Assembly: GCA_024403115.1 (NCBI GenBank)
Contig: JAKSSL010000001.1
Span: 1 to 64,000, forward strand
Length of the DNA: 64,000 bases
Source: Clostridia bacterium
GTDB taxonomy: Bacteria > Bacillota > Clostridia > Peptostreptococcales > Anaerovoracaceae
Reading direction: 5' to 3'
How positions within the stretch are numbered: position 1 is the stretch's first letter; each line of letters begins with the position of its first letter. Below the pieces are notes generated by a model that saw only the letters and a list, made by a program, of their open reading frames with translations, was not told where the DNA came from and searched no databases. Below, piece by piece: positions 1 to 64,000 of the stretch. The translations under genes were made by a program, and so were the position numbers.

Positions 1-3
1 TCT

Positions 4-1533
4 TTACATCGCTTTAACTTCTTCAAATTCAGCGATTATTTCAGCAGATGGTGCTCCCACCTTCTTGCTAACTGCAATGTTTACAATCGCACCGATTATA
101 AATGCTGGTAGCAATTCATATATAGCGAATACCCCTCCTAAATTAGCAATTACGAACTTCCATAAGAAGATCATAACTCCACCGGCAATCATTCCAGCGA
201 TACATCCTTCCTTTGTGGAATTCTTCCAGAACAGAGCTAATAACATAGCTGGTCCGAAAGTTGCTCCAAATCCTGCCCATGCAAATGAAACTATTCTAAA
301 TACTGAGCTATCAGGGTTGATTGCAAGCAATACTCCTAATACTGCAATTCCAATAACAGTAAGTCTTGCTGCTATCATTGATTGCTTGTTGTTTAACTTG
401 ATTCCCATTGCATCCTTAACAATGTTCTCTGATAAACTGGATGCAGCAGCTAGAAGCTGTGAATCGCTTGTTGACATAGTGCAAGCCAATATACCAGCAA
501 GGATTAAACCACCCATGATTAACAGCAAAGTACCGTTTTCGCTTAGTATCATTGAAACTCTTACCATTAATGTTTCAGAATCAGATGTGTTAGTGAATAA
601 CTCAATAACACCTGCTTTTGACATGGAATAACCGATAACACCTATGAAAATAGCAACGCCCATAGCAATTACTACCCATATTGATGCAATTCTTCTTGAA
701 GTCTTTAGCTTCTTTTCATCCTCAATGCCCATAAATCTAAGAAGGATATGTGGCATGCCGAAGTAGCCAAGCCCCCAGGCTAGAATTGAAGCGATTGTAA
801 GACCAGTGTATGCCTCACTTCCACCATCAGCAAGGTGAGTTTCAGTCAGTGATAAATAGCCTTCTAACTCTCTGGCATTATCAACCACTTGATCAAAGCC
901 GCCAGCTGTCTTAATACCAAATATGATTACAATTACTAGAGCCAAAGTCATAACTATGCTTTGAATCAAATCTGTTGTACTAGCTGCTAAGAATCCACCC
1001 ATTGTTGTATATGCAACTATTACTATTGCACTTACAATCATTGCTGGTAAATATGGAACTCCGAATAAAGTTGAGAACAGTTTTCCACATGCCGCAAAAC
1101 CAGATGCTGTATATGGTATAAAGAAAACTATAATAATTAAAGCTGCTGTTGATACAAGCACTTTACCATTATCGTGATATCTATTCTTTAGGAAATCTGG
1201 CACTGTAATGGAGTTATTGTGTGCTGAATATACTCTTAATCTCTTGGCAACGAAAAGCCAGTTCAAATATGTTCCTATTGCAAGACCTATAGCTGTCCAC
1301 GAAGCTTCTGCCAATCCTGAAATATATGCTAAGCCTGGTAAACCCATTAAAAGCCAACTGCTCATATCTGATGCTTCTGCACTCATTGCAGTAACTATTG
1401 GTCCTAGCTTTCTACCGCCTAAGTAGAAATCTCTAACATCCTTGTTTTTTCTTGAGTAAATAACGCCTACTACAACCATCATTATTAGATAGACAATTAT
1501 TACTAACATTAAACCTAAAGTTTTACTTTCCAT
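4..1533 (-). CDS. putP: Sodium/proline symporter, SSS family
   Basis: Sodium:solute symporter that most resembles PutP, importing proline with Na+ across the cytoplasmic membrane. The protein is almost entirely hydrophobic helices, about 12-13 of them. It carries the PutP-like signature EASDMSSWLLMGLPG near residues 52-66, in the region of the Na+ and proline sites. The ATG at 1533 is preferred because AAAGGAG lies just upstream; a TTG six codons earlier overlaps that ribosome-binding site and is probably not used. The length of 509 aa suits the family. It is monocistronic under its own sigma-A promoter. Substrate choice within the SSS family (proline or pantothenate-like) is inferred from the motif. 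Confidence 0.9.
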   Translation of the reverse strand: MESKTLGLMLVIIVYLIMMVVVGVIYSRKNKDVRDFYLGGRKLGPIVTAMSAEASDMSSWLLMGLPGLAYISGLAEASWTAIGLAIGTYLNWLFVAKRLRVYSAHNNSITVPDFLKNRYHDNGKVLVSTAALIIIVFFIPYTASGFAACGKLFSTLFGVPYLPAMIVSAIVIVAYTTMGGFLAASTTDLIQSIVMTLALVIVIIFGIKTAGGFDQVVDNARELEGYLSLTETHLADGGSEAYTGLTIASILAWGLGYFGMPHILLRFMGIEDEKKLKTSRRIASIWVVIAMGVAIFIGVIGYSMSKAGVIELFTNTSDSETLMVRVSMILSENGTLLLIMGGLILAGILACTMSTSDSQLLAAASSLSENIVKDAMGIKLNNKQSMIAARLTVIGIAVLGVLLAINPDSSVFRIVSFAWAGFGATFGPAMLLALFWKNSTKEGCIAGMIAGGVMIFLWKFVIANLGGVFAIYELLPAFIIGAIVNIAVSKKVGAPSAEIIAEFEEVKAM

Positions 1534-1562
1534 TTTGTCTCCTTTTTTCAAATACGAGACCG

Positions 1563-1591
1563 ATTATAGCATACAAAATAATGTACAACAA
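1563..1591 (-). promoter_or_regulatory. Sigma-A promoter of putP
   Basis: On the minus strand TTGTTG (1586-1591) and TATAAT (1563-1568) are separated by exactly 17 nt. They lie about 30 nt upstream of the putP start. Confidence 0.65.
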
Positions 1592-1622
1592 TGTAGAATA
1601 GATTATATATATTTAAATACAA

Positions 1623-1654
1623 AAATCGCTATATTATTTGAAATATAGCGATTT
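1623..1654 (-). terminator. Terminator after the TetR gene
   Basis: AAATCGCTATATT pairs with AATATAGCGATTT around a short loop and is followed by T residues on the minus strand. It closes the long cdaA-to-TetR operon 29 nt past the TetR stop. Confidence 0.8.
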
Positions 1655-1682
1655 ATAATGTATACACTTTATTGTACTAAAA

Positions 1683-2270
1683 TTAAATATTTTTATATTT
1701 TAATATTTTTCCCATGAAATATGGCATCATTCTTGTTGAATATGACTTTAAGGAGTATTCCCCATTGCAAAGACACCAGTCATACATCAAGGAACGCTCA
1801 GTAATTGCGTACATTTTCACAAGTTCATTGGCTGAAAGCTCTTCTGTGAATTCACCTGAAGCTTGGCCAGCTATAAATATCTTTCTAAGCAATTTATAGT
1901 AGTATCTGCTTCTATCCAAGAGATGCTTGTCGCCCTTTGTTACAAGTTGAGATGACAATAATTGAACCAGCAATTCAATAGCTACAGTGTTTTCAATCAT
2001 ATTGAAAAGCTCTGCGTTTAGGAAAAGCAATTTTTCCATCTCGCTGTCGAACTTATCCAGTTCAGGCTCTAGTTCCACATACTTTTCATCAAACAAAAAG
2101 GACAAAGATCCAAGAAGTGCATCCTTGCTCTCAAAATAATGATAAAAAGTTCCTCTGGATACCTCTGCTTCGAACAATATATCTTCAATTGTAGTTTCCT
2201 CGTAGCCTTGCTCATAGAAAAGCTTCCATGCAGCGCTTACGATTTTACCTTTAGTATTTTGAGTTTTCAT
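1683..2270 (-). CDS. TetR/AcrR-family transcriptional regulator
   Basis: 195-aa regulator with a typical TetR N-terminal helix-turn-helix (about residues 8-54, including the VSRGTFYHYFESKDALL-type recognition helix region) and an all-helical C-terminal ligand or dimer domain of unknown specificity. Its ATG overlaps the stop of the DUF436 gene by one base (TAATG), so translation is probably coupled. It is the last gene of the cdaA-cdaR-glmM-glmS transcription unit, an unusual place for a TetR repressor. The target is unknown. I see no clear palindromic operator in the adjacent putP upstream region. Confidence 0.85.
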   Translation of the reverse strand: MKTQNTKGKIVSAAWKLFYEQGYEETTIEDILFEAEVSRGTFYHYFESKDALLGSLSFLFDEKYVELEPELDKFDSEMEKLLFLNAELFNMIENTVAIELLVQLLSSQLVTKGDKHLLDRSRYYYKLLRKIFIAGQASGEFTEELSANELVKMYAITERSLMYDWCLCNGEYSLKSYSTRMMPYFMGKILKYKNI

Positions 2271-2845
2271 TATCTAGCAATGTCACCGCCTGACAAAACA
2301 TCATCATATACGGCACGACTTCCTCCTACAAATTTTGGTCTAGTTCTAGCTGCAACCACATGTCCATGTCCAATTTCCTTAACTGCTAATCTAACAGGAA
2401 CTGCTACAGCTTTTAATTGCATACCAATTAGAGTATCGCCTATATCCAAACCAGCATCCGCTTTAATAACCCCAAGCTCAACAGCAACAGGATCTTTTGC
2501 GTTATTATACACAGTCATGGCAAAGCTGCCTCCAGCGTGGGCTTGTGGGACAACATTAACAATTTCAGCCCCTGGTAGCAAAGCTTCACGCTCAACAATT
2601 ACACTGCGATTTAAATGCTCGCAGCATTGAGCAGCAAGGAAGACTCCTGTGCCTTTCAAAGCTTCCATTATACCTTCATACACAGCTTTTGCCGCATCCA
2701 AATTGGAATTTTTGCCAATTCTATCGCCCATAATCTCTGAGCTGGAACAACCAACCACAAGAACATTTCCCGCTTTTAAACGAGCAATTTCAACGAGTTC
2801 TCGGCATGCTTCATAAGATTGTTTTTTAATATCTTCGTAAGTCAT
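2270..2845 (-). CDS. DUF436 / TIGR01440 (YwlG-like) protein
   Basis: 191 aa, matching the DUF436/YwlG family by its overall sequence: an N-terminal helix, a GNVLVVGCSSSEIMG segment (residues about 26-40), a QCCEHLNR segment and a C-terminal RPKFVGGSRAVYDD segment. The biochemical function of the family is not established to my knowledge. It begins 9 nt after glmS and overlaps the TetR gene by one base, so it is cotranscribed with amino-sugar and c-di-AMP genes. Confidence 0.85.
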   Translation of the reverse strand: MTYEDIKKQSYEACRELVEIARLKAGNVLVVGCSSSEIMGDRIGKNSNLDAAKAVYEGIMEALKGTGVFLAAQCCEHLNRSVIVEREALLPGAEIVNVVPQAHAGGSFAMTVYNNAKDPVAVELGVIKADAGLDIGDTLIGMQLKAVAVPVRLAVKEIGHGHVVAARTRPKFVGGSRAVYDDVLSGGDIAR

Positions 2846-2854
2846 AATCTCTCT

Positions 2855-4684
2855 CTATTCTACAGTAACACTCTTTGCCAAATTCTTTGGCTTATCTATT
2901 GAACAATTTCTTCTCTTTGCAACATAATATGCAAATAGTTGCAATGGAACAATGCTAAGAAGCGGAGTGATTTCATCTGCACATTCTGGAATGTAAATTA
3001 CTGCTTCCGATTGTTCCTCGATGGATTCATTACCTTCTTTTGCAATGGAAACAATGTCAGCATCTCTGGCAATAACTTCTTGCATATTGGATCTCATCTT
3101 TTCAAAAAGCTTGTCTTGAGTTGCCAATGAGATTACCAAAGTTCCAGGTGCCATTAAAGCTATAGTTCCATGCTTAAGCTCTCCTGCTGCAATAGCAAAA
3201 GAATTAATATATGAAATCTCTTTCAATTTTAGTGAACCTTCATAAGCTACAGCTGAATCTAGGCCTCTGCCTATGAAGAATATATTGTCACGATTGTAAA
3301 GCTTCTTTGTAAGCTTTTCTATTTTAGCTGAATCCTTTAAGATTAATCTAATTTTATCTGATACTGCCTTTAACTCTTCAATAACAGCATCATATTTTGC
3401 TCTTTCTAAAGTGCCTTTTGTAAGTCCCATATGTAAAGATAACAAATATAGGCACATTAATTGAGTTGTGTAAGCCTTTGTGCTGGCAACTGCAATTTCA
3501 GGACCAGCCCAAGTGTAGAACACGTCATCGGATTCACGAGCAACAGTTGATCCTACAACATTTACTATGGATAAAACCCTAGCGCCCTTGCGTTTAGCCA
3601 CTCTCAAGGCTTCCAATGTATCCAGTGTTTCACCTGATTGGCTTATGGCTATAAATAAAGTTTTATCGTCAACAAAAGGATCTCTATATCTAAACTCAGA
3701 TGCAACATCTATTTCTACAGGAACTTTTACATATTTTTCAATTAAAGTCTTTCCAACAAGGCCTGCATGATATGCTGTTCCGCATGCTACGATATAAATC
3801 TTGCTAAAATTCTCTATTTCATCCTTTGTCATGGATATACCATCAAGATTAATCAAGCCATCCTCACCCAATCTACGGCTCAAAGTATCTTCTAAAGCCT
3901 TAGGTTGTTCGTGGATTTCCTTTAGCATGAAATGATCATATCCACCCTTTTCAGCTGCATCCGCATCCCATGTTACGTGGAATACTTCTCTTTCCACAGG
4001 ATTTCTATTTTCATCAAAGATTGAAACCTTATCAGCTGTTACTACTAAAGTTTCATTGTTTTCAATTAAATAAATCTCTTTTACAAACTTTAATAGAGCT
4101 GGGATATCTGATGCTATGTAGTTTTCACCATCGCCTATACCTGCGATTAAAGGCGCATCCTTTCTAACTGCAACTAGCTTGTCATCCTCTGATGCTGAAA
4201 TGGCACCAATAGCATAGGCACCTCTCATCATATCAACCGCTTTATATACGGCATCAACCAAATCGCCTTCATATAGAACGCCTATAAGCTTTGCAATTAC
4301 TTCAGTATCTGTATCTGAATAAAACTCGCAGGAATACTCTTTCTTAAGCATTTCCTTAAGCTCTACATAGTTTTCAATTATTCCGTTATGAACTACGGCA
4401 ATATTGCCATCCATGCTTACGTGAGGATGAGCATTTAAATCAGATGGAGCTCCATGAGTGGCCCATCTAGTATGTCCAATTCCTAGATGGCTTTCCATGT
4501 CCTCTTTTTTAATTAAGTTTTCAAGATTTTGAATTCCGCCTACATGCTTTTTGATTTTAAGCTTTCCGCCTTGGTTAATTGCTATGCCGGCAGAATCATA
4601 ACCCCTGTATTCTAATTTTTTTAAGCCCTCAATAATTACGTCTTTTGCATTGTTTTTACCAATATAGCCTACAATACCACACAT
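2855..4684 (-). CDS. glmS: Glutamine--fructose-6-phosphate aminotransferase
   Basis: Converts fructose-6-phosphate plus glutamine to glucosamine-6-phosphate, the first committed step to UDP-GlcNAc. The 609 aa length matches the family. Cys2 of MCGIVGYIG is the class II glutamine amidotransferase nucleophile. Two SIS isomerase domains follow (about 285-420 and 455-590), and the C-terminus ends LAKSVTVE as in known GlmS. It lies 10 nt downstream of glmM. I found no glmS ribozyme in the short glmM-glmS spacer, so control must be at the operon promoter or protein level. Confidence 0.97.
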   Translation of the reverse strand: MCGIVGYIGKNNAKDVIIEGLKKLEYRGYDSAGIAINQGGKLKIKKHVGGIQNLENLIKKEDMESHLGIGHTRWATHGAPSDLNAHPHVSMDGNIAVVHNGIIENYVELKEMLKKEYSCEFYSDTDTEVIAKLIGVLYEGDLVDAVYKAVDMMRGAYAIGAISASEDDKLVAVRKDAPLIAGIGDGENYIASDIPALLKFVKEIYLIENNETLVVTADKVSIFDENRNPVEREVFHVTWDADAAEKGGYDHFMLKEIHEQPKALEDTLSRRLGEDGLINLDGISMTKDEIENFSKIYIVACGTAYHAGLVGKTLIEKYVKVPVEIDVASEFRYRDPFVDDKTLFIAISQSGETLDTLEALRVAKRKGARVLSIVNVVGSTVARESDDVFYTWAGPEIAVASTKAYTTQLMCLYLLSLHMGLTKGTLERAKYDAVIEELKAVSDKIRLILKDSAKIEKLTKKLYNRDNIFFIGRGLDSAVAYEGSLKLKEISYINSFAIAAGELKHGTIALMAPGTLVISLATQDKLFEKMRSNMQEVIARDADIVSIAKEGNESIEEQSEAVIYIPECADEITPLLSIVPLQLFAYYVAKRRNCSIDKPKNLAKSVTVE

Positions 4685-4694
4685 AATTTACCTC

Positions 4695-6041
4695 CTAGCC
4701 GAACTTTCTCTCCAATAAGCTTGCAATGTTCTTTGCATAAGCAGTGATTTGTTCAATATCTTGTCCTTCAATCATTACACGAACTAGAGGCTCAGTACCT
4801 GATGGTCTAATCAATACTCTACCTTGACCTTCCATTTCTCTTTCAACCTCATTTATCATTACTTGGACTTCTACATCCTCTGTATAATCGTGTTTGTGTT
4901 CATTTTTAACCTTAGCATTTTCCAAAACTTGAGGATACATCTCAATTCTTGATGCTAGTTCTGAAACCTTTTTGCCTGAATGAATCAAGGCTTTTACAAA
5001 TTGAAGTGATGATAATGTTCCATCACCTGTAGTTGTATAGTTTAAGAAGATAATATGACCTGATTGTTCTCCACCTAGAACACAGCCTGTTCTTAACATG
5101 GATTCGATTACATATCTATCTCCAACATTTGTAATATCAACCTTTGCATTAATTTCCTTAATGAACTTATGGAAGCCAATATTGCTCATTACAGTAGCAG
5201 TTACTCTATTGTCATATAGCTCGCCTCTGTTTTTAAGCACTTCTGCACAAATACCTAAAGTAATGTCGCCGTTTACCTCGTTTCCAAGTTCATCCACTAC
5301 CATAAGTCTGTCAGCATCGCCATCATAAGCTAGGCCCACATCTGCTTTTACTTCTACAACCTTCTTGCAAAGCTGTGCAGTCTTTGTGGAACCACAATTA
5401 TCGTTAATATTAATGCCGTTTGGCTCATTTCCAATAGTGATAACTTCTGCTCCAAGTCTTTCATAAACCTTTGGAGCTACTGAATAAGCGGCACCGTTGG
5501 CGCAGTCCAATACTACCTTAATGCCTTCAAGCTTTACATCTATAGTTGAAAGCAAAAAGTCGATATATAGATCATGGCCTTCGTTGATCTTATCAAATAC
5601 ACGGCCAATGTTTTCGTTACATGCTAATTCGCTCTCAGTTTTGTTAATGATGATGTCCTCAATCTCGTCTTGGATGGAGTCGTCTAATTTGAAGCCTTCA
5701 TTGTTGAAAAGCTTAATTCCGTTAAACTCATAAGAGTTATGAGATGCTGAAATTACAACACCTGCATCAGCCTCATATCTAAGCACCAAATATGCTACAG
5801 CTGGTGTTGGAATAACGCCTGCTCTAATTACGTCTGCCCCCATGGAAGTAAGACCTGCAATCAAAGCATTTTCAAGCATATCACCTGAAATTCTAGTATC
5901 TTTTCCTATTACAAATACAGGCTTTTCATTGTCTTTGCTAAGAACTGTTGCTGATGCTTTACCAATCCAAAAGGCTAGCTCTGGAGTAATCTCCTTACCT
6001 GCAACGCCTCTAGCTCCGTCTGTACCAAAAATTTTTCCCAT
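4695..6041 (-). CDS. glmM: Phosphoglucosamine mutase
   Basis: Interconverts glucosamine-6-phosphate and glucosamine-1-phosphate. The 448 aa protein shows the phosphoserine loop SASHNS (active Ser100), the metal-binding DGDADR motif and the phosphate-binding RPSGTEPLVRV motif near the C-terminus. A GAGGA ribosome-binding site precedes the ATG. It lies between cdaR and glmS. In Bacillus and Lactococcus GlmM binds and inhibits CdaA, so the order has regulatory meaning; whether that holds here is inference. Confidence 0.97.
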   Translation of the reverse strand: MGKIFGTDGARGVAGKEITPELAFWIGKASATVLSKDNEKPVFVIGKDTRISGDMLENALIAGLTSMGADVIRAGVIPTPAVAYLVLRYEADAGVVISASHNSYEFNGIKLFNNEGFKLDDSIQDEIEDIIINKTESELACNENIGRVFDKINEGHDLYIDFLLSTIDVKLEGIKVVLDCANGAAYSVAPKVYERLGAEVITIGNEPNGININDNCGSTKTAQLCKKVVEVKADVGLAYDGDADRLMVVDELGNEVNGDITLGICAEVLKNRGELYDNRVTATVMSNIGFHKFIKEINAKVDITNVGDRYVIESMLRTGCVLGGEQSGHIIFLNYTTTGDGTLSSLQFVKALIHSGKKVSELASRIEMYPQVLENAKVKNEHKHDYTEDVEVQVMINEVEREMEGQGRVLIRPSGTEPLVRVMIEGQDIEQITAYAKNIASLLERKFG

Positions 6042-6054
6042 ATATTTTTCCTCG

Positions 6055-6975
6055 CTATTTCACAATTACTTTAGCTACTACTTTTTCTTGTTTCTTAGAA
6101 AGCTTTACACCTTCTGGTAAATCTAGCTTTAATTCAATATCTTTGTCTGACTTAATATCGCTTATTGTAAGGGATTCTGCTTTTACCGAATCAATTCCCT
6201 CTAAATCCTTGGATAGGCCCATTACCAGAATTGACTTTGGCACGGTTACACTTCTAATTAAGCCATCCCTTCCCTTGCCTTGACCTATTGATTCAAAGTC
6301 AAGCTTCACCTGTTTAACTTGATATAGATTTACATTTAAAGATATCTTAGTGTTGTCCAATACCAATCTATCCAATTCATAGGAATTTCTATCTACAGGC
6401 TTAAGTATTGCCACAAGCTTGTTTTCACCTTCCTGTAAATTGTCCATATCAATTATTGCTGCAATGTGATCTATTTCTTCCATCTTTGAAACGGAACCTG
6501 TTACATAAACCGAATCCAATTCCTTTGAAACTAGCTCAATTTCTTGATCGTCTGACAAATCCTCAGGAATGCTAAGCTCTATCTTCTTAGCATCTTTAAT
6601 TTGTGTTTCTACTGTAACTTTGCAAGTCGCTGAGCTTTGGTTTTTAAGGCTTACACCATCAGGAGCTTTAACCTTGATTTTGACTTCATTGACTCCTTTA
6701 TGGGCTTGAGATACATCGATTACAGCTGTAAAATCCTTATCATCTAAATTAGAAATAATTGAGTTTCTCGCTTCCACCTCAATATCAATGGTATTAAGAT
6801 TTACATTTGAAATTGCAAGTCCAATTTCATCCAGCTTTTCTTCTCCAACTACTTCAATTGGAATGCTAGCATAAGTTTTTTCGTTGCTAGGATCCATTGT
6901 TCCTACTACATAAACCCACAAAGCTATTGCAATTACAATTGATAGGAATATTCTAAACTTTTTGTTATTTAGCAT
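6055..6975 (-). CDS. cdaR: YbbR-domain regulator of CdaA
   Basis: 306-aa protein with one N-terminal membrane anchor (about residues 8-26) and an extracytoplasmic array of about three YbbR-type beta repeats. CdaR proteins modulate the diadenylate cyclase CdaA through membrane contact. The start codon lies inside the end of cdaA (11-nt overlap), with GGAGGT 8 nt upstream in the cdaA coding sequence, which suggests translational coupling. Confidence 0.9.
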   Translation of the reverse strand: MLNNKKFRIFLSIVIAIALWVYVVGTMDPSNEKTYASIPIEVVGEEKLDEIGLAISNVNLNTIDIEVEARNSIISNLDDKDFTAVIDVSQAHKGVNEVKIKVKAPDGVSLKNQSSATCKVTVETQIKDAKKIELSIPEDLSDDQEIELVSKELDSVYVTGSVSKMEEIDHIAAIIDMDNLQEGENKLVAILKPVDRNSYELDRLVLDNTKISLNVNLYQVKQVKLDFESIGQGKGRDGLIRSVTVPKSILVMGLSKDLEGIDSVKAESLTISDIKSDKDIELKLDLPEGVKLSKKQEKVVAKVIVK

Positions 6976-7804
6976 GTTTCTTACCTCCTATCTTCTTGAA
7001 AAGTTGAGTAGAAGGCTCACTATTACCCAAAGCATAGTATTCATTTAAAACCTGGTTAACACGTTTCATATCAACAGGTCTTTCCAATACTCCGCCTTGT
7101 GCAAGAGAAATATAGCCTGTTTCTTCAGATATAATGATTGCCAAAGCATCTGAATTCTCAGTTATGCCTATACCTGCCCTGTGACGAGTTCCCAAGGCTT
7201 TGTTCAAGTCCTTATCATCTGTCAAAGGAAGTACGCAGGCCGCACTTGCGATTCTGTCTCCACGAATGATTACTGCACCATCATGTAGGGGTGCTCCTTC
7301 ATAGAAGATGTTTTCCAACATTTGTGCTGTGATTCTAGCATCTACACTAGTTCCACTCTCCATAATATCTCCCAAAACAGTTTCTCTTTCCAATATGATT
7401 AGAGCTCCTGTCTTTGTTTCAGACATATCCATAACAGCATTTCCAATTTCATCTACTACTATTCTGGAATTATCCTTTGGTGTATTGTTTTTAAAATTGC
7501 CGTTTAAGAACTTGCTTTGACCAACTCTTTCCAAAGCTCTACGAAGCTCAGGTTGGAAAACTACTACCAAAGCAAAGAATCCGATAGTAAATATGCTCTT
7601 AAGCGCCCAAGTCAAAGTCTGCAATCCCAAAATGCTGGAAATGAAAAACAAAACTACAAGGGCTAGTATTCCCTTGATCAATTGTTCTGTTCTAGAATTC
7701 CTAATAAAGTTAAGCGCTTTATATACTAGAAAAGCCACAACAGCTATATCTATAGCGTCCAAAATGCCGAAGCTATTTATTAGATTTTGTACAACTTCTG
7801 TCAT
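6965..7804 (-). CDS. cdaA: Diadenylate cyclase CdaA
   Basis: Makes c-di-AMP from two ATP. It has three N-terminal transmembrane helices (about residues 15-95) followed by a cytosolic DAC domain with the catalytic DGA motif at 175-177 and GTRHR at 205-209. The length of 279 aa is normal. The chosen ATG has AAGGAG 11 nt upstream, a slightly long spacing; a nearer ATG in another frame is a dead end. It is the first gene of an operon with cdaR, glmM, glmS, a DUF436 gene and a TetR gene, driven by a promoter directly after the structured RNA. Confidence 0.96.
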   Translation of the reverse strand: MTEVVQNLINSFGILDAIDIAVVAFLVYKALNFIRNSRTEQLIKGILALVVLFFISSILGLQTLTWALKSIFTIGFFALVVVFQPELRRALERVGQSKFLNGNFKNNTPKDNSRIVVDEIGNAVMDMSETKTGALIILERETVLGDIMESGTSVDARITAQMLENIFYEGAPLHDGAVIIRGDRIASAACVLPLTDDKDLNKALGTRHRAGIGITENSDALAIIISEETGYISLAQGGVLERPVDMKRVNQVLNEYYALGNSEPSTQLFKKIGGKKHAK

Positions 7805-7831
7805 AAGCCATAATTCTCCTTATACATAGTT

Positions 7832-7860
7832 ATTATACTAAAAAATGGCTAAAAATACAA
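7832..7860 (-). promoter_or_regulatory. Sigma-A promoter of the cdaA-glmS operon
   Basis: TTGTAT (7855-7860) and TATAAT (7832-7837) with a 17-nt spacer. The -35 box starts one base after the U-tract that ends the structured RNA, so the RNA terminator and this promoter are packed edge to edge. Confidence 0.75.
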
Positions 7861-7861
7861 G

Positions 7862-8055
7862 AAAAAGTGCATAATAGTTATCCAGCTGACCTGATCTTTG
7901 CCCCCACACCTGCCTTGACCGGGATTTTCCCGAGGACTTACTTCTAAAGCACGCCATGATCACTACCGCCCTATGCTTGTAGCTTACGTGGGACCCTTTG
8001 CCCGTGCCTGGCTTGGCCTTTCAATCACAGACCTGAATAACTACTATGCACTTTT
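7862..8055 (-). ncRNA. raiA RNA: Structured RNA, best match raiA ncRNA
   Basis: A GC-rich stretch of about 190 nt in an AT-rich background without a long open frame. A 15-bp closing stem pairs 8037-8051 with 7867-7881 (one G-U) and is followed by a U5 tract (7862-7866), so the stem doubles as a terminator. Inside are a strong hairpin CGGGA-AAA-UCCCG (7920-7932) and a CUA/AAGCA to UGCUU/UAG stem. It starts directly at the comFC stop. The known raiA motif RNA is about 200 nt and lies after comFC, before raiA/hpf, in many Clostridia, so position and size fit. A 6S RNA is the main alternative because of the long closing stem with a small 3'-side hairpin. The identification rests on context and rough folding, not on a covariance model. 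Confidence 0.65.
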
Positions 8056-8812
8056 ATTCTTCAACATCTTTATACCTGTTTGCACCAGCAGCAAAAGAAA
8101 GGAAATTCACCTTTCTAGCGCCAGCTTCCATTAAGCATTTGGCACATTCGTTTGCTGTGGCTCCTGTGGTATAAATATCATCTATAAGTAATATGTCTTT
8201 ATCTTTGATATATTCCAAATATGTAGCTTTTACCGCAAAAGCTCCTTTAAGATTATCCGCTCTGTCTCTAGCACTAATGTTTTTCTGAGCCTGAGTTTCT
8301 CTAATTCTTTCCATGGCTTCCAGACAAGGCTTTTCTACATATTTCGACAATGTTTTGCCCATCAAATAGGACTGATTGTATCCCCTGCTTTTAAGCTTTC
8401 CCCTGCTTACTGGGACAGGAACAATCACTTGAAATTCCAATGGACTTATGGCTAATTTATCAGCCATCATTCTCCCCATATCCTTTGCTATATGTTTCTT
8501 TTCATTGTATTTTAAAGCGAAAACCAGTTTTTTCTCATATAGACCATATTGGCAGACGCACAAGCCCTTATTAAACTCAGGCATTTTCTCCTGACAGAGA
8601 AGACAATACTTTCCCTGCCAATTGTCTCCAAGAGGTCTTCCACATTTGGCGCATGTCTTTCCCGTAGACCACCTAAAACTATTCATACAGTGGTCACAGA
8701 GACCGTAAACCCTGGTCTTATCTATTAAATTTCCGCAAACCGAACAATATAGCTTGGGAGGATATATGCTATCTAATATTGTATCAATAATCCTCTTCAA
8801 AAAATCTAACAA
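8054..8812 (-). CDS. comFC: ComF family protein (phosphoribosyltransferase-like)
   Basis: 252 aa with N-terminal zinc-finger pairs CxxC at residues 23/26, 39/42, 54/57 and 70/73, then a phosphoribosyltransferase fold with the PRPP loop LLIDDIYTTGAT near residues 206-217. ComFC proteins act with ComFA in uptake or handling of single-stranded DNA during transformation; no comFA is nearby. It overlaps recD2 by 29 nt, as in many Clostridia where recD2, comFC and raiA RNA are neighbours. Confidence 0.9.
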   Translation of the reverse strand: MLDFLKRIIDTILDSIYPPKLYCSVCGNLIDKTRVYGLCDHCMNSFRWSTGKTCAKCGRPLGDNWQGKYCLLCQEKMPEFNKGLCVCQYGLYEKKLVFALKYNEKKHIAKDMGRMMADKLAISPLEFQVIVPVPVSRGKLKSRGYNQSYLMGKTLSKYVEKPCLEAMERIRETQAQKNISARDRADNLKGAFAVKATYLEYIKDKDILLIDDIYTTGATANECAKCLMEAGARKVNFLSFAAGANRYKDVEE

Positions 8813-10994
8813 GTCTATACTTTAATCCCGAATACCTAGTTTTTATCCTATTGTTATCCACCATGGCTTTTACCTTATCATCAGTGCCTACAAGTACAAG
8901 CAATTCCTTTGCTCGTGTGATTGCAGTGTATATAAGGTTTCTGTTAGCTAAAATAGGTGGAAAATAGCTAATAGGCATAATTACCACAGGGAACTCGCTT
9001 CCCTGACTCTTGTGAACTGTGATGGCATAAGCCAGCTCCAGATTCTTAAGATTGCTATTATCATAAATGGCTAGCTTATCGTCGAAAACCACTTCAATGG
9101 TCTTATCCTCTAAATCTATATCACTAATGAAACCTATATCTCCATTGAATATGCCTTCGCCCTCTTCAAAGCTCCTTAAATCTCTCCAGCCCAAAGAATA
9201 GTCGTTTGTAGTTTGCATTACCTTGTCCCCAACACGGTAAATTCTATCTCCAAACTTGTATTCCTTCTTATCCTCAGCTGGTGGATTTAGCTTTTCCTGT
9301 AGAGAGACATTCAGATTATATGTACCTAAAGTTCCCCTCTTAACCGGTGTAATAATCTGCATATCCTGAAGTGGATCTTTCTCATATTTATCCTTCAAGC
9401 CCTTTGATACCAAGGTAAGAATCTTATTTAATATTTCATTTTCGCGATTTTCTCGCACAATGAAAAAGTCCTTATCCCTCTCGTTATAGAAAGGCTCTTC
9501 CCCTTTGTTGATTCTGCTTGCATTGACAATAATCAAGCTTTCCTTAGCCTGCCTGTATATTTCATCCAGCTTGTTAATGTAAACATATTCGCTATCGATA
9601 ATGTCTTTTAATACGCTACCTGGGCCTACCGATGGAAGTTGGTTAACATCTCCCACCATAATGAACTTAGTTCCCGGTTTAATTGCACTTAACAGTCCAT
9701 CCATTAAAAAGCAGTCTATCATTGATGCCTCATCAACTATAACAGCATCATAATCCAATTGATTTTCACTGTTCTTCGCAAAAATCATGGAATCAATTTC
9801 TTCATCGTAATAGTATTCCAGCAATCTGTGAATAGTGGAAGCATAGTGATCGCTGGTTTCTGCTATTCTTTTGGCTGCTCTTCCAGTGGGTGCTGCCACT
9901 GCCACTTTCATTCCTTGGCGTTCTAAAATCTTAATTATGAAATTAATTATTGTTGTCTTACCAGTACCAGGGCCACCTGTGATAACAGATACATTCCCTA
10001 GCAAAGCATTTTTGACAGCATTCTTTTGCACATCAGAAAGCTGAATATTTGACTCACTTTCGCAAAGTGCTATTACTCCATCAACATCAAAAGCCATCCT
10101 GTGATTATCGCTCTCAGATAGGCATTTTAGGTTCATGGCTATTCTTTGCTCCCCTTGGAATAGTGGGAACAGATATACAGCATCTACCCCATCAATCTTA
10201 TCTATTCTCAGTTTTCCTTCAAAAGCTAATCCGTGAATATTCTCAGCAACCCGTTCTCTGCTAAGTTCCAATAGATTTGCCACGTTTTCACAAAGCTCAG
10301 CAAAAGGCAAGTAGCAATTTCCCTCGTCAGCATAATAGTAAAGGGTATAGATTATTCCGCTTGAGATTCTTTCATCGCTTTCTCTGTCCAAACCTAACTT
10401 TTGAGCTATTCTGTCCGCTTTTACAAAACCTATTCCCGGTACATCTTCAATGATGATGTATGGATTCTCTTCCACAATATTTATGGTTTCACTGCCATAG
10501 ACCTTGTAAAGCCTGTAAGCTTCAGCGCTGGAAATATCAAAGTTCAAAAAATACAAGGCAATATCCCCATATTCTTTGTGAGCTTTATATGACTCATGAA
10601 TCTTCTCCATGGTTTTAAGGCCTATACCCTCCAGCTCTAAAAGCCTCTCCTTGTGATTTAATATAACATCCAGGGAGTCTTCGCCAAAAGCTTTAGTTAT
10701 AGCCATGGCAGTTTTATCTCCCACCCCTGATATTAAACCTGATGCAAGGAAACTCCTGATACCTTCAACATCTTTGGGCATTACAGGACTTGCTTTTTCA
10801 AATTTGAACTGTTCACCGTATTTTGGGTGATGGTAAAAATCTCCCTCAAGCTCATAGGACATGCCTTGGCGAGCGTTGGGAAGATTTCCTACTACAGTGA
10901 AGTATTCTTCAGCGGTTTCAAATATTCCTATTGTATAGCTGTTTTCTTCATTATGAAAAATCAGCTCCACTAAAGTACCGTTTTTTATTTCCAT
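8784..10994 (-). CDS. recD2: ATP-dependent 5'-3' DNA helicase RecD2
   Basis: 736-aa SF1B helicase of the RecD2/RecD-like class, for DNA repair and fork maintenance without RecBC. An N-terminal OB-like and helix-hairpin-helix part (residues about 1-200, with SGLISGVGDKTA and DVPGIGFVKADR) precedes the helicase core. Walker A is GGPGTGKT at 340-347, Walker B is VDEAS, and the C-terminal motif is AITVHKSQGSEF. It overlaps the YhaM gene upstream by one base and comFC downstream by 29 nt. Confidence 0.94.
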   Translation of the reverse strand: MEIKNGTLVELIFHNEENSYTIGIFETAEEYFTVVGNLPNARQGMSYELEGDFYHHPKYGEQFKFEKASPVMPKDVEGIRSFLASGLISGVGDKTAMAITKAFGEDSLDVILNHKERLLELEGIGLKTMEKIHESYKAHKEYGDIALYFLNFDISSAEAYRLYKVYGSETINIVEENPYIIIEDVPGIGFVKADRIAQKLGLDRESDERISSGIIYTLYYYADEGNCYLPFAELCENVANLLELSRERVAENIHGLAFEGKLRIDKIDGVDAVYLFPLFQGEQRIAMNLKCLSESDNHRMAFDVDGVIALCESESNIQLSDVQKNAVKNALLGNVSVITGGPGTGKTTIINFIIKILERQGMKVAVAAPTGRAAKRIAETSDHYASTIHRLLEYYYDEEIDSMIFAKNSENQLDYDAVIVDEASMIDCFLMDGLLSAIKPGTKFIMVGDVNQLPSVGPGSVLKDIIDSEYVYINKLDEIYRQAKESLIIVNASRINKGEEPFYNERDKDFFIVRENRENEILNKILTLVSKGLKDKYEKDPLQDMQIITPVKRGTLGTYNLNVSLQEKLNPPAEDKKEYKFGDRIYRVGDKVMQTTNDYSLGWRDLRSFEEGEGIFNGDIGFISDIDLEDKTIEVVFDDKLAIYDNSNLKNLELAYAITVHKSQGSEFPVVIMPISYFPPILANRNLIYTAITRAKELLVLVGTDDKVKAMVDNNRIKTRYSGLKYRLVRFFEEDY

Positions 10995-11971
10995 TAATCA
11001 ATTTTACTATCTGATGCCTTGTATAACTTTCTGTTGTCCAGAGTGAATACTCTGTCAGAAAACTCTTCCTTACCCACTCCCATTAAAGCATCTTCGAAAT
11101 CGTACATTCTAGCATCAATAATATCTAAATAATGTAAAAGCTCAGCCTCTGGGAATAGTGGCTTTTTAGGACTACCAAATTCTGGCTCATAATGGTGAGC
11201 TAAGATCATGTGCTCTAACATTATGCGCTTTTCATAGGATACGCCCAGTTCCTCACAGTATTTTTCTATTGATTTGATTCCTTGAACTATATGTCCAAGC
11301 AATTGACCTTCAAAGTAATATCCATCTGAGATTCCATTAAGATCAGACTTGATTTCTCTAAGCTTTTCAATGTCATGTAAAATTACGCCTGCTTTTAATA
11401 AGTCCTCATTGATAATTCTTCCATAGACTTTACATAAAGCATCAGCACTTTCAAGCATGCGCTTTGTATGGTATAAAAGGCCTCCGTAAATAGCATGATG
11501 ATTCTTCGATGCTGCTGGCCAATACATCAATTGTTCCTTGTTATCATCCAAAATTCTGTGGCAAAGCTTTTTAAGCTCTTCATCTTGGAAAGCTTCAGCA
11601 GTTTCATAAAGATAATCGAACATATCCTTAGATTCTTCTGGAGCCTTTTTAATGTAATCGCTAAGATCGATTTCATCTCCTTCCACAGCTTTTCTAATTA
11701 TTGAAATATCAAGCTGTTTGTTGCCATTCCACTCCTTAACCTGAGCACGAACTTTGACAATATCTCCCTCTTTAATCTCCTCAATGCGTGGAGTTTCATC
11801 AGGAGTAATATTCCATTTTTTACTGCTCACATCACCGGTTTTATCACCTAAAGTTAAGTCCAAATAGCTTTTACCATTGGAACCGATTTTAATGCTTATG
11901 CTTTTAACCATGAAAAACAAGTCAATCTTTTCAGGGCTAATTTCTAATTCTTTTACAAATATTTTTTCCAT
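10994..11971 (-). CDS. yhaM: 3'-5' exoribonuclease, YhaM family
   Basis: 325-aa protein with an N-terminal OB-fold nucleic-acid-binding domain (about residues 15-95) and a C-terminal HD phosphohydrolase domain. The metal ligands include NHHAIYGGLLYHT near 158-169, HD at 199-200 and HHYEPEFGSP further on. YhaM of Bacillus is a Mn/Co-dependent 3'-5' exonuclease on RNA and DNA. It sits between the PBP and recD2 genes with 12-nt and 1-nt junctions, so it is cotranscribed with them. Confidence 0.88.
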   Translation of the reverse strand: MEKIFVKELEISPEKIDLFFMVKSISIKIGSNGKSYLDLTLGDKTGDVSSKKWNITPDETPRIEEIKEGDIVKVRAQVKEWNGNKQLDISIIRKAVEGDEIDLSDYIKKAPEESKDMFDYLYETAEAFQDEELKKLCHRILDDNKEQLMYWPAASKNHHAIYGGLLYHTKRMLESADALCKVYGRIINEDLLKAGVILHDIEKLREIKSDLNGISDGYYFEGQLLGHIVQGIKSIEKYCEELGVSYEKRIMLEHMILAHHYEPEFGSPKKPLFPEAELLHYLDIIDARMYDFEDALMGVGKEEFSDRVFTLDNRKLYKASDSKID

Positions 11972-11983
11972 TATATTACCTCT

Positions 11984-13348
11984 CTAATTAGCATCATCCA
12001 ATGCTATAACACTCTGAAGCACACTGTTTGCAATAGGTCCAGCAGTTGTACTTCCCCATTCACCCTTTTCAATACAAACGACAAAAGCGTAAGGATGCTC
12101 TTCATCATCTAAGAAACCTACGAACCATGTGTTGTTATATCCATCGCCTCGTTCTGCAGTACCACTCTTTGCACCGATCTTAAGTCCTGGATAATTATAT
12201 GTTCCGTAATTAGTTTCCACGTTATTAAGCATCATCTTCTTCAGCTCGTTTGCTGTATCCTTGTCTAGCAATTGATCAGTATATGTTGTTTCCCCTTCTT
12301 TTACTTTAAAAGCACCTTCAGCAACAAGCTTATCAATAACATACGGATTTGCAGCTTTACCGCCGTTGGCTATCGCTCCAACATAAACCATCATAGCGCA
12401 AGGATTAACCTGATCCTCAAATTGACCTATTCCTGACCATGCTAGGTTCAAATCATTATCCCTAGGAATGTTGAAATTACCTGCCAAAGTTCTTATTCCG
12501 TTCAAATCATAGGAATATGTCATATTTGTCTTTTTAATATATTTTTCTAAATTATCTGCTCCGATTTTTAAAGTTAAATCAGCATATGCGCAGTTACAGG
12601 ATTTTGCTAAAGCACTATACTTATCAACATAACCATGAGCTTGAGTACACTTAACCCTTTCACCGTTTATATATGATACACCACTGCAATAATAGGACCA
12701 ATTATCATAATCTTTGTAAGTGTCCAATGCTGCAGCTGTTGTTACCAGCTTAAATGTTGAACCAGGAGTAATTGTAGCAGAAAGCAACTTGTTTAAATAT
12801 ATACCGCTTTCTTCAGTACCAGCTTCTGGTGGATTTGCAGGGTCATAGGATGGCTTGCTTACCTCACATACGATTTCCCCTGTCTTATAGTTGTATACGC
12901 CTACAGTTCCATCGAAATTTGCCATAGCATTATATGCGTTTCGACAAACCCTGCTATCAATTGTCAGGTATAATTCTCTACCTGTCTCACTCATGGAATA
13001 TGTTCCACTAAGGAAACTGTATCCTACTAAATCGCTTCTAAAAGCATATTGAGCACCAGTACCAACATTACCAGCACAATCTCCAACGGCATGAACTGTT
13101 GCAATTCTCGCTGTAGGATTAGTGTTGTACTCAACCCCCTTATTACTATTCTTGGCTAGGATTTCTCCGTTCTTATCCATAATAGTTCCAACGTTCAGCT
13201 GGCCGTTATAGTATATGTCTTCATTTACATAGAAGGTTGCCCAGTCTGCCCCATTGGCATAAAGCCTAAATGTAAAGAATATCAAACCTGCAACCAATAC
13301 TACTGTCATAAACAAGCATAGTAGAGCTCTACTTTCCATTTTCTTCAT
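11984..13348 (-). CDS. Class B penicillin-binding protein (transpeptidase)
   Basis: 454 aa: one N-terminal membrane helix (about residues 9-29), a short pedestal, then a D,D-transpeptidase domain with STFK (nucleophile Ser197), SCN (250-252) and KSGT (394-397). It resembles the short PbpA type rather than long PASTA-tailed SpoVD/PBP2x proteins; no PASTA domain is present. Its start overlaps the stop of the FHA-SEDS gene (TAATG) with AGGAGGTGAG upstream. That coupling fits a cognate SEDS-bPBP synthase pair for septal or lateral wall synthesis. Confidence 0.92.
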   Translation of the reverse strand: MKKMESRALLCLFMTVVLVAGLIFFTFRLYANGADWATFYVNEDIYYNGQLNVGTIMDKNGEILAKNSNKGVEYNTNPTARIATVHAVGDCAGNVGTGAQYAFRSDLVGYSFLSGTYSMSETGRELYLTIDSRVCRNAYNAMANFDGTVGVYNYKTGEIVCEVSKPSYDPANPPEAGTEESGIYLNKLLSATITPGSTFKLVTTAAALDTYKDYDNWSYYCSGVSYINGERVKCTQAHGYVDKYSALAKSCNCAYADLTLKIGADNLEKYIKKTNMTYSYDLNGIRTLAGNFNIPRDNDLNLAWSGIGQFEDQVNPCAMMVYVGAIANGGKAANPYVIDKLVAEGAFKVKEGETTYTDQLLDKDTANELKKMMLNNVETNYGTYNYPGLKIGAKSGTAERGDGYNNTWFVGFLDDEEHPYAFVVCIEKGEWGSTTAGPIANSVLQSVIALDDAN

Positions 13349-15156
13349 TAGAACTCACCTCCTGCTTCAATCTCTTCAAGGAGTTCATCTTCCCTGTCCT
13401 CTTCCGCTTCCACTTCCATTTCCAAATCAGAAATCTGCTTCATCTCAGCAGTAAACTTGGTTCCTTCACGGGTGTCGGCCGTCTTCAAGAAGGCCAGCAA
13501 GCCCCAGGCTGCAATCATTGATGTTCCGCCTGTTGAAAGCAATGGGAATGTAACGCCTGTCAAAGGCAATAAATCTATTGATCCAAATACATTTAATATT
13601 GTTTGACAAACCAACATAGTTGTTGCCGCACAAGCAGCAATTGTATAGTATGCCGATCTTCCCGCCATAATTGATATTACTGAGAAAATAGCATATGAAA
13701 CGATTATAAATACGCATAGAAGTGCAATAATTAAACCCCACTCCTGCGCTACTACACCAAATACTAGGTCAGTATCTGCAGCAAAAACATTGGAGAACCA
13801 ACCTTCTCCAGGTCCTTCACCAAATAATCCGCCACTTGCAGTTGCAGTCATTGTTCTTGTTTGTTGATATCCAAGGCCATTGGCATCATCCCAAACATGT
13901 CCCCAAATTGAAAATCTTTGAGCTATGTGAGCCTTGAATCTTAGCAATAGCAATCCACCGCCCACTGATACTCCAAGTATCAATAATAGTCTGGAGAAGT
14001 CACCTGAACGCAACCATAGTATTACAACGAAGCAAGCATAGAATACTAAAGCTGTTCCGAAGTCACCCATTAAGGCTAAAGCTACCAAACAGAAGCCTGA
14101 GAATAGTAGGAACATCCTGATGCTCTTCTTCGTATACAGTTCCTCCAAGGATCCTGCGCCCACGATAATAAACACTATCTTTACCAACTCTGAAGGTTGG
14201 AAAGTTATTCCACCAATGCTTATCCAGTTTTGAGCTCCGTAGAAAATAGAACCAAATAGCAAGTTTACTAAAAGTAATCCTGCAGCTATGACCATAAGTA
14301 TGTTACGGCTTCTTTTAACAAGTTCCAAATTCTTTAGGAAAATGCAAAGGAAGACCATTAGGGCAACTCCTAAGCACATAGCAATAAACTGTTTTAAAGC
14401 TCCATCTGGGTTAGCAGAAATTGTATTTGCCAAACTGATGGTACATAGGAAAAAGGCCAGTATTTCCAGCTCAAAACCACGTTCTTGGAAAGTGTGAATC
14501 AATATGAAATATGCCCACATTAATATTGTAATTCCAAATATGGCAATGTAAGCTGTCCAAGGCATTTCCACATTTAAAATCAATTGGAAATCCAATAAAA
14601 TTTGGAACAAAGTCAATGCGATGAAGGAATTCCATGGTGAAAGTCCCTTTGAATCCTTTTCTCTCATCTCTTGATTGTTCTTCTGCTCTTCCAAACTAAT
14701 AGGAATGAAAGTGATTTCTGTATCCCCAATAGTAATTACATCGCCCGGTTTAATTTTAACCTTGTTTTTGACCGGTCTACCATTGACCAAACTGCCGTTT
14801 AAGCTTTCAATATCCTTGTATGTCCAAACACCTCTGGAATCTCTGCTGATAGTTCCGTGATTCTTGGAAACAAAGCTATCTCTGATTCTAATATCTGAGG
14901 TTCTAGAACGGCCGATAACATTCTCCCAGTGTGTAATAGGAATGCTCATAGCTCCATCGATTTGAACATATGCCCATACCTCGGCAGGATTCTTTGTAAG
15001 CAATAAGGACCTTATAGTTCTTATTACCAAATAGAATCCGATAATGATAAATGCGAATCTACAAACGGCTGTATAGAAATTGCCACCAGTATCCGCATCC
15101 GCCAAAGCAGTAATATTTACTATGAGATTGTCTAAAAAATTCTTAATAGTATCCAT
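13348..15156 (-). CDS. FHA domain-SEDS (FtsW/RodA/SpoVE) fusion
   Basis: 602-aa polytopic protein. After a first membrane helix (about 28-48) comes an FHA domain (about residues 70-155, with VIGRSRTSDIRIRD and SKNHG), then a SEDS peptidoglycan glycosyltransferase core with about ten helices. The core contains the FQPSELVK-type segment and the PLTGVTFPLLSTGG motif, and an acidic cytoplasmic tail ends the protein. FHA domains bind phosphothreonine, so a Ser/Thr kinase could tune this synthase; no kinase is in the window. The gene heads the operon with PBP, yhaM, recD2 and comFC. GGAGAGG precedes the ATG. Confidence 0.93.
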   Translation of the reverse strand: MDTIKNFLDNLIVNITALADADTGGNFYTAVCRFAFIIIGFYLVIRTIRSLLLTKNPAEVWAYVQIDGAMSIPITHWENVIGRSRTSDIRIRDSFVSKNHGTISRDSRGVWTYKDIESLNGSLVNGRPVKNKVKIKPGDVITIGDTEITFIPISLEEQKNNQEMREKDSKGLSPWNSFIALTLFQILLDFQLILNVEMPWTAYIAIFGITILMWAYFILIHTFQERGFELEILAFFLCTISLANTISANPDGALKQFIAMCLGVALMVFLCIFLKNLELVKRSRNILMVIAAGLLLVNLLFGSIFYGAQNWISIGGITFQPSELVKIVFIIVGAGSLEELYTKKSIRMFLLFSGFCLVALALMGDFGTALVFYACFVVILWLRSGDFSRLLLILGVSVGGGLLLLRFKAHIAQRFSIWGHVWDDANGLGYQQTRTMTATASGGLFGEGPGEGWFSNVFAADTDLVFGVVAQEWGLIIALLCVFIIVSYAIFSVISIMAGRSAYYTIAACAATTMLVCQTILNVFGSIDLLPLTGVTFPLLSTGGTSMIAAWGLLAFLKTADTREGTKFTAEMKQISDLEMEVEAEEDREDELLEEIEAGGEF

Positions 15157-15203
15157 AAATGCTTTCCTCTCCTAAAAATATCCCTTTTGTAAAACTAAAT
15201 CTC

Positions 15204-16349
15204 TTATTCTTGATCATATATCTCTAAAATATGATCGAAGTCTTCCAAATATTCTGGAATCTTAAGGCCTTGTGGGCAAACCTGTCTACATGCGCCACAA
15301 GCGATACAATCCTTTGGTTGTTTGTTTTCGTCCAATGATTCCAAAGCCATAGGAGCAATAAATCCTCCAACTGAGAACTTATGCTCATTATATAAATCAA
15401 GTAAGAATGGAATATCAAGACCCATTGGACACTTTGGAATACAGTATTTGCACTTTGTGCACTTTACTCTTCCCGGTTCAAACATATCTTTCGCAATTCC
15501 AACTAAAGCATCAAATTCTTCTTGATTTGCAGCTTCACCCTCTGAGAAAGCTTTGATATTTTCTTTAAGCTGTTCCAAAGAAGAAACCCCTGAAAGATTA
15601 ACCTTAACATTATCCAAGCTTTGAAGGAATCTATATGCCCAAGTAACGGCTGTTTCATCCTTTCTAAACTTTGATAATTGCTCCATATACTTATCATCTA
15701 AAGTGCAAAGTGAACCGCCACGAACAATTTCCATTGCTACAACTTCAATGCCCAGTTCCTTACACTTTTCATAAGTCTTATTTACTTCTTGGAATTCCCA
15801 ATCCAAATAATTCAGTTGAAGCTGGCAGAATTCCATAATATCTCCATAGCCTTCCATAAATTGATTGAAAACATCAATCTTTCCGTGTAATGAAAAGCCA
15901 AGATGCTTGATTCTTCCGTTTTCTACCTGCTTTTTATAGTATTCCTTAATGCCGAATTTTGGATCCAAATATGCTTCCATATTCATTTCACATACATTGT
16001 GAATCAAGTAATAATCGAAATAATCCACTTGGCAATATTCCAATTGCTTTTCAAATATTTCTTCTGCATAAGGCATGTTGTCCAAATCATAGCCTGGGAA
16101 TTTATTTGTAAGGTAAAAGCTTTCTCTAGGATATTCCTTAAGAGCCTCACCTATAAATTTTTGTGAGTTGCCCCCATGATAACCCCAAGCTGTATCAAAA
16201 TAATTGATTCCATTAGCATAGGCGTAATCAACCATTTCCTTAGCTGCTTTTACATCTATTTTATTGTTATCATCATCGATTACAGGCAGTCTCATAAGGC
16301 CCATACCCATTTGTGAAACCTTGTTTCCTAAAAAAGTCTTGTAAAACAT
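15204..16349 (-). CDS. Aldo/keto reductase with C-terminal 2x[4Fe-4S] ferredoxin domain
   Basis: 381 aa. The N-terminal TIM-barrel AKR domain shows the FDTAWGYHGG segment, the LTNKF lysine and the YLIHNV histidine of the catalytic tetrad. The C-terminal part has two ferredoxin-type cysteine clusters, CTKCKYCIPKCPMG and CIACGACRQVCPQG, predicted to hold two [4Fe-4S] clusters. The architecture is common in anaerobic Clostridia; the substrate is unknown. It lies 20 nt after the EamA transporter gene and may share its transcript. Confidence 0.9.
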   Translation of the reverse strand: MFYKTFLGNKVSQMGMGLMRLPVIDDDNNKIDVKAAKEMVDYAYANGINYFDTAWGYHGGNSQKFIGEALKEYPRESFYLTNKFPGYDLDNMPYAEEIFEKQLEYCQVDYFDYYLIHNVCEMNMEAYLDPKFGIKEYYKKQVENGRIKHLGFSLHGKIDVFNQFMEGYGDIMEFCQLQLNYLDWEFQEVNKTYEKCKELGIEVVAMEIVRGGSLCTLDDKYMEQLSKFRKDETAVTWAYRFLQSLDNVKVNLSGVSSLEQLKENIKAFSEGEAANQEEFDALVGIAKDMFEPGRVKCTKCKYCIPKCPMGLDIPFLLDLYNEHKFSVGGFIAPMALESLDENKQPKDCIACGACRQVCPQGLKIPEYLEDFDHILEIYDQE

Positions 16350-16369
16350 AAGTCTTCTCCTTTAATTCG

Positions 16370-17221
16370 TCACTCTTTCTTAATTGCAATGACAATATTG
16401 TATATACCTACTCCACCGATTACTATTATGGCACCGATAATAGCGAATATTCCCAATGGTTCTGGATAGAATATGGCAACCCATACTGGATTTAAAATCG
16501 GTTCCAAAGTACTTGCAATGGCTGCAGTAACGGCTTTTACATACTTTAAACCAATGCTTAGGAATACTGTAGCAAGTCCCAATTGGAAAATACCTAATAT
16601 GGCAACAAGTCCAAAGTTTGTAAATCCAAAATCACTTTCTGTTGCAAGGAAAGGCAAACCCACTATTATACTGATAAAGTGACCGTATATATTGGCACTG
16701 ACAAAGTCTCCTCCATCAAACTCATTTTGCAAAAATACCACAGCATAAGTCACTCCAGAAATAACGGCGATGAAGTTTCCAAGCATTCCACCTGTAGAAA
16801 GTCCATCTACAAAGAAACACAATATTCCTCCAAAAACAATTAGGCAGGTAATTAGTTCTATCTTCAAAGGTTTAACCTTGAAAAGTATAATATTTAGAAC
16901 GATTACAAATATTGGCATAGTGAATTGCAATACCACCGCATTAGCTGCAGTAGTAAGCTGAGTAGATGAAACGAAAGTAATGTTAGTTGCAAAGTTTGCC
17001 AAGGCACCGATTATAATTGGTTTGTTAATTTTTAGCTTATCCCCTGACAGCTTGGCAAATATAAGCATTACTATCACTGCAAATACTGATCTTACGCCGT
17101 TTAAGGTCAATGCTGACCAAGTTACCTGCTTTACCAGTACACCTGCAATACTGTAAAAAATAGCTGATAATAGTACGAAAAATACTGCCGTATATTTAGT
17201 TGTTTTAAATTCTTTTTCCAT
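16370..17221 (-). CDS. DMT superfamily (EamA) transporter
   Basis: 283 aa with about ten transmembrane helices arranged as two EamA repeats, typical of drug/metabolite exporters; the substrate cannot be read from sequence. No Shine-Dalgarno is visible. A TATAAT box ends 7 nt before the ATG, so the mRNA may be leaderless. It is divergent from the M20 peptidase gene. Confidence 0.85.
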   Translation of the reverse strand: MEKEFKTTKYTAVFFVLLSAIFYSIAGVLVKQVTWSALTLNGVRSVFAVIVMLIFAKLSGDKLKINKPIIIGALANFATNITFVSSTQLTTAANAVVLQFTMPIFVIVLNIILFKVKPLKIELITCLIVFGGILCFFVDGLSTGGMLGNFIAVISGVTYAVVFLQNEFDGGDFVSANIYGHFISIIVGLPFLATESDFGFTNFGLVAILGIFQLGLATVFLSIGLKYVKAVTAAIASTLEPILNPVWVAIFYPEPLGIFAIIGAIIVIGGVGIYNIVIAIKKE

Positions 17222-17228
17222 AGCTTAT

Positions 17229-17234
17229 ATTATA
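17229..17234 (-). promoter_or_regulatory. -10 box of the EamA gene (possible leaderless start)
   Basis: TATAAT on the minus strand with only ATAAGCT between it and the ATG. A start site 7 nt downstream would fall on the initiation codon. No good -35 was found. Confidence 0.4.
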
Positions 17235-17244
17235 CCATAAAATA

Positions 17245-17273
17245 TTGAAAACTTCCCTATTTCATTGTAAAAT
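17245..17273 (+). promoter_or_regulatory. Sigma-A promoter of the M20 peptidase gene
   Basis: TTGAAA (17245-17250), a 17-nt spacer and TAAAAT (17268-17273), then AGGAGG at 17286-17291 before the ATG at 17297. Confidence 0.7.
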
Positions 17274-17296
17274 ATATTAAACATCAGGAGGCTTTT

Positions 17297-18499
17297 ATGG
17301 ACAAAAAAAATATTAGCTTAGTAAAAGAGAAAATCGATAATATCTATGACGAGGTTGTGGCTATTAGAAGAAATTTGCACATGCATCCTGAACTGGGTGA
17401 AGAAGAGTATAAAACTTGCGAAATAATTATGCAAACTCTTGCAAAACATGAAATAATAAGTCAAAAAATCGCTGGAAACGGTGTTGTTGCAACCATTTAC
17501 GGTAATGCGCGTACTGGCAAAAGCAAGACCATCGCTATTAGAGCAGACATAGACGCTCTTCCTATTAAAGAAGAAACAGGCTTGGAATTTGCTTCCCTTG
17601 CAGAGGGAAGAATGCACGCTTGCGGACATGACATCCATACAGGTATGCTACTTGGCACTGCAATTGTTTTGAAACAAATGGAAAATCAGCTTAAAGGCAA
17701 TGTAAAACTTCTATTCCAACCTTCCGAAGAGACAATTGGTGGAGCCGAAAGAATGATAAAGGAAGGTTGCCTTGAGCGCCCAACTGTTGATGCAGCAATC
17801 GGTATTCATATTGAACCTTTCCTTCCATCAGGAACAATCAAAATGATAAACGGTCCTATGAATGCAGCTAGCTGTGAGATCATATTAGATGTTGAAGGTG
17901 TCTCATGTCATGGTGCACATCCTGATAAAGGCTACGACCCTATACTAGCCAGTGCAGCTATTATCAACGCTTTGCAATCAGTGGTTTCCAGAAACATAGA
18001 CCCAGCTGAAGGTGGCGTTGTTACCATAGGAAAAATCAACGGCGGAGAAGCTACAAACATTATCCCATCTAAGGTTCACATGGAAGGAATAATTAGAGCT
18101 TTATCCAATGAAGTTAGAAATCAAATTAAGGAAAATGTTGAAAGAGTTGTAAGCAATACGGCAAAAGCATATTCATGTGAAGCCAAGATACAACTTATAG
18201 ACAGCTACCCTGCTCTAATCAATGATGATAAGATATTATCCATTATGGAAAATGTAGCAATCGAAAGCTTTGGCAAGGATATGTTTAGACTTGTTAGACT
18301 TCCATCCTTTGGCGCAGATGATTTCGCATACTTTGCTCAAGAAGTTCCTTCACTGTATTTCGAACTTGGCGTAGGCCATGATGATCCAGCTAAGAACTTC
18401 TCACTTCACAATGAACATATGAACCCTGTGGAAGAAAGTATGAAAACTGGAATTGCAATGGAAGTTTTGGGAGCAATGGAACTAATAGATAAAATATAA
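17297..18499 (+). CDS. M20 family amidohydrolase/peptidase
   Basis: 400-aa zinc-dependent hydrolase of the M20D (IAA-amino acid hydrolase / N-acetyl-diaminopimelate deacetylase / aminoacylase) group. Metal-site residues are visible: MHACGHDIHTG (Cys109, His111), PSEE (Glu144-145), GIHIEP (His) and LHNEH near the C-terminus. The dimerisation lid lies between the two halves of the catalytic domain. Likely substrates are N-acyl amino acids or small amide-linked peptides; sequence alone does not choose. It has its own promoter and AGGAGG and is followed after 13 nt by a small membrane protein gene. Confidence 0.88.
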   Translation: MDKKNISLVKEKIDNIYDEVVAIRRNLHMHPELGEEEYKTCEIIMQTLAKHEIISQKIAGNGVVATIYGNARTGKSKTIAIRADIDALPIKEETGLEFASLAEGRMHACGHDIHTGMLLGTAIVLKQMENQLKGNVKLLFQPSEETIGGAERMIKEGCLERPTVDAAIGIHIEPFLPSGTIKMINGPMNAASCEIILDVEGVSCHGAHPDKGYDPILASAAIINALQSVVSRNIDPAEGGVVTIGKINGGEATNIIPSKVHMEGIIRALSNEVRNQIKENVERVVSNTAKAYSCEAKIQLIDSYPALINDDKILSIMENVAIESFGKDMFRLVRLPSFGADDFAYFAQEVPSLYFELGVGHDDPAKNFSLHNEHMNPVEESMKTGIAMEVLGAMELIDKI

Positions 18500-18512
18500 T
18501 GAGGTGTTAGTA

Positions 18513-18689
18513 ATGAGATATATTGTATTAATACTGTTGATAGCTTTTTCAGCATATCTTTTCATAAAACCTAGACGAGATATGGAAAAAAGAGAAAAAG
18601 CTTATGAAGAGGCTGAAAATAATAAGAACGAAAACTTGGTATACACAGATGGTCACTTCGAAGCAATAGAAGACAAGGATGAAGAATAA
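18513..18689 (+). CDS. Small single-pass membrane protein
   Basis: 58 aa: an N-terminal hydrophobic helix (residues about 2-19), then PRRDMEKREKAYEE and a highly charged acidic tail. Starting at the ATG at 18513 is supported by GAGGTG 6 nt upstream; a GTG three codons earlier overlaps that site. Not recognised as a named family. It lies 13 nt after the M20 gene and before a bidirectional terminator, so it is part of that short transcript. Confidence 0.65.
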   Translation: MRYIVLILLIAFSAYLFIKPRRDMEKREKAYEEAENNKNENLVYTDGHFEAIEDKDEE

Positions 18690-18690
18690 A

Positions 18691-18717
18691 AAAATTGAAG
18701 CATTTCGCTTCAATTTT
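18691..18717. terminator. Bidirectional terminator
   Basis: AATTGAAGC / GCTTCAATT stem with A-rich left and T-rich right flanks, between the convergent small-protein gene and the deacylase gene. Confidence 0.85.
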
Positions 18718-18730
18718 TTATTGAATCTCT

Positions 18731-20086
18731 CTAAAATTTTCTAACGCTTCTGCCCAAATGAGCATTTACCACTTCCCCGTGCTCCAATGCAATCTCACCA
18801 TTTATTATTACATATTCAATGCCACTAGGAGCCAATAAAGAATTATGGTAATCCGCATTATCTTTAGTGTTTTCAAGGTCAAAGACAGTTACGTCTCCAT
18901 CCTTGCCCACTTTCAAACTACCCTTGCTATCCAAGCCCAAGCGCTCAGCAGCCATAGTACTCATCTTTGCAATACCATCCATTAGAGGAATTTTACCAGT
19001 ATTGATGTACTCTTCTATGAATCTTGCAAAAGAACCAGAAGCTCTAGGATGTCCTTTGCCATCTCTGCCTCTAGTACCGTCGCTTCCTATCATAACAAGA
19101 TCGGATTTTAGTGCCATTTCTATATCTTCAGCCTTCATAAAGTAACCAACAGTCATTGTGTGAGGTTCTTCCTTACGAATCTTTTCAAATAATTCTTTAT
19201 CACATCTTGTTCCAGCGTATGGGCCACTAGCAATCATAACGCTGTCATAATCAGCTTGGTATCTGTCCAAAAAGCCATCATCATAAGTTGTTTCACCTAT
19301 TCCTGTGGAAAAAGCTGTATAAGGATAGCAATCGCACATCATGTCGATACCTTCAGTCCTATAGCCTTCAATTTGCTTTAAAAGCTCTTCCATTTGTCCA
19401 TATCCGCCCATACTTCCAATATGTGAGAATTGAACCTTTACATCGCCTTCTTTTCCCATCTTTGCAAGTTCTGCGCAGGAATCAAATACGCCGTCTACAT
19501 CCTGTCTAACGTGGGATGAAACCAGCTTGTTATATTTGTGGCATAGCTTTATCAGAGGAAGAATCTCTTCCCAAGTTGTTCCAGGTACATACTTTACCCC
19601 AAAAGATACGCCTATGCAGCCCTTTTGAAGGTATTCGTCAGCCTTTTCAGTAATCTTTTTAATCTTCTCAGCGTCAATAGCCTTATACTTATCAGCTTTA
19701 CCAAAAGAAGAACGCAAAGTTGTATGTCCTACGAACAAAGCTATATTAGTTGGAACACCTTTATCTGCTATATCAAATAGCACCAAAGGATCAGTGTTAT
19801 TGTCACCGCAGTTTCCGCCCACATCCAAAGTCACGCCCATTTTTAAAGCCGACATTGAAATGCTATCTTGAAGCTTTCCCTCATCGTTGATATAGTCCTC
19901 ATGCATATGAATATCAATGAATCCAGGACTGACGATTTTGCCTGAAACATCAACGATTTTAGCATCATCATCCAGCTCAAAATCATCACCGATATGGGCA
20001 ATCTTACCATTCTCAATGTATAAATTTGTGACCTTGTCCAATTGTTGACTTGGATCTACAATACGTCCATTTTTTAAAACTAGCAT
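18731..20086 (-). CDS. N-acyl-D-amino-acid deacylase-like amidohydrolase
   Basis: 451-aa amidohydrolase-superfamily enzyme. IDIHMHED (His60, His62) is the HxH metal motif; later motifs are SSHVRQ, QFSHIG and the family-typical SDGTRG followed by HPRASGSFARFI. The last block is characteristic of D-aminoacylase/N-acyl-D-glutamate deacylase relatives, which release free D-amino acids from N-acyl forms. It starts 8 nt after the second binding-protein gene and ends at the terminator, so it is cotranscribed with that transporter component. Exact substrate unknown. Confidence 0.82.
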   Translation of the reverse strand: MLVLKNGRIVDPSQQLDKVTNLYIENGKIAHIGDDFELDDDAKIVDVSGKIVSPGFIDIHMHEDYINDEGKLQDSISMSALKMGVTLDVGGNCGDNNTDPLVLFDIADKGVPTNIALFVGHTTLRSSFGKADKYKAIDAEKIKKITEKADEYLQKGCIGVSFGVKYVPGTTWEEILPLIKLCHKYNKLVSSHVRQDVDGVFDSCAELAKMGKEGDVKVQFSHIGSMGGYGQMEELLKQIEGYRTEGIDMMCDCYPYTAFSTGIGETTYDDGFLDRYQADYDSVMIASGPYAGTRCDKELFEKIRKEEPHTMTVGYFMKAEDIEMALKSDLVMIGSDGTRGRDGKGHPRASGSFARFIEEYINTGKIPLMDGIAKMSTMAAERLGLDSKGSLKVGKDGDVTVFDLENTKDNADYHNSLLAPSGIEYVIINGEIALEHGEVVNAHLGRSVRKF

Positions 20087-20094
20087 TTCTCACC

Positions 20095-21567
20095 TCAATG
20101 TTTTCTGAACACGTCGTATCCGTATCCGCCATAAAGTGGAGCAATTACAAAGCTTTCCGCTAAATTCTCCTCCACAATTTTTACTTTCTTTGTTCTCTTT
20201 TTGAACTTCCTCTCGCCCTGCATTTTCTTAACCAAATCATAGTACTTGCCACTAATTGCAGGAGATTGGTCATCCCCAAATATATTATTAAAAACTAGCA
20301 CCGGTTCTTCCCATGAGAAAGTCTCCAAAGCCAAGTCATACTTATCCTTAGAAAGCTTTAATTTCAAGGCTTTGTACTCCATGGCGCTAAGCTTTACCTT
20401 TATGCCAAAATCTTCAATTTGCTTTTGTAAAAGCGCACCGACCTGAGTAGAAATCATGCTATCTGAGACAAGGAGACTTAACTCTATTGGCTTACCCTTC
20501 TTAGCATAGAAGCCCTCTTTATTCTTCTTGTATCCCAGCTTCTTCATTTCCTTTTTGGCCTGCTTTATTTTGTTAGCATAAGTCGCTTTATATTCCTTAG
20601 GAAAAGTATTGGAATGATTTACCACCTTTTTACTAATTATATTATATGCAGGATAGATTTCATCAGATAAATCCTTACAAAGCTCATCACGATTAATAAT
20701 ATTGATTATGGCTTTTCTCAGCCTTCTATATGACAATTTGCCCTTAGTATTAAGCTCCAAATAGTTGATTTCAGGGGTTTTAAAGCGATTTACGCATATT
20801 TCCTCATTGTCCTTTAAAAGCAAGGCAGAATCCTTAGTAATGGCTGTAATACCATCAATATTACCATCCTGAAGCTCTTCTACCCCATCTTCCTCATTGA
20901 CATTGAACACCACATCCATAGTCTTTATGTTTTCATCTGTGTAAATGCTATCTTCAATATTAAATCCCTTAAACTTAGGATTGCGTTCTAAGTTAACGTG
21001 AATGCCCTTCTCATAATTTACCACAGAATACATACCATAAGGATGGCATGACCACAAAAGCTCTTCATTAGTCATATTGTTAAGCTCTGATTTTGAAATG
21101 ATACACATGTAAGGTGATGTGAAAATATATTCAATATCTGAGTTATATGAAGAAAGTTCTAAGGTGATTTTCTGTCCATCTACCTGAATATTTTCAATGC
21201 TTGAGTATGCAAAAGCATAAGGTGAATTCTTCATTCCGTGTAGGATTGAAGCCTTTACATCTTTCGCCTTTACCATCTTGCCTGTGGAATAGTATAAATC
21301 CTTAGGAAGCTTGAAAGTAATAGTATTTCCTTTCACTTTCCATTTCTTGCAAACTCCATCTACAATTTGTCCTGTTTTAGGATCCCTGTTAAATAGAGGT
21401 GCACTAACTAAGCCTTGCAACTTGCCCGCTTCCTTTATTTGATAAACATCTATACCAGACCATGTAGCATCTATGGCGTTAATATTCGTTTTTATCTCAT
21501 CCTCACCGCATGCGCATAAGCCCAAGGCTAGGACAAGCATTAAAATTCCAACGATTTTCTTTAACAT
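20095..21567 (-). CDS. Peptide ABC transporter substrate-binding lipoprotein (second copy)
   Basis: 490-aa extracellular solute-binding protein of the OppA/DppA (SBP family 5) type. The N-terminal lipobox LCAC predicts lipid anchoring at the membrane. It is clearly homologous to the 528-aa protein encoded just upstream: LLW.CHPYGMY versus LLWGSHPYGMY, YYSTG, and DG-VC-WKV segments in the same order. It is more lysine-rich and has no transporter genes of its own, so it probably serves oppBCDF with a different peptide range. The downstream gene is the N-acyl-D-amino-acid deacylase. Confidence 0.88.
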   Translation of the reverse strand: MLKKIVGILMLVLALGLCACGEDEIKTNINAIDATWSGIDVYQIKEAGKLQGLVSAPLFNRDPKTGQIVDGVCKKWKVKGNTITFKLPKDLYYSTGKMVKAKDVKASILHGMKNSPYAFAYSSIENIQVDGQKITLELSSYNSDIEYIFTSPYMCIISKSELNNMTNEELLWSCHPYGMYSVVNYEKGIHVNLERNPKFKGFNIEDSIYTDENIKTMDVVFNVNEEDGVEELQDGNIDGITAITKDSALLLKDNEEICVNRFKTPEINYLELNTKGKLSYRRLRKAIINIINRDELCKDLSDEIYPAYNIISKKVVNHSNTFPKEYKATYANKIKQAKKEMKKLGYKKNKEGFYAKKGKPIELSLLVSDSMISTQVGALLQKQIEDFGIKVKLSAMEYKALKLKLSKDKYDLALETFSWEEPVLVFNNIFGDDQSPAISGKYYDLVKKMQGERKFKKRTKKVKIVEENLAESFVIAPLYGGYGYDVFRKH

Positions 21568-21600
21568 CTTTTACTCCATATGTCCTTCGTATTTTGAGTA

Positions 21601-21606
21601 ATTATA
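21601..21606 (-). promoter_or_regulatory. Candidate -10 box for the second binding-protein gene
   Basis: TATAAT on the minus strand between the terminator of the first binding-protein gene and the start at 21567. The -35 region is poor. Confidence 0.35.
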
Positions 21607-21633
21607 TCATTTTTATGTGAAGAAATAAAGAAA

Positions 21634-21656
21634 AACCCCCTGAAATTCAGGGGGTT
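21634..21656 (-). terminator. Terminator after the first binding-protein gene
   Basis: CCCCCTGA / TCAGGGGG with a 4-nt loop region followed by TTTTT on the minus strand. It separates the opp operon from the second binding protein and deacylase unit. The remaining 107 nt up to the stop at 21764 is AT-rich, with a weak TTTTAGT/ACTAAAA hairpin. Confidence 0.9.
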
Positions 21657-21763
21657 TGAAATCAAATCGTTGAGTAAATGTTTTTTGTTATTTTGATTTT
21701 TAAATTAAATGATTATTTAACTTTTCCTCTTTTAGTAAAAAACTAAAAAACTAAAATTTAATA

Positions 21764-23350
21764 TTATTCAGCAGGAACCCACTTCAAGTCTTGGAATGGA
21801 TATCCGCCTTGGCTGTCAACCTTGAATCCTTGTAGTTGAGCGTTGTGAGCGAAGAAGCCCTTTTCACCCCACATAGGAATTAGGTCAACGTTTTCAGCGA
21901 TTTCTTTTTCAAGAGCAGTGATTAATTCAACTCTCTTTTCAGGTTCTGGAGTACCTTGGATTTCCTTAACCTTATCGTAGTATTCGTCAGTTGCACTTGG
22001 TGCAGTTGGGTCATAGTACATGCAGTTAAAGATCAAGATAGGTTCAGCCCATGATAAGCATTCTCTACCGATATCATACTTGTCGCCTTCAACCTTTTCG
22101 TGAACATAGTTCCAGTCGATAGCTTCGAAGTTAACCTTGATACCATATTGCTTCATTTGAGCTTGTAATCCTTCACCGATAATCTTTGATACGTTAGCGT
22201 CTGAAGTGTAGTATCCGATTTCTAATACCTTACCGTCCTTAGTTAGGTATCCTTCAGCGTTCTTTTCTGTCCAACCAGCTTCTTCCAATAACTTTAAGCC
22301 GCCTTCTACGTCGTTAGCATAGTTAGCAATGTAGTCATCCTTAGCTTCTTGTGAGAAATCTTGCATTAAGTCTGAAATTGGAGTGTATACAGCGTAAGCT
22401 GATCCATCAGTTAATTCGATTAATGCGTCTCTGTCAATTAGCTTTGAGAATGCTAATCTTAAGTTCTTGTCTTGGAAAATACCATAGTTAGTATTTACTT
22501 CAGCATAGTTAGTTTCAGGATAAGTTCCTTCTTCTACAACGATAGTAGCATCGCCTTCAAGTTGTGATCTTGAGTCAGCTGAAATTGATCCGATCATGTC
22601 AACGTCTCCAGCCTTTAATGACTCGATTGCAGTATATTCTTCAACATTGAATGTTAAGTCTAAGAATTGGAAAGGAGCCATTCCAGTGTTTTCAACGTTC
22701 TTGTCATGAGTAACGAACTTGTCGTTTCTTGTTAACTTAATTTCTGAACCTGATACATAGTCAGCAGGATCAGCTAAGTAGTACATACCATAAGGGTGTG
22801 ATCCCCATAGTAATTCGTCATCTGACATGCTGTCTAATTCATCCTTATCGATGATGCAGATGAAGTCTGAAGTGAAGTTATATTCCATATCGCAAGCATA
22901 GCTTGAAATTTGCATAGTAACTGTTCTTCCATCTACTGACATATCAGTAATGTTTTCATAAGCATCCTTATAAGGTGATACGTCTAAACCGTGTTGAAGT
23001 GAAGCAACTACGTCTTCTGGTTCAACTTGTTCGCCAGTTGAATAGTACATTCCTTCAGGAACGTCGAAAGTGATTGACTTAAGGTCATCTGAAACTTTCC
23101 AGTTTGTGCAGACACCGTCAGATAGGTTACCAGTTTCTGGATCTCTTTCGAATAATGATTCACCAACTAATTGTTGGCATCCAGCTGATGAGTCTAATTG
23201 TAAAGTATCGATACCATACCATTCACCATCAACGATATTTAATGTGTCTTTTTCACCAGCATCGCTGCCGCCACCACAAGCTGTTAAACCGAAGCCCATA
23301 GTGAAAACCATAGCTGCTGATAAAACGATCATTAAGATTTTCTTTTTCAT
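21764..23350 (-). CDS. Peptide ABC transporter substrate-binding lipoprotein
   Basis: 528-aa SBP family 5 (OppA-like) protein with signal peptide and lipobox LTAC followed by a GGGS linker. It captures oligopeptides outside the cell and hands them to the permease. It is the last gene of the opp operon, 86 nt after oppF. That spacer contains a GGGGC/GCCTC hairpin before GAGGAGG, which may stabilise this message relative to the transporter genes, a common arrangement for abundant binding proteins (inference). Confidence 0.92.
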   Translation of the reverse strand: MKKKILMIVLSAAMVFTMGFGLTACGGGSDAGEKDTLNIVDGEWYGIDTLQLDSSAGCQQLVGESLFERDPETGNLSDGVCTNWKVSDDLKSITFDVPEGMYYSTGEQVEPEDVVASLQHGLDVSPYKDAYENITDMSVDGRTVTMQISSYACDMEYNFTSDFICIIDKDELDSMSDDELLWGSHPYGMYYLADPADYVSGSEIKLTRNDKFVTHDKNVENTGMAPFQFLDLTFNVEEYTAIESLKAGDVDMIGSISADSRSQLEGDATIVVEEGTYPETNYAEVNTNYGIFQDKNLRLAFSKLIDRDALIELTDGSAYAVYTPISDLMQDFSQEAKDDYIANYANDVEGGLKLLEEAGWTEKNAEGYLTKDGKVLEIGYYTSDANVSKIIGEGLQAQMKQYGIKVNFEAIDWNYVHEKVEGDKYDIGRECLSWAEPILIFNCMYYDPTAPSATDEYYDKVKEIQGTPEPEKRVELITALEKEIAENVDLIPMWGEKGFFAHNAQLQGFKVDSQGGYPFQDLKWVPAE

Positions 23351-23436
23351 AATTTCCTCCTCGAGGCGTTAATGCCCCAAAATACTCATTACGATCTGAT
23401 TAATTTATTTAAACATCGTTTTTTCGATATTTAAAA

Positions 23437-24423
23437 CTATTTAACTTCTCCCAAAGGATGGTAACAGTTTACTTGATGATGCTCATTAACATAAGTAACT
23501 TCTGGTTCACTGTTCTTACATTCTTCAGTAGCATAAGGACATCTATCAGCGAATCTACATCCAGCACCGATTTTCATCAAGCTACCAGGATCTCCCTTTA
23601 ATAGTTCCTTGTCTTCTCTACGAAGTCTTGGATCTAATACAGGAGCTGAAGCCATCAAACTTCTTGTATATGGATGTAGCGGATTCTTTGCAATGTCTTC
23701 TGTAGTACCAAATTCTACTAATCTTCCTAGATACATTACAGCAATCTTATCACTGATATATTTGATTACATTTAAGTCATGGGTAATAACCAAATAAGTT
23801 AAATGTAAGTCCTCTTGTAATTCAATTAACAAGTTCAAGATTTGAGCTTGTACTGATACGTCCAAAGCTGAAGTAGGTTCATCCAAAATCATAATCTTTG
23901 GATTCAATGCTAGAGCTCTGGCAATGGCAATTCTTTGAAGTTGTCCACCGGAAAGTTGATGTGGGAAAGAATTTAGATATCTTTGGTCCATCTTTACCAT
24001 ATCTAATACTTCCTTAGCTTTTTGCTTAGCTTCAGCCTTTGGAACTCCATGAATTAGCATTGGTCTCATAATTGAGCTTTCAACAGTTTGTCTTGGGTTT
24101 AAGTTTGAAAGAGGATCTTGGAATACTACGGCAATTTCTCTACGAAGTTTCTTCATATCTTGTCTTGATGCATGTGCTAAATCAACACCATCGATATAAA
24201 CATCTCCGCCTGTCATCTTAGTAAGTCCTAAGACTACTCTTGCAAGTGTAGTCTTACCACTTCCTGATTCTCCTACTAAACCTACAACTTCACCTGTTTT
24301 AATTTCTAGGGAGATTTCGTCAACGGCTCTAACGTATTGCTTCTTAGTCTTGATTAATCCGCTTTTAACGACGAAATATTTTTTAAGACCGTCCAGTTTA
24401 ATCATTGTTTCTTGTTCAGCCAT
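23437..24423 (-). CDS. oppF: Oligopeptide ABC transporter ATP-binding protein OppF
   Basis: 328-aa ABC ATPase with Walker A GESGSGKTT, signature LSGGQLQR, Walker B ILDEPTSALD and the C-terminal oligopeptide/dipeptide extension with its Cys cluster (CRFADRCPYATEEC). The ATG at 24423 overlaps the OppD stop (TAATG) with AGGAGG just upstream. An upstream in-frame ATG would extend it ten residues into oppD and lacks a ribosome site. It pairs with OppD to energise peptide uptake. Confidence 0.95.
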   Translation of the reverse strand: MAEQETMIKLDGLKKYFVVKSGLIKTKKQYVRAVDEISLEIKTGEVVGLVGESGSGKTTLARVVLGLTKMTGGDVYIDGVDLAHASRQDMKKLRREIAVVFQDPLSNLNPRQTVESSIMRPMLIHGVPKAEAKQKAKEVLDMVKMDQRYLNSFPHQLSGGQLQRIAIARALALNPKIMILDEPTSALDVSVQAQILNLLIELQEDLHLTYLVITHDLNVIKYISDKIAVMYLGRLVEFGTTEDIAKNPLHPYTRSLMASAPVLDPRLRREDKELLKGDPGSLMKIGAGCRFADRCPYATEECKNSEPEVTYVNEHHQVNCYHPLGEVK

Positions 24424-25397
24424 TATTTTTCCTCCTCTCCCAAATGGAAGCACTTACAATAATGTGTGTCGCTGATCCATTCCATAGGTGGATTTTCAGT
24501 TCTACATTTTTCATCAGCCAAAGGACATCTGTTAGCAAATCTACATTCTGGCTTCTTTTCAGTAATTCTAGGTACTGAACCGTCAATAGTTTGTAGTCTG
24601 CCATCGTTCTTTGTTCCTGATGGTAAAGCTTTCATTAGTAATTTTGTATATGGATGTTGAGGATTTTCAAATATTTCAAATACATCCCCTTGCTCAACCA
24701 TTTCACCAGCGTACATTACTCCAATCTTGTCAGCGATTTCTGCTACAAGACCAAAGTTATGAGTGATCAACATGATAGCTGCATTGAATTCCTTCTTCAT
24801 TTGCTTTAGGATTTCAAGAATTTGAGCTTCAATTGTTACGTCCAAAGCTGTAGTTGGTTCGTCAGCAATTAACAGTTCAGGATTTCTTGAAAGCATCATA
24901 GCTATCATGACACGTTGTCTCATACCACCTGATAATTCGTGAGGGAAACTCTTTGCTCTTTCCTCAGCATCAGGCATCTTTACATCCTTGAATAATTCGA
25001 TAACTCTCTTGTAAGCATCTTCTTCAGACATATCATCTAAAAGCAGAGCTTCTTCGATTTGGTCACCTACTCTAAATACTGGGTTTAATGAATCTAGAGG
25101 ATTTTGGAAAATCATACCGATTTCCTTACCTCTAACATGTTCCATTCTTTCTTGATCAACTAAAGTTAAATCTTCGTCCTTGAAATGAATTTCACCTGTT
25201 ACGATTTCATTTCCGCCTGGTAACAATCTTAGGATACTGTGAGCAAGTGTTGACTTACCGCAACCAGATTCTCCTACGATTGCAAATACTTCACCTCTAT
25301 CGATTGTGAAGTTTACTTTATTAACTGCAGATAGGTAGCCGTCTTTGATCTTGTAATCAATGGATAAATCTTTTAATTCTAATAGTTTTTCTCCCAT
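24423..25397 (-). CDS. oppD: Oligopeptide ABC transporter ATP-binding protein OppD
   Basis: 324-aa ABC ATPase: Walker A GESGCGKSTL, signature LSGGMRQR, Walker B LIADEPTTALD, H-loop LITHNF, and the C-terminal Cys-rich oligopeptide extension (CRFANRCPLADEKC). It is encoded 13 nt after oppC and coupled to oppF by TAATG. Confidence 0.95.
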   Translation of the reverse strand: MGEKLLELKDLSIDYKIKDGYLSAVNKVNFTIDRGEVFAIVGESGCGKSTLAHSILRLLPGGNEIVTGEIHFKDEDLTLVDQERMEHVRGKEIGMIFQNPLDSLNPVFRVGDQIEEALLLDDMSEEDAYKRVIELFKDVKMPDAEERAKSFPHELSGGMRQRVMIAMMLSRNPELLIADEPTTALDVTIEAQILEILKQMKKEFNAAIMLITHNFGLVAEIADKIGVMYAGEMVEQGDVFEIFENPQHPYTKLLMKALPSGTKNDGRLQTIDGSVPRITEKKPECRFANRCPLADEKCRTENPPMEWISDTHYCKCFHLGEEEK

Positions 25398-25410
25398 TTC
25401 TACCTACCTC

Positions 25411-26301
25411 CTATTGTGATTTCATATGTGGATCTAGAATATCTCTTAGGCCTTCACCTAAAAGGTTAAATCCAAGTGTTGTATAAACTAGTGCTAAACC
25501 AGGATAGATACTTAACCATGGAGCTCTTGAAATGAACTTCATACCATCTGATAGTGCAAGACCCCAGTCTGCTGAAGGTGGTTGTGAACCTAAACCTAGG
25601 TATGACAATGTTGTTGTTGACATGATTGTACCAGGTAAGTTCATTGATACCATTACGATTAGTGATGGTACTACGTTAGGGAAAATGTACTTGAACATGA
25701 TTGCTCTTGAACTTTCACCAAACGCTCTACCTGTTTCAATAAATGCCATGTTTTTCAGCGACATTGTCTTTGAACGCACCGGTCTAGCATAGCCAGCCCA
25801 TGCTACTAGTGATACTGCGATGATAGTGTTTGTTAAACCCTTACCGATGATAGTAACTACTGCCAAAGCAAGGATAGTTCCAGGGATACACCAAGTCAAG
25901 TCAGTTAAGAATGAGAATGTTCTGTCAACCCACTTGCCGAAGTAACCCATAGCAAGACCTATAGTAATACCTAGAGCTAATTCTACTGATGCACCTAAGA
26001 ATGCAACCCATAGAGCTAGCTTTGAACCTTCAATAACTCTGGAAAGTTCATCTCTACCATAGTTGTCTGTACCAAACCAGTGTTCCCATGAAGGGCCTTC
26101 TAGTCTTGGACCTACCATTTGTTCATCGTAAGGATATGGTTCTAGTACTCCTGAGAATACTGCGATTAAAATTACACTCAAAATAATGAAGAATCCAATC
26201 ATAAAGTTTGAATTGTGAATACATTGACGGAAAGTGTCATCAAACCTTTGATTCAAGATTACTTTCTTTGGCTTATTAGCCTTTTCTTTCTTCTTTGACA
26301 T
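25411..26301 (-). CDS. oppC: Oligopeptide ABC transporter permease OppC
   Basis: 296 aa, with an N-terminal basic segment, a first helix, and a BPD-transp-1 domain with the EAA-like loop GRAFGESSRAIMFKYIFPN. The C-terminal helix region ends LGEGLRDILDP, typical of DppC/OppC. The start overlaps the oppB stop with GGAGGTGAG upstream. Confidence 0.94.
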   Translation of the reverse strand: MSKKKEKANKPKKVILNQRFDDTFRQCIHNSNFMIGFFIILSVILIAVFSGVLEPYPYDEQMVGPRLEGPSWEHWFGTDNYGRDELSRVIEGSKLALWVAFLGASVELALGITIGLAMGYFGKWVDRTFSFLTDLTWCIPGTILALAVVTIIGKGLTNTIIAVSLVAWAGYARPVRSKTMSLKNMAFIETGRAFGESSRAIMFKYIFPNVVPSLIVMVSMNLPGTIMSTTTLSYLGLGSQPPSADWGLALSDGMKFISRAPWLSIYPGLALVYTTLGFNLLGEGLRDILDPHMKSQ

Positions 26302-27239
26302 TAGTTCTCACCTCCGCTGATTGTATCTTTGATTCTTGGATCCAAGAAAGCAGTGATGATATCACTTGCCAAGTTACAGATTACAGTTAAGATAGCGATG
26401 ATTAATAGTACAGCTTGTACTACTGGCATATCTTGTACTACGATTGAGTTTAGCAGTAAATTACCCATTCCTGGGAATGCGAAAATCTTTTCAGTAATTA
26501 CCGCACCTGTAATCATCCAAGGAATTGACATGAATGTTAATGTAACAACGATGATTAGTGAGTTTCTAAGCACGTGCTTTACTAGAACCCTTTTGCGAGG
26601 TAAGCCCTTCGCATAGGCTGTAGTAACATATTTTTCATGCAATACTTCCAATACTTCCGCCTTTGTAATACGCAGAGTCGAACCGACGCTGGTAAAGGCG
26701 ATTGCTGCCACCGGCAATATGTAATGGGCCGGGGTCTGGTATCCCGAAATTGGCAGCCATCCTAAACCTACTGCGAATACTACGATTAGTAGTGTACCAA
26801 ACCAGAATGCTGGTACTGCTGTTAAAACTAAGGAAACGTTTACACAGAACTTATCGATCCATGAGTCCTTCTTAACAGCACACAATAATCCTAGCGGCAG
26901 TGCGAATAGCATTTCTACCAATAAAGATAAACTGCATAGCCTTAAGCTGTAAGGGATTCTGGCACCAAGTAAAGACCAAACTGGCTGACGGTATCTTGCT
27001 GATGTACCGAAGTCAAGATGGCATACACCTTTTACCCAATTGAAATATTGAGTAAAGAATGGAAGGTCATATCCATATTTATGTGCCATTTCAGCCTTAG
27101 TTTCCTCTGATACTCTGTCAGAGATCATGATGTCAATTGGATCACCTGGCATCATGTACATCAAGCTGAATACTAGGAACGATACGGCGACTACCAGTAC
27201 CACACCTAGAGCAAGTCTTTTGATGATATACTCTTTCAT
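26301..27239 (-). CDS. oppB: Oligopeptide ABC transporter permease OppB
   Basis: 312-aa inner-membrane permease with six predicted helices, the DppB/OppB N-terminus (YIIKRLALGVVLVV) and the EAA loop AYAKGLPRKRVLVKHVLRN. It lies 12 nt after the serine hydrolase gene with GAGGAG upstream and forms the channel with OppC. Confidence 0.94.
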   Translation of the reverse strand: MKEYIIKRLALGVVLVVAVSFLVFSLMYMMPGDPIDIMISDRVSEETKAEMAHKYGYDLPFFTQYFNWVKGVCHLDFGTSARYRQPVWSLLGARIPYSLRLCSLSLLVEMLFALPLGLLCAVKKDSWIDKFCVNVSLVLTAVPAFWFGTLLIVVFAVGLGWLPISGYQTPAHYILPVAAIAFTSVGSTLRITKAEVLEVLHEKYVTTAYAKGLPRKRVLVKHVLRNSLIIVVTLTFMSIPWMITGAVITEKIFAFPGMGNLLLNSIVVQDMPVVQAVLLIIAILTVICNLASDIITAFLDPRIKDTISGGEN

Positions 27240-27251
27240 TTGTTCTCTCCT

Positions 27252-28697
27252 CTAATTCTTAATTCTCCAATGGAATCTTGTACCACATCTTGCAGCCCAA
27301 GCTTTACCATCTCTTATCAAGAACTCTACTGTTGTTAGTCGTTTTTCTGGTTCTTTTGCAGAATAAACAACGAATTTTCCTTGGCCGCAATGCTTTAGAA
27401 TTACGTCTTCACCTGCATATACAACCTTCAACTTGCCGTTTTCCAAAGTCACTTCCACAATTTGTGGTTCACCTTCTTCAACAATATACTTTCCGACAAG
27501 AGCTTCAGGTTCTGAAAATTCAGTTCCATTAGGTTTAGCCCAATGTAAATCCTTATCGTAAGGATAACCCATGATTAGATTATATCCAGCCCACATGAAT
27601 GGGTCTGCATCTATCTCACCTTGATTGCAAAGAGCAACTGCTGAGTAACCCCCGTCAATTGCGCCTCCGCTTGTTGAAACTCCATGTAATGCACCTGAAT
27701 GGTCAGTGATTGTTCTTCTCTTGCCTTCAGCATCTACATAGAATCTCTTTGATAATCCGTAGCAGTATAAAGGCCATTGTTCCAATGCGAATCTGCTACC
27801 TACCATCAAATCTATTACTTCCTCAGGGAAAACTTGTTTACCTTCCAATTTTCCCTTGTTAGCAATCATTGAATAATATCTTGACACATCGTTTGATGTA
27901 CTCTTGATACAAGCACATGATCTAAATGGTGGCAATACTGACCAATCATCATCTTCAATTAGCTTGCCATCTTCCATTTCGAATAGATGTGTAAGATTTC
28001 CGCCAGATATTTTTCTTGCCTCGCTTGAATCCTCATCCAAAACTGTGTGGTTCATTCCTAAAGGTTTGAATACTCTTTCCATTAGGAAGTCTTCAAGTTT
28101 AACACCTGCGGCTTCATCGAATACGTAACATAGTATTGCGTATCCTTCGTTAGAATAACTCATGTATTCTCCTGGGCTACCCAAAGTTGTATAGCCCTCT
28201 TGGCCATAATCACCAGCTGCGATATAATCGATGATTTGCTCGATTTTATCCATTTTGTTTGGTGAAGTATTAACCATTGCTGTGTACCATTGTGAAGGTC
28301 TGTTAACACTGTTCATTGCTATTGACCATTCCAATGGTTGAATTGGTGGAATGCCCGATGTGTGCATTGCCAAATGTCTTACTGTTACACAATCCTTTGG
28401 AATTCCTGGTACTTTGAAATTTGGTAAATATTTAGTAACAGGATCATCGAAGGAGAACTTACCTTCTGCTGCTAAAATGCTAAGTGCAAAGCAGACAAAA
28501 GATTTACTCATTGATGCTAATCCGAACATTGTTTCGTTATCAACATCTAGGTTTTCTTCGATGCTTCTCTTTCCAAAAGACTTTTGATATATGATTCCCT
28601 CTGGTCCCCTAACAGTATACGAAAGGCCAGGGTATTTAGATTTTTCAAATAGTTCATCCATGAATTTATCGAATGAATCTAAATCATATTTAATCAT
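27252..28697 (-). CDS. Beta-lactamase-fold serine hydrolase (class C / D-aminopeptidase-like)
   Basis: 481-aa cytosolic protein without a signal peptide. The active-site motifs of the class C beta-lactamase/DD-peptidase fold are SMSK (Ser62-Lys65), YSN (181-183) and HSG near residue 337. A C-terminal beta-rich domain of about 95 residues follows, as in some D-aminopeptidases and esterases. Being first in the oppBCDF operon, it likely hydrolyses an imported peptide or amide, possibly at a D-residue. Esterase activity cannot be excluded from sequence. Confidence 0.85.
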   Translation of the reverse strand: MIKYDLDSFDKFMDELFEKSKYPGLSYTVRGPEGIIYQKSFGKRSIEENLDVDNETMFGLASMSKSFVCFALSILAAEGKFSFDDPVTKYLPNFKVPGIPKDCVTVRHLAMHTSGIPPIQPLEWSIAMNSVNRPSQWYTAMVNTSPNKMDKIEQIIDYIAAGDYGQEGYTTLGSPGEYMSYSNEGYAILCYVFDEAAGVKLEDFLMERVFKPLGMNHTVLDEDSSEARKISGGNLTHLFEMEDGKLIEDDDWSVLPPFRSCACIKSTSNDVSRYYSMIANKGKLEGKQVFPEEVIDLMVGSRFALEQWPLYCYGLSKRFYVDAEGKRRTITDHSGALHGVSTSGGAIDGGYSAVALCNQGEIDADPFMWAGYNLIMGYPYDKDLHWAKPNGTEFSEPEALVGKYIVEEGEPQIVEVTLENGKLKVVYAGEDVILKHCGQGKFVVYSAKEPEKRLTTVEFLIRDGKAWAARCGTRFHWRIKN

Positions 28698-28747
28698 TAA
28701 GCAGTCTTCCTTTCGTTAAAATATTTATGCATAATACTACATTATCT

Positions 28748-28753
28748 ATTATA
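28748..28753 (-). promoter_or_regulatory. -10 box of the serine hydrolase-opp operon
   Basis: TATAAT on the minus strand 50 nt upstream of the start. A TTGTGT 22 nt upstream or a TTAAAA at 17 nt could act as a weak -35; both lie inside the terminator hairpin of the preceding unit. Confidence 0.45.
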
Positions 28754-28758
28754 CACTA

Positions 28759-28796
28759 AAAAATGGTATTTTTTAACACAAAAATACCATTTTTTT
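28759..28796 (-). terminator. Terminator after the first LD-carboxypeptidase gene
   Basis: A long AT-rich stem centred on ATGGTATTTTT/AAAAATACCAT with a 5-nt loop and T-runs on both sides. It lies 40 nt after the LD-carboxypeptidase stop and overlaps the promoter region of the next unit. Confidence 0.75.
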
Positions 28797-28836
28797 TGTT
28801 ATTTTTTTACATTAATCAGATTTTTGTTAATATTAA

Positions 28837-29757
28837 TTAAATATTAAATACCATACTCCTGTTTTTTGTATCAATTGTACAATTTGCCCCTAAAGGAATG
28901 GTCATCATAGGGTTTCCGTGACCTGATTGCACGTTATATATTACAGGAATATCCATGTCTTTTATATCATCTGCTATGGCATCTACGCAAGAATATTCTG
29001 GTGCCTTGTCATTGCTTATTCTAGTAAATTGTCCAAGGACCAAAGCCTTGATGTTTTCAAGCTTTCCAGCAAGTTTTAAATTCATAAACTCACGCTCGAA
29101 TCCACCTACATCTCCACCTACTTCTTCAATAAAAAGTATCTTGCCATCAGTGTCGATTTCATAAGGTGTTTTTAGGCATGCTGCCATCAGACAAAGATTT
29201 CCGCCCACAAGCTGTCCACTTGCGCATCCTTCTTTTAAAACCTTTATTTCTTCACCCTTAGGATTCTTAAACTCATAGGATTCAGTAGCATTTAAAGCTT
29301 GGAAAAATGATTCCCTTGTTTCATCATCAAAATCATCGACCACATTTGAATATACCATTGGTCCATGTAAGGCTACTTGATTGCAGTATTGATTAAGCAT
29401 CACGTTAAAACAAGTCACATCGCTATAACCAATAAAAGGCTTAGGATTTTTCTTTACCAAATCCCAATCTATTTTGTCAAGGATCTGTGTTCCACCGTCT
29501 CCACCTCTTATTGACCAGATACATTTGATTTCTGGATCAGCAAAAGCCTCATTAAAAAGCTTAGCTCTAAGCTCAGGACTGCCAGCCATGAATCCGCCAC
29601 AGTTTGTAGCTACATTTTCAAAAACCTTGGCTTTAAATCCTAGATTTTCCACGGCTTTAACACAATCATCGACTCTATTTTCAGGAATAAAGGAACTGTT
29701 TGCAACAATAGCAACAGTGTCACCCTTTTTAGGTGCTTGTGGATATATTATGCTCAT
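28837..29757 (-). CDS. LD-carboxypeptidase, peptidase S66 family
   Basis: 306-aa relative of LdcA, which removes the terminal D-Ala from murein tetrapeptides at an L,D bond during wall recycling. The expected Ser is in GYSD (Ser112), the Glu in FIEEVGG and the His in QSGHG. No signal peptide, so cytosolic. It is the last gene of the racemase, P1 peptidase and transglutaminase operon. Its Shine-Dalgarno is weak, and translation may depend on coupling to the gene ending 4 nt upstream. A self-immunity (MccF-like) role is the alternative for this family. Confidence 0.88.
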   Translation of the reverse strand: MSIIYPQAPKKGDTVAIVANSSFIPENRVDDCVKAVENLGFKAKVFENVATNCGGFMAGSPELRAKLFNEAFADPEIKCIWSIRGGDGGTQILDKIDWDLVKKNPKPFIGYSDVTCFNVMLNQYCNQVALHGPMVYSNVVDDFDDETRESFFQALNATESYEFKNPKGEEIKVLKEGCASGQLVGGNLCLMAACLKTPYEIDTDGKILFIEEVGGDVGGFEREFMNLKLAGKLENIKALVLGQFTRISNDKAPEYSCVDAIADDIKDMDIPVIYNVQSGHGNPMMTIPLGANCTIDTKNRSMVFNI

Positions 29758-29761
29758 ACTA

Positions 29762-31165
29762 CTACTCTTCTATTATTTTAATTCCCAAATCAGTAAATGT
29801 TCTGTGCATGTGTTCTGCTGTAAAGCCCTTATCATCGTATTCAGCTTCTCCTGTTTGATTGTCATAAGGGTCTTTTCTAGGGAATTTCTTTGCTGGTACT
29901 AATTCTTCTTGTACATCATTGTTGAAAGGCAGTCTATATGGATCAAGATTTCCAAAGTAGAAATTCCACTTGTCCATATTTTGATTTCTCCATGCACTTG
30001 TTCCAAATGATGGATCGCAATACATCCAGCCTACTGCTGGTATATAGAACTTAGCCCAGTCATGTTCGCCAACTGAATTAGGTTCAGCGTCTAATCCTGA
30101 TTGCCAATAAGCAGGTACGCCTGCAATTCTGCAAAGTGTAATGAAAATCAATCCTTGTACACCACAGTCGCCTCTACGGCCTGCAGCAATGTATTCAGGA
30201 ATGTTATCAATTGAAGCATACTCTCTCATGTATCTATACTTAACATTTTGAGTAACCCAGTCATAGATTGCTCTTGCCTTCAGCAATGGATTTACTTCAT
30301 CTCCAACGATTTCAGCACATAAGTCCTTCAAGTATGGAGTGAATACAATGTGAGGAGCTTTCTCTTCCAAATACTTTTGAACATTCTTTGGATAGCCTTC
30401 TTTTTCATAAGCCTCCATGATTAAGTCCAAATCAAGTTTGCTTGTATCATGAATCTTCATTGTGTTAATCAATGAGTATTCAACAAAAGGTCTCATACCC
30501 TTCTTGTATTCAAATTCGAAATATGCTGTTGGTTGCAATTCATCAATTGATGGTAGCTTATCAGGAATAGGATCTGCTGCAATAAGCTTAACTTCGCTCA
30601 ACTCATCTGTTTCATGTGGAAGTGGAATATGAAGTTTTAAAATCTTGCCCTCCTCAACCTCTTCGTCATCAATATAGATTTCATGTTTTACATGAATAAA
30701 AGCTTTTGCCTCATCCTTATCCTTGTATTTCAAAACGAAATCATTGATTAGATTTGCATTATCATCTGCAGGCTCTTCCTCAACAGCTCTTGGCCAGAAT
30801 TCTTTTCCAAAAGAACCGAATAAAGTGCCAACGAAAGAATCTAAGAATCTAAGTTCACCATTGATATAAGCATAGTCAACTTTTCCGTTAATTCTTAACT
30901 CTTCCAATTCTTCCCTTGTAAAATCAGGGATTCTCTTTTGTACTGCTTTTACAGCTTCATCTTCAGTGTAAGTATATCTCTCTTCAAAAAGTTGCATATT
31001 TTGAAGTTCTAATTCAAGTCTAGCCTTCATAGCCTTGGAAACATTCTCATTTTCCAATCTATACTCAATCATTTTTCTTGCTAAATCGAAGTGTCCTGAC
31101 CACTTTTCTTTCAAAATATTTTCTGGAAGTGGTGTGTTTAAATACTTTAAATCTTCAAATGTCAT
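29762..31165 (-). CDS. Transglutaminase-like domain protein
   Basis: 467 aa. The C-terminal third carries a transglutaminase-like papain-fold domain with Cys334 in RGDCGVQ, His368 in EHDW and Asp384 in YCDPSFG, the expected triad. The N-terminal 300 residues are helical then beta-rich and unassigned. There is no signal peptide or membrane helix. Such domains in bacteria are usually peptidases or amidases. Next to LD-carboxypeptidase and P1 peptidase genes, a role in opening unusual peptide bonds is plausible but not shown. Confidence 0.82.
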   Translation of the reverse strand: MTFEDLKYLNTPLPENILKEKWSGHFDLARKMIEYRLENENVSKAMKARLELELQNMQLFEERYTYTEDEAVKAVQKRIPDFTREELEELRINGKVDYAYINGELRFLDSFVGTLFGSFGKEFWPRAVEEEPADDNANLINDFVLKYKDKDEAKAFIHVKHEIYIDDEEVEEGKILKLHIPLPHETDELSEVKLIAADPIPDKLPSIDELQPTAYFEFEYKKGMRPFVEYSLINTMKIHDTSKLDLDLIMEAYEKEGYPKNVQKYLEEKAPHIVFTPYLKDLCAEIVGDEVNPLLKARAIYDWVTQNVKYRYMREYASIDNIPEYIAAGRRGDCGVQGLIFITLCRIAGVPAYWQSGLDAEPNSVGEHDWAKFYIPAVGWMYCDPSFGTSAWRNQNMDKWNFYFGNLDPYRLPFNNDVQEELVPAKKFPRKDPYDNQTGEAEYDDKGFTAEHMHRTFTDLGIKIIEE

Positions 31166-31180
31166 ATCTAGCCTCCTGTA

Positions 31181-32209
31181 TTAATAAAATTCCTTCAAGA
31201 AATCCTGTAATCCCCATTTCTTATTATCTCTGATGCCTAGTGTTGTTTCTGCGTGATAAAGAGAACTAACAATTGCCTCCTCAACCGCTTCTACGCTGGC
31301 CTGGAAAACGGGGTCAATCTTATCGTCATTGATCATCTTCAAATCCATAATGGCTTTTTCAGGGTAATGAGCTACTCTATTTGCTGTTGTAAAAGCAATG
31401 GCTATATCGCCACTTCCATTACCTGAGAATGAGCCTGTTCTAGCTAAAGCAACCAAAGCACGTTTTGAAACCCTCTTAAGCTGTCTTTCGCTAAGAGGAA
31501 TATCTGTTGCAATAATCATTATAATTGAGCCCTTGTCTTTGTCGTTGCAAAGCTTAGTATCATAATGTTTTCCGCCTATAACCAGATTGCCTGCTTCTCC
31601 AAAATTAGACATAACAAGAGCTCCTATAGTGTACTCTTTGTCGTCTATGTTCAAAACCCTGCTGGCAGAACCTATGCCTCCTTTTAATCCAAGGCAAGCC
31701 ATACCACTGCCTCCGCCGACAGCACCTTCTTTAAAATCAACGCTTGCTGAGTTTAAAGCATCGAAGCAATCTCTTTCAGTCACGTGCAAACCTCTAATAT
31801 CGTTTAAAGTTCCATCGTTGCACTCTGTGACCACGCAGTTTACTGTTCCAGTCTTTACTCCAATGTCATCGTTTTGCTCAAGCATGTATTTTGTTAGGGC
31901 TGTAAAAGCTGTACCAATACTCAAAGTGTTTGTAAGTAGTATTGGTGTTTCAATAGTCCCAAGTTCGTCGATTTGAAGCAGGCCTATGCTTTTACCAAAA
32001 CCATTAATAACGCTTGATGCTGCCATCACCTTGTTCTTGAAAAGATTGTCTTGGGCTGGGAACAGAGCAGTAACCCCTGTATGAATATCCTGGCTGCCAC
32101 GCACGTTCTTGTGGCCTACGCTTACGCCCTCAACATCGCTTATTAAATTTTTCTCGCCTGCTTTGAATTTGGAATGAAGATCAAAGCCAGCTTCTTTTGG
32201 AAGTCCCAT
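31181..32209 (-). CDS. P1 family (S58, DmpA-like) aminopeptidase
   Basis: 342-aa N-terminal nucleophile hydrolase of the DmpA/BapA type. The autocleavage and nucleophile site is within GGGSGM (Gly167-Ser168), which would yield alpha and beta chains. Members of S58 release N-terminal L- or D-amino acids or beta-amino acids from small peptides. It is encoded 1 nt after the racemase gene and 15 nt before the transglutaminase gene. Confidence 0.88.
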   Translation of the reverse strand: MGLPKEAGFDLHSKFKAGEKNLISDVEGVSVGHKNVRGSQDIHTGVTALFPAQDNLFKNKVMAASSVINGFGKSIGLLQIDELGTIETPILLTNTLSIGTAFTALTKYMLEQNDDIGVKTGTVNCVVTECNDGTLNDIRGLHVTERDCFDALNSASVDFKEGAVGGGSGMACLGLKGGIGSASRVLNIDDKEYTIGALVMSNFGEAGNLVIGGKHYDTKLCNDKDKGSIIMIIATDIPLSERQLKRVSKRALVALARTGSFSGNGSGDIAIAFTTANRVAHYPEKAIMDLKMINDDKIDPVFQASVEAVEEAIVSSLYHAETTLGIRDNKKWGLQDFLKEFY

Positions 32210-32210
32210 A

Positions 32211-32900
32211 CTATTTCCTCACAATTTTCTCACATACTGTAACGAATGGATTTATGTAGAAAGGATTGTCGTCCCTTCTCTTTTCAACGCTTAATTCAGT
32301 GCAACCAAGAATTGCGTGTGCACAGTTCTTAGCTTTTAATTCGTCTTCAATATCACGCCATAATTGGGCTGGTACGCTCTTGCCTGCTTTTACATAATCG
32401 TAAATCAAGCTCATAATCTTGCCTTGAAGCTCTTCGCTTGGTTCATAGTGTTCCACGCCCAGCTTGTCAAGTTCATTTTGATAAAGCCCTGATTGAATAG
32501 TTCCATCTGTAGCTAGAATTGCAATCTTGCCACCAGCTTCTTTGCAGGCTCTTGCAGTTTCTTTAATCAAATGAATTGGCTCAAGTTCAAGTTCACCTTC
32601 CTGTTGAAGCTTATCAACAAAAAAATGGGCAGTATTACAAGTTACTACGAATGATTCACAGCCAGCGTCCTTTAGAATCTTCAAATCACTTCTAAATTCA
32701 TTTAGCACGCTCTCAATTGCAGCTTCGTCTTTCGAAAGTATAACTGACGTTCTATCAGGCATAGATGCGTGATTTAAAATCACCATATCGATGTGATCCT
32801 GATCTTTTTCCGCTGGTGTTTTCTCAGTTATCATTTCATATAAAACAACTGATGCCATCGGACCCATTCCGCCAATAATTCCAAGTTTGTACTTACCCAT
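32211..32900 (-). CDS. Aspartate/glutamate racemase family protein
   Basis: 229 aa. The cofactor-independent racemase fold is shown by GIIGGMGPMAS at the N-terminus, Cys88 in VTCNTAH and a second catalytic Cys in LGCTEL near residue 198. Both catalytic cysteines are present, so it should be active. Whether it acts on Asp, Glu or another amino acid is unknown. It is the first gene of the peptide-degradation operon under a consensus promoter. Confidence 0.88.
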   Translation of the reverse strand: MGKYKLGIIGGMGPMASVVLYEMITEKTPAEKDQDHIDMVILNHASMPDRTSVILSKDEAAIESVLNEFRSDLKILKDAGCESFVVTCNTAHFFVDKLQQEGELELEPIHLIKETARACKEAGGKIAILATDGTIQSGLYQNELDKLGVEHYEPSEELQGKIMSLIYDYVKAGKSVPAQLWRDIEDELKAKNCAHAILGCTELSVEKRRDDNPFYINPFVTVCEKIVRK

Positions 32901-32935
32901 GAGCCTTACCTCTTATACGTGTTTTTTACAGGTAT

Positions 32936-32964
32936 ATTATATTGAAAATCAGCACTTTTGTCAA
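32936..32964 (-). promoter_or_regulatory. Consensus sigma-A promoter of the racemase operon
   Basis: TTGACA (32959-32964), 17-nt spacer, TATAAT (32936-32941): a perfect match. The -35 box overlaps the stop codon of the yolD-like gene. Confidence 0.85.
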
Positions 32965-33287
32965 TGTAATTCCAGTATAGAGGATATCTTTATAGTCTTG
33001 TCAAAAAGGACTATTTGCTTGTTCAAATAGTCAATATTTTTAAAGCGTCCTGACACTTCGCCAACTGTCCCTTCAAAATAGAATTTGACGGTAACCATTT
33101 GGCCATATTCAAAACTGCGAAGCTTATCGTCAAGCTCCCGCAGCTGGTCCTCACTCATTGTAGGCTTATCTACAGTTTCAAGCTCTCTTTCCTTTTTTCT
33201 CAAAGCCTCTTCCAGCCCTGTCAAAGCTGCAAAAGGCATAAATTGTTTAGCTCTCTTTTCACGAGACATTTTAGGTCTATTCTCCAC
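32961..33287 (-). CDS. YolD-like family protein
   Basis: 108 aa, basic N-terminus with FMPFAALTGLEEALRKKE, typical of the YolD-like family, which is often paired with UvrX-type Y polymerases. The GTG start at 33287 is 8 nt after AGGAGG and lies inside the end of the polymerase gene (11-nt overlap); an ATG six codons in has a poorer site. Molecular function is not established; the link to SOS polymerase is by context. Confidence 0.82.
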   Translation of the reverse strand: MENRPKMSREKRAKQFMPFAALTGLEEALRKKERELETVDKPTMSEDQLRELDDKLRSFEYGQMVTVKFYFEGTVGEVSGRFKNIDYLNKQIVLFDKTIKISSILELH

Positions 33288-34569
33288 TCTTGTGACCTCC
33301 TATTTGTCCGTTTCTTTGCCTTGCAGTTGCTGGCTCAGTAAAATCAATGCCTTTAAGCATAGCATTTTTACCAAATTTCTTCTTCAAAGCCACTATGGTT
33401 TCTTGAAGATTTTCTTCTTCCATTTCCTCCTTAGTGCTCACTTGATCCCACAAGGAGAACTGTTTCTCCTCTGTATAATTTTCAATCTTGTAGCAGGCTA
33501 TGGTAAGCCTCCTAATCATCTTCTTATCATCACAAATTCTATCGTAGATTTCCAGTGCTGCAGGAATTATAGCGCTGGCCAAATTGGTGTTATTATCAAA
33601 GGAAAAGCTGCCTCTAACAAATTCTCCACCTGAAGCTTTTGCATATCCAACTTGCATAGCAACTCCACCACAAGATACTGACTTCTTTGTCAAATCCAAA
33701 GCTAAACCCTCTGCCATTTCATTGACTATGACTCTGCCCTCTCCCTTGCTGTAATCACGCATTAAAACCTGGCCACTGGAAATGCTTTCAGACATGGGCT
33801 TATACTGTTTAATGTCTGCAATTGTTGTTGGTTCAATGCCATTGGCATGATCTATTAAAAGCTCAGCATCTACACCAAAAAGCTTGTACAAAAAATCCTC
33901 ATTGGCCTTTGCGATCTGCTCCATAGTGTAAATTCCATGTTCCGCAAGCTTGTGCTCCGTGCGCTTACCTATGCGCCAAAAATCACTCAAAGGTCTGTGA
34001 TTCCACAAAATCTCTTTGTACAGGTCCTCATCCAAATAGCCAATAAAATCAGGTGAATGCTTTGCAAGAATATCAAGGGCAATCTTAGTCAAATATAGAT
34101 TGGTGCCCACTCCCGCAGTTGCACGAATTCCAAGTTCATTGTATATTTCATCCATGATTTTACGAGCAAGATCACGAGGATTCATTCCATAGTTTTTGAT
34201 ATAACGGCTTACGTCTATAAAAGCCTCATCTATAGAATATACGTGAATATCATCCTTCGAAGCATAACGAAGATAAATGCCGTAAATCTCTGCGGCATAA
34301 TCTATATACTTTTGCATGCGAGGCGGTGCCATAATAAAATCCACATTGGATGGAATCTCAAAAACCCTGCATCTGTTTTTAATTCCCATGGCTTTCATAG
34401 CAGGTGTAATTGCCAAACAAATAGTTTTATCTGTCCTCTCTGGATCTGCTACGACCAAATTAGTTGTAAAGGGATCTAAGCCCCTTTCAACACATTCTAC
34501 AGAAGCATAAAAGGATTTCAAATCTATGCAAATATATGTGAAATTGTTGTCTGATTTTGTTTCCGACAT
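33277..34569 (-). CDS. Y-family DNA polymerase (UvrX/DinB type)
   Basis: 430-aa error-prone translesion polymerase. Catalytic carboxylates are Asp16 in CIDLKSFYASVE and Asp114-Glu115 in SIDEAFIDVS; a helix-hairpin-helix thumb and a little-finger domain follow. With the coupled yolD-like gene it matches the UvrX-YolD arrangement of Firmicutes better than a stand-alone dinB. A LexA-type box overlaps its promoter, so SOS induction is likely. Confidence 0.9.
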   Translation of the reverse strand: MSETKSDNNFTYICIDLKSFYASVECVERGLDPFTTNLVVADPERTDKTICLAITPAMKAMGIKNRCRVFEIPSNVDFIMAPPRMQKYIDYAAEIYGIYLRYASKDDIHVYSIDEAFIDVSRYIKNYGMNPRDLARKIMDEIYNELGIRATAGVGTNLYLTKIALDILAKHSPDFIGYLDEDLYKEILWNHRPLSDFWRIGKRTEHKLAEHGIYTMEQIAKANEDFLYKLFGVDAELLIDHANGIEPTTIADIKQYKPMSESISSGQVLMRDYSKGEGRVIVNEMAEGLALDLTKKSVSCGGVAMQVGYAKASGGEFVRGSFSFDNNTNLASAIIPAALEIYDRICDDKKMIRRLTIACYKIENYTEEKQFSLWDQVSTKEEMEEENLQETIVALKKKFGKNAMLKGIDFTEPATARQRNGQIGGHKSGE

Positions 34570-34590
34570 AGCTTTCTCTCCGTTAGATAT

Positions 34591-34619
34591 ATAATATCAT
34601 AGAGCAGTTAAAAGAACAA
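34591..34619 (-). promoter_or_regulatory. Promoter of the Y polymerase-yolD operon
   Basis: TTGTTC (34614-34619) and TATTAT (34591-34596) with a 17-nt spacer. The -35 box lies within the LexA-type operator. Confidence 0.65.
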
Positions 34620-34625
34620 GTGTTC
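34614..34625. promoter_or_regulatory. LexA (SOS) operator
   Basis: GAACAAGTGTTC, an exact fit to the Gram-positive SOS box GAAC-RNRY-GTTC, extended by A and T runs on both sides. It covers the -35 box of the polymerase operon. Confidence 0.85.
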
Positions 34626-34638
34626 TTTTGCGTCACAT

Positions 34639-34667
34639 TTGAAATATTTTTCCCAATAAAGTATAAT
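34639..34667 (+). promoter_or_regulatory. Promoter of the 210-aa membrane protein gene
   Basis: TTGAAA (34639-34644), 17-nt spacer, TATAAT (34662-34667). The predicted start site falls at the GGAGG ribosome-binding site, giving a very short leader. Confidence 0.65.
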
Positions 34668-34686
34668 CATATTGGAGGGCAAAAGA

Positions 34687-35319
34687 ATGTCAGAACAAAA
34701 CATAACAACACTGAGAAAAAACAGCGAAATAAGCTATACATACACTAGCATTCCTAGGCAGATATTCATTTTATCACTAATGCTCTACTGCCTTGTAAGC
34801 ATGGCTAGTCGAATAGTATATTCTATCAATACTGAAGGATATGCAGATATTGTAAATCTACCATTTATCATAGTTCTATCAGTATTCTGGTTAGTGGTAG
34901 GATTTGTCTTTCTTAGATCCTATACCCTGTTTACAGGAAGTTTCACAAGCACTAGACTTGTACTTAAAACAAAGTTTATTAAAAAGGACAAGGTTTTAGA
35001 ATTTAGCGATGTGAAATATGCCATCTTTGATAAGAAGGGTGTGAAATTCTTCAAAAAGGGCAACAAGAAAAATAGCCTATTAAACCCTGACTTTTACCTT
35101 CCATATTACAAACTGGGAAAGATTAATAAAGAATCCGTAGAAGAACTTTACGAGCTTTTATCCGAGAACAAAAAAATCACAGTTCAAAAGAACTATGACG
35201 AAATGAATGTTTACTCGATGAAGTGGAAAATTATTGCTATTGTCTTTGCCGCTTTGGCAGTGGTATTTGTCCTGATCTCAGGCATGCAAATAGCAAAAGT
35301 AATCGAATACTTAGGATAA
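34687..35319 (+). CDS. Membrane protein with PH-like cytoplasmic segment
   Basis: 210 aa. Two N-terminal helices (about 25-45 and 55-77), a basic soluble segment rich in Lys and Phe (about 85-170) with a bacterial PH/YcxB-like flavour, and a C-terminal helix (about 180-203). The ATG at 34687 follows GGAGG; a TTG five codons earlier lies in that ribosome site and is rejected. Not recognised as a named family. It is divergent from the SOS polymerase operon and ends at a terminator shared with the stomatin gene. Confidence 0.7.
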   Translation: MSEQNITTLRKNSEISYTYTSIPRQIFILSLMLYCLVSMASRIVYSINTEGYADIVNLPFIIVLSVFWLVVGFVFLRSYTLFTGSFTSTRLVLKTKFIKKDKVLEFSDVKYAIFDKKGVKFFKKGNKKNSLLNPDFYLPYYKLGKINKESVEELYELLSENKKITVQKNYDEMNVYSMKWKIIAIVFAALAVVFVLISGMQIAKVIEYLG

Positions 35320-35322
35320 AAT

Positions 35323-35346
35323 AAAGCCTCCAAATATGGAGGCTTT
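35323..35346. terminator. Bidirectional terminator
   Basis: AAAGCCTCCA / TGGAGGCTTT, a perfect 10-bp stem with a 4-nt loop, between the convergent membrane-protein and stomatin genes. Confidence 0.9.
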
Positions 35347-35361
35347 TATAATGGCATATTT

Positions 35362-36321
35362 CTATTTAGTTTCAGCATCAGCGTCTTCAGCTGTCTTTGC
35401 TTTTGCCTTTGCTTTCTTATCCTTACTTGAATCAACTATACCAGTTAAAGAACTTGCAAGACCTGCCATTCCTTGAATTTCTGAAGGAATGATAATCTTT
35501 GTTGCTTGTCCATCTGCAGCTTTTTCAAAAGCTTCTAATGACTTAATAGTCAATACTTCTTGAGTAGGATTTGATTCAACAATCATTCTAATACCATCGG
35601 CTGTTGCTTGCTTAACAAGTCTGATAGCTTCAGCTTCACCTTCTGCTCTCTTAACTTGAGCTTCCTTGCTAGCTTCTGCTTCAAGAATCTTTGATTCCTT
35701 ATTACCTTCTGCAATAAGAATAGCTGACTTCTTTTCACCCTCAGCTCTAAGGATTGCTTCTCTTCTTTCACGTTCAGCTCTCATTTGCTTTTCCATGGCG
35801 ATTTGAATGTCCTTAGGTGGGTTGATGTTCTTTACTTCAACTCTGTTGATTTTAATTCCCCAAGCATCTGTTGCTTCATCAAGGACAATTCTGATCTTTG
35901 AGTTGATGTGTTCACGAGATGTTAAAGTTCCATCAAGTTCCAATTCACCGATAATGTTTCTAAGTGTAGTTGCACTTAGGTTTTCAATAGCTGCCATTGG
36001 ATTTTCAACACCATAAGCAAATAGCTTTGGATCTGTAATTTGGAAATATACTACTGTATCAATTTCAATAGTAACATTATCCTTTGTGATTACAGGTTGT
36101 GGTGGGAAATCAATTACGTGTTCCTTCAAAGAAACCTTCTTAGCAACCTTGTCAATTAGCGGAATTTTGAAATGCAGTCCAACCTGCCATGTTCCATGAT
36201 AAGCACCTAATCTTTCAATTACAAAAGCATTTGCTTGTGGAACAATTCTAATGTTTGTGACAATTAGTCCAATAATGATTATTACTAGTAGAATAATCGC
36301 GATGATCTTAAAAACCTCCAT
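35362..36321 (-). CDS. SPFH/band 7 (stomatin, QmcA-like) protein
   Basis: 319 aa. An N-terminal membrane helix (residues about 4-22) is followed by the SPFH domain (about 25-190). A long Ala/Glu/Lys-rich coiled coil (about 190-250) leads to a lysine/alanine-rich tail. Such proteins form ring or cage oligomers in membrane microdomains and are typically encoded with NfeD proteins, as here. A GGAGG site precedes the ATG. Confidence 0.92.
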   Translation of the reverse strand: MEVFKIIAIILLVIIIIGLIVTNIRIVPQANAFVIERLGAYHGTWQVGLHFKIPLIDKVAKKVSLKEHVIDFPPQPVITKDNVTIEIDTVVYFQITDPKLFAYGVENPMAAIENLSATTLRNIIGELELDGTLTSREHINSKIRIVLDEATDAWGIKINRVEVKNINPPKDIQIAMEKQMRAERERREAILRAEGEKKSAILIAEGNKESKILEAEASKEAQVKRAEGEAEAIRLVKQATADGIRMIVESNPTQEVLTIKSLEAFEKAADGQATKIIIPSEIQGMAGLASSLTGIVDSSKDKKAKAKAKTAEDADAETK

Positions 36322-36332
36322 TTTTACCTCCT

Positions 36333-36563
36333 TTAATCATCTAATCCTTTATTCCTTCTTGCATCGCTTTCCGCGTACTTCTTGGCATATCGTGCTTTCA
36401 TGTCTTCGTACTCATACCAAGTCAAAATACCCGAATCATACAATGCTTTTAAGTTACGCTCGGAATCACTGTGATATGTGCGAGCAGAATTAACTTTCAA
36501 ATTATCTGTAAAAGCGTCCTTTTCTTTCGGCTTAACTGCTGATAGTGCTTTCTTGCTGTCCAC
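36333..36563 (-). CDS. Small SHOCT-like domain protein
   Basis: 76 aa, highly charged. The C-terminal half (NLKALYDSGILTWYEYEDMK near residues 38-57) has the pattern of a SHOCT short C-terminal domain. The start is a GTG 5 nt after the HTH-NfeD stop without a good Shine-Dalgarno, so expression probably relies on coupling. It lies between NfeD and stomatin genes. The function is unknown; an oligomerisation or adaptor role is a guess from the domain. Confidence 0.6.
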   Translation of the reverse strand: MDSKKALSAVKPKEKDAFTDNLKVNSARTYHSDSERNLKALYDSGILTWYEYEDMKARYAKKYAESDARRNKGLDD

Positions 36564-36568
36564 GGATT

Positions 36569-37345
36569 TTACTTTACTACTAAAGTTACCCCCTTTATTT
36601 CAAGTACTTCCACTTCTTCTCCTACTTCGATTACTCGTTCAGAGGAAGCAGCCCATACTTTGCCATCAGTTCTAACCTCTCCATTATTGAAAGGTTCAAT
36701 TTTTGAAATAACAATAGCTTTTGATCCAATAATCGCATCTATATTTGTTTTTTCTGCAGCATTGTTTATATATTTTCTAGCTAAAGGTCTAGTAGAAATT
36801 AAAAGTAATATAGATACTATCAAGAACACTGCAACCTGTAGAATCCAGCTATCTGTGCATAGAGCTACCAGCCCTGCGCACAAGGCTCCTCCAGCAAACC
36901 AAATTGATGTAAGACCTGTTGTTGCCGCCTCGATTACTATAAACACTGCCACTATTACAAACCAAACGATTGACATAATTGTAGTTGTTGACATAGTTGT
37001 CGCCTCACTTTTACCAAATACCAAAAACAATACTACAGCAATCGCTATACCGATTAGTACAAAAGGTAGATATTTTAATTTTGATAATAAGCGTTCTTCC
37101 TTTTCGCTAAGGGCTTTAGTATCATTTTCCCTCTTAGAAATATCTTCTCTGATAAACTCCTCAGCTGGTACATTAAAGAGCTTTGCCAAAGCAATTATAT
37201 TACTCGTACTGGGTGTTGAAATCCCCTGCTCCCATTTCGAAACTGCTTGTCGGCTTACCTCTAATTGTTCAGCCACGAAGTCTTGTGTCATATGTTGCTC
37301 AATCCTATGTTTTTTAATTATCTCACCAATATTCCATTCTGTCAT
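36569..37345 (-). CDS. XRE helix-turn-helix-NfeD fusion membrane protein
   Basis: 258 aa. Residues 1-65 are a Cro/XRE helix-turn-helix (MTQDFVAEQLEVSRQAVSKW core). A linker follows, then about four transmembrane helices (90-185) and a C-terminal OB-fold NfeD domain (about 195-258, WAASSERVIEVGEEVEVLEI). NfeD partners stomatin-type proteins in membrane microdomains. The N-terminal DNA-binding domain would tether DNA to the membrane or let membrane state control transcription, perhaps of its own operon. First gene of the NfeD-SHOCT-SPFH operon. Confidence 0.85.
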   Translation of the reverse strand: MTEWNIGEIIKKHRIEQHMTQDFVAEQLEVSRQAVSKWEQGISTPSTSNIIALAKLFNVPAEEFIREDISKRENDTKALSEKEERLLSKLKYLPFVLIGIAIAVVLFLVFGKSEATTMSTTTIMSIVWFVIVAVFIVIEAATTGLTSIWFAGGALCAGLVALCTDSWILQVAVFLIVSILLLISTRPLARKYINNAAEKTNIDAIIGSKAIVISKIEPFNNGEVRTDGKVWAASSERVIEVGEEVEVLEIKGVTLVVK

Positions 37346-37365
37346 AAATAAACCCTCTCTAATAT

Positions 37366-37403
37366 TTATTTATATTATTATACCCCTTTTGGCGGATAAA
37401 TAA
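37366..37403. promoter_or_regulatory. Promoter -10 flanked by inverted repeat, upstream of HTH-NfeD gene
   Basis: Perfect arms TTATTTAT (37366-37373) and ATAAATAA (37396-37403) enclose a minus-strand TATAAT (37377-37382). This is a plausible operator for the HTH domain of the adjacent gene. The low complexity of the arms keeps confidence low. Confidence 0.35.
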
Positions 37404-37521
37404 AAGTTTAAACAGCATATAACTGCTTACAATTCAATAATAAATGGTAGCGGCACTTCTGTCTACCAACTATAACGCAACTATGGGTTGCAATTTGAAA
37501 AAACTTTGATTTTTCATAAAA
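37404..37521. other. Intergenic stretch with small hairpins, no gene seen
   Basis: Contains GGTAG/CTACC, GCAAC/GTTGC and AGCAG/CTGTT-type small inverted repeats but no open frame with a ribosome site and no RNA family I recognise. Confidence 0.3.
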
Positions 37522-37543
37522 AAAGCACTCAAACGAGTGCTTT
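37522..37543 (-). terminator. Terminator of the rnr-ldcA-vanX operon
   Basis: AAAGCACTC / GAGTGCTTT with a 4-nt loop and a T-run on the minus strand, 19 nt past the dipeptidase stop. Confidence 0.9.
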
Positions 37544-37562
37544 AATTAGTATTTTCATTTAC

Positions 37563-38138
37563 CTATATTGGAAAATTCATCATTGGCTTTTGATATACAG
37601 TAGTGTTATAGAAATGCCACCACTCACCTTCGTATGCCAAAAATCCTGCCCACTCCATGACATCTCTCATGTACCAAGCATTCTTGGCTCCTTCCTCAGT
37701 TCTAAAGTGACTCTTTAGAAAAGCCGCTTCTGTAAAATCATCAAATTTAGAAGGCATTACCAATTCATTACCATCCATATCAGTTAAGGTAATGTCAACT
37801 GCTAGTCCATTAGTATGGTTTTGAGTAAGCAAATCATCATGTCTTTGACTAGGTGGTCTTGCTACAAATCCGTCCACAGGATACACTTCCCAGAACTTTT
37901 CCTGAGCATCTGTCGGTCTATAAGCATCATAGATTTTAACCCTGTATCCATCCTTTTTAAATCTGTTTTTAGCTTTTATAAGCATCCTTGCTGTGGTGAT
38001 ATCCATGTAGCACTCATTTGATGCATATATCTTTTGCCCTGTAAAATTATCTGTTCCAGCATACTTTAAATCAATGATAAAGTCACTGTCCAAATCCAGT
38101 AATCTTACTAAATCTCCTTGCTCCTTGCTAATCTCCAT
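37563..38138 (-). CDS. D-alanyl-D-alanine dipeptidase (VanX/DdpX family, M15D)
   Basis: 191 aa, cytosolic. VanX-type zinc site and catalytic residues are visible: Arg74 in YDAYRP, His108 and Asp115 in NHTNGLAVD, Glu172 and His175 in GEWWH. It hydrolyses free D-Ala-D-Ala. With no vanR/S/H/A genes nearby and a direct junction (0 nt) to an LD-carboxypeptidase gene, wall-peptide catabolism as for DdpX is more likely than glycopeptide resistance. Confidence 0.92.
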   Translation of the reverse strand: MEISKEQGDLVRLLDLDSDFIIDLKYAGTDNFTGQKIYASNECYMDITTARMLIKAKNRFKKDGYRVKIYDAYRPTDAQEKFWEVYPVDGFVARPPSQRHDDLLTQNHTNGLAVDITLTDMDGNELVMPSKFDDFTEAAFLKSHFRTEEGAKNAWYMRDVMEWAGFLAYEGEWWHFYNTTVYQKPMMNFPI

Positions 38139-39065
38139 CTATCTCTCCACGTCAAATTCTAGAATATGTTTTTCTGTATCAAAGCGACAATTTGCGCCAA
38201 AAGGTAAAGTCATGCAAATATCCCCATGGCCTGCTTGAACATTCATCAAAACTGGAATGTCATAGCCATCAAATACGTCCTTCATCATATTTACCAAGTC
38301 ATATGATGGCATGTAATCGTTAGGACAATCAGTGAATTGGCCTAAAACAACGCCTGCACATTGATCAAAGAAACCAGCGTTTCTCATTTGCCACATCATT
38401 CTATCCAATCTGTACATCTGTTCCCCAACATCTTCTATGAATATAATCTTGTCCTTCACATCCATAGTATTAAAAGTTCCAACGTTAGCTTCTATAAGTG
38501 ATAGATTTCCACCTATCATTACGCCTTCCGCTTTTCCCTCGTGTCCAGGAAGAGCATAGATTTCAAAGCCATCAGGTTCTTCATAGCTGTACAATTTGTC
38601 TGCGTTCAAACAAGCATACATTGACTTTTCTGTGAACTTGTCCATTCCGTCAACTATGTTGGAAGAAACCATTGGTCCATGGAAAGTTACCAAATCGCAC
38701 TTTTGATTAAACAAAAGATGGAAGTTTGTAATGTCGCTATAACCCATAAAAATCTTTGGATTATTCTTAACTATTTCTGTGTCAATATATTCCAAAGCTC
38801 TGATGCCTGTGTCTCCACCTCTTATGCATATGATTGCATCAACTTCTGGATCTGCAAACATCTCATTTATTAATTGACCTCTTTCCTTGCCTGTGCCAGC
38901 CATATATCCGCCATAGTTTTTGGAAAGATTAGTAGAAACTTTCACATTAAAGCCCATTTCTTTGATAGCCTTTATGCACGCTAATTCTCTCTCACCGCTT
39001 ATTGGTGAAGATGGTGCCAATATGCCTATAGTCTTACAGTCTTCTAATTTTTTTGGAAATTTCAT
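38139..39065 (-). CDS. LD-carboxypeptidase, peptidase S66 family (second copy)
   Basis: 308-aa LdcA-like serine peptidase. Ser110 lies in MGYSD, the Glu in FIEDVGE, and the His in QAGHGD. The ATG at 39065 has AAAGGAG upstream; a GTG nine codons earlier would overlap the end of rnr and lacks a site. It is paralogous to the 306-aa protein at 28.8-29.8 kb but clearly diverged. The vanX-type gene follows without a gap, pointing to joint processing of stem-peptide D-Ala termini. Confidence 0.9.
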   Translation of the reverse strand: MKFPKKLEDCKTIGILAPSSPISGERELACIKAIKEMGFNVKVSTNLSKNYGGYMAGTGKERGQLINEMFADPEVDAIICIRGGDTGIRALEYIDTEIVKNNPKIFMGYSDITNFHLLFNQKCDLVTFHGPMVSSNIVDGMDKFTEKSMYACLNADKLYSYEEPDGFEIYALPGHEGKAEGVMIGGNLSLIEANVGTFNTMDVKDKIIFIEDVGEQMYRLDRMMWQMRNAGFFDQCAGVVLGQFTDCPNDYMPSYDLVNMMKDVFDGYDIPVLMNVQAGHGDICMTLPFGANCRFDTEKHILEFDVER

Positions 39066-39084
39066 TTTAGCTCCTTTGACTTTC

Positions 39085-41097
39085 TCAGTCACTGATTAAT
39101 TCAAAATCAATTTGTCCTAAATCTGGATTGGCTCCAGCAACTCTAATTTTAACACTATCACCCATTGAATAGCAAGCGTTAGTGTTAAGGCCTCTTATCC
39201 TATACTTGCCCTCTTCATAAATGTAAAAGTCCCCTTCGATAGTTTCCAATCTAACAAGCCCTTCTACTGTATTTGAAAGCTCTACGAATATACCAAAGTT
39301 TGTGACCCCACTAATAATTCCCTGGTATTCCTCATCAATGTGATTAAGAATATACTCCGCTTTTTTAATATCATCCACTTGACGCTCTAGCTTTTGCGCT
39401 AAAAGCTCAGTTTGGGAAGATATTTCACTTGCAACTTCTACACGCTTTTCCATCTTGGCTAGGAACTTATCAGTTGCCTTATCTGAAATCATAAGCTTAA
39501 TAATTCTATGTATTATCAAATCGGGATATCTTCTAATTGGTGAAGTAAAGTGGCAGTAATATTTAAAGCCTAGTCCAAAATGTCCTAAACAGTCTGGGCT
39601 GTAGTATGCCTTTTGCATTGACCTAAGCATAATTGTGCTAGTTACATGTTCAAAAGGAGTCCCCTTAACATCCTCCAAAACCTTGCATAAAGATTTGGAA
39701 TATATGTCATCGCTTTTACCCTTTAAATTGATGCCAAAAGTCTTTAGGAATGCTTTTAATTCCTCAATCTTCTCCATCTCTGGCTTTTCATGAACACGAT
39801 ATACAAAAGGTGCATTCATCCAATAGAAATGCTCCGCCACTGTCTTGTTAGCAGCCAACATAAATTCCTCTATAAGCTTGTTTGCTGACCTTCTAAGATC
39901 AAGCTTTACATCCAAAACCTGCCCATTTTTGTCGACAATAATTTTGCCTTCAGGGAAATCAAAATCTATACTGCCTTCACGGAAACGTTTTTGCTCAAGT
40001 ATTTCTGCCAATTGACCCATAGCATATATATCATCCAATATATCTATGTATCTAAGTTTTAGGCTATCTGAGTTTCCGCAGTTTTCCAATATGTCTGAAA
40101 CATCATCGTAAACCATTCTCTCCTTTGAGCAAATAATAGATTTATATATATTGTGATTTACAATTTCACCATCTTTATTTATTTCCATATCGCAGGAAAG
40201 ACAAAGCCTGTCCTCCTTTGGATTCAATGAACAAATACCATTGGAAAGCTCCTTTGGAAGCATAGGTATCACCCTATCTACCAAATAGACACTATTGCCA
40301 CGCTTTAAAGCTTCCTTGTCCATTTCAGTTCCAGCATCCACATAGTGAGATACATCGGCGATATGGACTCCTAGCAAATAGTTTCCATTTTCCAAAATCT
40401 CAACGGATACACCATCGTCTAAATCCTTAGAATCTGGTCCGTCAATGGTTATGATATTTTTATCTCTAAGGTCTATTCTATCTGACAGGTCTTCGTTCTC
40501 CATGGCCTTTTGCTTTACCACGCGCTTAGCCTGTTTAAGAACTTCGCTAGGGAATTCTTCACTTAATCCCTTAGATTTAATTAAAGCCTTTATCTTACCG
40601 CTGCTATCCTTGGCTTTTGCCACCAACTCCACTATGACGCCTTCCGCATTATTAAAAGCATCCGGATACTTGGTAATTTCCACCAAAACATAATCATCGT
40701 TTTTATACTTGCCCAAATTTGCCTTGGATATAAATATATCATCCTTGACGTCTATATCTTCAGGCACGACAAAACCGAAGGATTGATGTCTCTCAAGAAC
40801 TCCAACTACCTGAGTGATATTTCTTTCAAGTATCTTGGTAACATATCCTTCAGGACTATCCTTTGACCAGTATTTTTTAGGAATCAAATCAATTTCCACA
40901 AGGTCATTGTTCATTGCCCCTTTTGTATCTCGTTTTGATACAAAGCAGATGGTTTCCCCATTTTCCTTTTCTACAAAACCAAAGCCTTTGCTATGCTTTT
41001 TGAAAATACCCACATAAGGATTATTGGGAGCCTTGTAGTTTTTGCTAGATTCCAAAAACCTCTTATTCTTTTGTGTCTTGTTAATCTTTCTCGCCAT
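39085..41097 (-). CDS. rnr: Ribonuclease R
   Basis: 670-aa RNase II/R-family 3'-5' exoribonuclease. Two cold-shock-like domains (about 25-160) precede the RNB domain with catalytic Asp cluster DSKDLDD (222-228), and a C-terminal S1 domain (about 585-665) follows. No basic C-terminal extension is present. The Shine-Dalgarno is weak. It begins downstream of the ispH terminator and leads into the ldcA-vanX pair with a 19-nt gap. Confidence 0.95.
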   Translation of the reverse strand: MARKINKTQKNKRFLESSKNYKAPNNPYVGIFKKHSKGFGFVEKENGETICFVSKRDTKGAMNNDLVEIDLIPKKYWSKDSPEGYVTKILERNITQVVGVLERHQSFGFVVPEDIDVKDDIFISKANLGKYKNDDYVLVEITKYPDAFNNAEGVIVELVAKAKDSSGKIKALIKSKGLSEEFPSEVLKQAKRVVKQKAMENEDLSDRIDLRDKNIITIDGPDSKDLDDGVSVEILENGNYLLGVHIADVSHYVDAGTEMDKEALKRGNSVYLVDRVIPMLPKELSNGICSLNPKEDRLCLSCDMEINKDGEIVNHNIYKSIICSKERMVYDDVSDILENCGNSDSLKLRYIDILDDIYAMGQLAEILEQKRFREGSIDFDFPEGKIIVDKNGQVLDVKLDLRRSANKLIEEFMLAANKTVAEHFYWMNAPFVYRVHEKPEMEKIEELKAFLKTFGINLKGKSDDIYSKSLCKVLEDVKGTPFEHVTSTIMLRSMQKAYYSPDCLGHFGLGFKYYCHFTSPIRRYPDLIIHRIIKLMISDKATDKFLAKMEKRVEVASEISSQTELLAQKLERQVDDIKKAEYILNHIDEEYQGIISGVTNFGIFVELSNTVEGLVRLETIEGDFYIYEEGKYRIRGLNTNACYSMGDSVKIRVAGANPDLGQIDFELISD

Positions 41098-41130
41098 ATA
41101 AAGCCTGTACTTAGTTGAATATAAAAGAAA

Positions 41131-41154
41131 AGGGTTTCACAGTTGTGAAACCCT
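41131..41154 (-). terminator. Terminator of the tad-rarA-ispH unit
   Basis: AGGGTTTCAC / GTGAAACCCT, a perfect 10-bp stem with loop AGTT on the plus strand, followed by TTTTCTTTT on the minus strand, just past ispH. Confidence 0.92.
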
Positions 41155-41165
41155 GGTTTCCATAA

Positions 41166-43175
41166 TTATTCTTCTACTGTTTCTTCAGCTGCTACTGGAG
41201 CTTCTTCTACAGGAGCTTCTTCAACAGTTTCTTCTGCTGGAGCTTCTTCTGGAAGAGTAGCCTTAATGCTTAAGCTAATTCTCTTCTTTTCTTCATCGAT
41301 ATCAAGAACTACTGCTTGAATTTCTTGTCCAAGTTGTAATTCATCTGAAATCTTTTCAACTCTCTTGCGAGCAACTTCTGAAATGTGAACTAGACCATCT
41401 AGTCCAGGTTCCAATTCAACGAATGCACCATATTCCTTGATTTGAACAACCTTACCAGTAATAACTTGTCCAACCTTGTAGTTGTCATTAATTACTGTCC
41501 AAGGTTCTGGCTTGATTTGCTTTAATCCTAATGAAATCTTGCCCTTTTCCTTGTTGATTGAAAGGATCTTAACTTGAACCTTTTCACCTAATTCTAAAAC
41601 TTCCTTTGGATGCTTTAACTTGCCCCATGAAATTTCTGAAATGTGAAGTAATCCATCGATACCACCGATATCAACGAAAGCGCCATAATCAGTAAATCTC
41701 ATTACTGTACCTTCTACGATATCATCAACATTAATAGCATTCCAAATAGCTTCTAATTGTTGCTTTCTTTCTTCGTTTAAGATTACCTTGTGTGAGAAGT
41801 TAACTCTGTTTCTAGTTTGATCTAACTTGATAATCTTAACTTCTAAATCCTTACCAACATATTCACCAGCGTCTTCAATGTATTTGTTTGAAAGTTGTGA
41901 TAATGGAATGTAACCGTTTACTTCCTTATAAGCTGCGATAACTCCGATATCCTTACCATCTCTTTCAACTTTTCTAACAACTGTTACTGTAATAGTTTCG
42001 TTATTTTCATTTGCCTTTGCAAGTTCATCCCAGTTTTCTAAAACTGCTAGACTCTTTGTTGAAAGTAAAATTCCACCATCTCCGTCATCAGTCTTGATAA
42101 CCTTAGCCTTGATTTCATCGCCAACCTTGAATAAATCAGTTAACTCCTTATCTCCTTCCAAAGTGATTTCTGTTTTAGGGATAATACCGTCTTTCTTACA
42201 ACCTAAGTTAACGATTACTTCCTTGTCAGTTACTTGATGTACAGTTCCGTTAACGATTTCACCTGTTCTAGGTAATCTCAATGACTTTTCGATTTCGTCC
42301 ATGAACTCCATCATTAAATTCTTTTCTTCAGTGATAATTTCACTCATTTTAGCAATAACCTCCGTAATTATACTTTCAGGCGTCGAAGCACCTGTTACGA
42401 TACCTATTTTACTATATTTCGACATTTTTTTCAAGGGAATATCATCAATATTCTCTACAAAAAAAGTATTTTCACAAGCCTTGCTAGCTATTTCATATAG
42501 TTTCTTGGTATTTGAGCTATGAGAGTCTCCCAGTACTAGCATAGCATCGCATTTTGTTGCCAGTTTTTGGCAATCTTTCTGTCGATCAGAAGTGGCATTG
42601 CAAATGGTATTTGAAAATTCAAACTTCATGTTTTTCTTTAAAAGCTCATTGTTTATTTCATCTGCCAAATCCTTCTTAATAGTTGTTTGACATACAACGA
42701 AAAGTTCCTTATCGCTTTCAAAATCGGCCAAATCCTCTGCCGAGTTAACAATAAAAGCACTGTTTTCGCACCAGCCGTTAATTCCAATAACCTCAGGATG
42801 ATTCTTATCACCTATGATGATAATCTGTTTCCCATCCTCATATGCCTTTTCAACAAGCTTATGAATCTTGGCAACGAAAGGACAAGTTGCATCCACTAAT
42901 TTAATATTGCAAGTCTTAGCTTTCTCATAGAAATCCTTAGTTTGTCCATGAGATCTGATTATGCAAGTTGCACCCTCTAAACCTTCCAGACTTTCCACAG
43001 ATTTCACACCAATATCCTCAAGCTCAGAAATAACAGCTTGATTATGAATCAATGGTCCAAAAGTATAGATAATCTCATTTTCATCCTTGGCTTCGGCAAG
43101 TTGCTCCGCTTTGCGAATAGCCTCTTTCACACCAAAACAAAATCCGATATATTTTGATTTAATTATCTCAGCCAT
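41166..43175 (-). CDS. ispH: IspH-ribosomal protein S1-type fusion
   Basis: 669 aa. Residues 1-285 are 4-hydroxy-3-methylbut-2-enyl diphosphate reductase, with the three [4Fe-4S] cysteines in GFCFGVKEA (Cys13), DATCPF and NTICNATSDRQ, and the TGASTPE motif. Residues about 300-635 hold four S1 RNA-binding repeats, and the last 30 residues are a Glu/Ala/Pro/Val acidic tail. It makes IPP/DMAPP from HMBPP and probably also binds RNA or ribosomes. The fusion is known in Clostridia. The start overlaps the rarA stop by one base. Confidence 0.95.
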   Translation of the reverse strand: MAEIIKSKYIGFCFGVKEAIRKAEQLAEAKDENEIIYTFGPLIHNQAVISELEDIGVKSVESLEGLEGATCIIRSHGQTKDFYEKAKTCNIKLVDATCPFVAKIHKLVEKAYEDGKQIIIIGDKNHPEVIGINGWCENSAFIVNSAEDLADFESDKELFVVCQTTIKKDLADEINNELLKKNMKFEFSNTICNATSDRQKDCQKLATKCDAMLVLGDSHSSNTKKLYEIASKACENTFFVENIDDIPLKKMSKYSKIGIVTGASTPESIITEVIAKMSEIITEEKNLMMEFMDEIEKSLRLPRTGEIVNGTVHQVTDKEVIVNLGCKKDGIIPKTEITLEGDKELTDLFKVGDEIKAKVIKTDDGDGGILLSTKSLAVLENWDELAKANENNETITVTVVRKVERDGKDIGVIAAYKEVNGYIPLSQLSNKYIEDAGEYVGKDLEVKIIKLDQTRNRVNFSHKVILNEERKQQLEAIWNAINVDDIVEGTVMRFTDYGAFVDIGGIDGLLHISEISWGKLKHPKEVLELGEKVQVKILSINKEKGKISLGLKQIKPEPWTVINDNYKVGQVITGKVVQIKEYGAFVELEPGLDGLVHISEVARKRVEKISDELQLGQEIQAVVLDIDEEKKRISLSIKATLPEEAPAEETVEEAPVEEAPVAAEETVEE

Positions 43176-44455
43176 TACTTAAAACCTTTCTTTTCCAATT
43201 CTTCCAAGAATTTTTTAAAAGCAATTTCCTGGCCATTTTCAGAAGGCTCATAATACTTTACGCCCTCTTGGTATAAATCATTTGGCAAATACTGTTGTTT
43301 TACATATCCCCCATAGGAATGAGGATATAGATATGTCAAACCGCGTCCCAAATCAGCTGAACCCTTGTAATGTGAGTCCATCAAATGAGGTGGAACATCA
43401 TCAATTTTTCTCTTTCTCAAATCGTCTCTTGCAGCATAAAATGCCTCAACAGTTCTATTTGATTTAGGTGAAGAAGCTAATAATATAACCGCTTGGGCTA
43501 AGTTTATAGCCGCCTCAGGCATTCCTATCATATTGGCTGCTTGCACGCAGGAAGTCACTATAGAAATAGCGTTTGGATATGCCAAAGAAATATCTTCACT
43601 TGCCATAACCATAAGTCTGCGTCCAATCATATTAATATCAGCTCCACCTTCTACAAGCCTTGCAAAATAGTGGATTGCAGCATCTGGGTCACTACCTCTA
43701 ATGGACTTTTGAAGAGCAGAAAGCAGGTTGTATCTGTCCTCACTCTTGTGATAAAATCCTATCTTTTTCTGCATAGCCTCAGCAATGAGATCCTTGCTTA
43801 TCTTTTGATTTTCATCAAGATTGTCAATTAAAAATCCCAAACTGTCCAAGGCTACTCTAGCATCTCCATTGCACAGTTCGCATAAAACTTCCTTGGCACC
43901 CTCTTCAAAAGATATGTTCAAATTTCCAAAGCCCTTTTCCTTATCCATAAGAGCTCTATCAATAATTGTAGCTATATCTTCTCTCTCCAAAGGCTTGAAC
44001 TCATATATGTTTCTAACCCTGGAAATAATAGCATTATTGATTGAGAAATACGGATTTTCAGTAGTGCTTCCAATGAACTTTATAACTCCGTCTTCCAGTG
44101 CTTTAAGCAAGGAATCCTGTTGCAATTTATTCCATCTATGCATTTCATCAACATACACATAAGTTGTCTTGTGCTCAAGGCCTAGGAATCTTTCTCTAGC
44201 ATTATCTAAAAGCTCTTTTAACTCTTTAGTTCCTGTTGTCGATGCATTTATTTCATGAAATTGTCCATCCATTTCCTTGGCAATAATTCTTGCAAGAGTT
44301 GTTTTACCAGTTCCTGAAGGTCCAAAGAAAATGGCTGAATCAAAAGTCTTGTTTTTTATTGAATTGTATAAAAGAGATCCTGGATACATGAAGTGACTTT
44401 GACCTACAAAATCATCCAAAGTAGCCGGTCTCATTCTAGTGGATAATGGAATCAT
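43175..44455 (-). CDS. rarA: Replication-associated recombination protein A (MgsA/RarA)
   Basis: 426-aa AAA+ ATPase related to clamp loaders. Walker A GPSGTGKT (about 45-52), Walker B VYVDEMHRW, sensor STTENPYF and a C-terminal helical tetramerisation domain. It acts at stalled replication forks. The ATG at 44455 follows AAGGAG; an ATG eight codons upstream overlaps it and is less likely. It is coupled to ispH and lies 39 nt after the last tad-locus gene, with a TATAAT in between, so it may have its own start as well as readthrough. Confidence 0.93.
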   Translation of the reverse strand: MIPLSTRMRPATLDDFVGQSHFMYPGSLLYNSIKNKTFDSAIFFGPSGTGKTTLARIIAKEMDGQFHEINASTTGTKELKELLDNARERFLGLEHKTTYVYVDEMHRWNKLQQDSLLKALEDGVIKFIGSTTENPYFSINNAIISRVRNIYEFKPLEREDIATIIDRALMDKEKGFGNLNISFEEGAKEVLCELCNGDARVALDSLGFLIDNLDENQKISKDLIAEAMQKKIGFYHKSEDRYNLLSALQKSIRGSDPDAAIHYFARLVEGGADINMIGRRLMVMASEDISLAYPNAISIVTSCVQAANMIGMPEAAINLAQAVILLASSPKSNRTVEAFYAARDDLRKRKIDDVPPHLMDSHYKGSADLGRGLTYLYPHSYGGYVKQQYLPNDLYQEGVKYYEPSENGQEIAFKKFLEELEKKGFK

Positions 44456-44494
44456 AAGTATCTCCTTAATTTGATACATTTATTATACACTATT

Positions 44495-44959
44495 TTACAG
44501 AAATCTAATAACTAATTGATTAATATATTTTTTCAATTCCCTGTTATCAGGATTGTTGGCTTCAATATATGATAAAACCTTGTCCATATACATAGCGCCT
44601 ACCGCTTTTGAAACGGCACGAATATCCTCAAGCATTTTACCAAAGTCCTGCTCTCCAGGATGTAAAGCTATATGTATATCCCCATAACAGTCGAAAAATA
44701 TATCATTGATGGTAAAGCAGAATTTTTTGGTGTCCAAGTACCAAAGATACATGTATTCATAAATATCATACACATCCCTTATTATCTTTAACATCTCCTT
44801 GGCATCTGGCTTATCCAGGGAAATCAAAGGCCTAAGGCCATCCATAATATAGGTGCATTCCGTTTCATTCCAACTTGATGGAACCAATTTGCACATACTG
44901 AAAAAAGCCTCTTTTTCGTACTCCTTAATTCCCTCAAAATTCTCTACAATATTTTTCAT
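44495..44959 (-). CDS. Tad-locus protein of unknown function
   Basis: 154 aa, soluble and helical, no signal or membrane segment. The central region (residues about 30-95) faintly recalls the DUF6382 proteins often encoded in clostridial Tad loci, but without their FHA domain; this resemblance is from memory and weak. The ATG at 44959 has GGAGG 5 nt upstream and follows the previous stop by one base (TGATATG). Last gene of the tad operon. Confidence 0.6.
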   Translation of the reverse strand: MKNIVENFEGIKEYEKEAFFSMCKLVPSSWNETECTYIMDGLRPLISLDKPDAKEMLKIIRDVYDIYEYMYLWYLDTKKFCFTINDIFFDCYGDIHIALHPGEQDFGKMLEDIRAVSKAVGAMYMDKVLSYIEANNPDNRELKKYINQLVIRFL

Positions 44960-44960
44960 A

Positions 44961-45737
44961 TCAACCTCCACATTTTTTGCATGCTGAAAATCCCTTTTCT
45001 ATGGCATCATCTCTGTCCATTTCTATTACATACTTATCTATGGTCTTACAGCCCTTTAAATGATATGAGCCACCATACTGAAATATGTAAACCGTATCTC
45101 CCATCCTGGCTGCACTGGCTCCGCAAATACGGCATGCATCGTATTTTCCTTTGATGGAAGCAGATAAACTTGTCTTTTTCGGGTTAGACTTTACATAAGT
45201 ACAGCTGGCCTTGTGATATCGCATCCCCGATTCTGGAAATACATACACCGCCTCATACTTTGCATTTCGCATAAACTCCGCTTCGCTAGTAGGCGTATCA
45301 CTTTGAGTGTCTCCTGTAAAAGCCCTGAGAGCTATGCTCTCTGAAAAAGTAAAGCCCTTCCCCACATCTATAATAGTATTGGTTTTAAAAGTGCAAGAAT
45401 AATCCAGCTTAATCTGTTGTTTATATAAAAGCCCTCTGTATCTATATCTATATGAGCTTATATTAAAATCACTAATGCTGTGTCCCTCATTAACTCGTTT
45501 TTTGATGGCCTTTTCAGTACTTAAATCTACGGGAGTATAAACCGACTTTGCCTGTGTCAAACTAAGTTCATCACAAATGGAATAGTTTATGCTCTCACAA
45601 ATCCCATACATTGTAGTTATGGACAACAGAATCAAGCTGCCAATTATAAACAGAGGCGCCACAATGGACGCCTCCAAAATATAGCTTCCCCGTTTGCTAT
45701 TTATAATATGCCTTTTCAATCTCATAATCCTTACCAT
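44961..45737 (-). CDS. TadE-like pilus protein with tandem putative zinc modules
   Basis: 258 aa. The N-terminus has a type IVb pilin-like leader: a basic segment, RGSYILEAS (cleavage expected after Gly17, Glu at +5) and a hydrophobic helix to about residue 42. The C-terminal 95 residues hold two repeats with identical spacing, H-x3-C-x22-C-x2-C: His175/Cys179/Cys202/Cys205 and His226/Cys230/Cys253/Cys256, each preceded by VY(V/I)F..(S/Y)G..YH. These look like small Ada-type zinc-binding modules exposed outside the cell. Either the ATG at 45737 or the one at 45725 could be the start; both ribosome sites are tight. Confidence 0.75.
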   Translation of the reverse strand: MVRIMRLKRHIINSKRGSYILEASIVAPLFIIGSLILLSITTMYGICESINYSICDELSLTQAKSVYTPVDLSTEKAIKKRVNEGHSISDFNISSYRYRYRGLLYKQQIKLDYSCTFKTNTIIDVGKGFTFSESIALRAFTGDTQSDTPTSEAEFMRNAKYEAVYVFPESGMRYHKASCTYVKSNPKKTSLSASIKGKYDACRICGASAARMGDTVYIFQYGGSYHLKGCKTIDKYVIEMDRDDAIEKGFSACKKCGG

Positions 45738-46902
45738 TCACCCTCATGGAACAATCAATCCCTACATTGTATTCTCCAATTACAAAAGCGCTGTAATACT
45801 TATACCTCATATCTATTTGAATTAAATCCATCATCCTAAGAGATAGAGTATCCGTATTTATTGCACTAATCATCAACTGCAGATATTCCGTGTAGTTGAG
45901 CCCCTTATTAACTTCTGAATCTGCCACTCCGTCTGCCTCTCCGTCTTCCAAAACGCTGGAATCCAATGCCCAAGTGTCATCACTTTTTCTTATTGGCACC
46001 TTCTTCCCCTTCTTTATTCTCTTCCAGTCGTTCTCTGCTTCTAAGCTAGCCCACAGTTCTACCAATCCAGCTCTTATAGCGGTGAAACTTGTCTCAGCTG
46101 TAGCCGCCGATAAAGTCGCTGCGATCACATCAACTGCAGCCATCTTCTCCTTATCAGACCAAAGATAGGCCGAATTCATGGCAATTCTCACCAACAAAAA
46201 TTTATCTTTGAAAGCATCCAAATTCTTTTTATCACTCATTTTGCCACTTAGTATATATTCTAATTCATTTCTAAAGTATGACCCTTTGTTAACCTTTCCG
46301 TTTGTATAGTTATTAAAATACCTTGTCGCATAAATAAGCAAATAAGACTTATTTCCCATGTTCCCCAAAACATCGGTTTTATTCTTTTCAAAGAGCGATG
46401 TAATTGCGCCGTTTGTCACATTGCCTTCACCATTGGAGGGTAAAGCTTTTATAATCTTCTGGTTGTTTATGCTTCGTTGAACAACATCGTCGCTGGTTTT
46501 CTCGCTAGAATTGAGCAATTTTGTCAACTTCAAATCCGTACAAGCGTGTTTAACTGAAGCGTTAAAGTTTTCTATTTTACCTAGGGAATACGCATTCAGC
46601 CCCACCTTGTATCCATCAAAATCCGCATAGGATTTACTACTAAAAGTACAACTTCCATAGTAGTCCAATTCCTTTTCAATCTCTTTATTAAATCCTTGGA
46701 ATGCTAGCAAATCATAACGCTTATATAAATTTCTATCAAATTCGCCTAGTATTGAATCACTCCAAATATCATTTAAAGAGCTGGCTTCACCATCAACCAA
46801 TTTGTCCCGAGCCGCCCCTATGACAGCTATTACAAAAATCATAAGAGCTATAAACATAAGGCTTAGAAAAACTGTAACCGATCCCTTCTTACTGGAAAGC
46901 AT
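45697..46902 (-). CDS. Tad-locus membrane-anchored protein (DUF5702-like / TadG-like)
   Basis: 401 aa. The N-terminus KKGSVTVFLSLMFIALMIFVIAV is a pilin-like leader plus one membrane helix, written here over two stretches: KKGSVTVFLS and the following hydrophobic run. The long extracytoplasmic part has no family I can name with certainty but matches the general layout of DUF5702 proteins of Firmicute Tad loci. Overlaps its neighbours by 14 nt upstream and 29-41 nt downstream. Confidence 0.7.
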   Translation of the reverse strand: MLSSKKGSVTVFLSLMFIALMIFVIAVIGAARDKLVDGEASSLNDIWSDSILGEFDRNLYKRYDLLAFQGFNKEIEKELDYYGSCTFSSKSYADFDGYKVGLNAYSLGKIENFNASVKHACTDLKLTKLLNSSEKTSDDVVQRSINNQKIIKALPSNGEGNVTNGAITSLFEKNKTDVLGNMGNKSYLLIYATRYFNNYTNGKVNKGSYFRNELEYILSGKMSDKKNLDAFKDKFLLVRIAMNSAYLWSDKEKMAAVDVIAATLSAATAETSFTAIRAGLVELWASLEAENDWKRIKKGKKVPIRKSDDTWALDSSVLEDGEADGVADSEVNKGLNYTEYLQLMISAINTDTLSLRMMDLIQIDMRYKYYSAFVIGEYNVGIDCSMRVNGKDYEIEKAYYK

Positions 46903-47206
46903 ATTTCAACCTCACAATTTTCGTTTTATCCATTTTATATCGTGAGCATTTCATGGTTTTTTTAATTATATTGCCTGTTAAACCTCCAAGATTTATAGAA
47001 GCAGTTTTGCTCTTTGTTACAGTGGAATATTTCATAGGTCTATCGCTTTCTGCTACCGTATTAATTATATTTTGGTGTAAAGCCACCTGCTTTTGAAAGC
47101 TGGTAAACTGAAACACTCCATATATCATCATGGAAAGAAACACTAATATAATCAAAGGCATTACCATACTAGCCTCAACGAGAGTGCTACCTTTTTTATT
47201 TAGCAA
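46889..47206 (-). CDS. TadE-like minor pseudopilin
   Basis: 105 aa. Leader KKGSTLVEASMVMPL with Gly before the cleavage site and Glu at +5, one hydrophobic helix and a short polar tail. It overlaps the pilin gene by 11 nt. Likely a minor subunit that primes or caps the Tad pilus. Confidence 0.8.
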   Translation of the reverse strand: MLNKKGSTLVEASMVMPLIILVFLSMMIYGVFQFTSFQKQVALHQNIINTVAESDRPMKYSTVTKSKTASINLGGLTGNIIKKTMKCSRYKMDKTKIVRLKYAFQ

Positions 47207-47354
47207 AATTGGCCTTCGTTAAGGTGTTAAATACACCCTCAACAAAATCTGAAATCTCGTCTTTAAAAACCAATCCTACAACTATTGCTATGGCAATGAG
47301 TATGGCCACTTGCACCATTTCCATACCCCTTTTGTTTCTCAATAAACTCTTCAT
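47196..47354 (-). CDS. Flp1-type type IVb major pilin
   Basis: 52 aa: basic leader (NKRG), then MEMVQVAILIAIAIVVGLVF and KDEISDFVEGVF, the size and pattern of Flp1 pilins in Firmicutes. Glu is at +2 and Gln at +5 after the Gly, a small departure from the usual Glu at +5. The start at 47354 follows GGGGG; a longer reading 49 codons upstream would run into the tadC coding region and is rejected. It lies 17 nt after tadC. Confidence 0.82.
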   Translation of the reverse strand: MKSLLRNKRGMEMVQVAILIAIAIVVGLVFKDEISDFVEGVFNTLTKANFAK

Positions 47355-47371
47355 ATTTCCCCCTTTATACT

Positions 47372-48388
47372 CTAATTTCCCATAAAAGCAGGCATCGCAG
47401 TTACCAGTATTAAAACCAGTAACAGCATGGCCATTGGAATAACCAGTTTGGTCTCTGCTTTCTTTCCTTCTTCTTCCGCATCTTTCTTTCGCTTCATCCA
47501 CATGAGCTCACGTTCAGCTTCAATTTTATCTAGGAGAAAAGCCCCTTTAAACTGATTTTCCACCATTATGTTCGTAATCCTTGTAAAGTCTTTTATATTT
47601 GTGTCCAAAGCAAAATTATTAATTTCAGCGATAATGTTACCACCTAGCTGATTAACATTTTCAAGACAGCTTGTCATATTTCTAGAAAAGTAATCATCCC
47701 CTTTTTCCAAACTCTTAATTGCTTTTTTTGTGGCATCCTCAAAGCTATTGCCACTTTTCCAAATCAATATGAGCATGTTCAAAAAGTTTGGTAAAGCTCT
47801 TACAAGCTCCTGCTCTGATTTTTTCTTATATTTCTTAAGATCAGCAAATCTGCTTTTATATAGAAACACAAGAACCAATAGAAATACTGCAAATACTAGA
47901 AATGCGCTGTTATCCTTCTGCTCATACCAAGTGATTCTTTTACCGTTTTCAAGCTGATTAGGCAGCCTAACCTGGCTTCCCTCATTACTCTCAATATCGC
48001 TTACAAGTCTACGCAAATAGTAATCATCATCTTTAAGAATGTTATTTGAGCTTTCCTCATCATCTTCCTGCACAAACTGCAATTCAGTGTCTTTACTGTC
48101 ATCACCGATTACAACCTTAAGCTTATACCTTTCATCGCTTCGTTCTAAAGCGGCCAGACTTCCGTCCTGATTGTAATAGACATTGCTCCCCGGCAATATT
48201 CCTTTTAACAAGATCAAAGCCATGAGCACTAGGAGAATCAAGCACAAGAATTTAGCATTCTTATAGTTCTTCTTTTCGTATTTTTCATATAACTCTTCTC
48301 CTTCTCTTCTGAAGAAGCGTTTCCCCTCTTTACGAAATTGTTCCTTATCTCCCACGAGATACTTGTAAATACTCTCTCTAAATCTCAA
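47372..48388 (-). CDS. TadC-like type II secretion F protein
   Basis: 338 aa. A cytosolic N-terminus, a helix (about 45-65), a polar extracytoplasmic segment of about 85 residues, a second helix (about 153-173), a GspF-like cytosolic domain and a C-terminal helix. The insertion of a large external segment before the F domain is longer than in a minimal TadC. It overlaps tadB by 11 nt. Confidence 0.82.
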   Translation of the reverse strand: MRFRESIYKYLVGDKEQFRKEGKRFFRREGEELYEKYEKKNYKNAKFLCLILLVLMALILLKGILPGSNVYYNQDGSLAALERSDERYKLKVVIGDDSKDTELQFVQEDDEESSNNILKDDDYYLRRLVSDIESNEGSQVRLPNQLENGKRITWYEQKDNSAFLVFAVFLLVLVFLYKSRFADLKKYKKKSEQELVRALPNFLNMLILIWKSGNSFEDATKKAIKSLEKGDDYFSRNMTSCLENVNQLGGNIIAEINNFALDTNIKDFTRITNIMVENQFKGAFLLDKIEAERELMWMKRKKDAEEEGKKAETKLVIPMAMLLLVLILVTAMPAFMGN

Positions 48389-49118
48389 CTCTACATATCC
48401 TTTCTACCAGATATAAAGATACAATTGTTACCCCTATGCACAAGCTCATAATCAATATCCCTGTTAGGTTGTTGTAAAGAACCGCTATATAGTCTGGCGA
48501 AGACAATTTCAAAAAAGCTACTATCAAAAAGGGCATAATTCCAATAATTCTTCCCTCCGTTTTTCTCTGTGATGTGGCCAATCTTATATTGTTTTCTATT
48601 TCGATTTTGTCGCTTATAATTTTGGCTGCGCCATCCACTGCACTGACTATATTGCCCCCTGTCTCCTTGCAGTTCTTGTAAACCTTGGCAAAATCGCAAA
48701 TGTCCTCAAGGCCACTGCGTTCGCCCAGATTTTCCAAAAGCACATAATCCAAATCATTAGCCTCTTCAATACTGTTATCAATAGCTTCAAGTTCCCTCAC
48801 CATAAGAGAATCTAGACCATAAACCTGTCTCAATCCATTTAAGGATTCTTTAATTGCTTTGCTCATATTTCGACCCAAAGCAAAGGATGATGAAATCAGA
48901 TACAGAAAATCCTTAAACTCCATTAGCAATTGATTCCTACGCTTTTCTATTAGCAGTTTCTTGTAATATCTCTCGCCAAATATAATTAAAGGAAGGAATA
49001 TTACCAAAGCAATGATACTATCATACATTAGCCAGGATATAGCAAGAGCTACCAATAGCATAAGACCGTAATATTTCAATCGTTCTTCTCTACTGAATTT
49101 GTAATCATTGTAATCCAT
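48378..49118 (-). CDS. TadB-like type II secretion F protein
   Basis: 246 aa. Two N-terminal helices (about 16-50), a GspF-type helical cytosolic domain (FKDFLYLISSSFALGRNMSK region onward) and two C-terminal helices. Forms the inner-membrane platform with TadC. Overlaps the TadA gene by 14 nt. Confidence 0.85.
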   Translation of the reverse strand: MDYNDYKFSREERLKYYGLMLLVALAISWLMYDSIIALVIFLPLIIFGERYYKKLLIEKRRNQLLMEFKDFLYLISSSFALGRNMSKAIKESLNGLRQVYGLDSLMVRELEAIDNSIEEANDLDYVLLENLGERSGLEDICDFAKVYKNCKETGGNIVSAVDGAAKIISDKIEIENNIRLATSQRKTEGRIIGIMPFLIVAFLKLSSPDYIAVLYNNLTGILIMSLCIGVTIVSLYLVERICRVEI

Positions 49119-50274
49119 GAAGTTTAAGCTTATCCTCCTTTACTAGTTTGTTACCACTCTTTACAAGTTCGCCACATTCATTTAGCTGAAAAAGATTATT
49201 TATAATGTATTTTCCATCGATATAATCCACTATTTCGCTTATCTCCATTACTATTCTTCTTCCGTTGGAGAGCCTGCCCAAATGCACCATAAGGTCAATG
49301 CCTTCAATTATTTGGCCTGCAATAGCATCCACACTTAGATCACTGCCCATTAAGTACATTGATTCCAATCTTCTAAGCATTCCTCTCACCGAATTTCCAT
49401 GGCCCGTTGACAAGGAACCATCATGGCCAGTATTTAAAGCTGAAAGCAAATCGCTAACTTCCTTTCCTCTTACCTCACCGATTATTATTCTGTCAGGTCT
49501 CATTCTCAAGCTGGTTTTAATCAAATCCGCCATATCAATTTTGCCCTTACCCATGGAATTTGAATTTCTACACTCCATGTGCACAATATTTTCAATAGCA
49601 TTTAATTCCAACTCAGCCGAATCCTCTATTACGATGACCCTGTCAGTTTCTGGTATGTATCCTGCCAAAGCATTTAGAAAAGTTGTCTTTCCCGATGAAG
49701 TACCTCCGCTTATAAAGATGTTGTACGATGCCTGTACCATCTCCTTCAAAAAGTCAGCCGCCTCCCTGCTAATACTTCCAAATTCAACCAATTTGTCCAT
49801 TGTTATAATGTTCTGTTTGAACTTTCTTATGGTTAAAATGGGTCCGTTTAAAGCTATATTCTTGTAGACGCCATTAATACGAGAACCGTCGTTCAAACGG
49901 GCGTCCACAATGGGATTCATTTCGTTAATTTCACGATTAACACCTGACGCTATATACCTAATAATCTCCTCAAGTTCCTCAGTGGTATCGAAATTAAGGT
50001 CCAATTTTTCCACAACACCATTTCTTTCAACAAAGATATCGTCTTTACCATTTACCATGATTTCACTTATGGTAGGATCTTTGATTATATCCTCCATAAT
50101 CCCCAACTTCTTTCTGGTCTTGGTGAAATATTTATTTGAAAGTTTTTCAATTTCATCCAAGTCCTTATCCGTTGAATCAATAAAATATTTTTCTATTAGT
50201 TCATAAGCTTCATCATCGCCTATATGACCGCAACTACCCAATATCTCCCTGATGTTTGTTAAATCTTGATCCAT
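49105..50274 (-). CDS. tadA: TadA/CpaF pilus assembly ATPase
   Basis: 389-aa secretion ATPase of the CpaF/VirB11 type. Walker A GGTSSGKT (about 190-197), Walker B region RPDRIIIGEVRG, His box STGHGNS and arginine fingers RLNDGSR. The ATG at 50274 follows GGAGGAG by 5 nt; an in-frame ATG 15 codons upstream has no such site. It powers polymerisation of the Flp pilin. Overlaps the TadZ-like gene by 41 nt. Confidence 0.93.
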   Translation of the reverse strand: MDQDLTNIREILGSCGHIGDDEAYELIEKYFIDSTDKDLDEIEKLSNKYFTKTRKKLGIMEDIIKDPTISEIMVNGKDDIFVERNGVVEKLDLNFDTTEELEEIIRYIASGVNREINEMNPIVDARLNDGSRINGVYKNIALNGPILTIRKFKQNIITMDKLVEFGSISREAADFLKEMVQASYNIFISGGTSSGKTTFLNALAGYIPETDRVIVIEDSAELELNAIENIVHMECRNSNSMGKGKIDMADLIKTSLRMRPDRIIIGEVRGKEVSDLLSALNTGHDGSLSTGHGNSVRGMLRRLESMYLMGSDLSVDAIAGQIIEGIDLMVHLGRLSNGRRIVMEISEIVDYIDGKYIINNLFQLNECGELVKSGNKLVKEDKLKLHGLQ

Positions 50275-51115
50275 CAATCTCCTCCAATAAATACCCCAAT
50301 TCCTTACTGAACTGTCCAAAAGTGTCTAAATCAATCTTGCCCCTTTTCTCGTTGTAAACAAAATCCTCTTCATGCATTGATATTCCTTCTTGAGCAAAAT
50401 TTCTTATCTGATGTTCTTCTTCAAAAACAGCTTCCGTAAACTCATCATTGATAACCCTGATTTTATAATCTACGTTCTCTAAGAAATCCTCATTGGCCTC
50501 TTTGCCCATATCGAAAACGATAGCCTCGAAGAAAGCCTTTTTCTCAAGATAATTTAAAATCAAATTCATGTCCCTAATATTGCTAAAAGCATTCCTTGGT
50601 CCCAATTTCAAATAATATGCCGACCCGTACATTCCCAAATAGGAAAAGAAATCAAAATCCTCTCCCTTCCTTAGTTTTGCACACAAATTACGACCATCTT
50701 CTCCCAATTCCAAATACTTATTAGCCGAGTTGTAAGTCTCAAGGTTAATGTACAAACTTTTTCGATTATTGTCCCCCAACTGCCTTGCCCATTCCAACGC
50801 GATTGCCGTGGTTCCAGAACCACCATCGCGGGAATAGAAGCCATAGGTTTCAATGTTCTCATAGCTTTTCTTAAGCAGATACTTACCATAGTTTAAATAA
50901 TAGATTTTATCTATGGCCTGAGAGAACTCATCCAAGGGCGCATACAGGGGAATTGCCAGTTTACTATCCCTTAAACTAATACTAATCTCCTCGCCACCTG
51001 CTATTTTTAGCTCATTCCCTGAAAAATCGAGAAAAGGAAAAATGTTGATTAAGCCTTCTTGAACAGCTTTTTCAAATTCCTTATCAGCTAAATCAATGTT
51101 CACTCCAAGTCTCAT
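50234..51115 (-). CDS. TadZ/CpaE-like protein with degenerate P-loop
   Basis: 293 aa, first gene of the tad operon. An N-terminal receiver-like half (1-85) precedes a MinD/ParA-like half starting YGFYSRDGGSGTTA (residues 91-104), where the deviant Walker A lacks both lysines. TadZ proteins localise Tad pili and often have atypical P-loops. AGGAGG precedes the ATG by 9 nt. Assignment rests on position and the degenerate motif. Confidence 0.72.
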   Translation of the reverse strand: MRLGVNIDLADKEFEKAVQEGLINIFPFLDFSGNELKIAGGEEISISLRDSKLAIPLYAPLDEFSQAIDKIYYLNYGKYLLKKSYENIETYGFYSRDGGSGTTAIALEWARQLGDNNRKSLYINLETYNSANKYLELGEDGRNLCAKLRKGEDFDFFSYLGMYGSAYYLKLGPRNAFSNIRDMNLILNYLEKKAFFEAIVFDMGKEANEDFLENVDYKIRVINDEFTEAVFEEEHQIRNFAQEGISMHEEDFVYNEKRGKIDLDTFGQFSKELGYLLEEIDGSRFNKHQGDIG

Positions 51116-51142
51116 CCAATCTCACCTCCTTTGTGGAACGAA

Positions 51143-51171
51143 AGTATATATTTTCACTCCAACCCTGTCAA
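51143..51171 (-). promoter_or_regulatory. Sigma-A promoter of the tad operon
   Basis: TTGACA (51166-51171), 17-nt spacer, TATACT (51143-51148). Transcript start is predicted about 22 nt upstream of the first start codon. Confidence 0.85.
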
Positions 51172-51204
51172 TAAAAAAAACTAAAAAATGAGACGTCAAG
51201 TTTC

Positions 51205-51227
51205 TACAAAGTCGTGAAAACTTTGTA
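51205..51227. promoter_or_regulatory. Inverted repeat between the tad and folT promoters
   Basis: TACAAAGT (51205-51212) and ACTTTGTA (51220-51227), perfect 8-bp arms with a 7-nt spacer, ending directly before the folT -35 box. Candidate operator; no regulator is identified. Confidence 0.4.
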
Positions 51228-51256
51228 TTGACTTAGTCTCAGCTTTCTAGTAAAAT
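51228..51256 (+). promoter_or_regulatory. Sigma-A promoter of folT
   Basis: TTGACT (51228-51233), 17-nt spacer, TAAAAT (51251-51256). The start site should fall just before the riboswitch. Confidence 0.8.
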
Positions 51257-51266
51257 ACATTGCAAC

Positions 51267-51359
51267 GGTAGAGTACAGCTTACACGTTAAGTGCCAAAGG
51301 ACAGGATGTTGCTTTTGGACGAAGGATAATCCGCGATGTATGCCTGGACATCCGCTACC
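51267..51359 (+). promoter_or_regulatory. Tetrahydrofolate (THF) riboswitch
   Basis: Aptamer closed by GGTAG (51267-51271) with CTACC (51355-51359). Conserved THF-I elements occur in order: GAGTA, CGTTAAGTG, GGATGT, CGAAGGATAATCCGCG and GGACATCCGCT. It sits directly between a sigma-A promoter and folT, a known regulon member of this class. The match is by recalled consensus and pairing. Confidence 0.93.
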
Positions 51360-51417
51360 ACACTAACTCTATTCTTAGTGTGGTCAGTCACTATCACACA
51401 GTAGAAGGAGTTTTTTT
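51357..51417 (+). promoter_or_regulatory. THF riboswitch expression platform
   Basis: Two exclusive folds are visible. Fold 1 pairs ACCACACTAA (51357-51366) with TTAGTGTGGT (51375-51384) and takes 3 nt of the aptamer closing stem. Fold 2 pairs AACTC..TTCT with AGAA.GAGTT, enclosing a GTGTG/CACAC stem; it buries the AAGGAG ribosome site and ends at a T7 run, so it could act as terminator or sequestrator. Ligand binding should favour fold 2 and turn folT off. Confidence 0.6.
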
Positions 51418-51418
51418 A

Positions 51419-51937
51419 ATGCAAATCAATATGAACAATAGGACTACCAAGATAGTCGTAACAGGTATTATGATTGCCATGGCAATCATATTAAACAGAT
51501 TAATACCCGCAACACCAATCTATCATCTAACTTTAGACTTTGTACCAATCACCATCATAGCCTATTATCTTGGGCCAGTATGGGCCGGTATCGCCTACGG
51601 AATTTGCGATGCCCTTGGAAGCATAGTATTTCCATTCGGTGCATATAATCCAATGATTACAGTCAGCTTGGTGCTAATAGGTGTATTTTATGGCTTTGTG
51701 CTGTATAAAAAGGAAATCAGCGGTAAGATGCTTTTCGCTAGAATAGTAATTGCCTCATTTGGAGCATTTTTGATTAAGCTTTTCATTACCACTTATGCCC
51801 TGTGGCCATATTACGGTGCTGACGGTACTTACATGGCCTACGTTATTGCTAGAATACCAAACTGCATTGCAATACTAATTGCTCAATTAGTTGTAATGCC
51901 TTTAATATACAAATTTATAATTCAAAAGATACAATAA
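51419..51937 (+). CDS. folT: Folate ECF transporter S component
   Basis: 172-aa hydrophobic substrate-binding subunit of an energy-coupling-factor transporter with about six helices and the PIYHLTLDFVPI and GPVWAGIAYGICDALGS segments typical of FolT. It should import folates together with shared EcfA/A'/T proteins encoded elsewhere. The ATG at 51419 follows AAGGAG; an earlier GTG or ATG would lie inside the riboswitch platform. THF riboswitch control supports the folate assignment. Confidence 0.9.
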   Translation: MQINMNNRTTKIVVTGIMIAMAIILNRLIPATPIYHLTLDFVPITIIAYYLGPVWAGIAYGICDALGSIVFPFGAYNPMITVSLVLIGVFYGFVLYKKEISGKMLFARIVIASFGAFLIKLFITTYALWPYYGADGTYMAYVIARIPNCIAILIAQLVVMPLIYKFIIQKIQ

Positions 51938-51960
51938 AATCGGCTACTTGAGCCGATTTT
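51936..51960. terminator. Bidirectional terminator
   Basis: AAAATCGGCT / AGCCGATTTT with a 5-nt loop, between convergent folT and rqcP; it reaches the rqcP stop region. Confidence 0.9.
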
Positions 51961-52203
51961 TTAGTCTAATATTTCATACATTCTCACAGCGTCTTCTTTT
52001 TTGCAGGATTCTACTAACTCAAGCACCTTTGCAGTAAGTGAGCTGTTGCCGAATTCTATGTGAATCACATCGCCCACATTGACTTCAGTTCCTGCTTTTG
52101 CTTGTTTGTCGTTGACAAACACTCTACCCTGATCACAAGCCTCTTTTGCAATTGTACGCCTCTTAATTAGGCGTGAGTTTTTCAAAAATTTATCTACTCT
52201 CAT
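51961..52203 (-). CDS. rqcP: S4-domain RNA-binding protein RqcP (YabO)
   Basis: 80 aa, a single S4 domain (MRVDKFLKNSRLIKRRTIAKEA start, given in part: MRVDKFLKNSRLIKRR). RqcP works with RqcH to add C-terminal alanine tails to stalled nascent chains on 50S subunits. The position downstream of mfd and the spoVB-like gene mirrors yabO in Bacillus. The ribosome site is weak and a terminator precedes it, so readthrough from HU probably sets its level. Confidence 0.88.
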   Translation of the reverse strand: MRVDKFLKNSRLIKRRTIAKEACDQGRVFVNDKQAKAGTEVNVGDVIHIEFGNSSLTAKVLELVESCKKEDAVRMYEILD

Positions 52204-52221
52204 ATAATACCTGTAAAAAAA

Positions 52222-52238
52222 CGGAGCTAATTGCTCCG
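52222..52238 (-). terminator. Terminator after the HU gene
   Basis: CGGAGC / GCTCCG stem with a T7 run on the minus strand, between HU and rqcP; likely partial since rqcP lacks another clear promoter. Confidence 0.8.
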
Positions 52239-52247
52239 CATTTTTAA

Positions 52248-52526
52248 CTATTTATTTACAGCGTCCTTTAAAGCCTTACCAGCCTTAAATACAGGAGCCT
52301 TTGAAGCTTCGATCATGATAACTTCTTCTGGCTTTCTAGGGTTTCTTCCTTGTCTAGCCTTTCTTGCTCTAGTTTCGAATGTACCAAATCCAACTAATTG
52401 AACCTTGTCACCGTTTACTAGTGCTTCTTCAACTGCTGCTGTGAATGCGTTAACTGCTTCTTCTGCATCCTTCTTTGTGAAGTTTGTCTTTTCTGCGATT
52501 ACTGCTACTAATTGAGCTTTATTCAT
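52248..52526 (-). CDS. hup: HU family DNA-binding protein
   Basis: 92-aa histone-like protein. Helical N-terminus (MNKAQLVAVIAEKTNFTKKD) and beta-arm signature GFGTFETRARKARQGRNP, which contacts the minor groove. AAAGGAGG lies upstream. It has its own promoter and terminator, consistent with high expression. Confidence 0.96.
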   Translation of the reverse strand: MNKAQLVAVIAEKTNFTKKDAEEAVNAFTAAVEEALVNGDKVQLVGFGTFETRARKARQGRNPRKPEEVIMIEASKAPVFKAGKALKDAVNK

Positions 52527-52594
52527 AATAATCCTTCCTCCTTTAATTTTGTTTCCAAATTAATTATTATCTCTTTCTCGAAAACGTTGATATA

Positions 52595-52622
52595 ATTTTA
52601 CCACAAAATATTGATAAGTCAA
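52595..52622 (-). promoter_or_regulatory. Sigma-A promoter of the HU gene
   Basis: TTGACT (52617-52622), 16-nt spacer, TAAAAT (52595-52600), just past the stop of the flippase gene. Confidence 0.7.
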
Positions 52623-52635
52623 TGGAAAATCGAAA

Positions 52636-54249
52636 TTATTTCCAAACTTTATCGAGAATTTTAACCAATTTCCCGCCCATAGGTATTACTAATAATTCAT
52701 CACGAGTTATAGCTTTTATCAATAATACAAGAACCAAATATACGATAACACCGATAAGTATAGATGCTAAAGTAGCAACGGCTCCTGGTAAAATCATAGT
52801 TAAACCCCAATGGCTTGCAAATACGAAAATACCCATGATTACGCTTGCAGCGAATGGCTTAATATATGTTTGCATAAAGTCGAACTTTGTGCCTGTATAC
52901 TTATAAATATCCTTGATATTAAGCACTGTTGCAATGATGTATGTAGCTAATGTTCCCAAAGCTGCGCCCTTAATATTTAAAGCATAAATACCTGTTGCAA
53001 AATATGTTACAACGATTTTTGCCAAAGCACCAATGGCCAAATTCTTTACAGGAATTAATTGCTTTCCAATACCTTGAAGAGCTCCTGTTAAAGTTTGTAT
53101 TGTGGATAGGAATATTATTCCTATGGACATTACCATGATTGTAGGTGCTCCTGTGGCACAAGCTTCTGGTTGTAATGGGTATAGAAGGTTCAAAATTGGC
53201 TCTGCAAGGACGAAAATGCCCACTGCGCATGGGAAGCCCATTATCAGGGTAACCCTTGTTCCTAGCTTAATATTGTTTTGAACTTCCAGTTTTTCTTGGC
53301 GTTCATAAGCTGCCGCAATAGCAGGTACCAAACTTATGGCAACCGCTTGAGTAAATACTTGTGGGAAGCCTATAAGTGATGAACAGAAACTGGACATAAC
53401 ACCATATAAATTCTCAGCTTGAGATGATGAATAACCAGCAGAAATCAATCTGTTTGGAACCATCCAAGCATCAATAGTTGACATTAGTGGGAATATAGCA
53501 GCGCCTATGGTAATAGGAATGGCAATAAGCAATATTTGCTTAATGATTTCCTTGCTGCTTTCGTCTTCTGCAACGCTGTTTTTAGCTCTCCTTTTGATTT
53601 TATCCTTGTTAAGCCAATAGATGAATATCATCAAAGCTAAGGCCATCATGGATCCTGCACTGGCACCAAAAGTTGCTCCGGCAGAAGCGGAAACCATATC
53701 ATCTGCTGTCTTTGCAAAATAATATGCTAAGATCAAACCTACTACAACTCTAAAAGATTGTTCAACTAGCTCTGATAAAGCTGTAGGCACCATTATTTGT
53801 TGGCCTTGGAAATAGCCTCTAAATGACGAAACAATAGGAACGAATAGCAAAGCTGGAGCTATAGTTCTCAAAGATGGTGCTGCTCCTGGAATGTTTACAG
53901 AATGAGCAATTGCATCTGCTCCAAAGAAGCAAATAGCAAAGGATACTATACCTATTCCAAGCATCAACAATCTAGCTATAGAGAACACTCTATCAGCTGC
54001 CGCATATTTTCCCAAAGCAGTTCTTTGGGAAACCATTCTTGAAATGGCTACTGGAAGACCTGCTGTTGCAACAACTAGCAACAGTGAATAAACGGGATAG
54101 GCTACTCCATAATAGGCTCCGCCCTCTTCACCAATCCAGTTTAATACAGGTATTCTAAATACCATTCCTAGGACTTTTACAATTACTCCTGTTATACCAA
54201 GAAGAGCTGCCCCCTTGATAAAACTATGTTTCTTTGTAGTATTTTCCAT
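52636..54249 (-). CDS. Lipid flippase of the MOP superfamily (SpoVB/MurJ-like)
   Basis: 537 aa with about 14 transmembrane helices, N-terminal GAALLGITGVIVKVLGMVFR and RAxR-type Arg typical of SpoVB/YabM/MurJ-like polysaccharide flippases. Probable role: moving lipid-linked wall precursors. In Bacillus the equivalent position after mfd holds yabM. The name SpoVB is by homology only. It lies 9 nt after mfd. Confidence 0.88.
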   Translation of the reverse strand: MENTTKKHSFIKGAALLGITGVIVKVLGMVFRIPVLNWIGEEGGAYYGVAYPVYSLLLVVATAGLPVAISRMVSQRTALGKYAAADRVFSIARLLMLGIGIVSFAICFFGADAIAHSVNIPGAAPSLRTIAPALLFVPIVSSFRGYFQGQQIMVPTALSELVEQSFRVVVGLILAYYFAKTADDMVSASAGATFGASAGSMMALALMIFIYWLNKDKIKRRAKNSVAEDESSKEIIKQILLIAIPITIGAAIFPLMSTIDAWMVPNRLISAGYSSSQAENLYGVMSSFCSSLIGFPQVFTQAVAISLVPAIAAAYERQEKLEVQNNIKLGTRVTLIMGFPCAVGIFVLAEPILNLLYPLQPEACATGAPTIMVMSIGIIFLSTIQTLTGALQGIGKQLIPVKNLAIGALAKIVVTYFATGIYALNIKGAALGTLATYIIATVLNIKDIYKYTGTKFDFMQTYIKPFAASVIMGIFVFASHWGLTMILPGAVATLASILIGVIVYLVLVLLIKAITRDELLVIPMGGKLVKILDKVWK

Positions 54250-54258
54250 AAATTTCCT

Positions 54259-57200
54259 CTATGATTTAGAATTCTCCATTATCAGTTCTAGCATCTCAAT
54301 AACGTCATCTAAATCTTCTCTTTTCTCTAAATATAATTTTAGCTTTGGCAGGCGTCTACCCGAGATATTCAAACGCTTACCATACTTTTCACTTAAGTTT
54401 ACAATAGCATAAGGAGTAAGTCTATTCTCCTCTGCGAAATCAAGAACTATATAAGTTCCCAAATAGTATACCCTATTTACTCTTAATTTGCTAGCATAAG
54501 CACGAATTAAAGCCACTTTTATCAATTGTATAGACTCTCTAGGAAGCAAACCAAATCTATCGCTAAGTTCATCCATAATGTCTTCCGCATCTTCCCTGCA
54601 TGAGATCTTAGCTATGCGTCTATACATTTGAAGTTTCAAGTTTTGATCCTCTATGTAATGGGATGGTATATAGGCAGAATTTAAAACTTCAACCTTAGTT
54701 TCAAACTCTTCTTCGATTTCTTCACCACGGATTTTTCTCATGGTTTCATCAACCATCTTACAATAAAGCTCATAACCAATCTTCATCATGTGACCGGATT
54801 GAGAACTTCCAAGGAGATTTCCTGCCCCTCTAAATTCCAAGTCCTTCATGGCCAGCTTAAAGCCTGCACCAAACTCTGTGAAGTCTTTAATGGCTTTAAG
54901 TCTCTTCGTTGAAATTTCAGTTAAAACCTTATCCTTTTCATACATCAAATATGCGTAGGCGATTTTATTTGATCTTCCAACTCTTCCCCTCAGTTGATAT
55001 AGCTGTGCAAGACCGAATTTATCAGCATCTAGAATAATGATGGTATTTGCGTTTGGAATATCAATTCCTGACTCTACAATGGTAGTTGCAACAAGTACAT
55101 CGGTTTTGCCTGTTACAAAATCTAACATAATATCTTCTAGCTGAGTCTCACTCATTTGACCATGGCCTACTGCAACTTCAGCTTCAGGAACTAATTCCTC
55201 TATCTTTTTGGCCACCCCTTCAATGCCCAAAACTCGGTTATATACTACAAAAGCCTGGCCTCCACGTTTTAGCTCACGCTTTATTATTTCCGCAATAAGT
55301 TCATAGTCCTTTTCCATTACATAGGTTTGAACAGGATATCTATCAACTGGTGGCTCTTCAATAATGCTCATATCCCTTATTCCTGTAAGAGACATGTTCA
55401 ATGTTCTAGGAATTGGCGTAGCCGAAAGAGTAAGCACATCCACGCTGTTCTTTAGCTCTTTAATCTTTTCCTTGTGTCTTACGCCAAATCTTTGTTCCTC
55501 ATCTATTACCAAAAGGCCCAAATCCTTTGCTTTTACATCTTTTGAAAGTATTCTGTGAGTACCTATTAGAAAATCGATTTCTCCCTTTTCAAAAGCTTTT
55601 ATAATCTTATCCTGCTGAGCTTTTGTCCTGAAACGAGACAACATCTCAACTCTAAAAGGATACTTTTGGAAACGCTCACTCAAAGTCATATAGTGCTGAT
55701 TTGCAAGAATTGTAGTAGGAACTAGCATCATTGCCTGCTTTCCATTTTCTAAACACTTGAAAATTCCGCGGGCTGCAACCTCAGTTTTTCCATAGCCCAC
55801 ATCACCGCATAGCAATCTGTCCATGGCTATAGGCTTTTCCATATCGCGCTTTATCTCTTTGATAGCTCTAAGTTGATCTCTGGTTTCAACAAATGGGAAT
55901 GAATCCTCAAATTCCCTTTGCCATTGTGTATCCCCTTCAAAAGCAAAACCTTTGCTCATCTTTCTCTTGGCATATAATTCCAAAAGCTCGTCGGTCATGC
56001 CTTCAATGGATTCCTTAGCTTTAGCCAAAGATCTTTGCCATGCACCGGAACCTAATTTATTAAGCTTAGGTTCAACTGAATCTGCACCTACATACTTTTG
56101 AATCTTGTCCATATGCTCAACGGGAACCATAAGGGAATCTCCGCCAGCATAGACTATGTACAAGCAGTCGCTTACAATGTCACCGCTCACAATCTCTTCG
56201 ATGCCCAGGAACTTACCTATTCCAAAGTTTTCATGAACGACGTAGTCTCCCTTTTCCAGCTCAGTAAATGAATCAATAGGATTGGAATTCTCGCTGAACT
56301 TTCTCCTACGACCGCTCTTCTTCTTATTCTCAAAAATATCATTTTCGCTAAAGTAGCATATCTTATCATCTACTAAATCTATGCCACCGCTAATACTTCC
56401 TATTTCAAAGCTAATTTGTCTGCTAAGCTTTTCACCCAAAAAGCTTTCAACGTCCTTATTTCTAGCTTCACTGGAACATACAATATGGACCTTGTAGCCC
56501 TTTCCTAAATACTGCTCAATTTCACCCTTTAATAAATCCAATTGGCCATTTACGGATAAAACCTGATGGGCATTTAATTTTTCAAGCTTTGTAAGCTCCT
56601 GTAAACCTTCAATTTTCTTTGCAAAAGTGGATAGAAAATACACCCTATCGCACTCATATGCCTTGAAAAATTCACTCTTTTTGATGAGACCTAGGCCATC
56701 CTTTTTAACAAGTCTGCCATCCTCTATTAAAGCCTCCATGTGGGCCTTTTGCTCCGACAGTAGCTTGTCAAGCTCAGCCACCACCATATCGGCTTCCTCA
56801 ATGAAAATAATGCCATCTGAAGCATAATCCCAAAGATAATCTAAGTCATCATAAAAATATGGCAGATAGTTTTCTAAAAGCTGTAGGTTTGTCTCGCTTT
56901 CAATATATTCTAAAAGCTCATCTTTTCTGGCTTTAAGCTTTTCAGCTTTAATCTTATCAGCTTTTTCTATTTCTTTATTATATGCTTTTACAATCTCCAA
57001 AGCGGCCTTCTTGTACAGCTCATCGCTGGCAATAAGCTGTCTTGCCCCATGGATTTCAACATATTTCAGCTTTTCCTTGGAACGCTGAGTGAAGCTGTCG
57101 AAAGTCTTGATGCTCTCAATTTCAGTGTCGAACAGGTCCAATCTGTACGGATCGTCGCTATCTGGAGTAAATATATCAACTATGCTTCCGCGTATGGAAA

Positions 57201-57645
57201 ACTCTCCGGGAACTTCCAGTTGATTTCTCCTCTCGTAACCCATTTGAATAAGCTTGTTTTTCAATTCCTCAAGGTCCACATCGTCCCCTTGGCTTAGCTT
57301 TATAGTTTTTTCTTCAAAAGCATCGCGAGGAATTATTTTCCTAACACAAGCCGAAACAGGTGCTATTACTACTAGCTCTTCCTTGGTTCTAAGAGCCGAT
57401 AAAGCCCTAAGACGCATAATATTATTGTCGTTGCTCTTTGCTTTAAAATCCAGGAAGAACTGGTCCTCACTAGGCATTAGATAAATATCCTTATCACTAA
57501 AAAAAGAAAGGTCCGAAGCCAGCTGCTTAGCCCTTTCGTAGTTGGGTACAATTACCAAAGCCTTTGAGCTTTTCCCTATTTTATTAATGATAGGGGCACA
57601 AGCCAAGCTTTGTGCCCCAGTAATATTTATCTTATGATTTTCCAT
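54259..57645 (-). CDS. mfd: Transcription-repair coupling factor Mfd
   Basis: 1128 aa. UvrB-homology N-terminus, RNA polymerase interaction domain (GDYVVHENFGIGKFLGIEEI region near 470), SF2 translocase core with GDVGYGKTEVA, DEEQRFGV and QLRGRVGRS, and a C-terminal D7 TRCF domain. It removes stalled RNA polymerase and recruits UvrA. Two bases separate it from the pth gene, within the conserved prs-pth-mfd block. Confidence 0.97.
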   Translation of the reverse strand: MENHKINITGAQSLACAPIINKIGKSSKALVIVPNYERAKQLASDLSFFSDKDIYLMPSEDQFFLDFKAKSNDNNIMRLRALSALRTKEELVVIAPVSACVRKIIPRDAFEEKTIKLSQGDDVDLEELKNKLIQMGYERRNQLEVPGEFSIRGSIVDIFTPDSDDPYRLDLFDTEIESIKTFDSFTQRSKEKLKYVEIHGARQLIASDELYKKAALEIVKAYNKEIEKADKIKAEKLKARKDELLEYIESETNLQLLENYLPYFYDDLDYLWDYASDGIIFIEEADMVVAELDKLLSEQKAHMEALIEDGRLVKKDGLGLIKKSEFFKAYECDRVYFLSTFAKKIEGLQELTKLEKLNAHQVLSVNGQLDLLKGEIEQYLGKGYKVHIVCSSEARNKDVESFLGEKLSRQISFEIGSISGGIDLVDDKICYFSENDIFENKKKSGRRRKFSENSNPIDSFTELEKGDYVVHENFGIGKFLGIEEIVSGDIVSDCLYIVYAGGDSLMVPVEHMDKIQKYVGADSVEPKLNKLGSGAWQRSLAKAKESIEGMTDELLELYAKRKMSKGFAFEGDTQWQREFEDSFPFVETRDQLRAIKEIKRDMEKPIAMDRLLCGDVGYGKTEVAARGIFKCLENGKQAMMLVPTTILANQHYMTLSERFQKYPFRVEMLSRFRTKAQQDKIIKAFEKGEIDFLIGTHRILSKDVKAKDLGLLVIDEEQRFGVRHKEKIKELKNSVDVLTLSATPIPRTLNMSLTGIRDMSIIEEPPVDRYPVQTYVMEKDYELIAEIIKRELKRGGQAFVVYNRVLGIEGVAKKIEELVPEAEVAVGHGQMSETQLEDIMLDFVTGKTDVLVATTIVESGIDIPNANTIIILDADKFGLAQLYQLRGRVGRSNKIAYAYLMYEKDKVLTEISTKRLKAIKDFTEFGAGFKLAMKDLEFRGAGNLLGSSQSGHMMKIGYELYCKMVDETMRKIRGEEIEEEFETKVEVLNSAYIPSHYIEDQNLKLQMYRRIAKISCREDAEDIMDELSDRFGLLPRESIQLIKVALIRAYASKLRVNRVYYLGTYIVLDFAEENRLTPYAIVNLSEKYGKRLNISGRRLPKLKLYLEKREDLDDVIEMLELIMENSKS

Positions 57646-57647
57646 AA

Positions 57648-58220
57648 TTATTTTTCCTTTGATAGAGTATTATAACGGTTCATAGCTCTATCAATTCCAT
57701 CTTCAACAATGGATGCAGCAGCCTCAGTAGCCATATTAATAACATCCTTAACACGCTCTTCCTCTGCCTTGGATAATTTTCCAGTTACATAGTCAGCTAA
57801 ATCGCCTTTCACATCGGAGCCTATGCCAATGCGAATTCTTGGAAATCCATTATCTCCCAACTTTTGAACTATATCCCTCATACCATTATGAGTTCCAGCA
57901 GATCCCTTTGCTCTAAGACGCAATCTGCCAGTCTCCAAATCGATATCATCATATATGACAATTAGATTTTCAACGGGAATCTTGTAAAAATTCATCAATT
58001 CAGCTACAGCAAAACCGCTAAGGTTCATAAAGGTTTGAGGTTTTACTAAAAGCACCTTCTCTGTGCCTATTCTACCGTCACCTATTAAAGCCTTTGCTTT
58101 AAGCTTATCAACCTTAATTCCATACTTATCAGCCAAGCTGTCTATGGTTCTAAAGCCCATATTATGACGAGTTTTTTCATACTTTGCCCCTGGATTTCCA
58201 AGGCCTACGATTAAATACAT
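57648..58220 (-). CDS. pth: Peptidyl-tRNA hydrolase
   Basis: 190 aa, normal length. Catalytic His19 in KTRHNMGF, Asn in TFMNLSG and Asp in IYDDIDL are visible. It recycles peptidyl-tRNA. Located 3 nt after prs with a weak ribosome site. Confidence 0.96.
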   Translation of the reverse strand: MYLIVGLGNPGAKYEKTRHNMGFRTIDSLADKYGIKVDKLKAKALIGDGRIGTEKVLLVKPQTFMNLSGFAVAELMNFYKIPVENLIVIYDDIDLETGRLRLRAKGSAGTHNGMRDIVQKLGDNGFPRIRIGIGSDVKGDLADYVTGKLSKAEEERVKDVINMATEAAASIVEDGIDRAMNRYNTLSKEK

Positions 58221-58223
58221 AAA

Positions 58224-59180
58224 CTATTCTTTATCAAAAATCTTACTTACTGATCCGTTTGTATAGATCTTAGTAATTACATCTGCAAATAATGGTGCAA
58301 CTGAAAGATGAACCATCTTATCCAATTCTTTTTCTTCTGCTAGTGGAACAGTATCCAATAATACCATTTCTTCAATAGCTGAATCCTTAATTCTCTCTAT
58401 AGCTGGGCCTGATAATACTGCGTGAGTTGCAGCAGCACTAACTGACTTAGCACCTAATTCCTTAATTGCATTAGCAGCATTAGTAATAGTTCCAGCTGTG
58501 TCAATCATATCGTCGATAATGATGCAGTTCTTTCCATCAATATTACCGATGATGTTCATGATTTCACTCTTGTTTGGTTCTGGACGACGCTTGTCAATGA
58601 TTGCAATTGGGCAATCTAAAATCTCTGCTAAATTTCTAGCACGTGTTACACTACCGTGGTCTGGTGATACAACACATAAGTCTTCCATGTTCTTTTTCTT
58701 GAAGTAATTTGCTAATAGAGGCATACCAATTAGATGGTCAACAGGGATATCAAAGTAACCTTGAATTTGGTTAGCATGTAAATCCATTGTAACAACTCTA
58801 TCAGCACCAGCAGCTACTAATAAGTCAGCTACTAATTTTGATGTGATTGGATCTCTCGCTTTTGCTTTTCTGTCTTGTCTAGCATATCCATAATATGGAA
58901 TAACAGCATTGATTCTTCCAGCGCTTGCTCTCTTCATAGCGTCTATCATAATCAATAATTCCATTAAATTATCGTTTGTTGGATTGCATGTTGATTGAAT
59001 GATGTAAACATCAAGTCCTCTTACACTTTCCCAAATATTAACTGAAATCTCGCCATCGCTAAACTTTGTAACAGTTGCTTTGCCAAGAGGCTTACCTAAG
59101 CAATTTGCAATCTTTTCAGCTAATTCAGGGTGTGAATTGCCAGCAAAAATTTTAAAATCTGAGAAAACTCCACTACGCAT
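58224..59180 (-). CDS. prs: Ribose-phosphate pyrophosphokinase
   Basis: 318 aa, class I PRPP synthetase with KFSDGEISV, the catalytic-loop RARNLAE region, [11 protein letters not shown] and the PRPP loop [12 protein letters not shown]. Makes PRPP for nucleotides, His and Trp. AAGGAAAG precedes the ATG. Confidence 0.97.
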
Positions 59181-59236
59181 TTTTTCTTTCCTTAACCTTT
59201 CATTTTTAGCATTAATTTATATAAATAGTTTCCTAT

Positions 59237-59956
59237 CTATTTCTTTTTATACAGTCCCTTTTCCTTTGCCCAATTCTCTTTGATAGTTTCTTTGGATCTA
59301 GCAATGCATAAAGCATCCTCTGGAACGTCCTTAGTAACAGTACTTCCTGCTGCTATATATGCGCCTTCTCCAACTTTTACAGGAGAAACAATATTTGTAT
59401 TGCATCCTATAAAAGCATTATCCCCTATCTCGCTTCTAAATTTATTAGTACCATCATAGTTTACGAATACTACTCCGCAACCTAGGTTAATACCCTTTCC
59501 CAAATCAGAATCACCAATATATGTCAAATGAGCTGATTTAGTGCCATCTCCCAAGCTGGAGTTCTTAACTTCAACAAAGTCTCCCACCTTGCAATTGTTT
59601 CCTATCACGCTATTTGGTCTCAAATATGCAAAAGGTCCAATATTAGTTTCGTTTCCAACTTTGCTATCAATGATGTATGAAGTTTCAATATTAACTTTAT
59701 CACCTATTGTGGAATTGGAAATTTTACTTCCCATGCCGATTACACAGCCTTCACCTATAACAGTGTCGCCTTCGATTACCACATTAGGATAGATTTTAGT
59801 GCCTGCTCCAATTTTTACATTTTCGTCAATAAATGCACTTTCTATATCCAAAAAGCTTACGCCATTTTCAAGTAGCTTTCCGTTTATTTCCAATCTTTTT
59901 TCAAGGCTTTTTTCCATGTATGCTCTCGCCTTGTTTGCTTTTGTTGAAATATCCAT
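59237..59956 (-). CDS. Stand-alone GlmU-type acetyltransferase (LbH) domain
   Basis: 239 aa that align by eye with only the C-terminal half of GlmU (from about residue 228 of the E. coli protein). A linker helix with NKARAYMEKSLEKRL is followed by a left-handed beta helix of hexapeptide repeats. The acetyltransferase residues His in SAHLTYIGDS, NYDG and CIARSKE are kept. The N-terminal uridylyltransferase is absent and only 7 nt separate it from murC, so no remnant is present. Expected to acetylate glucosamine-1-phosphate; the uridylyl step must be encoded elsewhere. It lies in the glmU position of the spoVG-glmU-prs order. Confidence 0.88.
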   Translation of the reverse strand: MDISTKANKARAYMEKSLEKRLEINGKLLENGVSFLDIESAFIDENVKIGAGTKIYPNVVIEGDTVIGEGCVIGMGSKISNSTIGDKVNIETSYIIDSKVGNETNIGPFAYLRPNSVIGNNCKVGDFVEVKNSSLGDGTKSAHLTYIGDSDLGKGINLGCGVVFVNYDGTNKFRSEIGDNAFIGCNTNIVSPVKVGEGAYIAAGSTVTKDVPEDALCIARSKETIKENWAKEKGLYKKK

Positions 59957-59963
59957 ATTTCAC

Positions 59964-61340
59964 CTACTTTTCTAAAATCATGTCACCTATTTTATACACA
60001 TCACCTGCACCCATAGTGATTACTAAATCACCATCTTTGGCATTATCTGAAATGTAAGTGGCAATATCTTCGAAATTATCCATAAAGTAAACTTCCTTTT
60101 CAGGATGTTTTTCTTTGATGGCCTCTGCCAAAGACTTTGATGAAAGCTTGTAAATGTTCTTTTCACGAGCAGCATAGATTTCTGCAAGGATAAGAACATC
60201 TGCTTGATCAAAAGCATCTGTGAACTCATCAAATAGTGCCATAGTTCTAGTATATGTATGTGGTTGGAATACCAACCAAAGTTTACCATGCTTAATATTT
60301 TCTGTGGCGCTTAAAGTAGCATTGATTTCAGTAGGATGATGAGCATAGTCATCAACGATTTTTACACCATTCTTATTAATTCCAACAACGTCAAATCTAC
60401 GTTCTGTTCCGTGATATTTGTGAAGTTGGTCAATTATTATCTCAGGATCTACGCCTAAGCTGTGGCAACATGCAAAAGCAGCAAGTGCATTAAGCATATT
60501 GTGCTCACCTGGCACTGATAACTCGACTCTTCCCAAGTTTTTGCCATAATTCATTACGGTAAACGATGTATTTCCGTTCTCGTCAAAAGCTATATCCTTC
60601 GCATAATATGTGCAATTTTCACCATATCCAAAGCTTATAGCATCTGGAATATTAGCGATAATCTTCTTAACATAAGGATTAGCATCAAAAGCAATAACCT
60701 TGCCTCCCTGAGGCACTAGCTTTGTAAATTTATCAAAGGAACTTACAATATGATCAATATCCTTGAAATAATCCAAGTGGTCAGAATCAATATTTAATAT
60801 AAGTTCGATGCTTGGTCTAAGGCTAAGGAAGCTGTCCATATATTCACAAGCTTCTGTTACAAAGTATGGGCTATCACCCACCTTTACATTGCCGCCGATT
60901 TCAGCAAGATTTCCACCTACCAAAATTGTAGGTTCCAAATCAGCATGATCTAGGATAAGAGAAACCATGGAAGTTGTAGTGGTTTTTCCATGAGTTCCAC
61001 TGATAGCAATGCTGTTCTTGTACTCACTCATAAGTGCGCCCAAGGCTTCAGCACGGCTTACCGCCTTAATTCCATGTTCCTTGGCATAAGCAAGCTCTGG
61101 GTTAGCCATAGAAATTGCAGCTGAATAGATTATCAAATCTACATCCTTTACATTTTCTGCATCATGACCCACATAAACCTTTGCGCCAAGTTCACGTAAA
61201 GACAAAACCATATCTGATTCTTGCATATCGGAACCTGAAAGCTCATAGCCTCTGGAAAGTAGGATCTTTGCAATAGCAGAAAGACCAATTCCGCCGATTC
61301 CTATGCAATGTATTTTTCTATATTCATTTAATTTAAGCAT
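59964..61340 (-). CDS. murC: UDP-N-acetylmuramate--L-alanine ligase
   Basis: 458-aa Mur ligase. N-terminal HCIGIGGIGLSAIA Rossmann motif, the P-loop GTHGKTTT (about 112-119), the central-domain HLDYF and the C-terminal DDYAHHP block. It adds L-Ala to UDP-MurNAc. The ATG at 61340 has GGAGG 8 nt upstream; a TTG five codons earlier overlaps that site. First gene of the murC-glmU domain-prs-pth-mfd unit, preceded by a TATAAT within the 108-nt leader. Confidence 0.96.
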   Translation of the reverse strand: MLKLNEYRKIHCIGIGGIGLSAIAKILLSRGYELSGSDMQESDMVLSLRELGAKVYVGHDAENVKDVDLIIYSAAISMANPELAYAKEHGIKAVSRAEALGALMSEYKNSIAISGTHGKTTTTSMVSLILDHADLEPTILVGGNLAEIGGNVKVGDSPYFVTEACEYMDSFLSLRPSIELILNIDSDHLDYFKDIDHIVSSFDKFTKLVPQGGKVIAFDANPYVKKIIANIPDAISFGYGENCTYYAKDIAFDENGNTSFTVMNYGKNLGRVELSVPGEHNMLNALAAFACCHSLGVDPEIIIDQLHKYHGTERRFDVVGINKNGVKIVDDYAHHPTEINATLSATENIKHGKLWLVFQPHTYTRTMALFDEFTDAFDQADVLILAEIYAAREKNIYKLSSKSLAEAIKEKHPEKEVYFMDNFEDIATYISDNAKDGDLVITMGAGDVYKIGDMILEK

Positions 61341-61448
61341 TAAATAATCCTCCAAAACATATCCTATAAAATTATATCATATTATGTAGGGTTTTTGTAG
61401 GTTGAAAGATAAAAAAATAGGGTAAAAATCTATCTTTTCCCCATTTAA

Positions 61449-61478
61449 AAAGCTCCCACTAATTAAAGCGGGAGCTTT
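61449..61478 (-). terminator. Terminator after spoVG
   Basis: AAAGCTCCCGCT / AGTGGGAGCTTT 12-bp stem (one G-T) with T-run on the minus strand. Confidence 0.9.
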
Positions 61479-61504
61479 CGTCCTTGGTCCGAAAAAAACT
61501 TGAA

Positions 61505-61768
61505 TTATTCTTCTTCTTTTGAATCTTCGTAAGCTGATAAAACAGCATCTTTGATTCTATTACGTACCTCTGAAGATAGTGGATGTGCAATATCTCTGAA
61601 ACCTGCATCTCCTACTTTTTTGCTAGGCATAGCAACAAATAGACCATTTTGTCCGTCAATGATCTTAATATCGTGTACTACAAACTCATCATCGAAAGTT
61701 ATTGAAGCCACGCCCTTAATGGATTCGTTATCCACAAGTCTTCGAATTCTTACATCAGTAATTTTCAT
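61505..61768 (-). CDS. spoVG: SpoVG family RNA/DNA-binding regulator
   Basis: 87 aa with [27 protein letters not shown] and FVAMPSKK, diagnostic of SpoVG. In Firmicutes it binds nucleic acids and affects septation, virulence or sporulation genes; presence does not prove sporulation. It is monocistronic between two terminators, with AAAGGG before the ATG and a TATAAT about 80 nt upstream. Confidence 0.95.
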
Positions 61769-61860
61769 AATCTCGACCCTTTCTCATCACGTTAGTTTAA
61801 GATAATGTTATTTTAGCACCCCCATTATTATAAGTGCAAGCATATATACTGTATACAAAA

Positions 61861-61889
61861 TATGAGACCCTAAGTGCTAGGATCTCATA
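61861..61889 (-). terminator. Terminator after pyk
   Basis: TATGAGATCCTA / TAGGGTCTCATA 12-bp stem (one G-T) with a 5-nt loop and TTTT on the minus strand. Confidence 0.85.
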
Positions 61890-61904
61890 TATCTAAGTCT
61901 CATA

Positions 61905-63329
61905 TTATGCTTTTTCAACTCTAATTTCATTGGTGTTACCAGCTTTTCCTGTTGGGAATCCCATGGTGAACACTATCAGGTCATTTTTGGCTATTAAGCC
62001 TGCTTCCAAGGCCTTGTCAAGACAATGTCTGTACAAGTTCTCAGGGCTCATCTCCTTATGTTTCTCAGTCATTAGAGGTACTACACCCCAGTTTAATGAC
62101 ATCTTGTGGAATGCTTCTGTTGAAGGAGTAGCTCCTATTATCATATGTTTAGGTCTAAACTTCGCCATCTTAACTGCTGTGTAGCCGCTGCTTGTAATGG
62201 CCATTAAAGCTTTTGCATTTATGTCCTTGGCAATTGTGCAAGCACCGTGTCCTACAGCGTTAGTTACATTCCTTCTATCCACATTTAGAACTATGTCTCT
62301 GTTTTCTCTGTAATCCTCGTAGTCATTTTCGCTTTGCAAAATGATTCTATTCATAGTCTCCATAGCTTCTACAGGATATTTACCGCTAGCTGTTTCCCCA
62401 GAAAGCATTACCGCACTGGTTCCTTCAAAGACCGCATTGGCTATATCTGTAATCTCAGCTCTTGTTGGGACTGGATTGTTTATCATTGATTCTAGCATTT
62501 GAGTGGCAGTAATTACCACCTTACCCTCTTCACGAGCACGCTTTATTAGGTGCTTTTGAATGCCTGGAATTCTTTCAAACTCTATTTCTACACCCATATC
62601 ACCTCTGGCAATCATTATGCCATCAGCCACCTTTAGAATCTCCTCGAGATTTGATATTCCTTCGGCGTTTTCAATCTTTGCGATTATATCGATATTGGCT
62701 CCCCCATTTTCTTCAAGGAAAGCGCGAAGGGCTTTAATGTCTTCCGCTCTTCTTGTAAAGGATGCTGCAACATACTCCACCTTTTCCTCAATGGCAAAGA
62801 GCATATCCGCTTTGTCAGCATCGCTTAGGAAAGGCATTGATAAAACCTTGTTTGGCACGTTCACGCCCTTGTGGTTGTACAATACTCCATCTGTTTCAGC
62901 TGTACAAATTATATTATTCCCACTTATTTCATCAACTCTAAAACGAATAAGGCCATCATTTACTAGAATATAGTCGCCCTTTTCCAAATCCTCAGGTAAT
63001 TTATCATATGTTACATGAGCAAGCTTTTCATTGCCCAAAACATTATCAGTAGTAAATGTGAAAGTCTCGTCCTTTTGGATTGTAACTGTTCCATTTACGA
63101 AATCACCTAGTCTAATCTCTGGGCCTTTTGTATCTATTAGAACTGCTGCTGCAAGCTTCATCTCATCTCTAACTTTTCTGAACAAATCAATAGTTTCCCT
63201 ATGGGCTTCATGATCGCCGTGAGACATATTTACCCTAGCAACATTCATTCCCTGTAAAAGCAAATTTTTAATTATAGTTTCGTCCTTTGAGCTTGGACCC
63301 AAAGTACAAATCACCTTTGTTCTTTTCAT
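61905..63329 (-). CDS. pyk: Pyruvate kinase
   Basis: 474 aa. N-terminal KVICTLGPSS, metal and catalytic IIAKIENAEG and MIARGDMGVE, and signature region TATQMLESM. It makes pyruvate and ATP from PEP and ADP. It lacks the extra C-terminal PEP-utiliser domain found in many Bacillus/Clostridium Pyk (about 585 aa). Monocistronic, with GAGGTG before the ATG, divergent from the BFD-like gene. Confidence 0.97.
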   Translation of the reverse strand: MKRTKVICTLGPSSKDETIIKNLLLQGMNVARVNMSHGDHEAHRETIDLFRKVRDEMKLAAAVLIDTKGPEIRLGDFVNGTVTIQKDETFTFTTDNVLGNEKLAHVTYDKLPEDLEKGDYILVNDGLIRFRVDEISGNNIICTAETDGVLYNHKGVNVPNKVLSMPFLSDADKADMLFAIEEKVEYVAASFTRRAEDIKALRAFLEENGGANIDIIAKIENAEGISNLEEILKVADGIMIARGDMGVEIEFERIPGIQKHLIKRAREEGKVVITATQMLESMINNPVPTRAEITDIANAVFEGTSAVMLSGETASGKYPVEAMETMNRIILQSENDYEDYRENRDIVLNVDRRNVTNAVGHGACTIAKDINAKALMAITSSGYTAVKMAKFRPKHMIIGATPSTEAFHKMSLNWGVVPLMTEKHKEMSPENLYRHCLDKALEAGLIAKNDLIVFTMGFPTGKAGNTNEIRVEKA

Positions 63330-63402
63330 AGTTTCACCTCTAAGCTTCTTGTGATATAATAATTATAACATTAAATATTAACATAATAAACAGGAGGCTA
63401 TG

Positions 63403-63594
63403 ATGAATTTAAAAGACTTCAAATCAGATGAAGAAATTGTTTGTCTTTGCAAGGAATTAAGTTTAGGCGATTTAAAAGCAGCTATAGCAGGTGGTGCTGA
63501 TACCATGGAAAAGCTTCGTGAAGAAACTGGAGTTGGTAAAGTCTGCGGTGCATGTAGAGAAATCGTATACGAATTATTAGATGAAATGGCATAA
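63403..63594 (+). CDS. BFD-like [2Fe-2S]-binding domain protein
   Basis: 63 aa. Cys14-x-Cys16 and Cys48-x2-Cys51 give the C-x-C...C-x2-C ligand pattern of bacterioferritin-associated ferredoxin-like domains. Two adjacent ATG codons occur; the second gives a normal 5-nt spacing from AGGAGG. It stands alone between pyk and a terminator; no bacterioferritin, nitrite reductase or hydrogenase gene is next to it. Confidence 0.8.
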   Translation: MNLKDFKSDEEIVCLCKELSLGDLKAAIAGGADTMEKLREETGVGKVCGACREIVYELLDEMA

Positions 63595-63597
63595 ATA

Positions 63598-63622
63598 AAG
63601 GGTGAGCTTAGTGCTCACCCTT
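63598..63622. terminator. Bidirectional terminator
   Basis: AAGGGTGAGC / GCTCACCCTT perfect 10-bp stem with a 5-nt loop, between the convergent BFD-like and kinase genes. Confidence 0.9.
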
Positions 63623-63624
63623 AT

Positions 63625-64000
63625 TTATTCTTCTTCGCTTTCTAAAACAAGTTCACATTCCTTAGCTATATTAAAAGCCTCAATATATTTGTTCTCCAAA
63701 GGAATCCACTTGTTCACAAAGTACTTAAGGCATTCCCTGCCTCCGCGCTTTTCTATTCGCTTTAATTGTTCATTCTCTTTAATATCAAAGAAGACCTTCA
63801 AATCATAATCTCTTTTTAAAGCTTTTACAATGTTGGGATGCAAAGCATAGGCTCCCTCAATTATGGATGGATACTTGGGATTTACTATCCCCTTTCCATC
63901 GTAATCCATAATTCTGCAGTTAAAGCGATCATATTCAAATGTCTCGTCTCCCTCTAATCTTACAGCGATTTGCTCTATGAAACGCTCGTAATGGACATTG
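63625..64000 (-). CDS. Uridine kinase-like protein, partial (C-terminal end)
   Basis: The open frame continues to the right edge, giving about 124 codons of the C-terminus; the P-loop part lies outside. Features are YDRFNCRIMDYDGKG, IIEGAYALHP and a lid region with IEKRGG, as in uridine kinase/phosphoribulokinase-fold nucleoside kinases. An internal ATG at 63909 is not a credible start because the frame is open and conserved upstream of it. Confidence 0.7.
   Translation of the reverse strand, partial: NVHYERFIEQIAVRLEGDETFEYDRFNCRIMDYDGKGIVNPKYPSIIEGAYALHPNIVKALKRDYDLKVFFDIKENEQLKRIEKRGGRECLKYFVNKWIPLENKYIEAFNIAKECELVLESEEE

Follow-up and report, generated by a model that had tools for sequence, protein, structure and literature searches.

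A TadE-like pilin with twin Ada-related, probable zinc modules in clostridial Tad loci

The Tad operon and its last pilin gene

The gene at 44961..45737 on the reverse strand (-) of the window, the whole 64,000-nucleotide stretch of DNA that was analysed, comes after a Tad operon that is read in the same direction. Its product is a TadE-like minor pilin of 258 aa (stop included) with putative zinc modules, and is labelled Zn-TadE here. The first-pass annotation gave the coordinates of this reading frame correctly, with the strand (-) absent, and its description of a normal class III leader followed by a helix holds. The leader, recognised from the sequence and from the invariance of Gly17 and Glu22, takes up residues 1-17 (45687..45737, -) and ends in KRG; at the KRG/SYILE junction the mature N-terminus is SYILE, with Gly17 at -1, Glu22 at +5 and a hydrophobic helix next, the helix of the predicted structure spanning residues 15-64. 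Gly17 is invariant in an alignment of 41 sequences and Glu22 in one of 57 sequences. The C-terminal third consists of two H-x3-C-x22-C-x2-C modules, module 1 at residues 164-208 (45114..45248, -) with H175, C179, C202 and C205, and module 2 at residues 213-258 (44964..45101, -) with H226, C230, C253 and C256. The full set of cysteines is 47, 55, 115, 179, 202, 205, 230, 253 and 256, and that of histidines is 10, 86, 175 and 226.

The whole protein has no significant match in Pfam, NCBIfam or the PDB sequences and falls below the Pfam cut-off for TadE (PF07811, 22.9 bits), which two of its homologues exceed (L034 with 29.2 and L127 with 30.2 bits). The AlphaFold model of the whole protein has a pLDDT of 87.7 and a pTM of 0.62, and a Foldseek search with this full model gave nothing at E<=0.001. 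With VIA the pilin part alone resembled pantothenate synthetase and phage gp25-type folds (Z near 8), which were set aside as common arrangements.

Adjoining Zn-TadE, both here and in the loci examined, is the gene of a DUF5702 pilin-like protein of 401 aa (45697..46902, -), assigned by PF18960 (E 9e-51) and synteny. Its leader, KKGS-VTVF, has Phe rather than Glu at +5, and its homologues have a leader of the GSxxVF type with Phe or Tyr at +5 in most readable members. Further genes on the same strand (-) encode a small TadE-type minor pilin of 105 aa with Glu at +5 (46889..47206; called from its sequence, with PF07811 at 16.9 bits, under the cut-off), a Flp1-like major pilin (47196..47501; PF16982 above cut-off) whose true start is probably within the reading frame, at MKSLLRNKRG, a TadC-like platform protein (47372..48388; a weak T2SSF match, position and synteny) and a TadB-like platform protein (48378..49118; T2SSF weak and below cut-off, synteny). 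No T2SSE-family ATPase of the genome is over the cut-off other than the TadA motor ATPase (49105..50319, -; PF00437, E 4.5e-50). Upstream of tadA lies a probable TadZ-like protein (50234..51115, -), which has weak homologues at two loci and no significant Pfam match. The order tadA, tadB, tadC, flp, (small tadE), DUF5702, Zn-TadE is found in most loci that are long enough, and there is one prepilin peptidase gene (Peptidase_A24) in the genome.

Directly downstream of Zn-TadE, and overlapping it by 11 bases, is a reading frame of 158 aa (44495-44971, -) that belongs to no Pfam or NCBIfam family and has no homologue beside Zn-TadE at the other loci compared. Further on, a gene at 41166-43175 (-) encodes IspH (LytB) fused to four S1 domains, next to rarA/mgsA; in relatives this fusion and rarA/mgsA often lie downstream of the Tad locus.

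The twin modules and their relationship to Ada

The two repeats have the same His/Cys spacing, and the residue numbers given for them in the first-pass annotation are exact. When Zn-TadE was shuffled 200,000 times with its composition preserved, one H-x3-C-x22-C-x2-C appeared in 22 of the shuffles and two appeared in none. None of the eight His/Cys varies among 41 homologues of related genomes, which are 23-42% identical to the window protein, a set of full-length protein matches assembled with no Cys filter and with shorter single-module matches left out. They are also invariant in 57 homologues of 19-35% identity, distant Lachnospiraceae among them, a set chosen for having two modules, so that invariance is here partly by selection; the 12 invariant columns of this alignment are Glu22, Pro28, Gly142, Val164 and the eight His/Cys. 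Two overlapping collections together hold 121 two-module sequences (106 distinct tails), in 90 of which the spacing is 3/22 for each module, with most of the others having the 4/28 and 4/20 spacing of the Lachnospiraceae type. Exceptions are L050, which is without the first His-Cys pair, and L117, which has lost the last part of module 2.

Seven shorter homologues (L044, L046 and L051-L055) have a single module, each with a complete H-C-C-C set. Because they keep all four ligands, H-x3-C and C-x2-C together form the unit, with each module having its own site. Single modules also end shorter TadE-type pilins of other families (L151, L158, L159, L163, L165, L188 and L198), several of which share a YHxxxCxHLRxSK signature with secreted nucleases.

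Besides the ligands, the conserved positions are of core types, namely G, P, V, an aromatic before the His, A and Y. The position five after the Cys of module 2 is Lys or Arg in 118 of the 121 two-module sequences, and the net charge of both modules has a mean of +3.4 and a range of -8 to +15, with +6 in the window protein. The charge is thus mildly basic and widely variable, which is not typical of a surface dedicated to binding DNA.

Profile comparisons show homology between the two modules (hhalign probability 98.9) and, by way of intermediates, with the Ada zinc domain PF02805. Module 1 matches the modules of secreted proteins with an hhalign probability of 98.8 and module 2 with one of 99.1; the secreted-module set in turn reaches 98.3 against true Ada. 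Module 2 gives 97.0 against intermediate PF02805 members (a set without L205, which is a true Ada) and 91.9 against true Ada; module 1 is weaker, with 86.4 and 55.2 respectively. In column-permuted controls that kept Cys and His in place, 0 of 60 reached the observed hhalign score in each comparison. PF02805 (Ada_Zn_binding) itself matches 36 of 64 domain sequences, the best at 3e-8; the window domain scores 12.3 bits, under the curated cut-off of 23 bits, and homologue L100 scores 30.1. A single-module profile run against the PDB sequences matched four Ada entries alone, weakly (E 0.18-0.32).

The AlphaFold model of the tail (pLDDT 85.4, pTM 0.57) has a similar order of strands and helices in both halves. 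Two outcomes had been named beforehand as telling against the module idea, Cys and His scattered in the model and their free loss in homologues; the model instead predicts two like-folded units, and free loss did not occur among the 57 homologues. In structure comparison of the domain model (Foldseek/VIA), RING-H2 7bvw and N-Ada 1wpk came out best, both weakly at Z 3.3.

With the N-terminal zinc domain of Ada (PF02805, N-Ada10, PDB 1adn/1wpk) the modules share the four-ligand x3/x2 pattern, an aromatic before the first ligand, a helix with 'eA..Gy.PC..C' and a profile similarity that extends beyond Cys/His. They differ in being exported, C-terminal and tandem, and in the residues that serve Ada as methyl acceptor and base contacts, which are Cys38, Arg45 and Arg71 (PMC4437013). 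The position of the methyl-accepting Cys38 is His in 121/121 two-module sequences, in both modules, and Arg45 is lost to V, I or L; the modules are therefore Ada-like yet incapable of the repair chemistry of Ada. The Arg71 position is L or I in module 1 and K or R in 82 of the 121 sequences in module 2.

Distribution of the pilin and of its module

A Zn-TadE homologue is present in 56 of 99 related genomes, nearly all genomes of the same family carrying one, together with a small number from a second family of the order. A wider search, using the profile of a six-sequence alignment and one genome per species for 84,980 species, gave 79 loci in Clostridiales Family XIII (Anaerovoracaceae), Lachnospiraceae, Vallitaleaceae, Tissierellales and others; no relative was found in the viral contigs searched. 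The first-pass annotation had proposed a survey of Tad loci for the C-terminal repeat and had thought zinc modules on a Tad pilin unusual. The repeat is found across Anaerovoracaceae, Lachnospiraceae and related Clostridia, and in one sense such a protein is not unusual, being the standard last pilin of Tad loci in much of Clostridia. In open-access text no report of zinc modules on Tad pilins was found.

The same module is found on proteins other than pilins. Among 39 classified non-pilin carriers, which were drawn from order samples, phylum samples and the first homologue matches and counted by the author of the report, there are 19 with a metallo-beta-lactamase (MBL) fold, 8 with SNase and 4 with endonuclease NS, the remainder being 2 with wall-binding repeats (choline-binding or CWB2), 2 peptidases and 4 without an informative partner. 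Nucleases or ComEC-type hydrolases thus make up 31 of the 39, with the ComEC C-terminal domain as best match in the four MBL carriers tested. One such protein is encoded in the genome of the window itself (L139:1498-2553, contig C47); it is a secreted MBL-fold protein with one His-Cys3 module at its C-terminal end, preceded by a Ser/Thr linker, and its best NCBIfam match is again the ComEC C-terminal domain. No Pfam entry of its own was found for the secreted-protein module, part of which is caught by PF02805.

Mobile and almost always at the C-terminus, the module forms a tail on exported-looking proteins, mostly nucleases and ComEC-type hydrolases. The earlier suggestion of a likeness to Ada-type zinc modules that end secreted nucleases is thus borne out by both the profiles and the census of partner domains. 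Zn-TadE has the profile (98.8-99.1) and the C-terminal position in common with the module of the Bacillota secreted SNase, endonuclease NS and ComEC-type MBL proteins, which differ in usually having one copy behind a linker on an enzyme, where Zn-TadE has twin copies on a pilin.

Placement, possible ligands and known systems

It is proposed that Zn-TadE is built from an N-terminal pilin part (leader, long helix and a small helix-plus-sheet domain), a linker and two tandem Ada-type zinc modules, with one His-Cys3 metal site in each. The modules very probably bind zinc, for which, over disulfides, the invariant His and the anaerobic host speak; the sites would hold small heads stable without disulfides in an anaerobe. 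Zn-TadE, the small TadE and the DUF5702 protein most likely make up the priming/tip complex of the Tad (type IVc) pilus, and since Zn-TadE would sit in that complex its two zinc modules would be displayed at the distal end. Tip-capping pseudopilins without Glu5 are known from other type IV filament systems, and because Glu5 is likewise missing from the DUF5702 protein this is perhaps the distal cap, with Zn-TadE as its partner; a GspK/TadG-like cap is thus its possible role in clostridial Tad pili. A location of Zn-TadE at the pilus tip appears likely from analogy, from its operon position and from the invariant pilin features. In Myxococcus, TadE/F/G-type minor pilins have been described as forming tip complexes whose ends are customised (PMC12075869), and such complexes are proposed for Caulobacter (PMC12607857), and the display of a grafted, metal-bearing adhesive module by modular pilins is established in Streptococcus sanguinis (PMC8179133).

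With the tandem modules, their full conservation, their homology both with Ada and with the modules of secreted nucleases, and the operon position all apparent from computation, Zn-TadE is on balance best regarded as a modular tip pilin that bears zinc and whose head binds a ligand of one kind or another. The surface of the modules would bind it, and the likeliest single class of ligand is a nucleic acid or other polyanion, although we hold this only tentatively. In favour of a nucleic acid are the partners of the module, the relationship to Ada, the Lys/Arg after the Cys of module 2 and the content of the genome.

In the more specific version of this mechanism DNA would be caught for uptake by ComEA/ComEC, and it is plausible that Zn-TadE pili capture DNA. 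Micrococcus luteus and Liberibacter crescens are known to take up DNA in a Tad-dependent manner (PMC6668835, PMC8513845). The genome of the window (1.08 Mb, 97% complete) has ComEC, a ComEA-like SLBB-HHH protein and comFC, and in it no motor ATPase of a Com or T4a pilus was found. ComEA and ComEC without such an ATPase are a better, if circumstantial, support for DNA capture than comFC and recD2, which the first-pass annotation had invoked. These two genes, at 8054-10994, are some 34 kb away among housekeeping genes and carry no weight, so that of its interpretation the likeness to Ada and nucleases stands and the argument from comFC/recD2 does not. The comFC-like gene (8054-8812, -), beside recD2 and unrelated to the Tad locus, has a double zinc ribbon (DZR_2) of its own.

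Within the same family a PilB-type ATPase, as the author read matches of E<1e-70, is present in 12 of 53 genomes with Zn-TadE and in 6 of 7 without it (Fisher p 0.002); these counts, which are small, phylogenetically confounded and taken from incomplete genomes, hint at alternative filament systems. Against DNA capture are the variable net charge, the lost base contacts of Ada, the wall-binding partners and the near-universal ComEC, which is present in 94 of 99 relatives and for that reason is neither proof of competence nor a test of DNA uptake. That the Tad pili of much of Clostridia are DNA-uptake pili, with the Ada-like twin modules at the tip as a DNA receptor that replaces the Com pilus where it is missing, is doubtful, as is the part of the same proposal in which the receptor modules are drawn from a pool shared with secreted nucleases.

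The head may instead be an adhesin, its zinc modules binding a cell-wall polymer, mucin or another surface ligand, with the link to nucleases merely reflecting a general docking or cell-wall-retention tag of exported proteins. Tad pili are chiefly adhesive and the modular pilins PilB and PilC are adhesins (PMC8179133, PMC9934059). The module also ends peptidases and proteins with choline-binding or CWB2 repeats, and its place as a tail of exported-looking proteins would suit such a tag. However, nucleases and ComEC-type hydrolases predominate among the classified partners and the wall-binding partners already own wall-binding repeats, leaving adhesion a real possibility that stops short of being probable.

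A purely structural role, in which the modules are rigid, disulfide-free spacers or make assembly contacts with the DUF5702 protein and the small TadE, and have no ligand outside the pilus, would fit the core character of the conserved positions, and retention throughout the family beside DUF5702 would suit a contact inside the tip. Disulfides are commonly avoided by anaerobic Gram-positives, which is also in keeping with such spacers. Yet related short forms carry one module, the module ends unrelated secreted enzymes in which contact with a pilin is impossible, and the Lys/Arg of module 2 is kept almost throughout, which makes a solely structural role rather unlikely.

In a RING-, PHD- or FYVE-like cross-brace, ligand pairs 1+3 and 2+4 would form interleaved sites and the tail would be one domain. 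RING-H2 7bvw was indeed ranked on model residues 31-81 (rmsd 2.6, 48 aligned), and the profile weakly matches the Pygopus PHD (E 0.009), but N-Ada equals RING-H2 in Z, the halves are homologous along their length with the same strand and helix order, and single-module relatives and secreted enzymes keep 1+2 or 3+4 as one complete site; the cross-brace was rejected on the single-module homologues and is very improbable. Zinc scavenging or redox sensing, by which modules of no fixed fold would buffer zinc or sense oxidants, can appeal to the zinc exchange that exported Cys-rich sites could in principle perform, and is scarcely credible, given that the spacing is fixed, the His is invariant, the core is conserved and the modules are homologous to a zinc fold that is structural.

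A zinc-bearing tip pilin with a ligand-binding head would be of interest because, as far as found, no ligand has been reported for a clostridial Tad pilus, and the head of Zn-TadE is a testable candidate for binding one, possibly DNA. Descriptions of the Tad pilus tip are recent and come from Gram-negative models, and the head is a conserved, small and expressible domain with defined metal ligands. It belongs to an apparently undescribed exported, putative zinc module common to pilins, nucleases and ComEC-type hydrolases, and is a candidate for the DNA receptor of bacteria in which ComEA/ComEC occur without a Com pilus motor.

Amongst known systems, the TadE/TadF/TadG proteins, the Kil tip complexes (PMC12075869) and CpaJKL of Caulobacter (PMC12607857) are likewise minor pilins encoded beside the tad core genes, one member having an extra distal domain. 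Tips of the Kil/CpaJKL type carry vWA or other domains, whereas Zn-TadE has putative zinc modules instead, and in these Clostridia DUF5702 is found in the place that TadG has elsewhere. PilB and PilC of Streptococcus sanguinis (PMC8179133) similarly bear a functional module on a pilin by way of a short linker, that of PilB being metal-bearing, and differ in belonging to a type IVa pilus and in having vWA or lectin modules. The published survey of modular pilins used IPR012902; Tad pilins probably fall outside a survey on that basis, so that Zn-TadE would have gone uncounted. The twin-module pilin, ordinary within Clostridia, is apparently an undescribed variant of the modular pilin.
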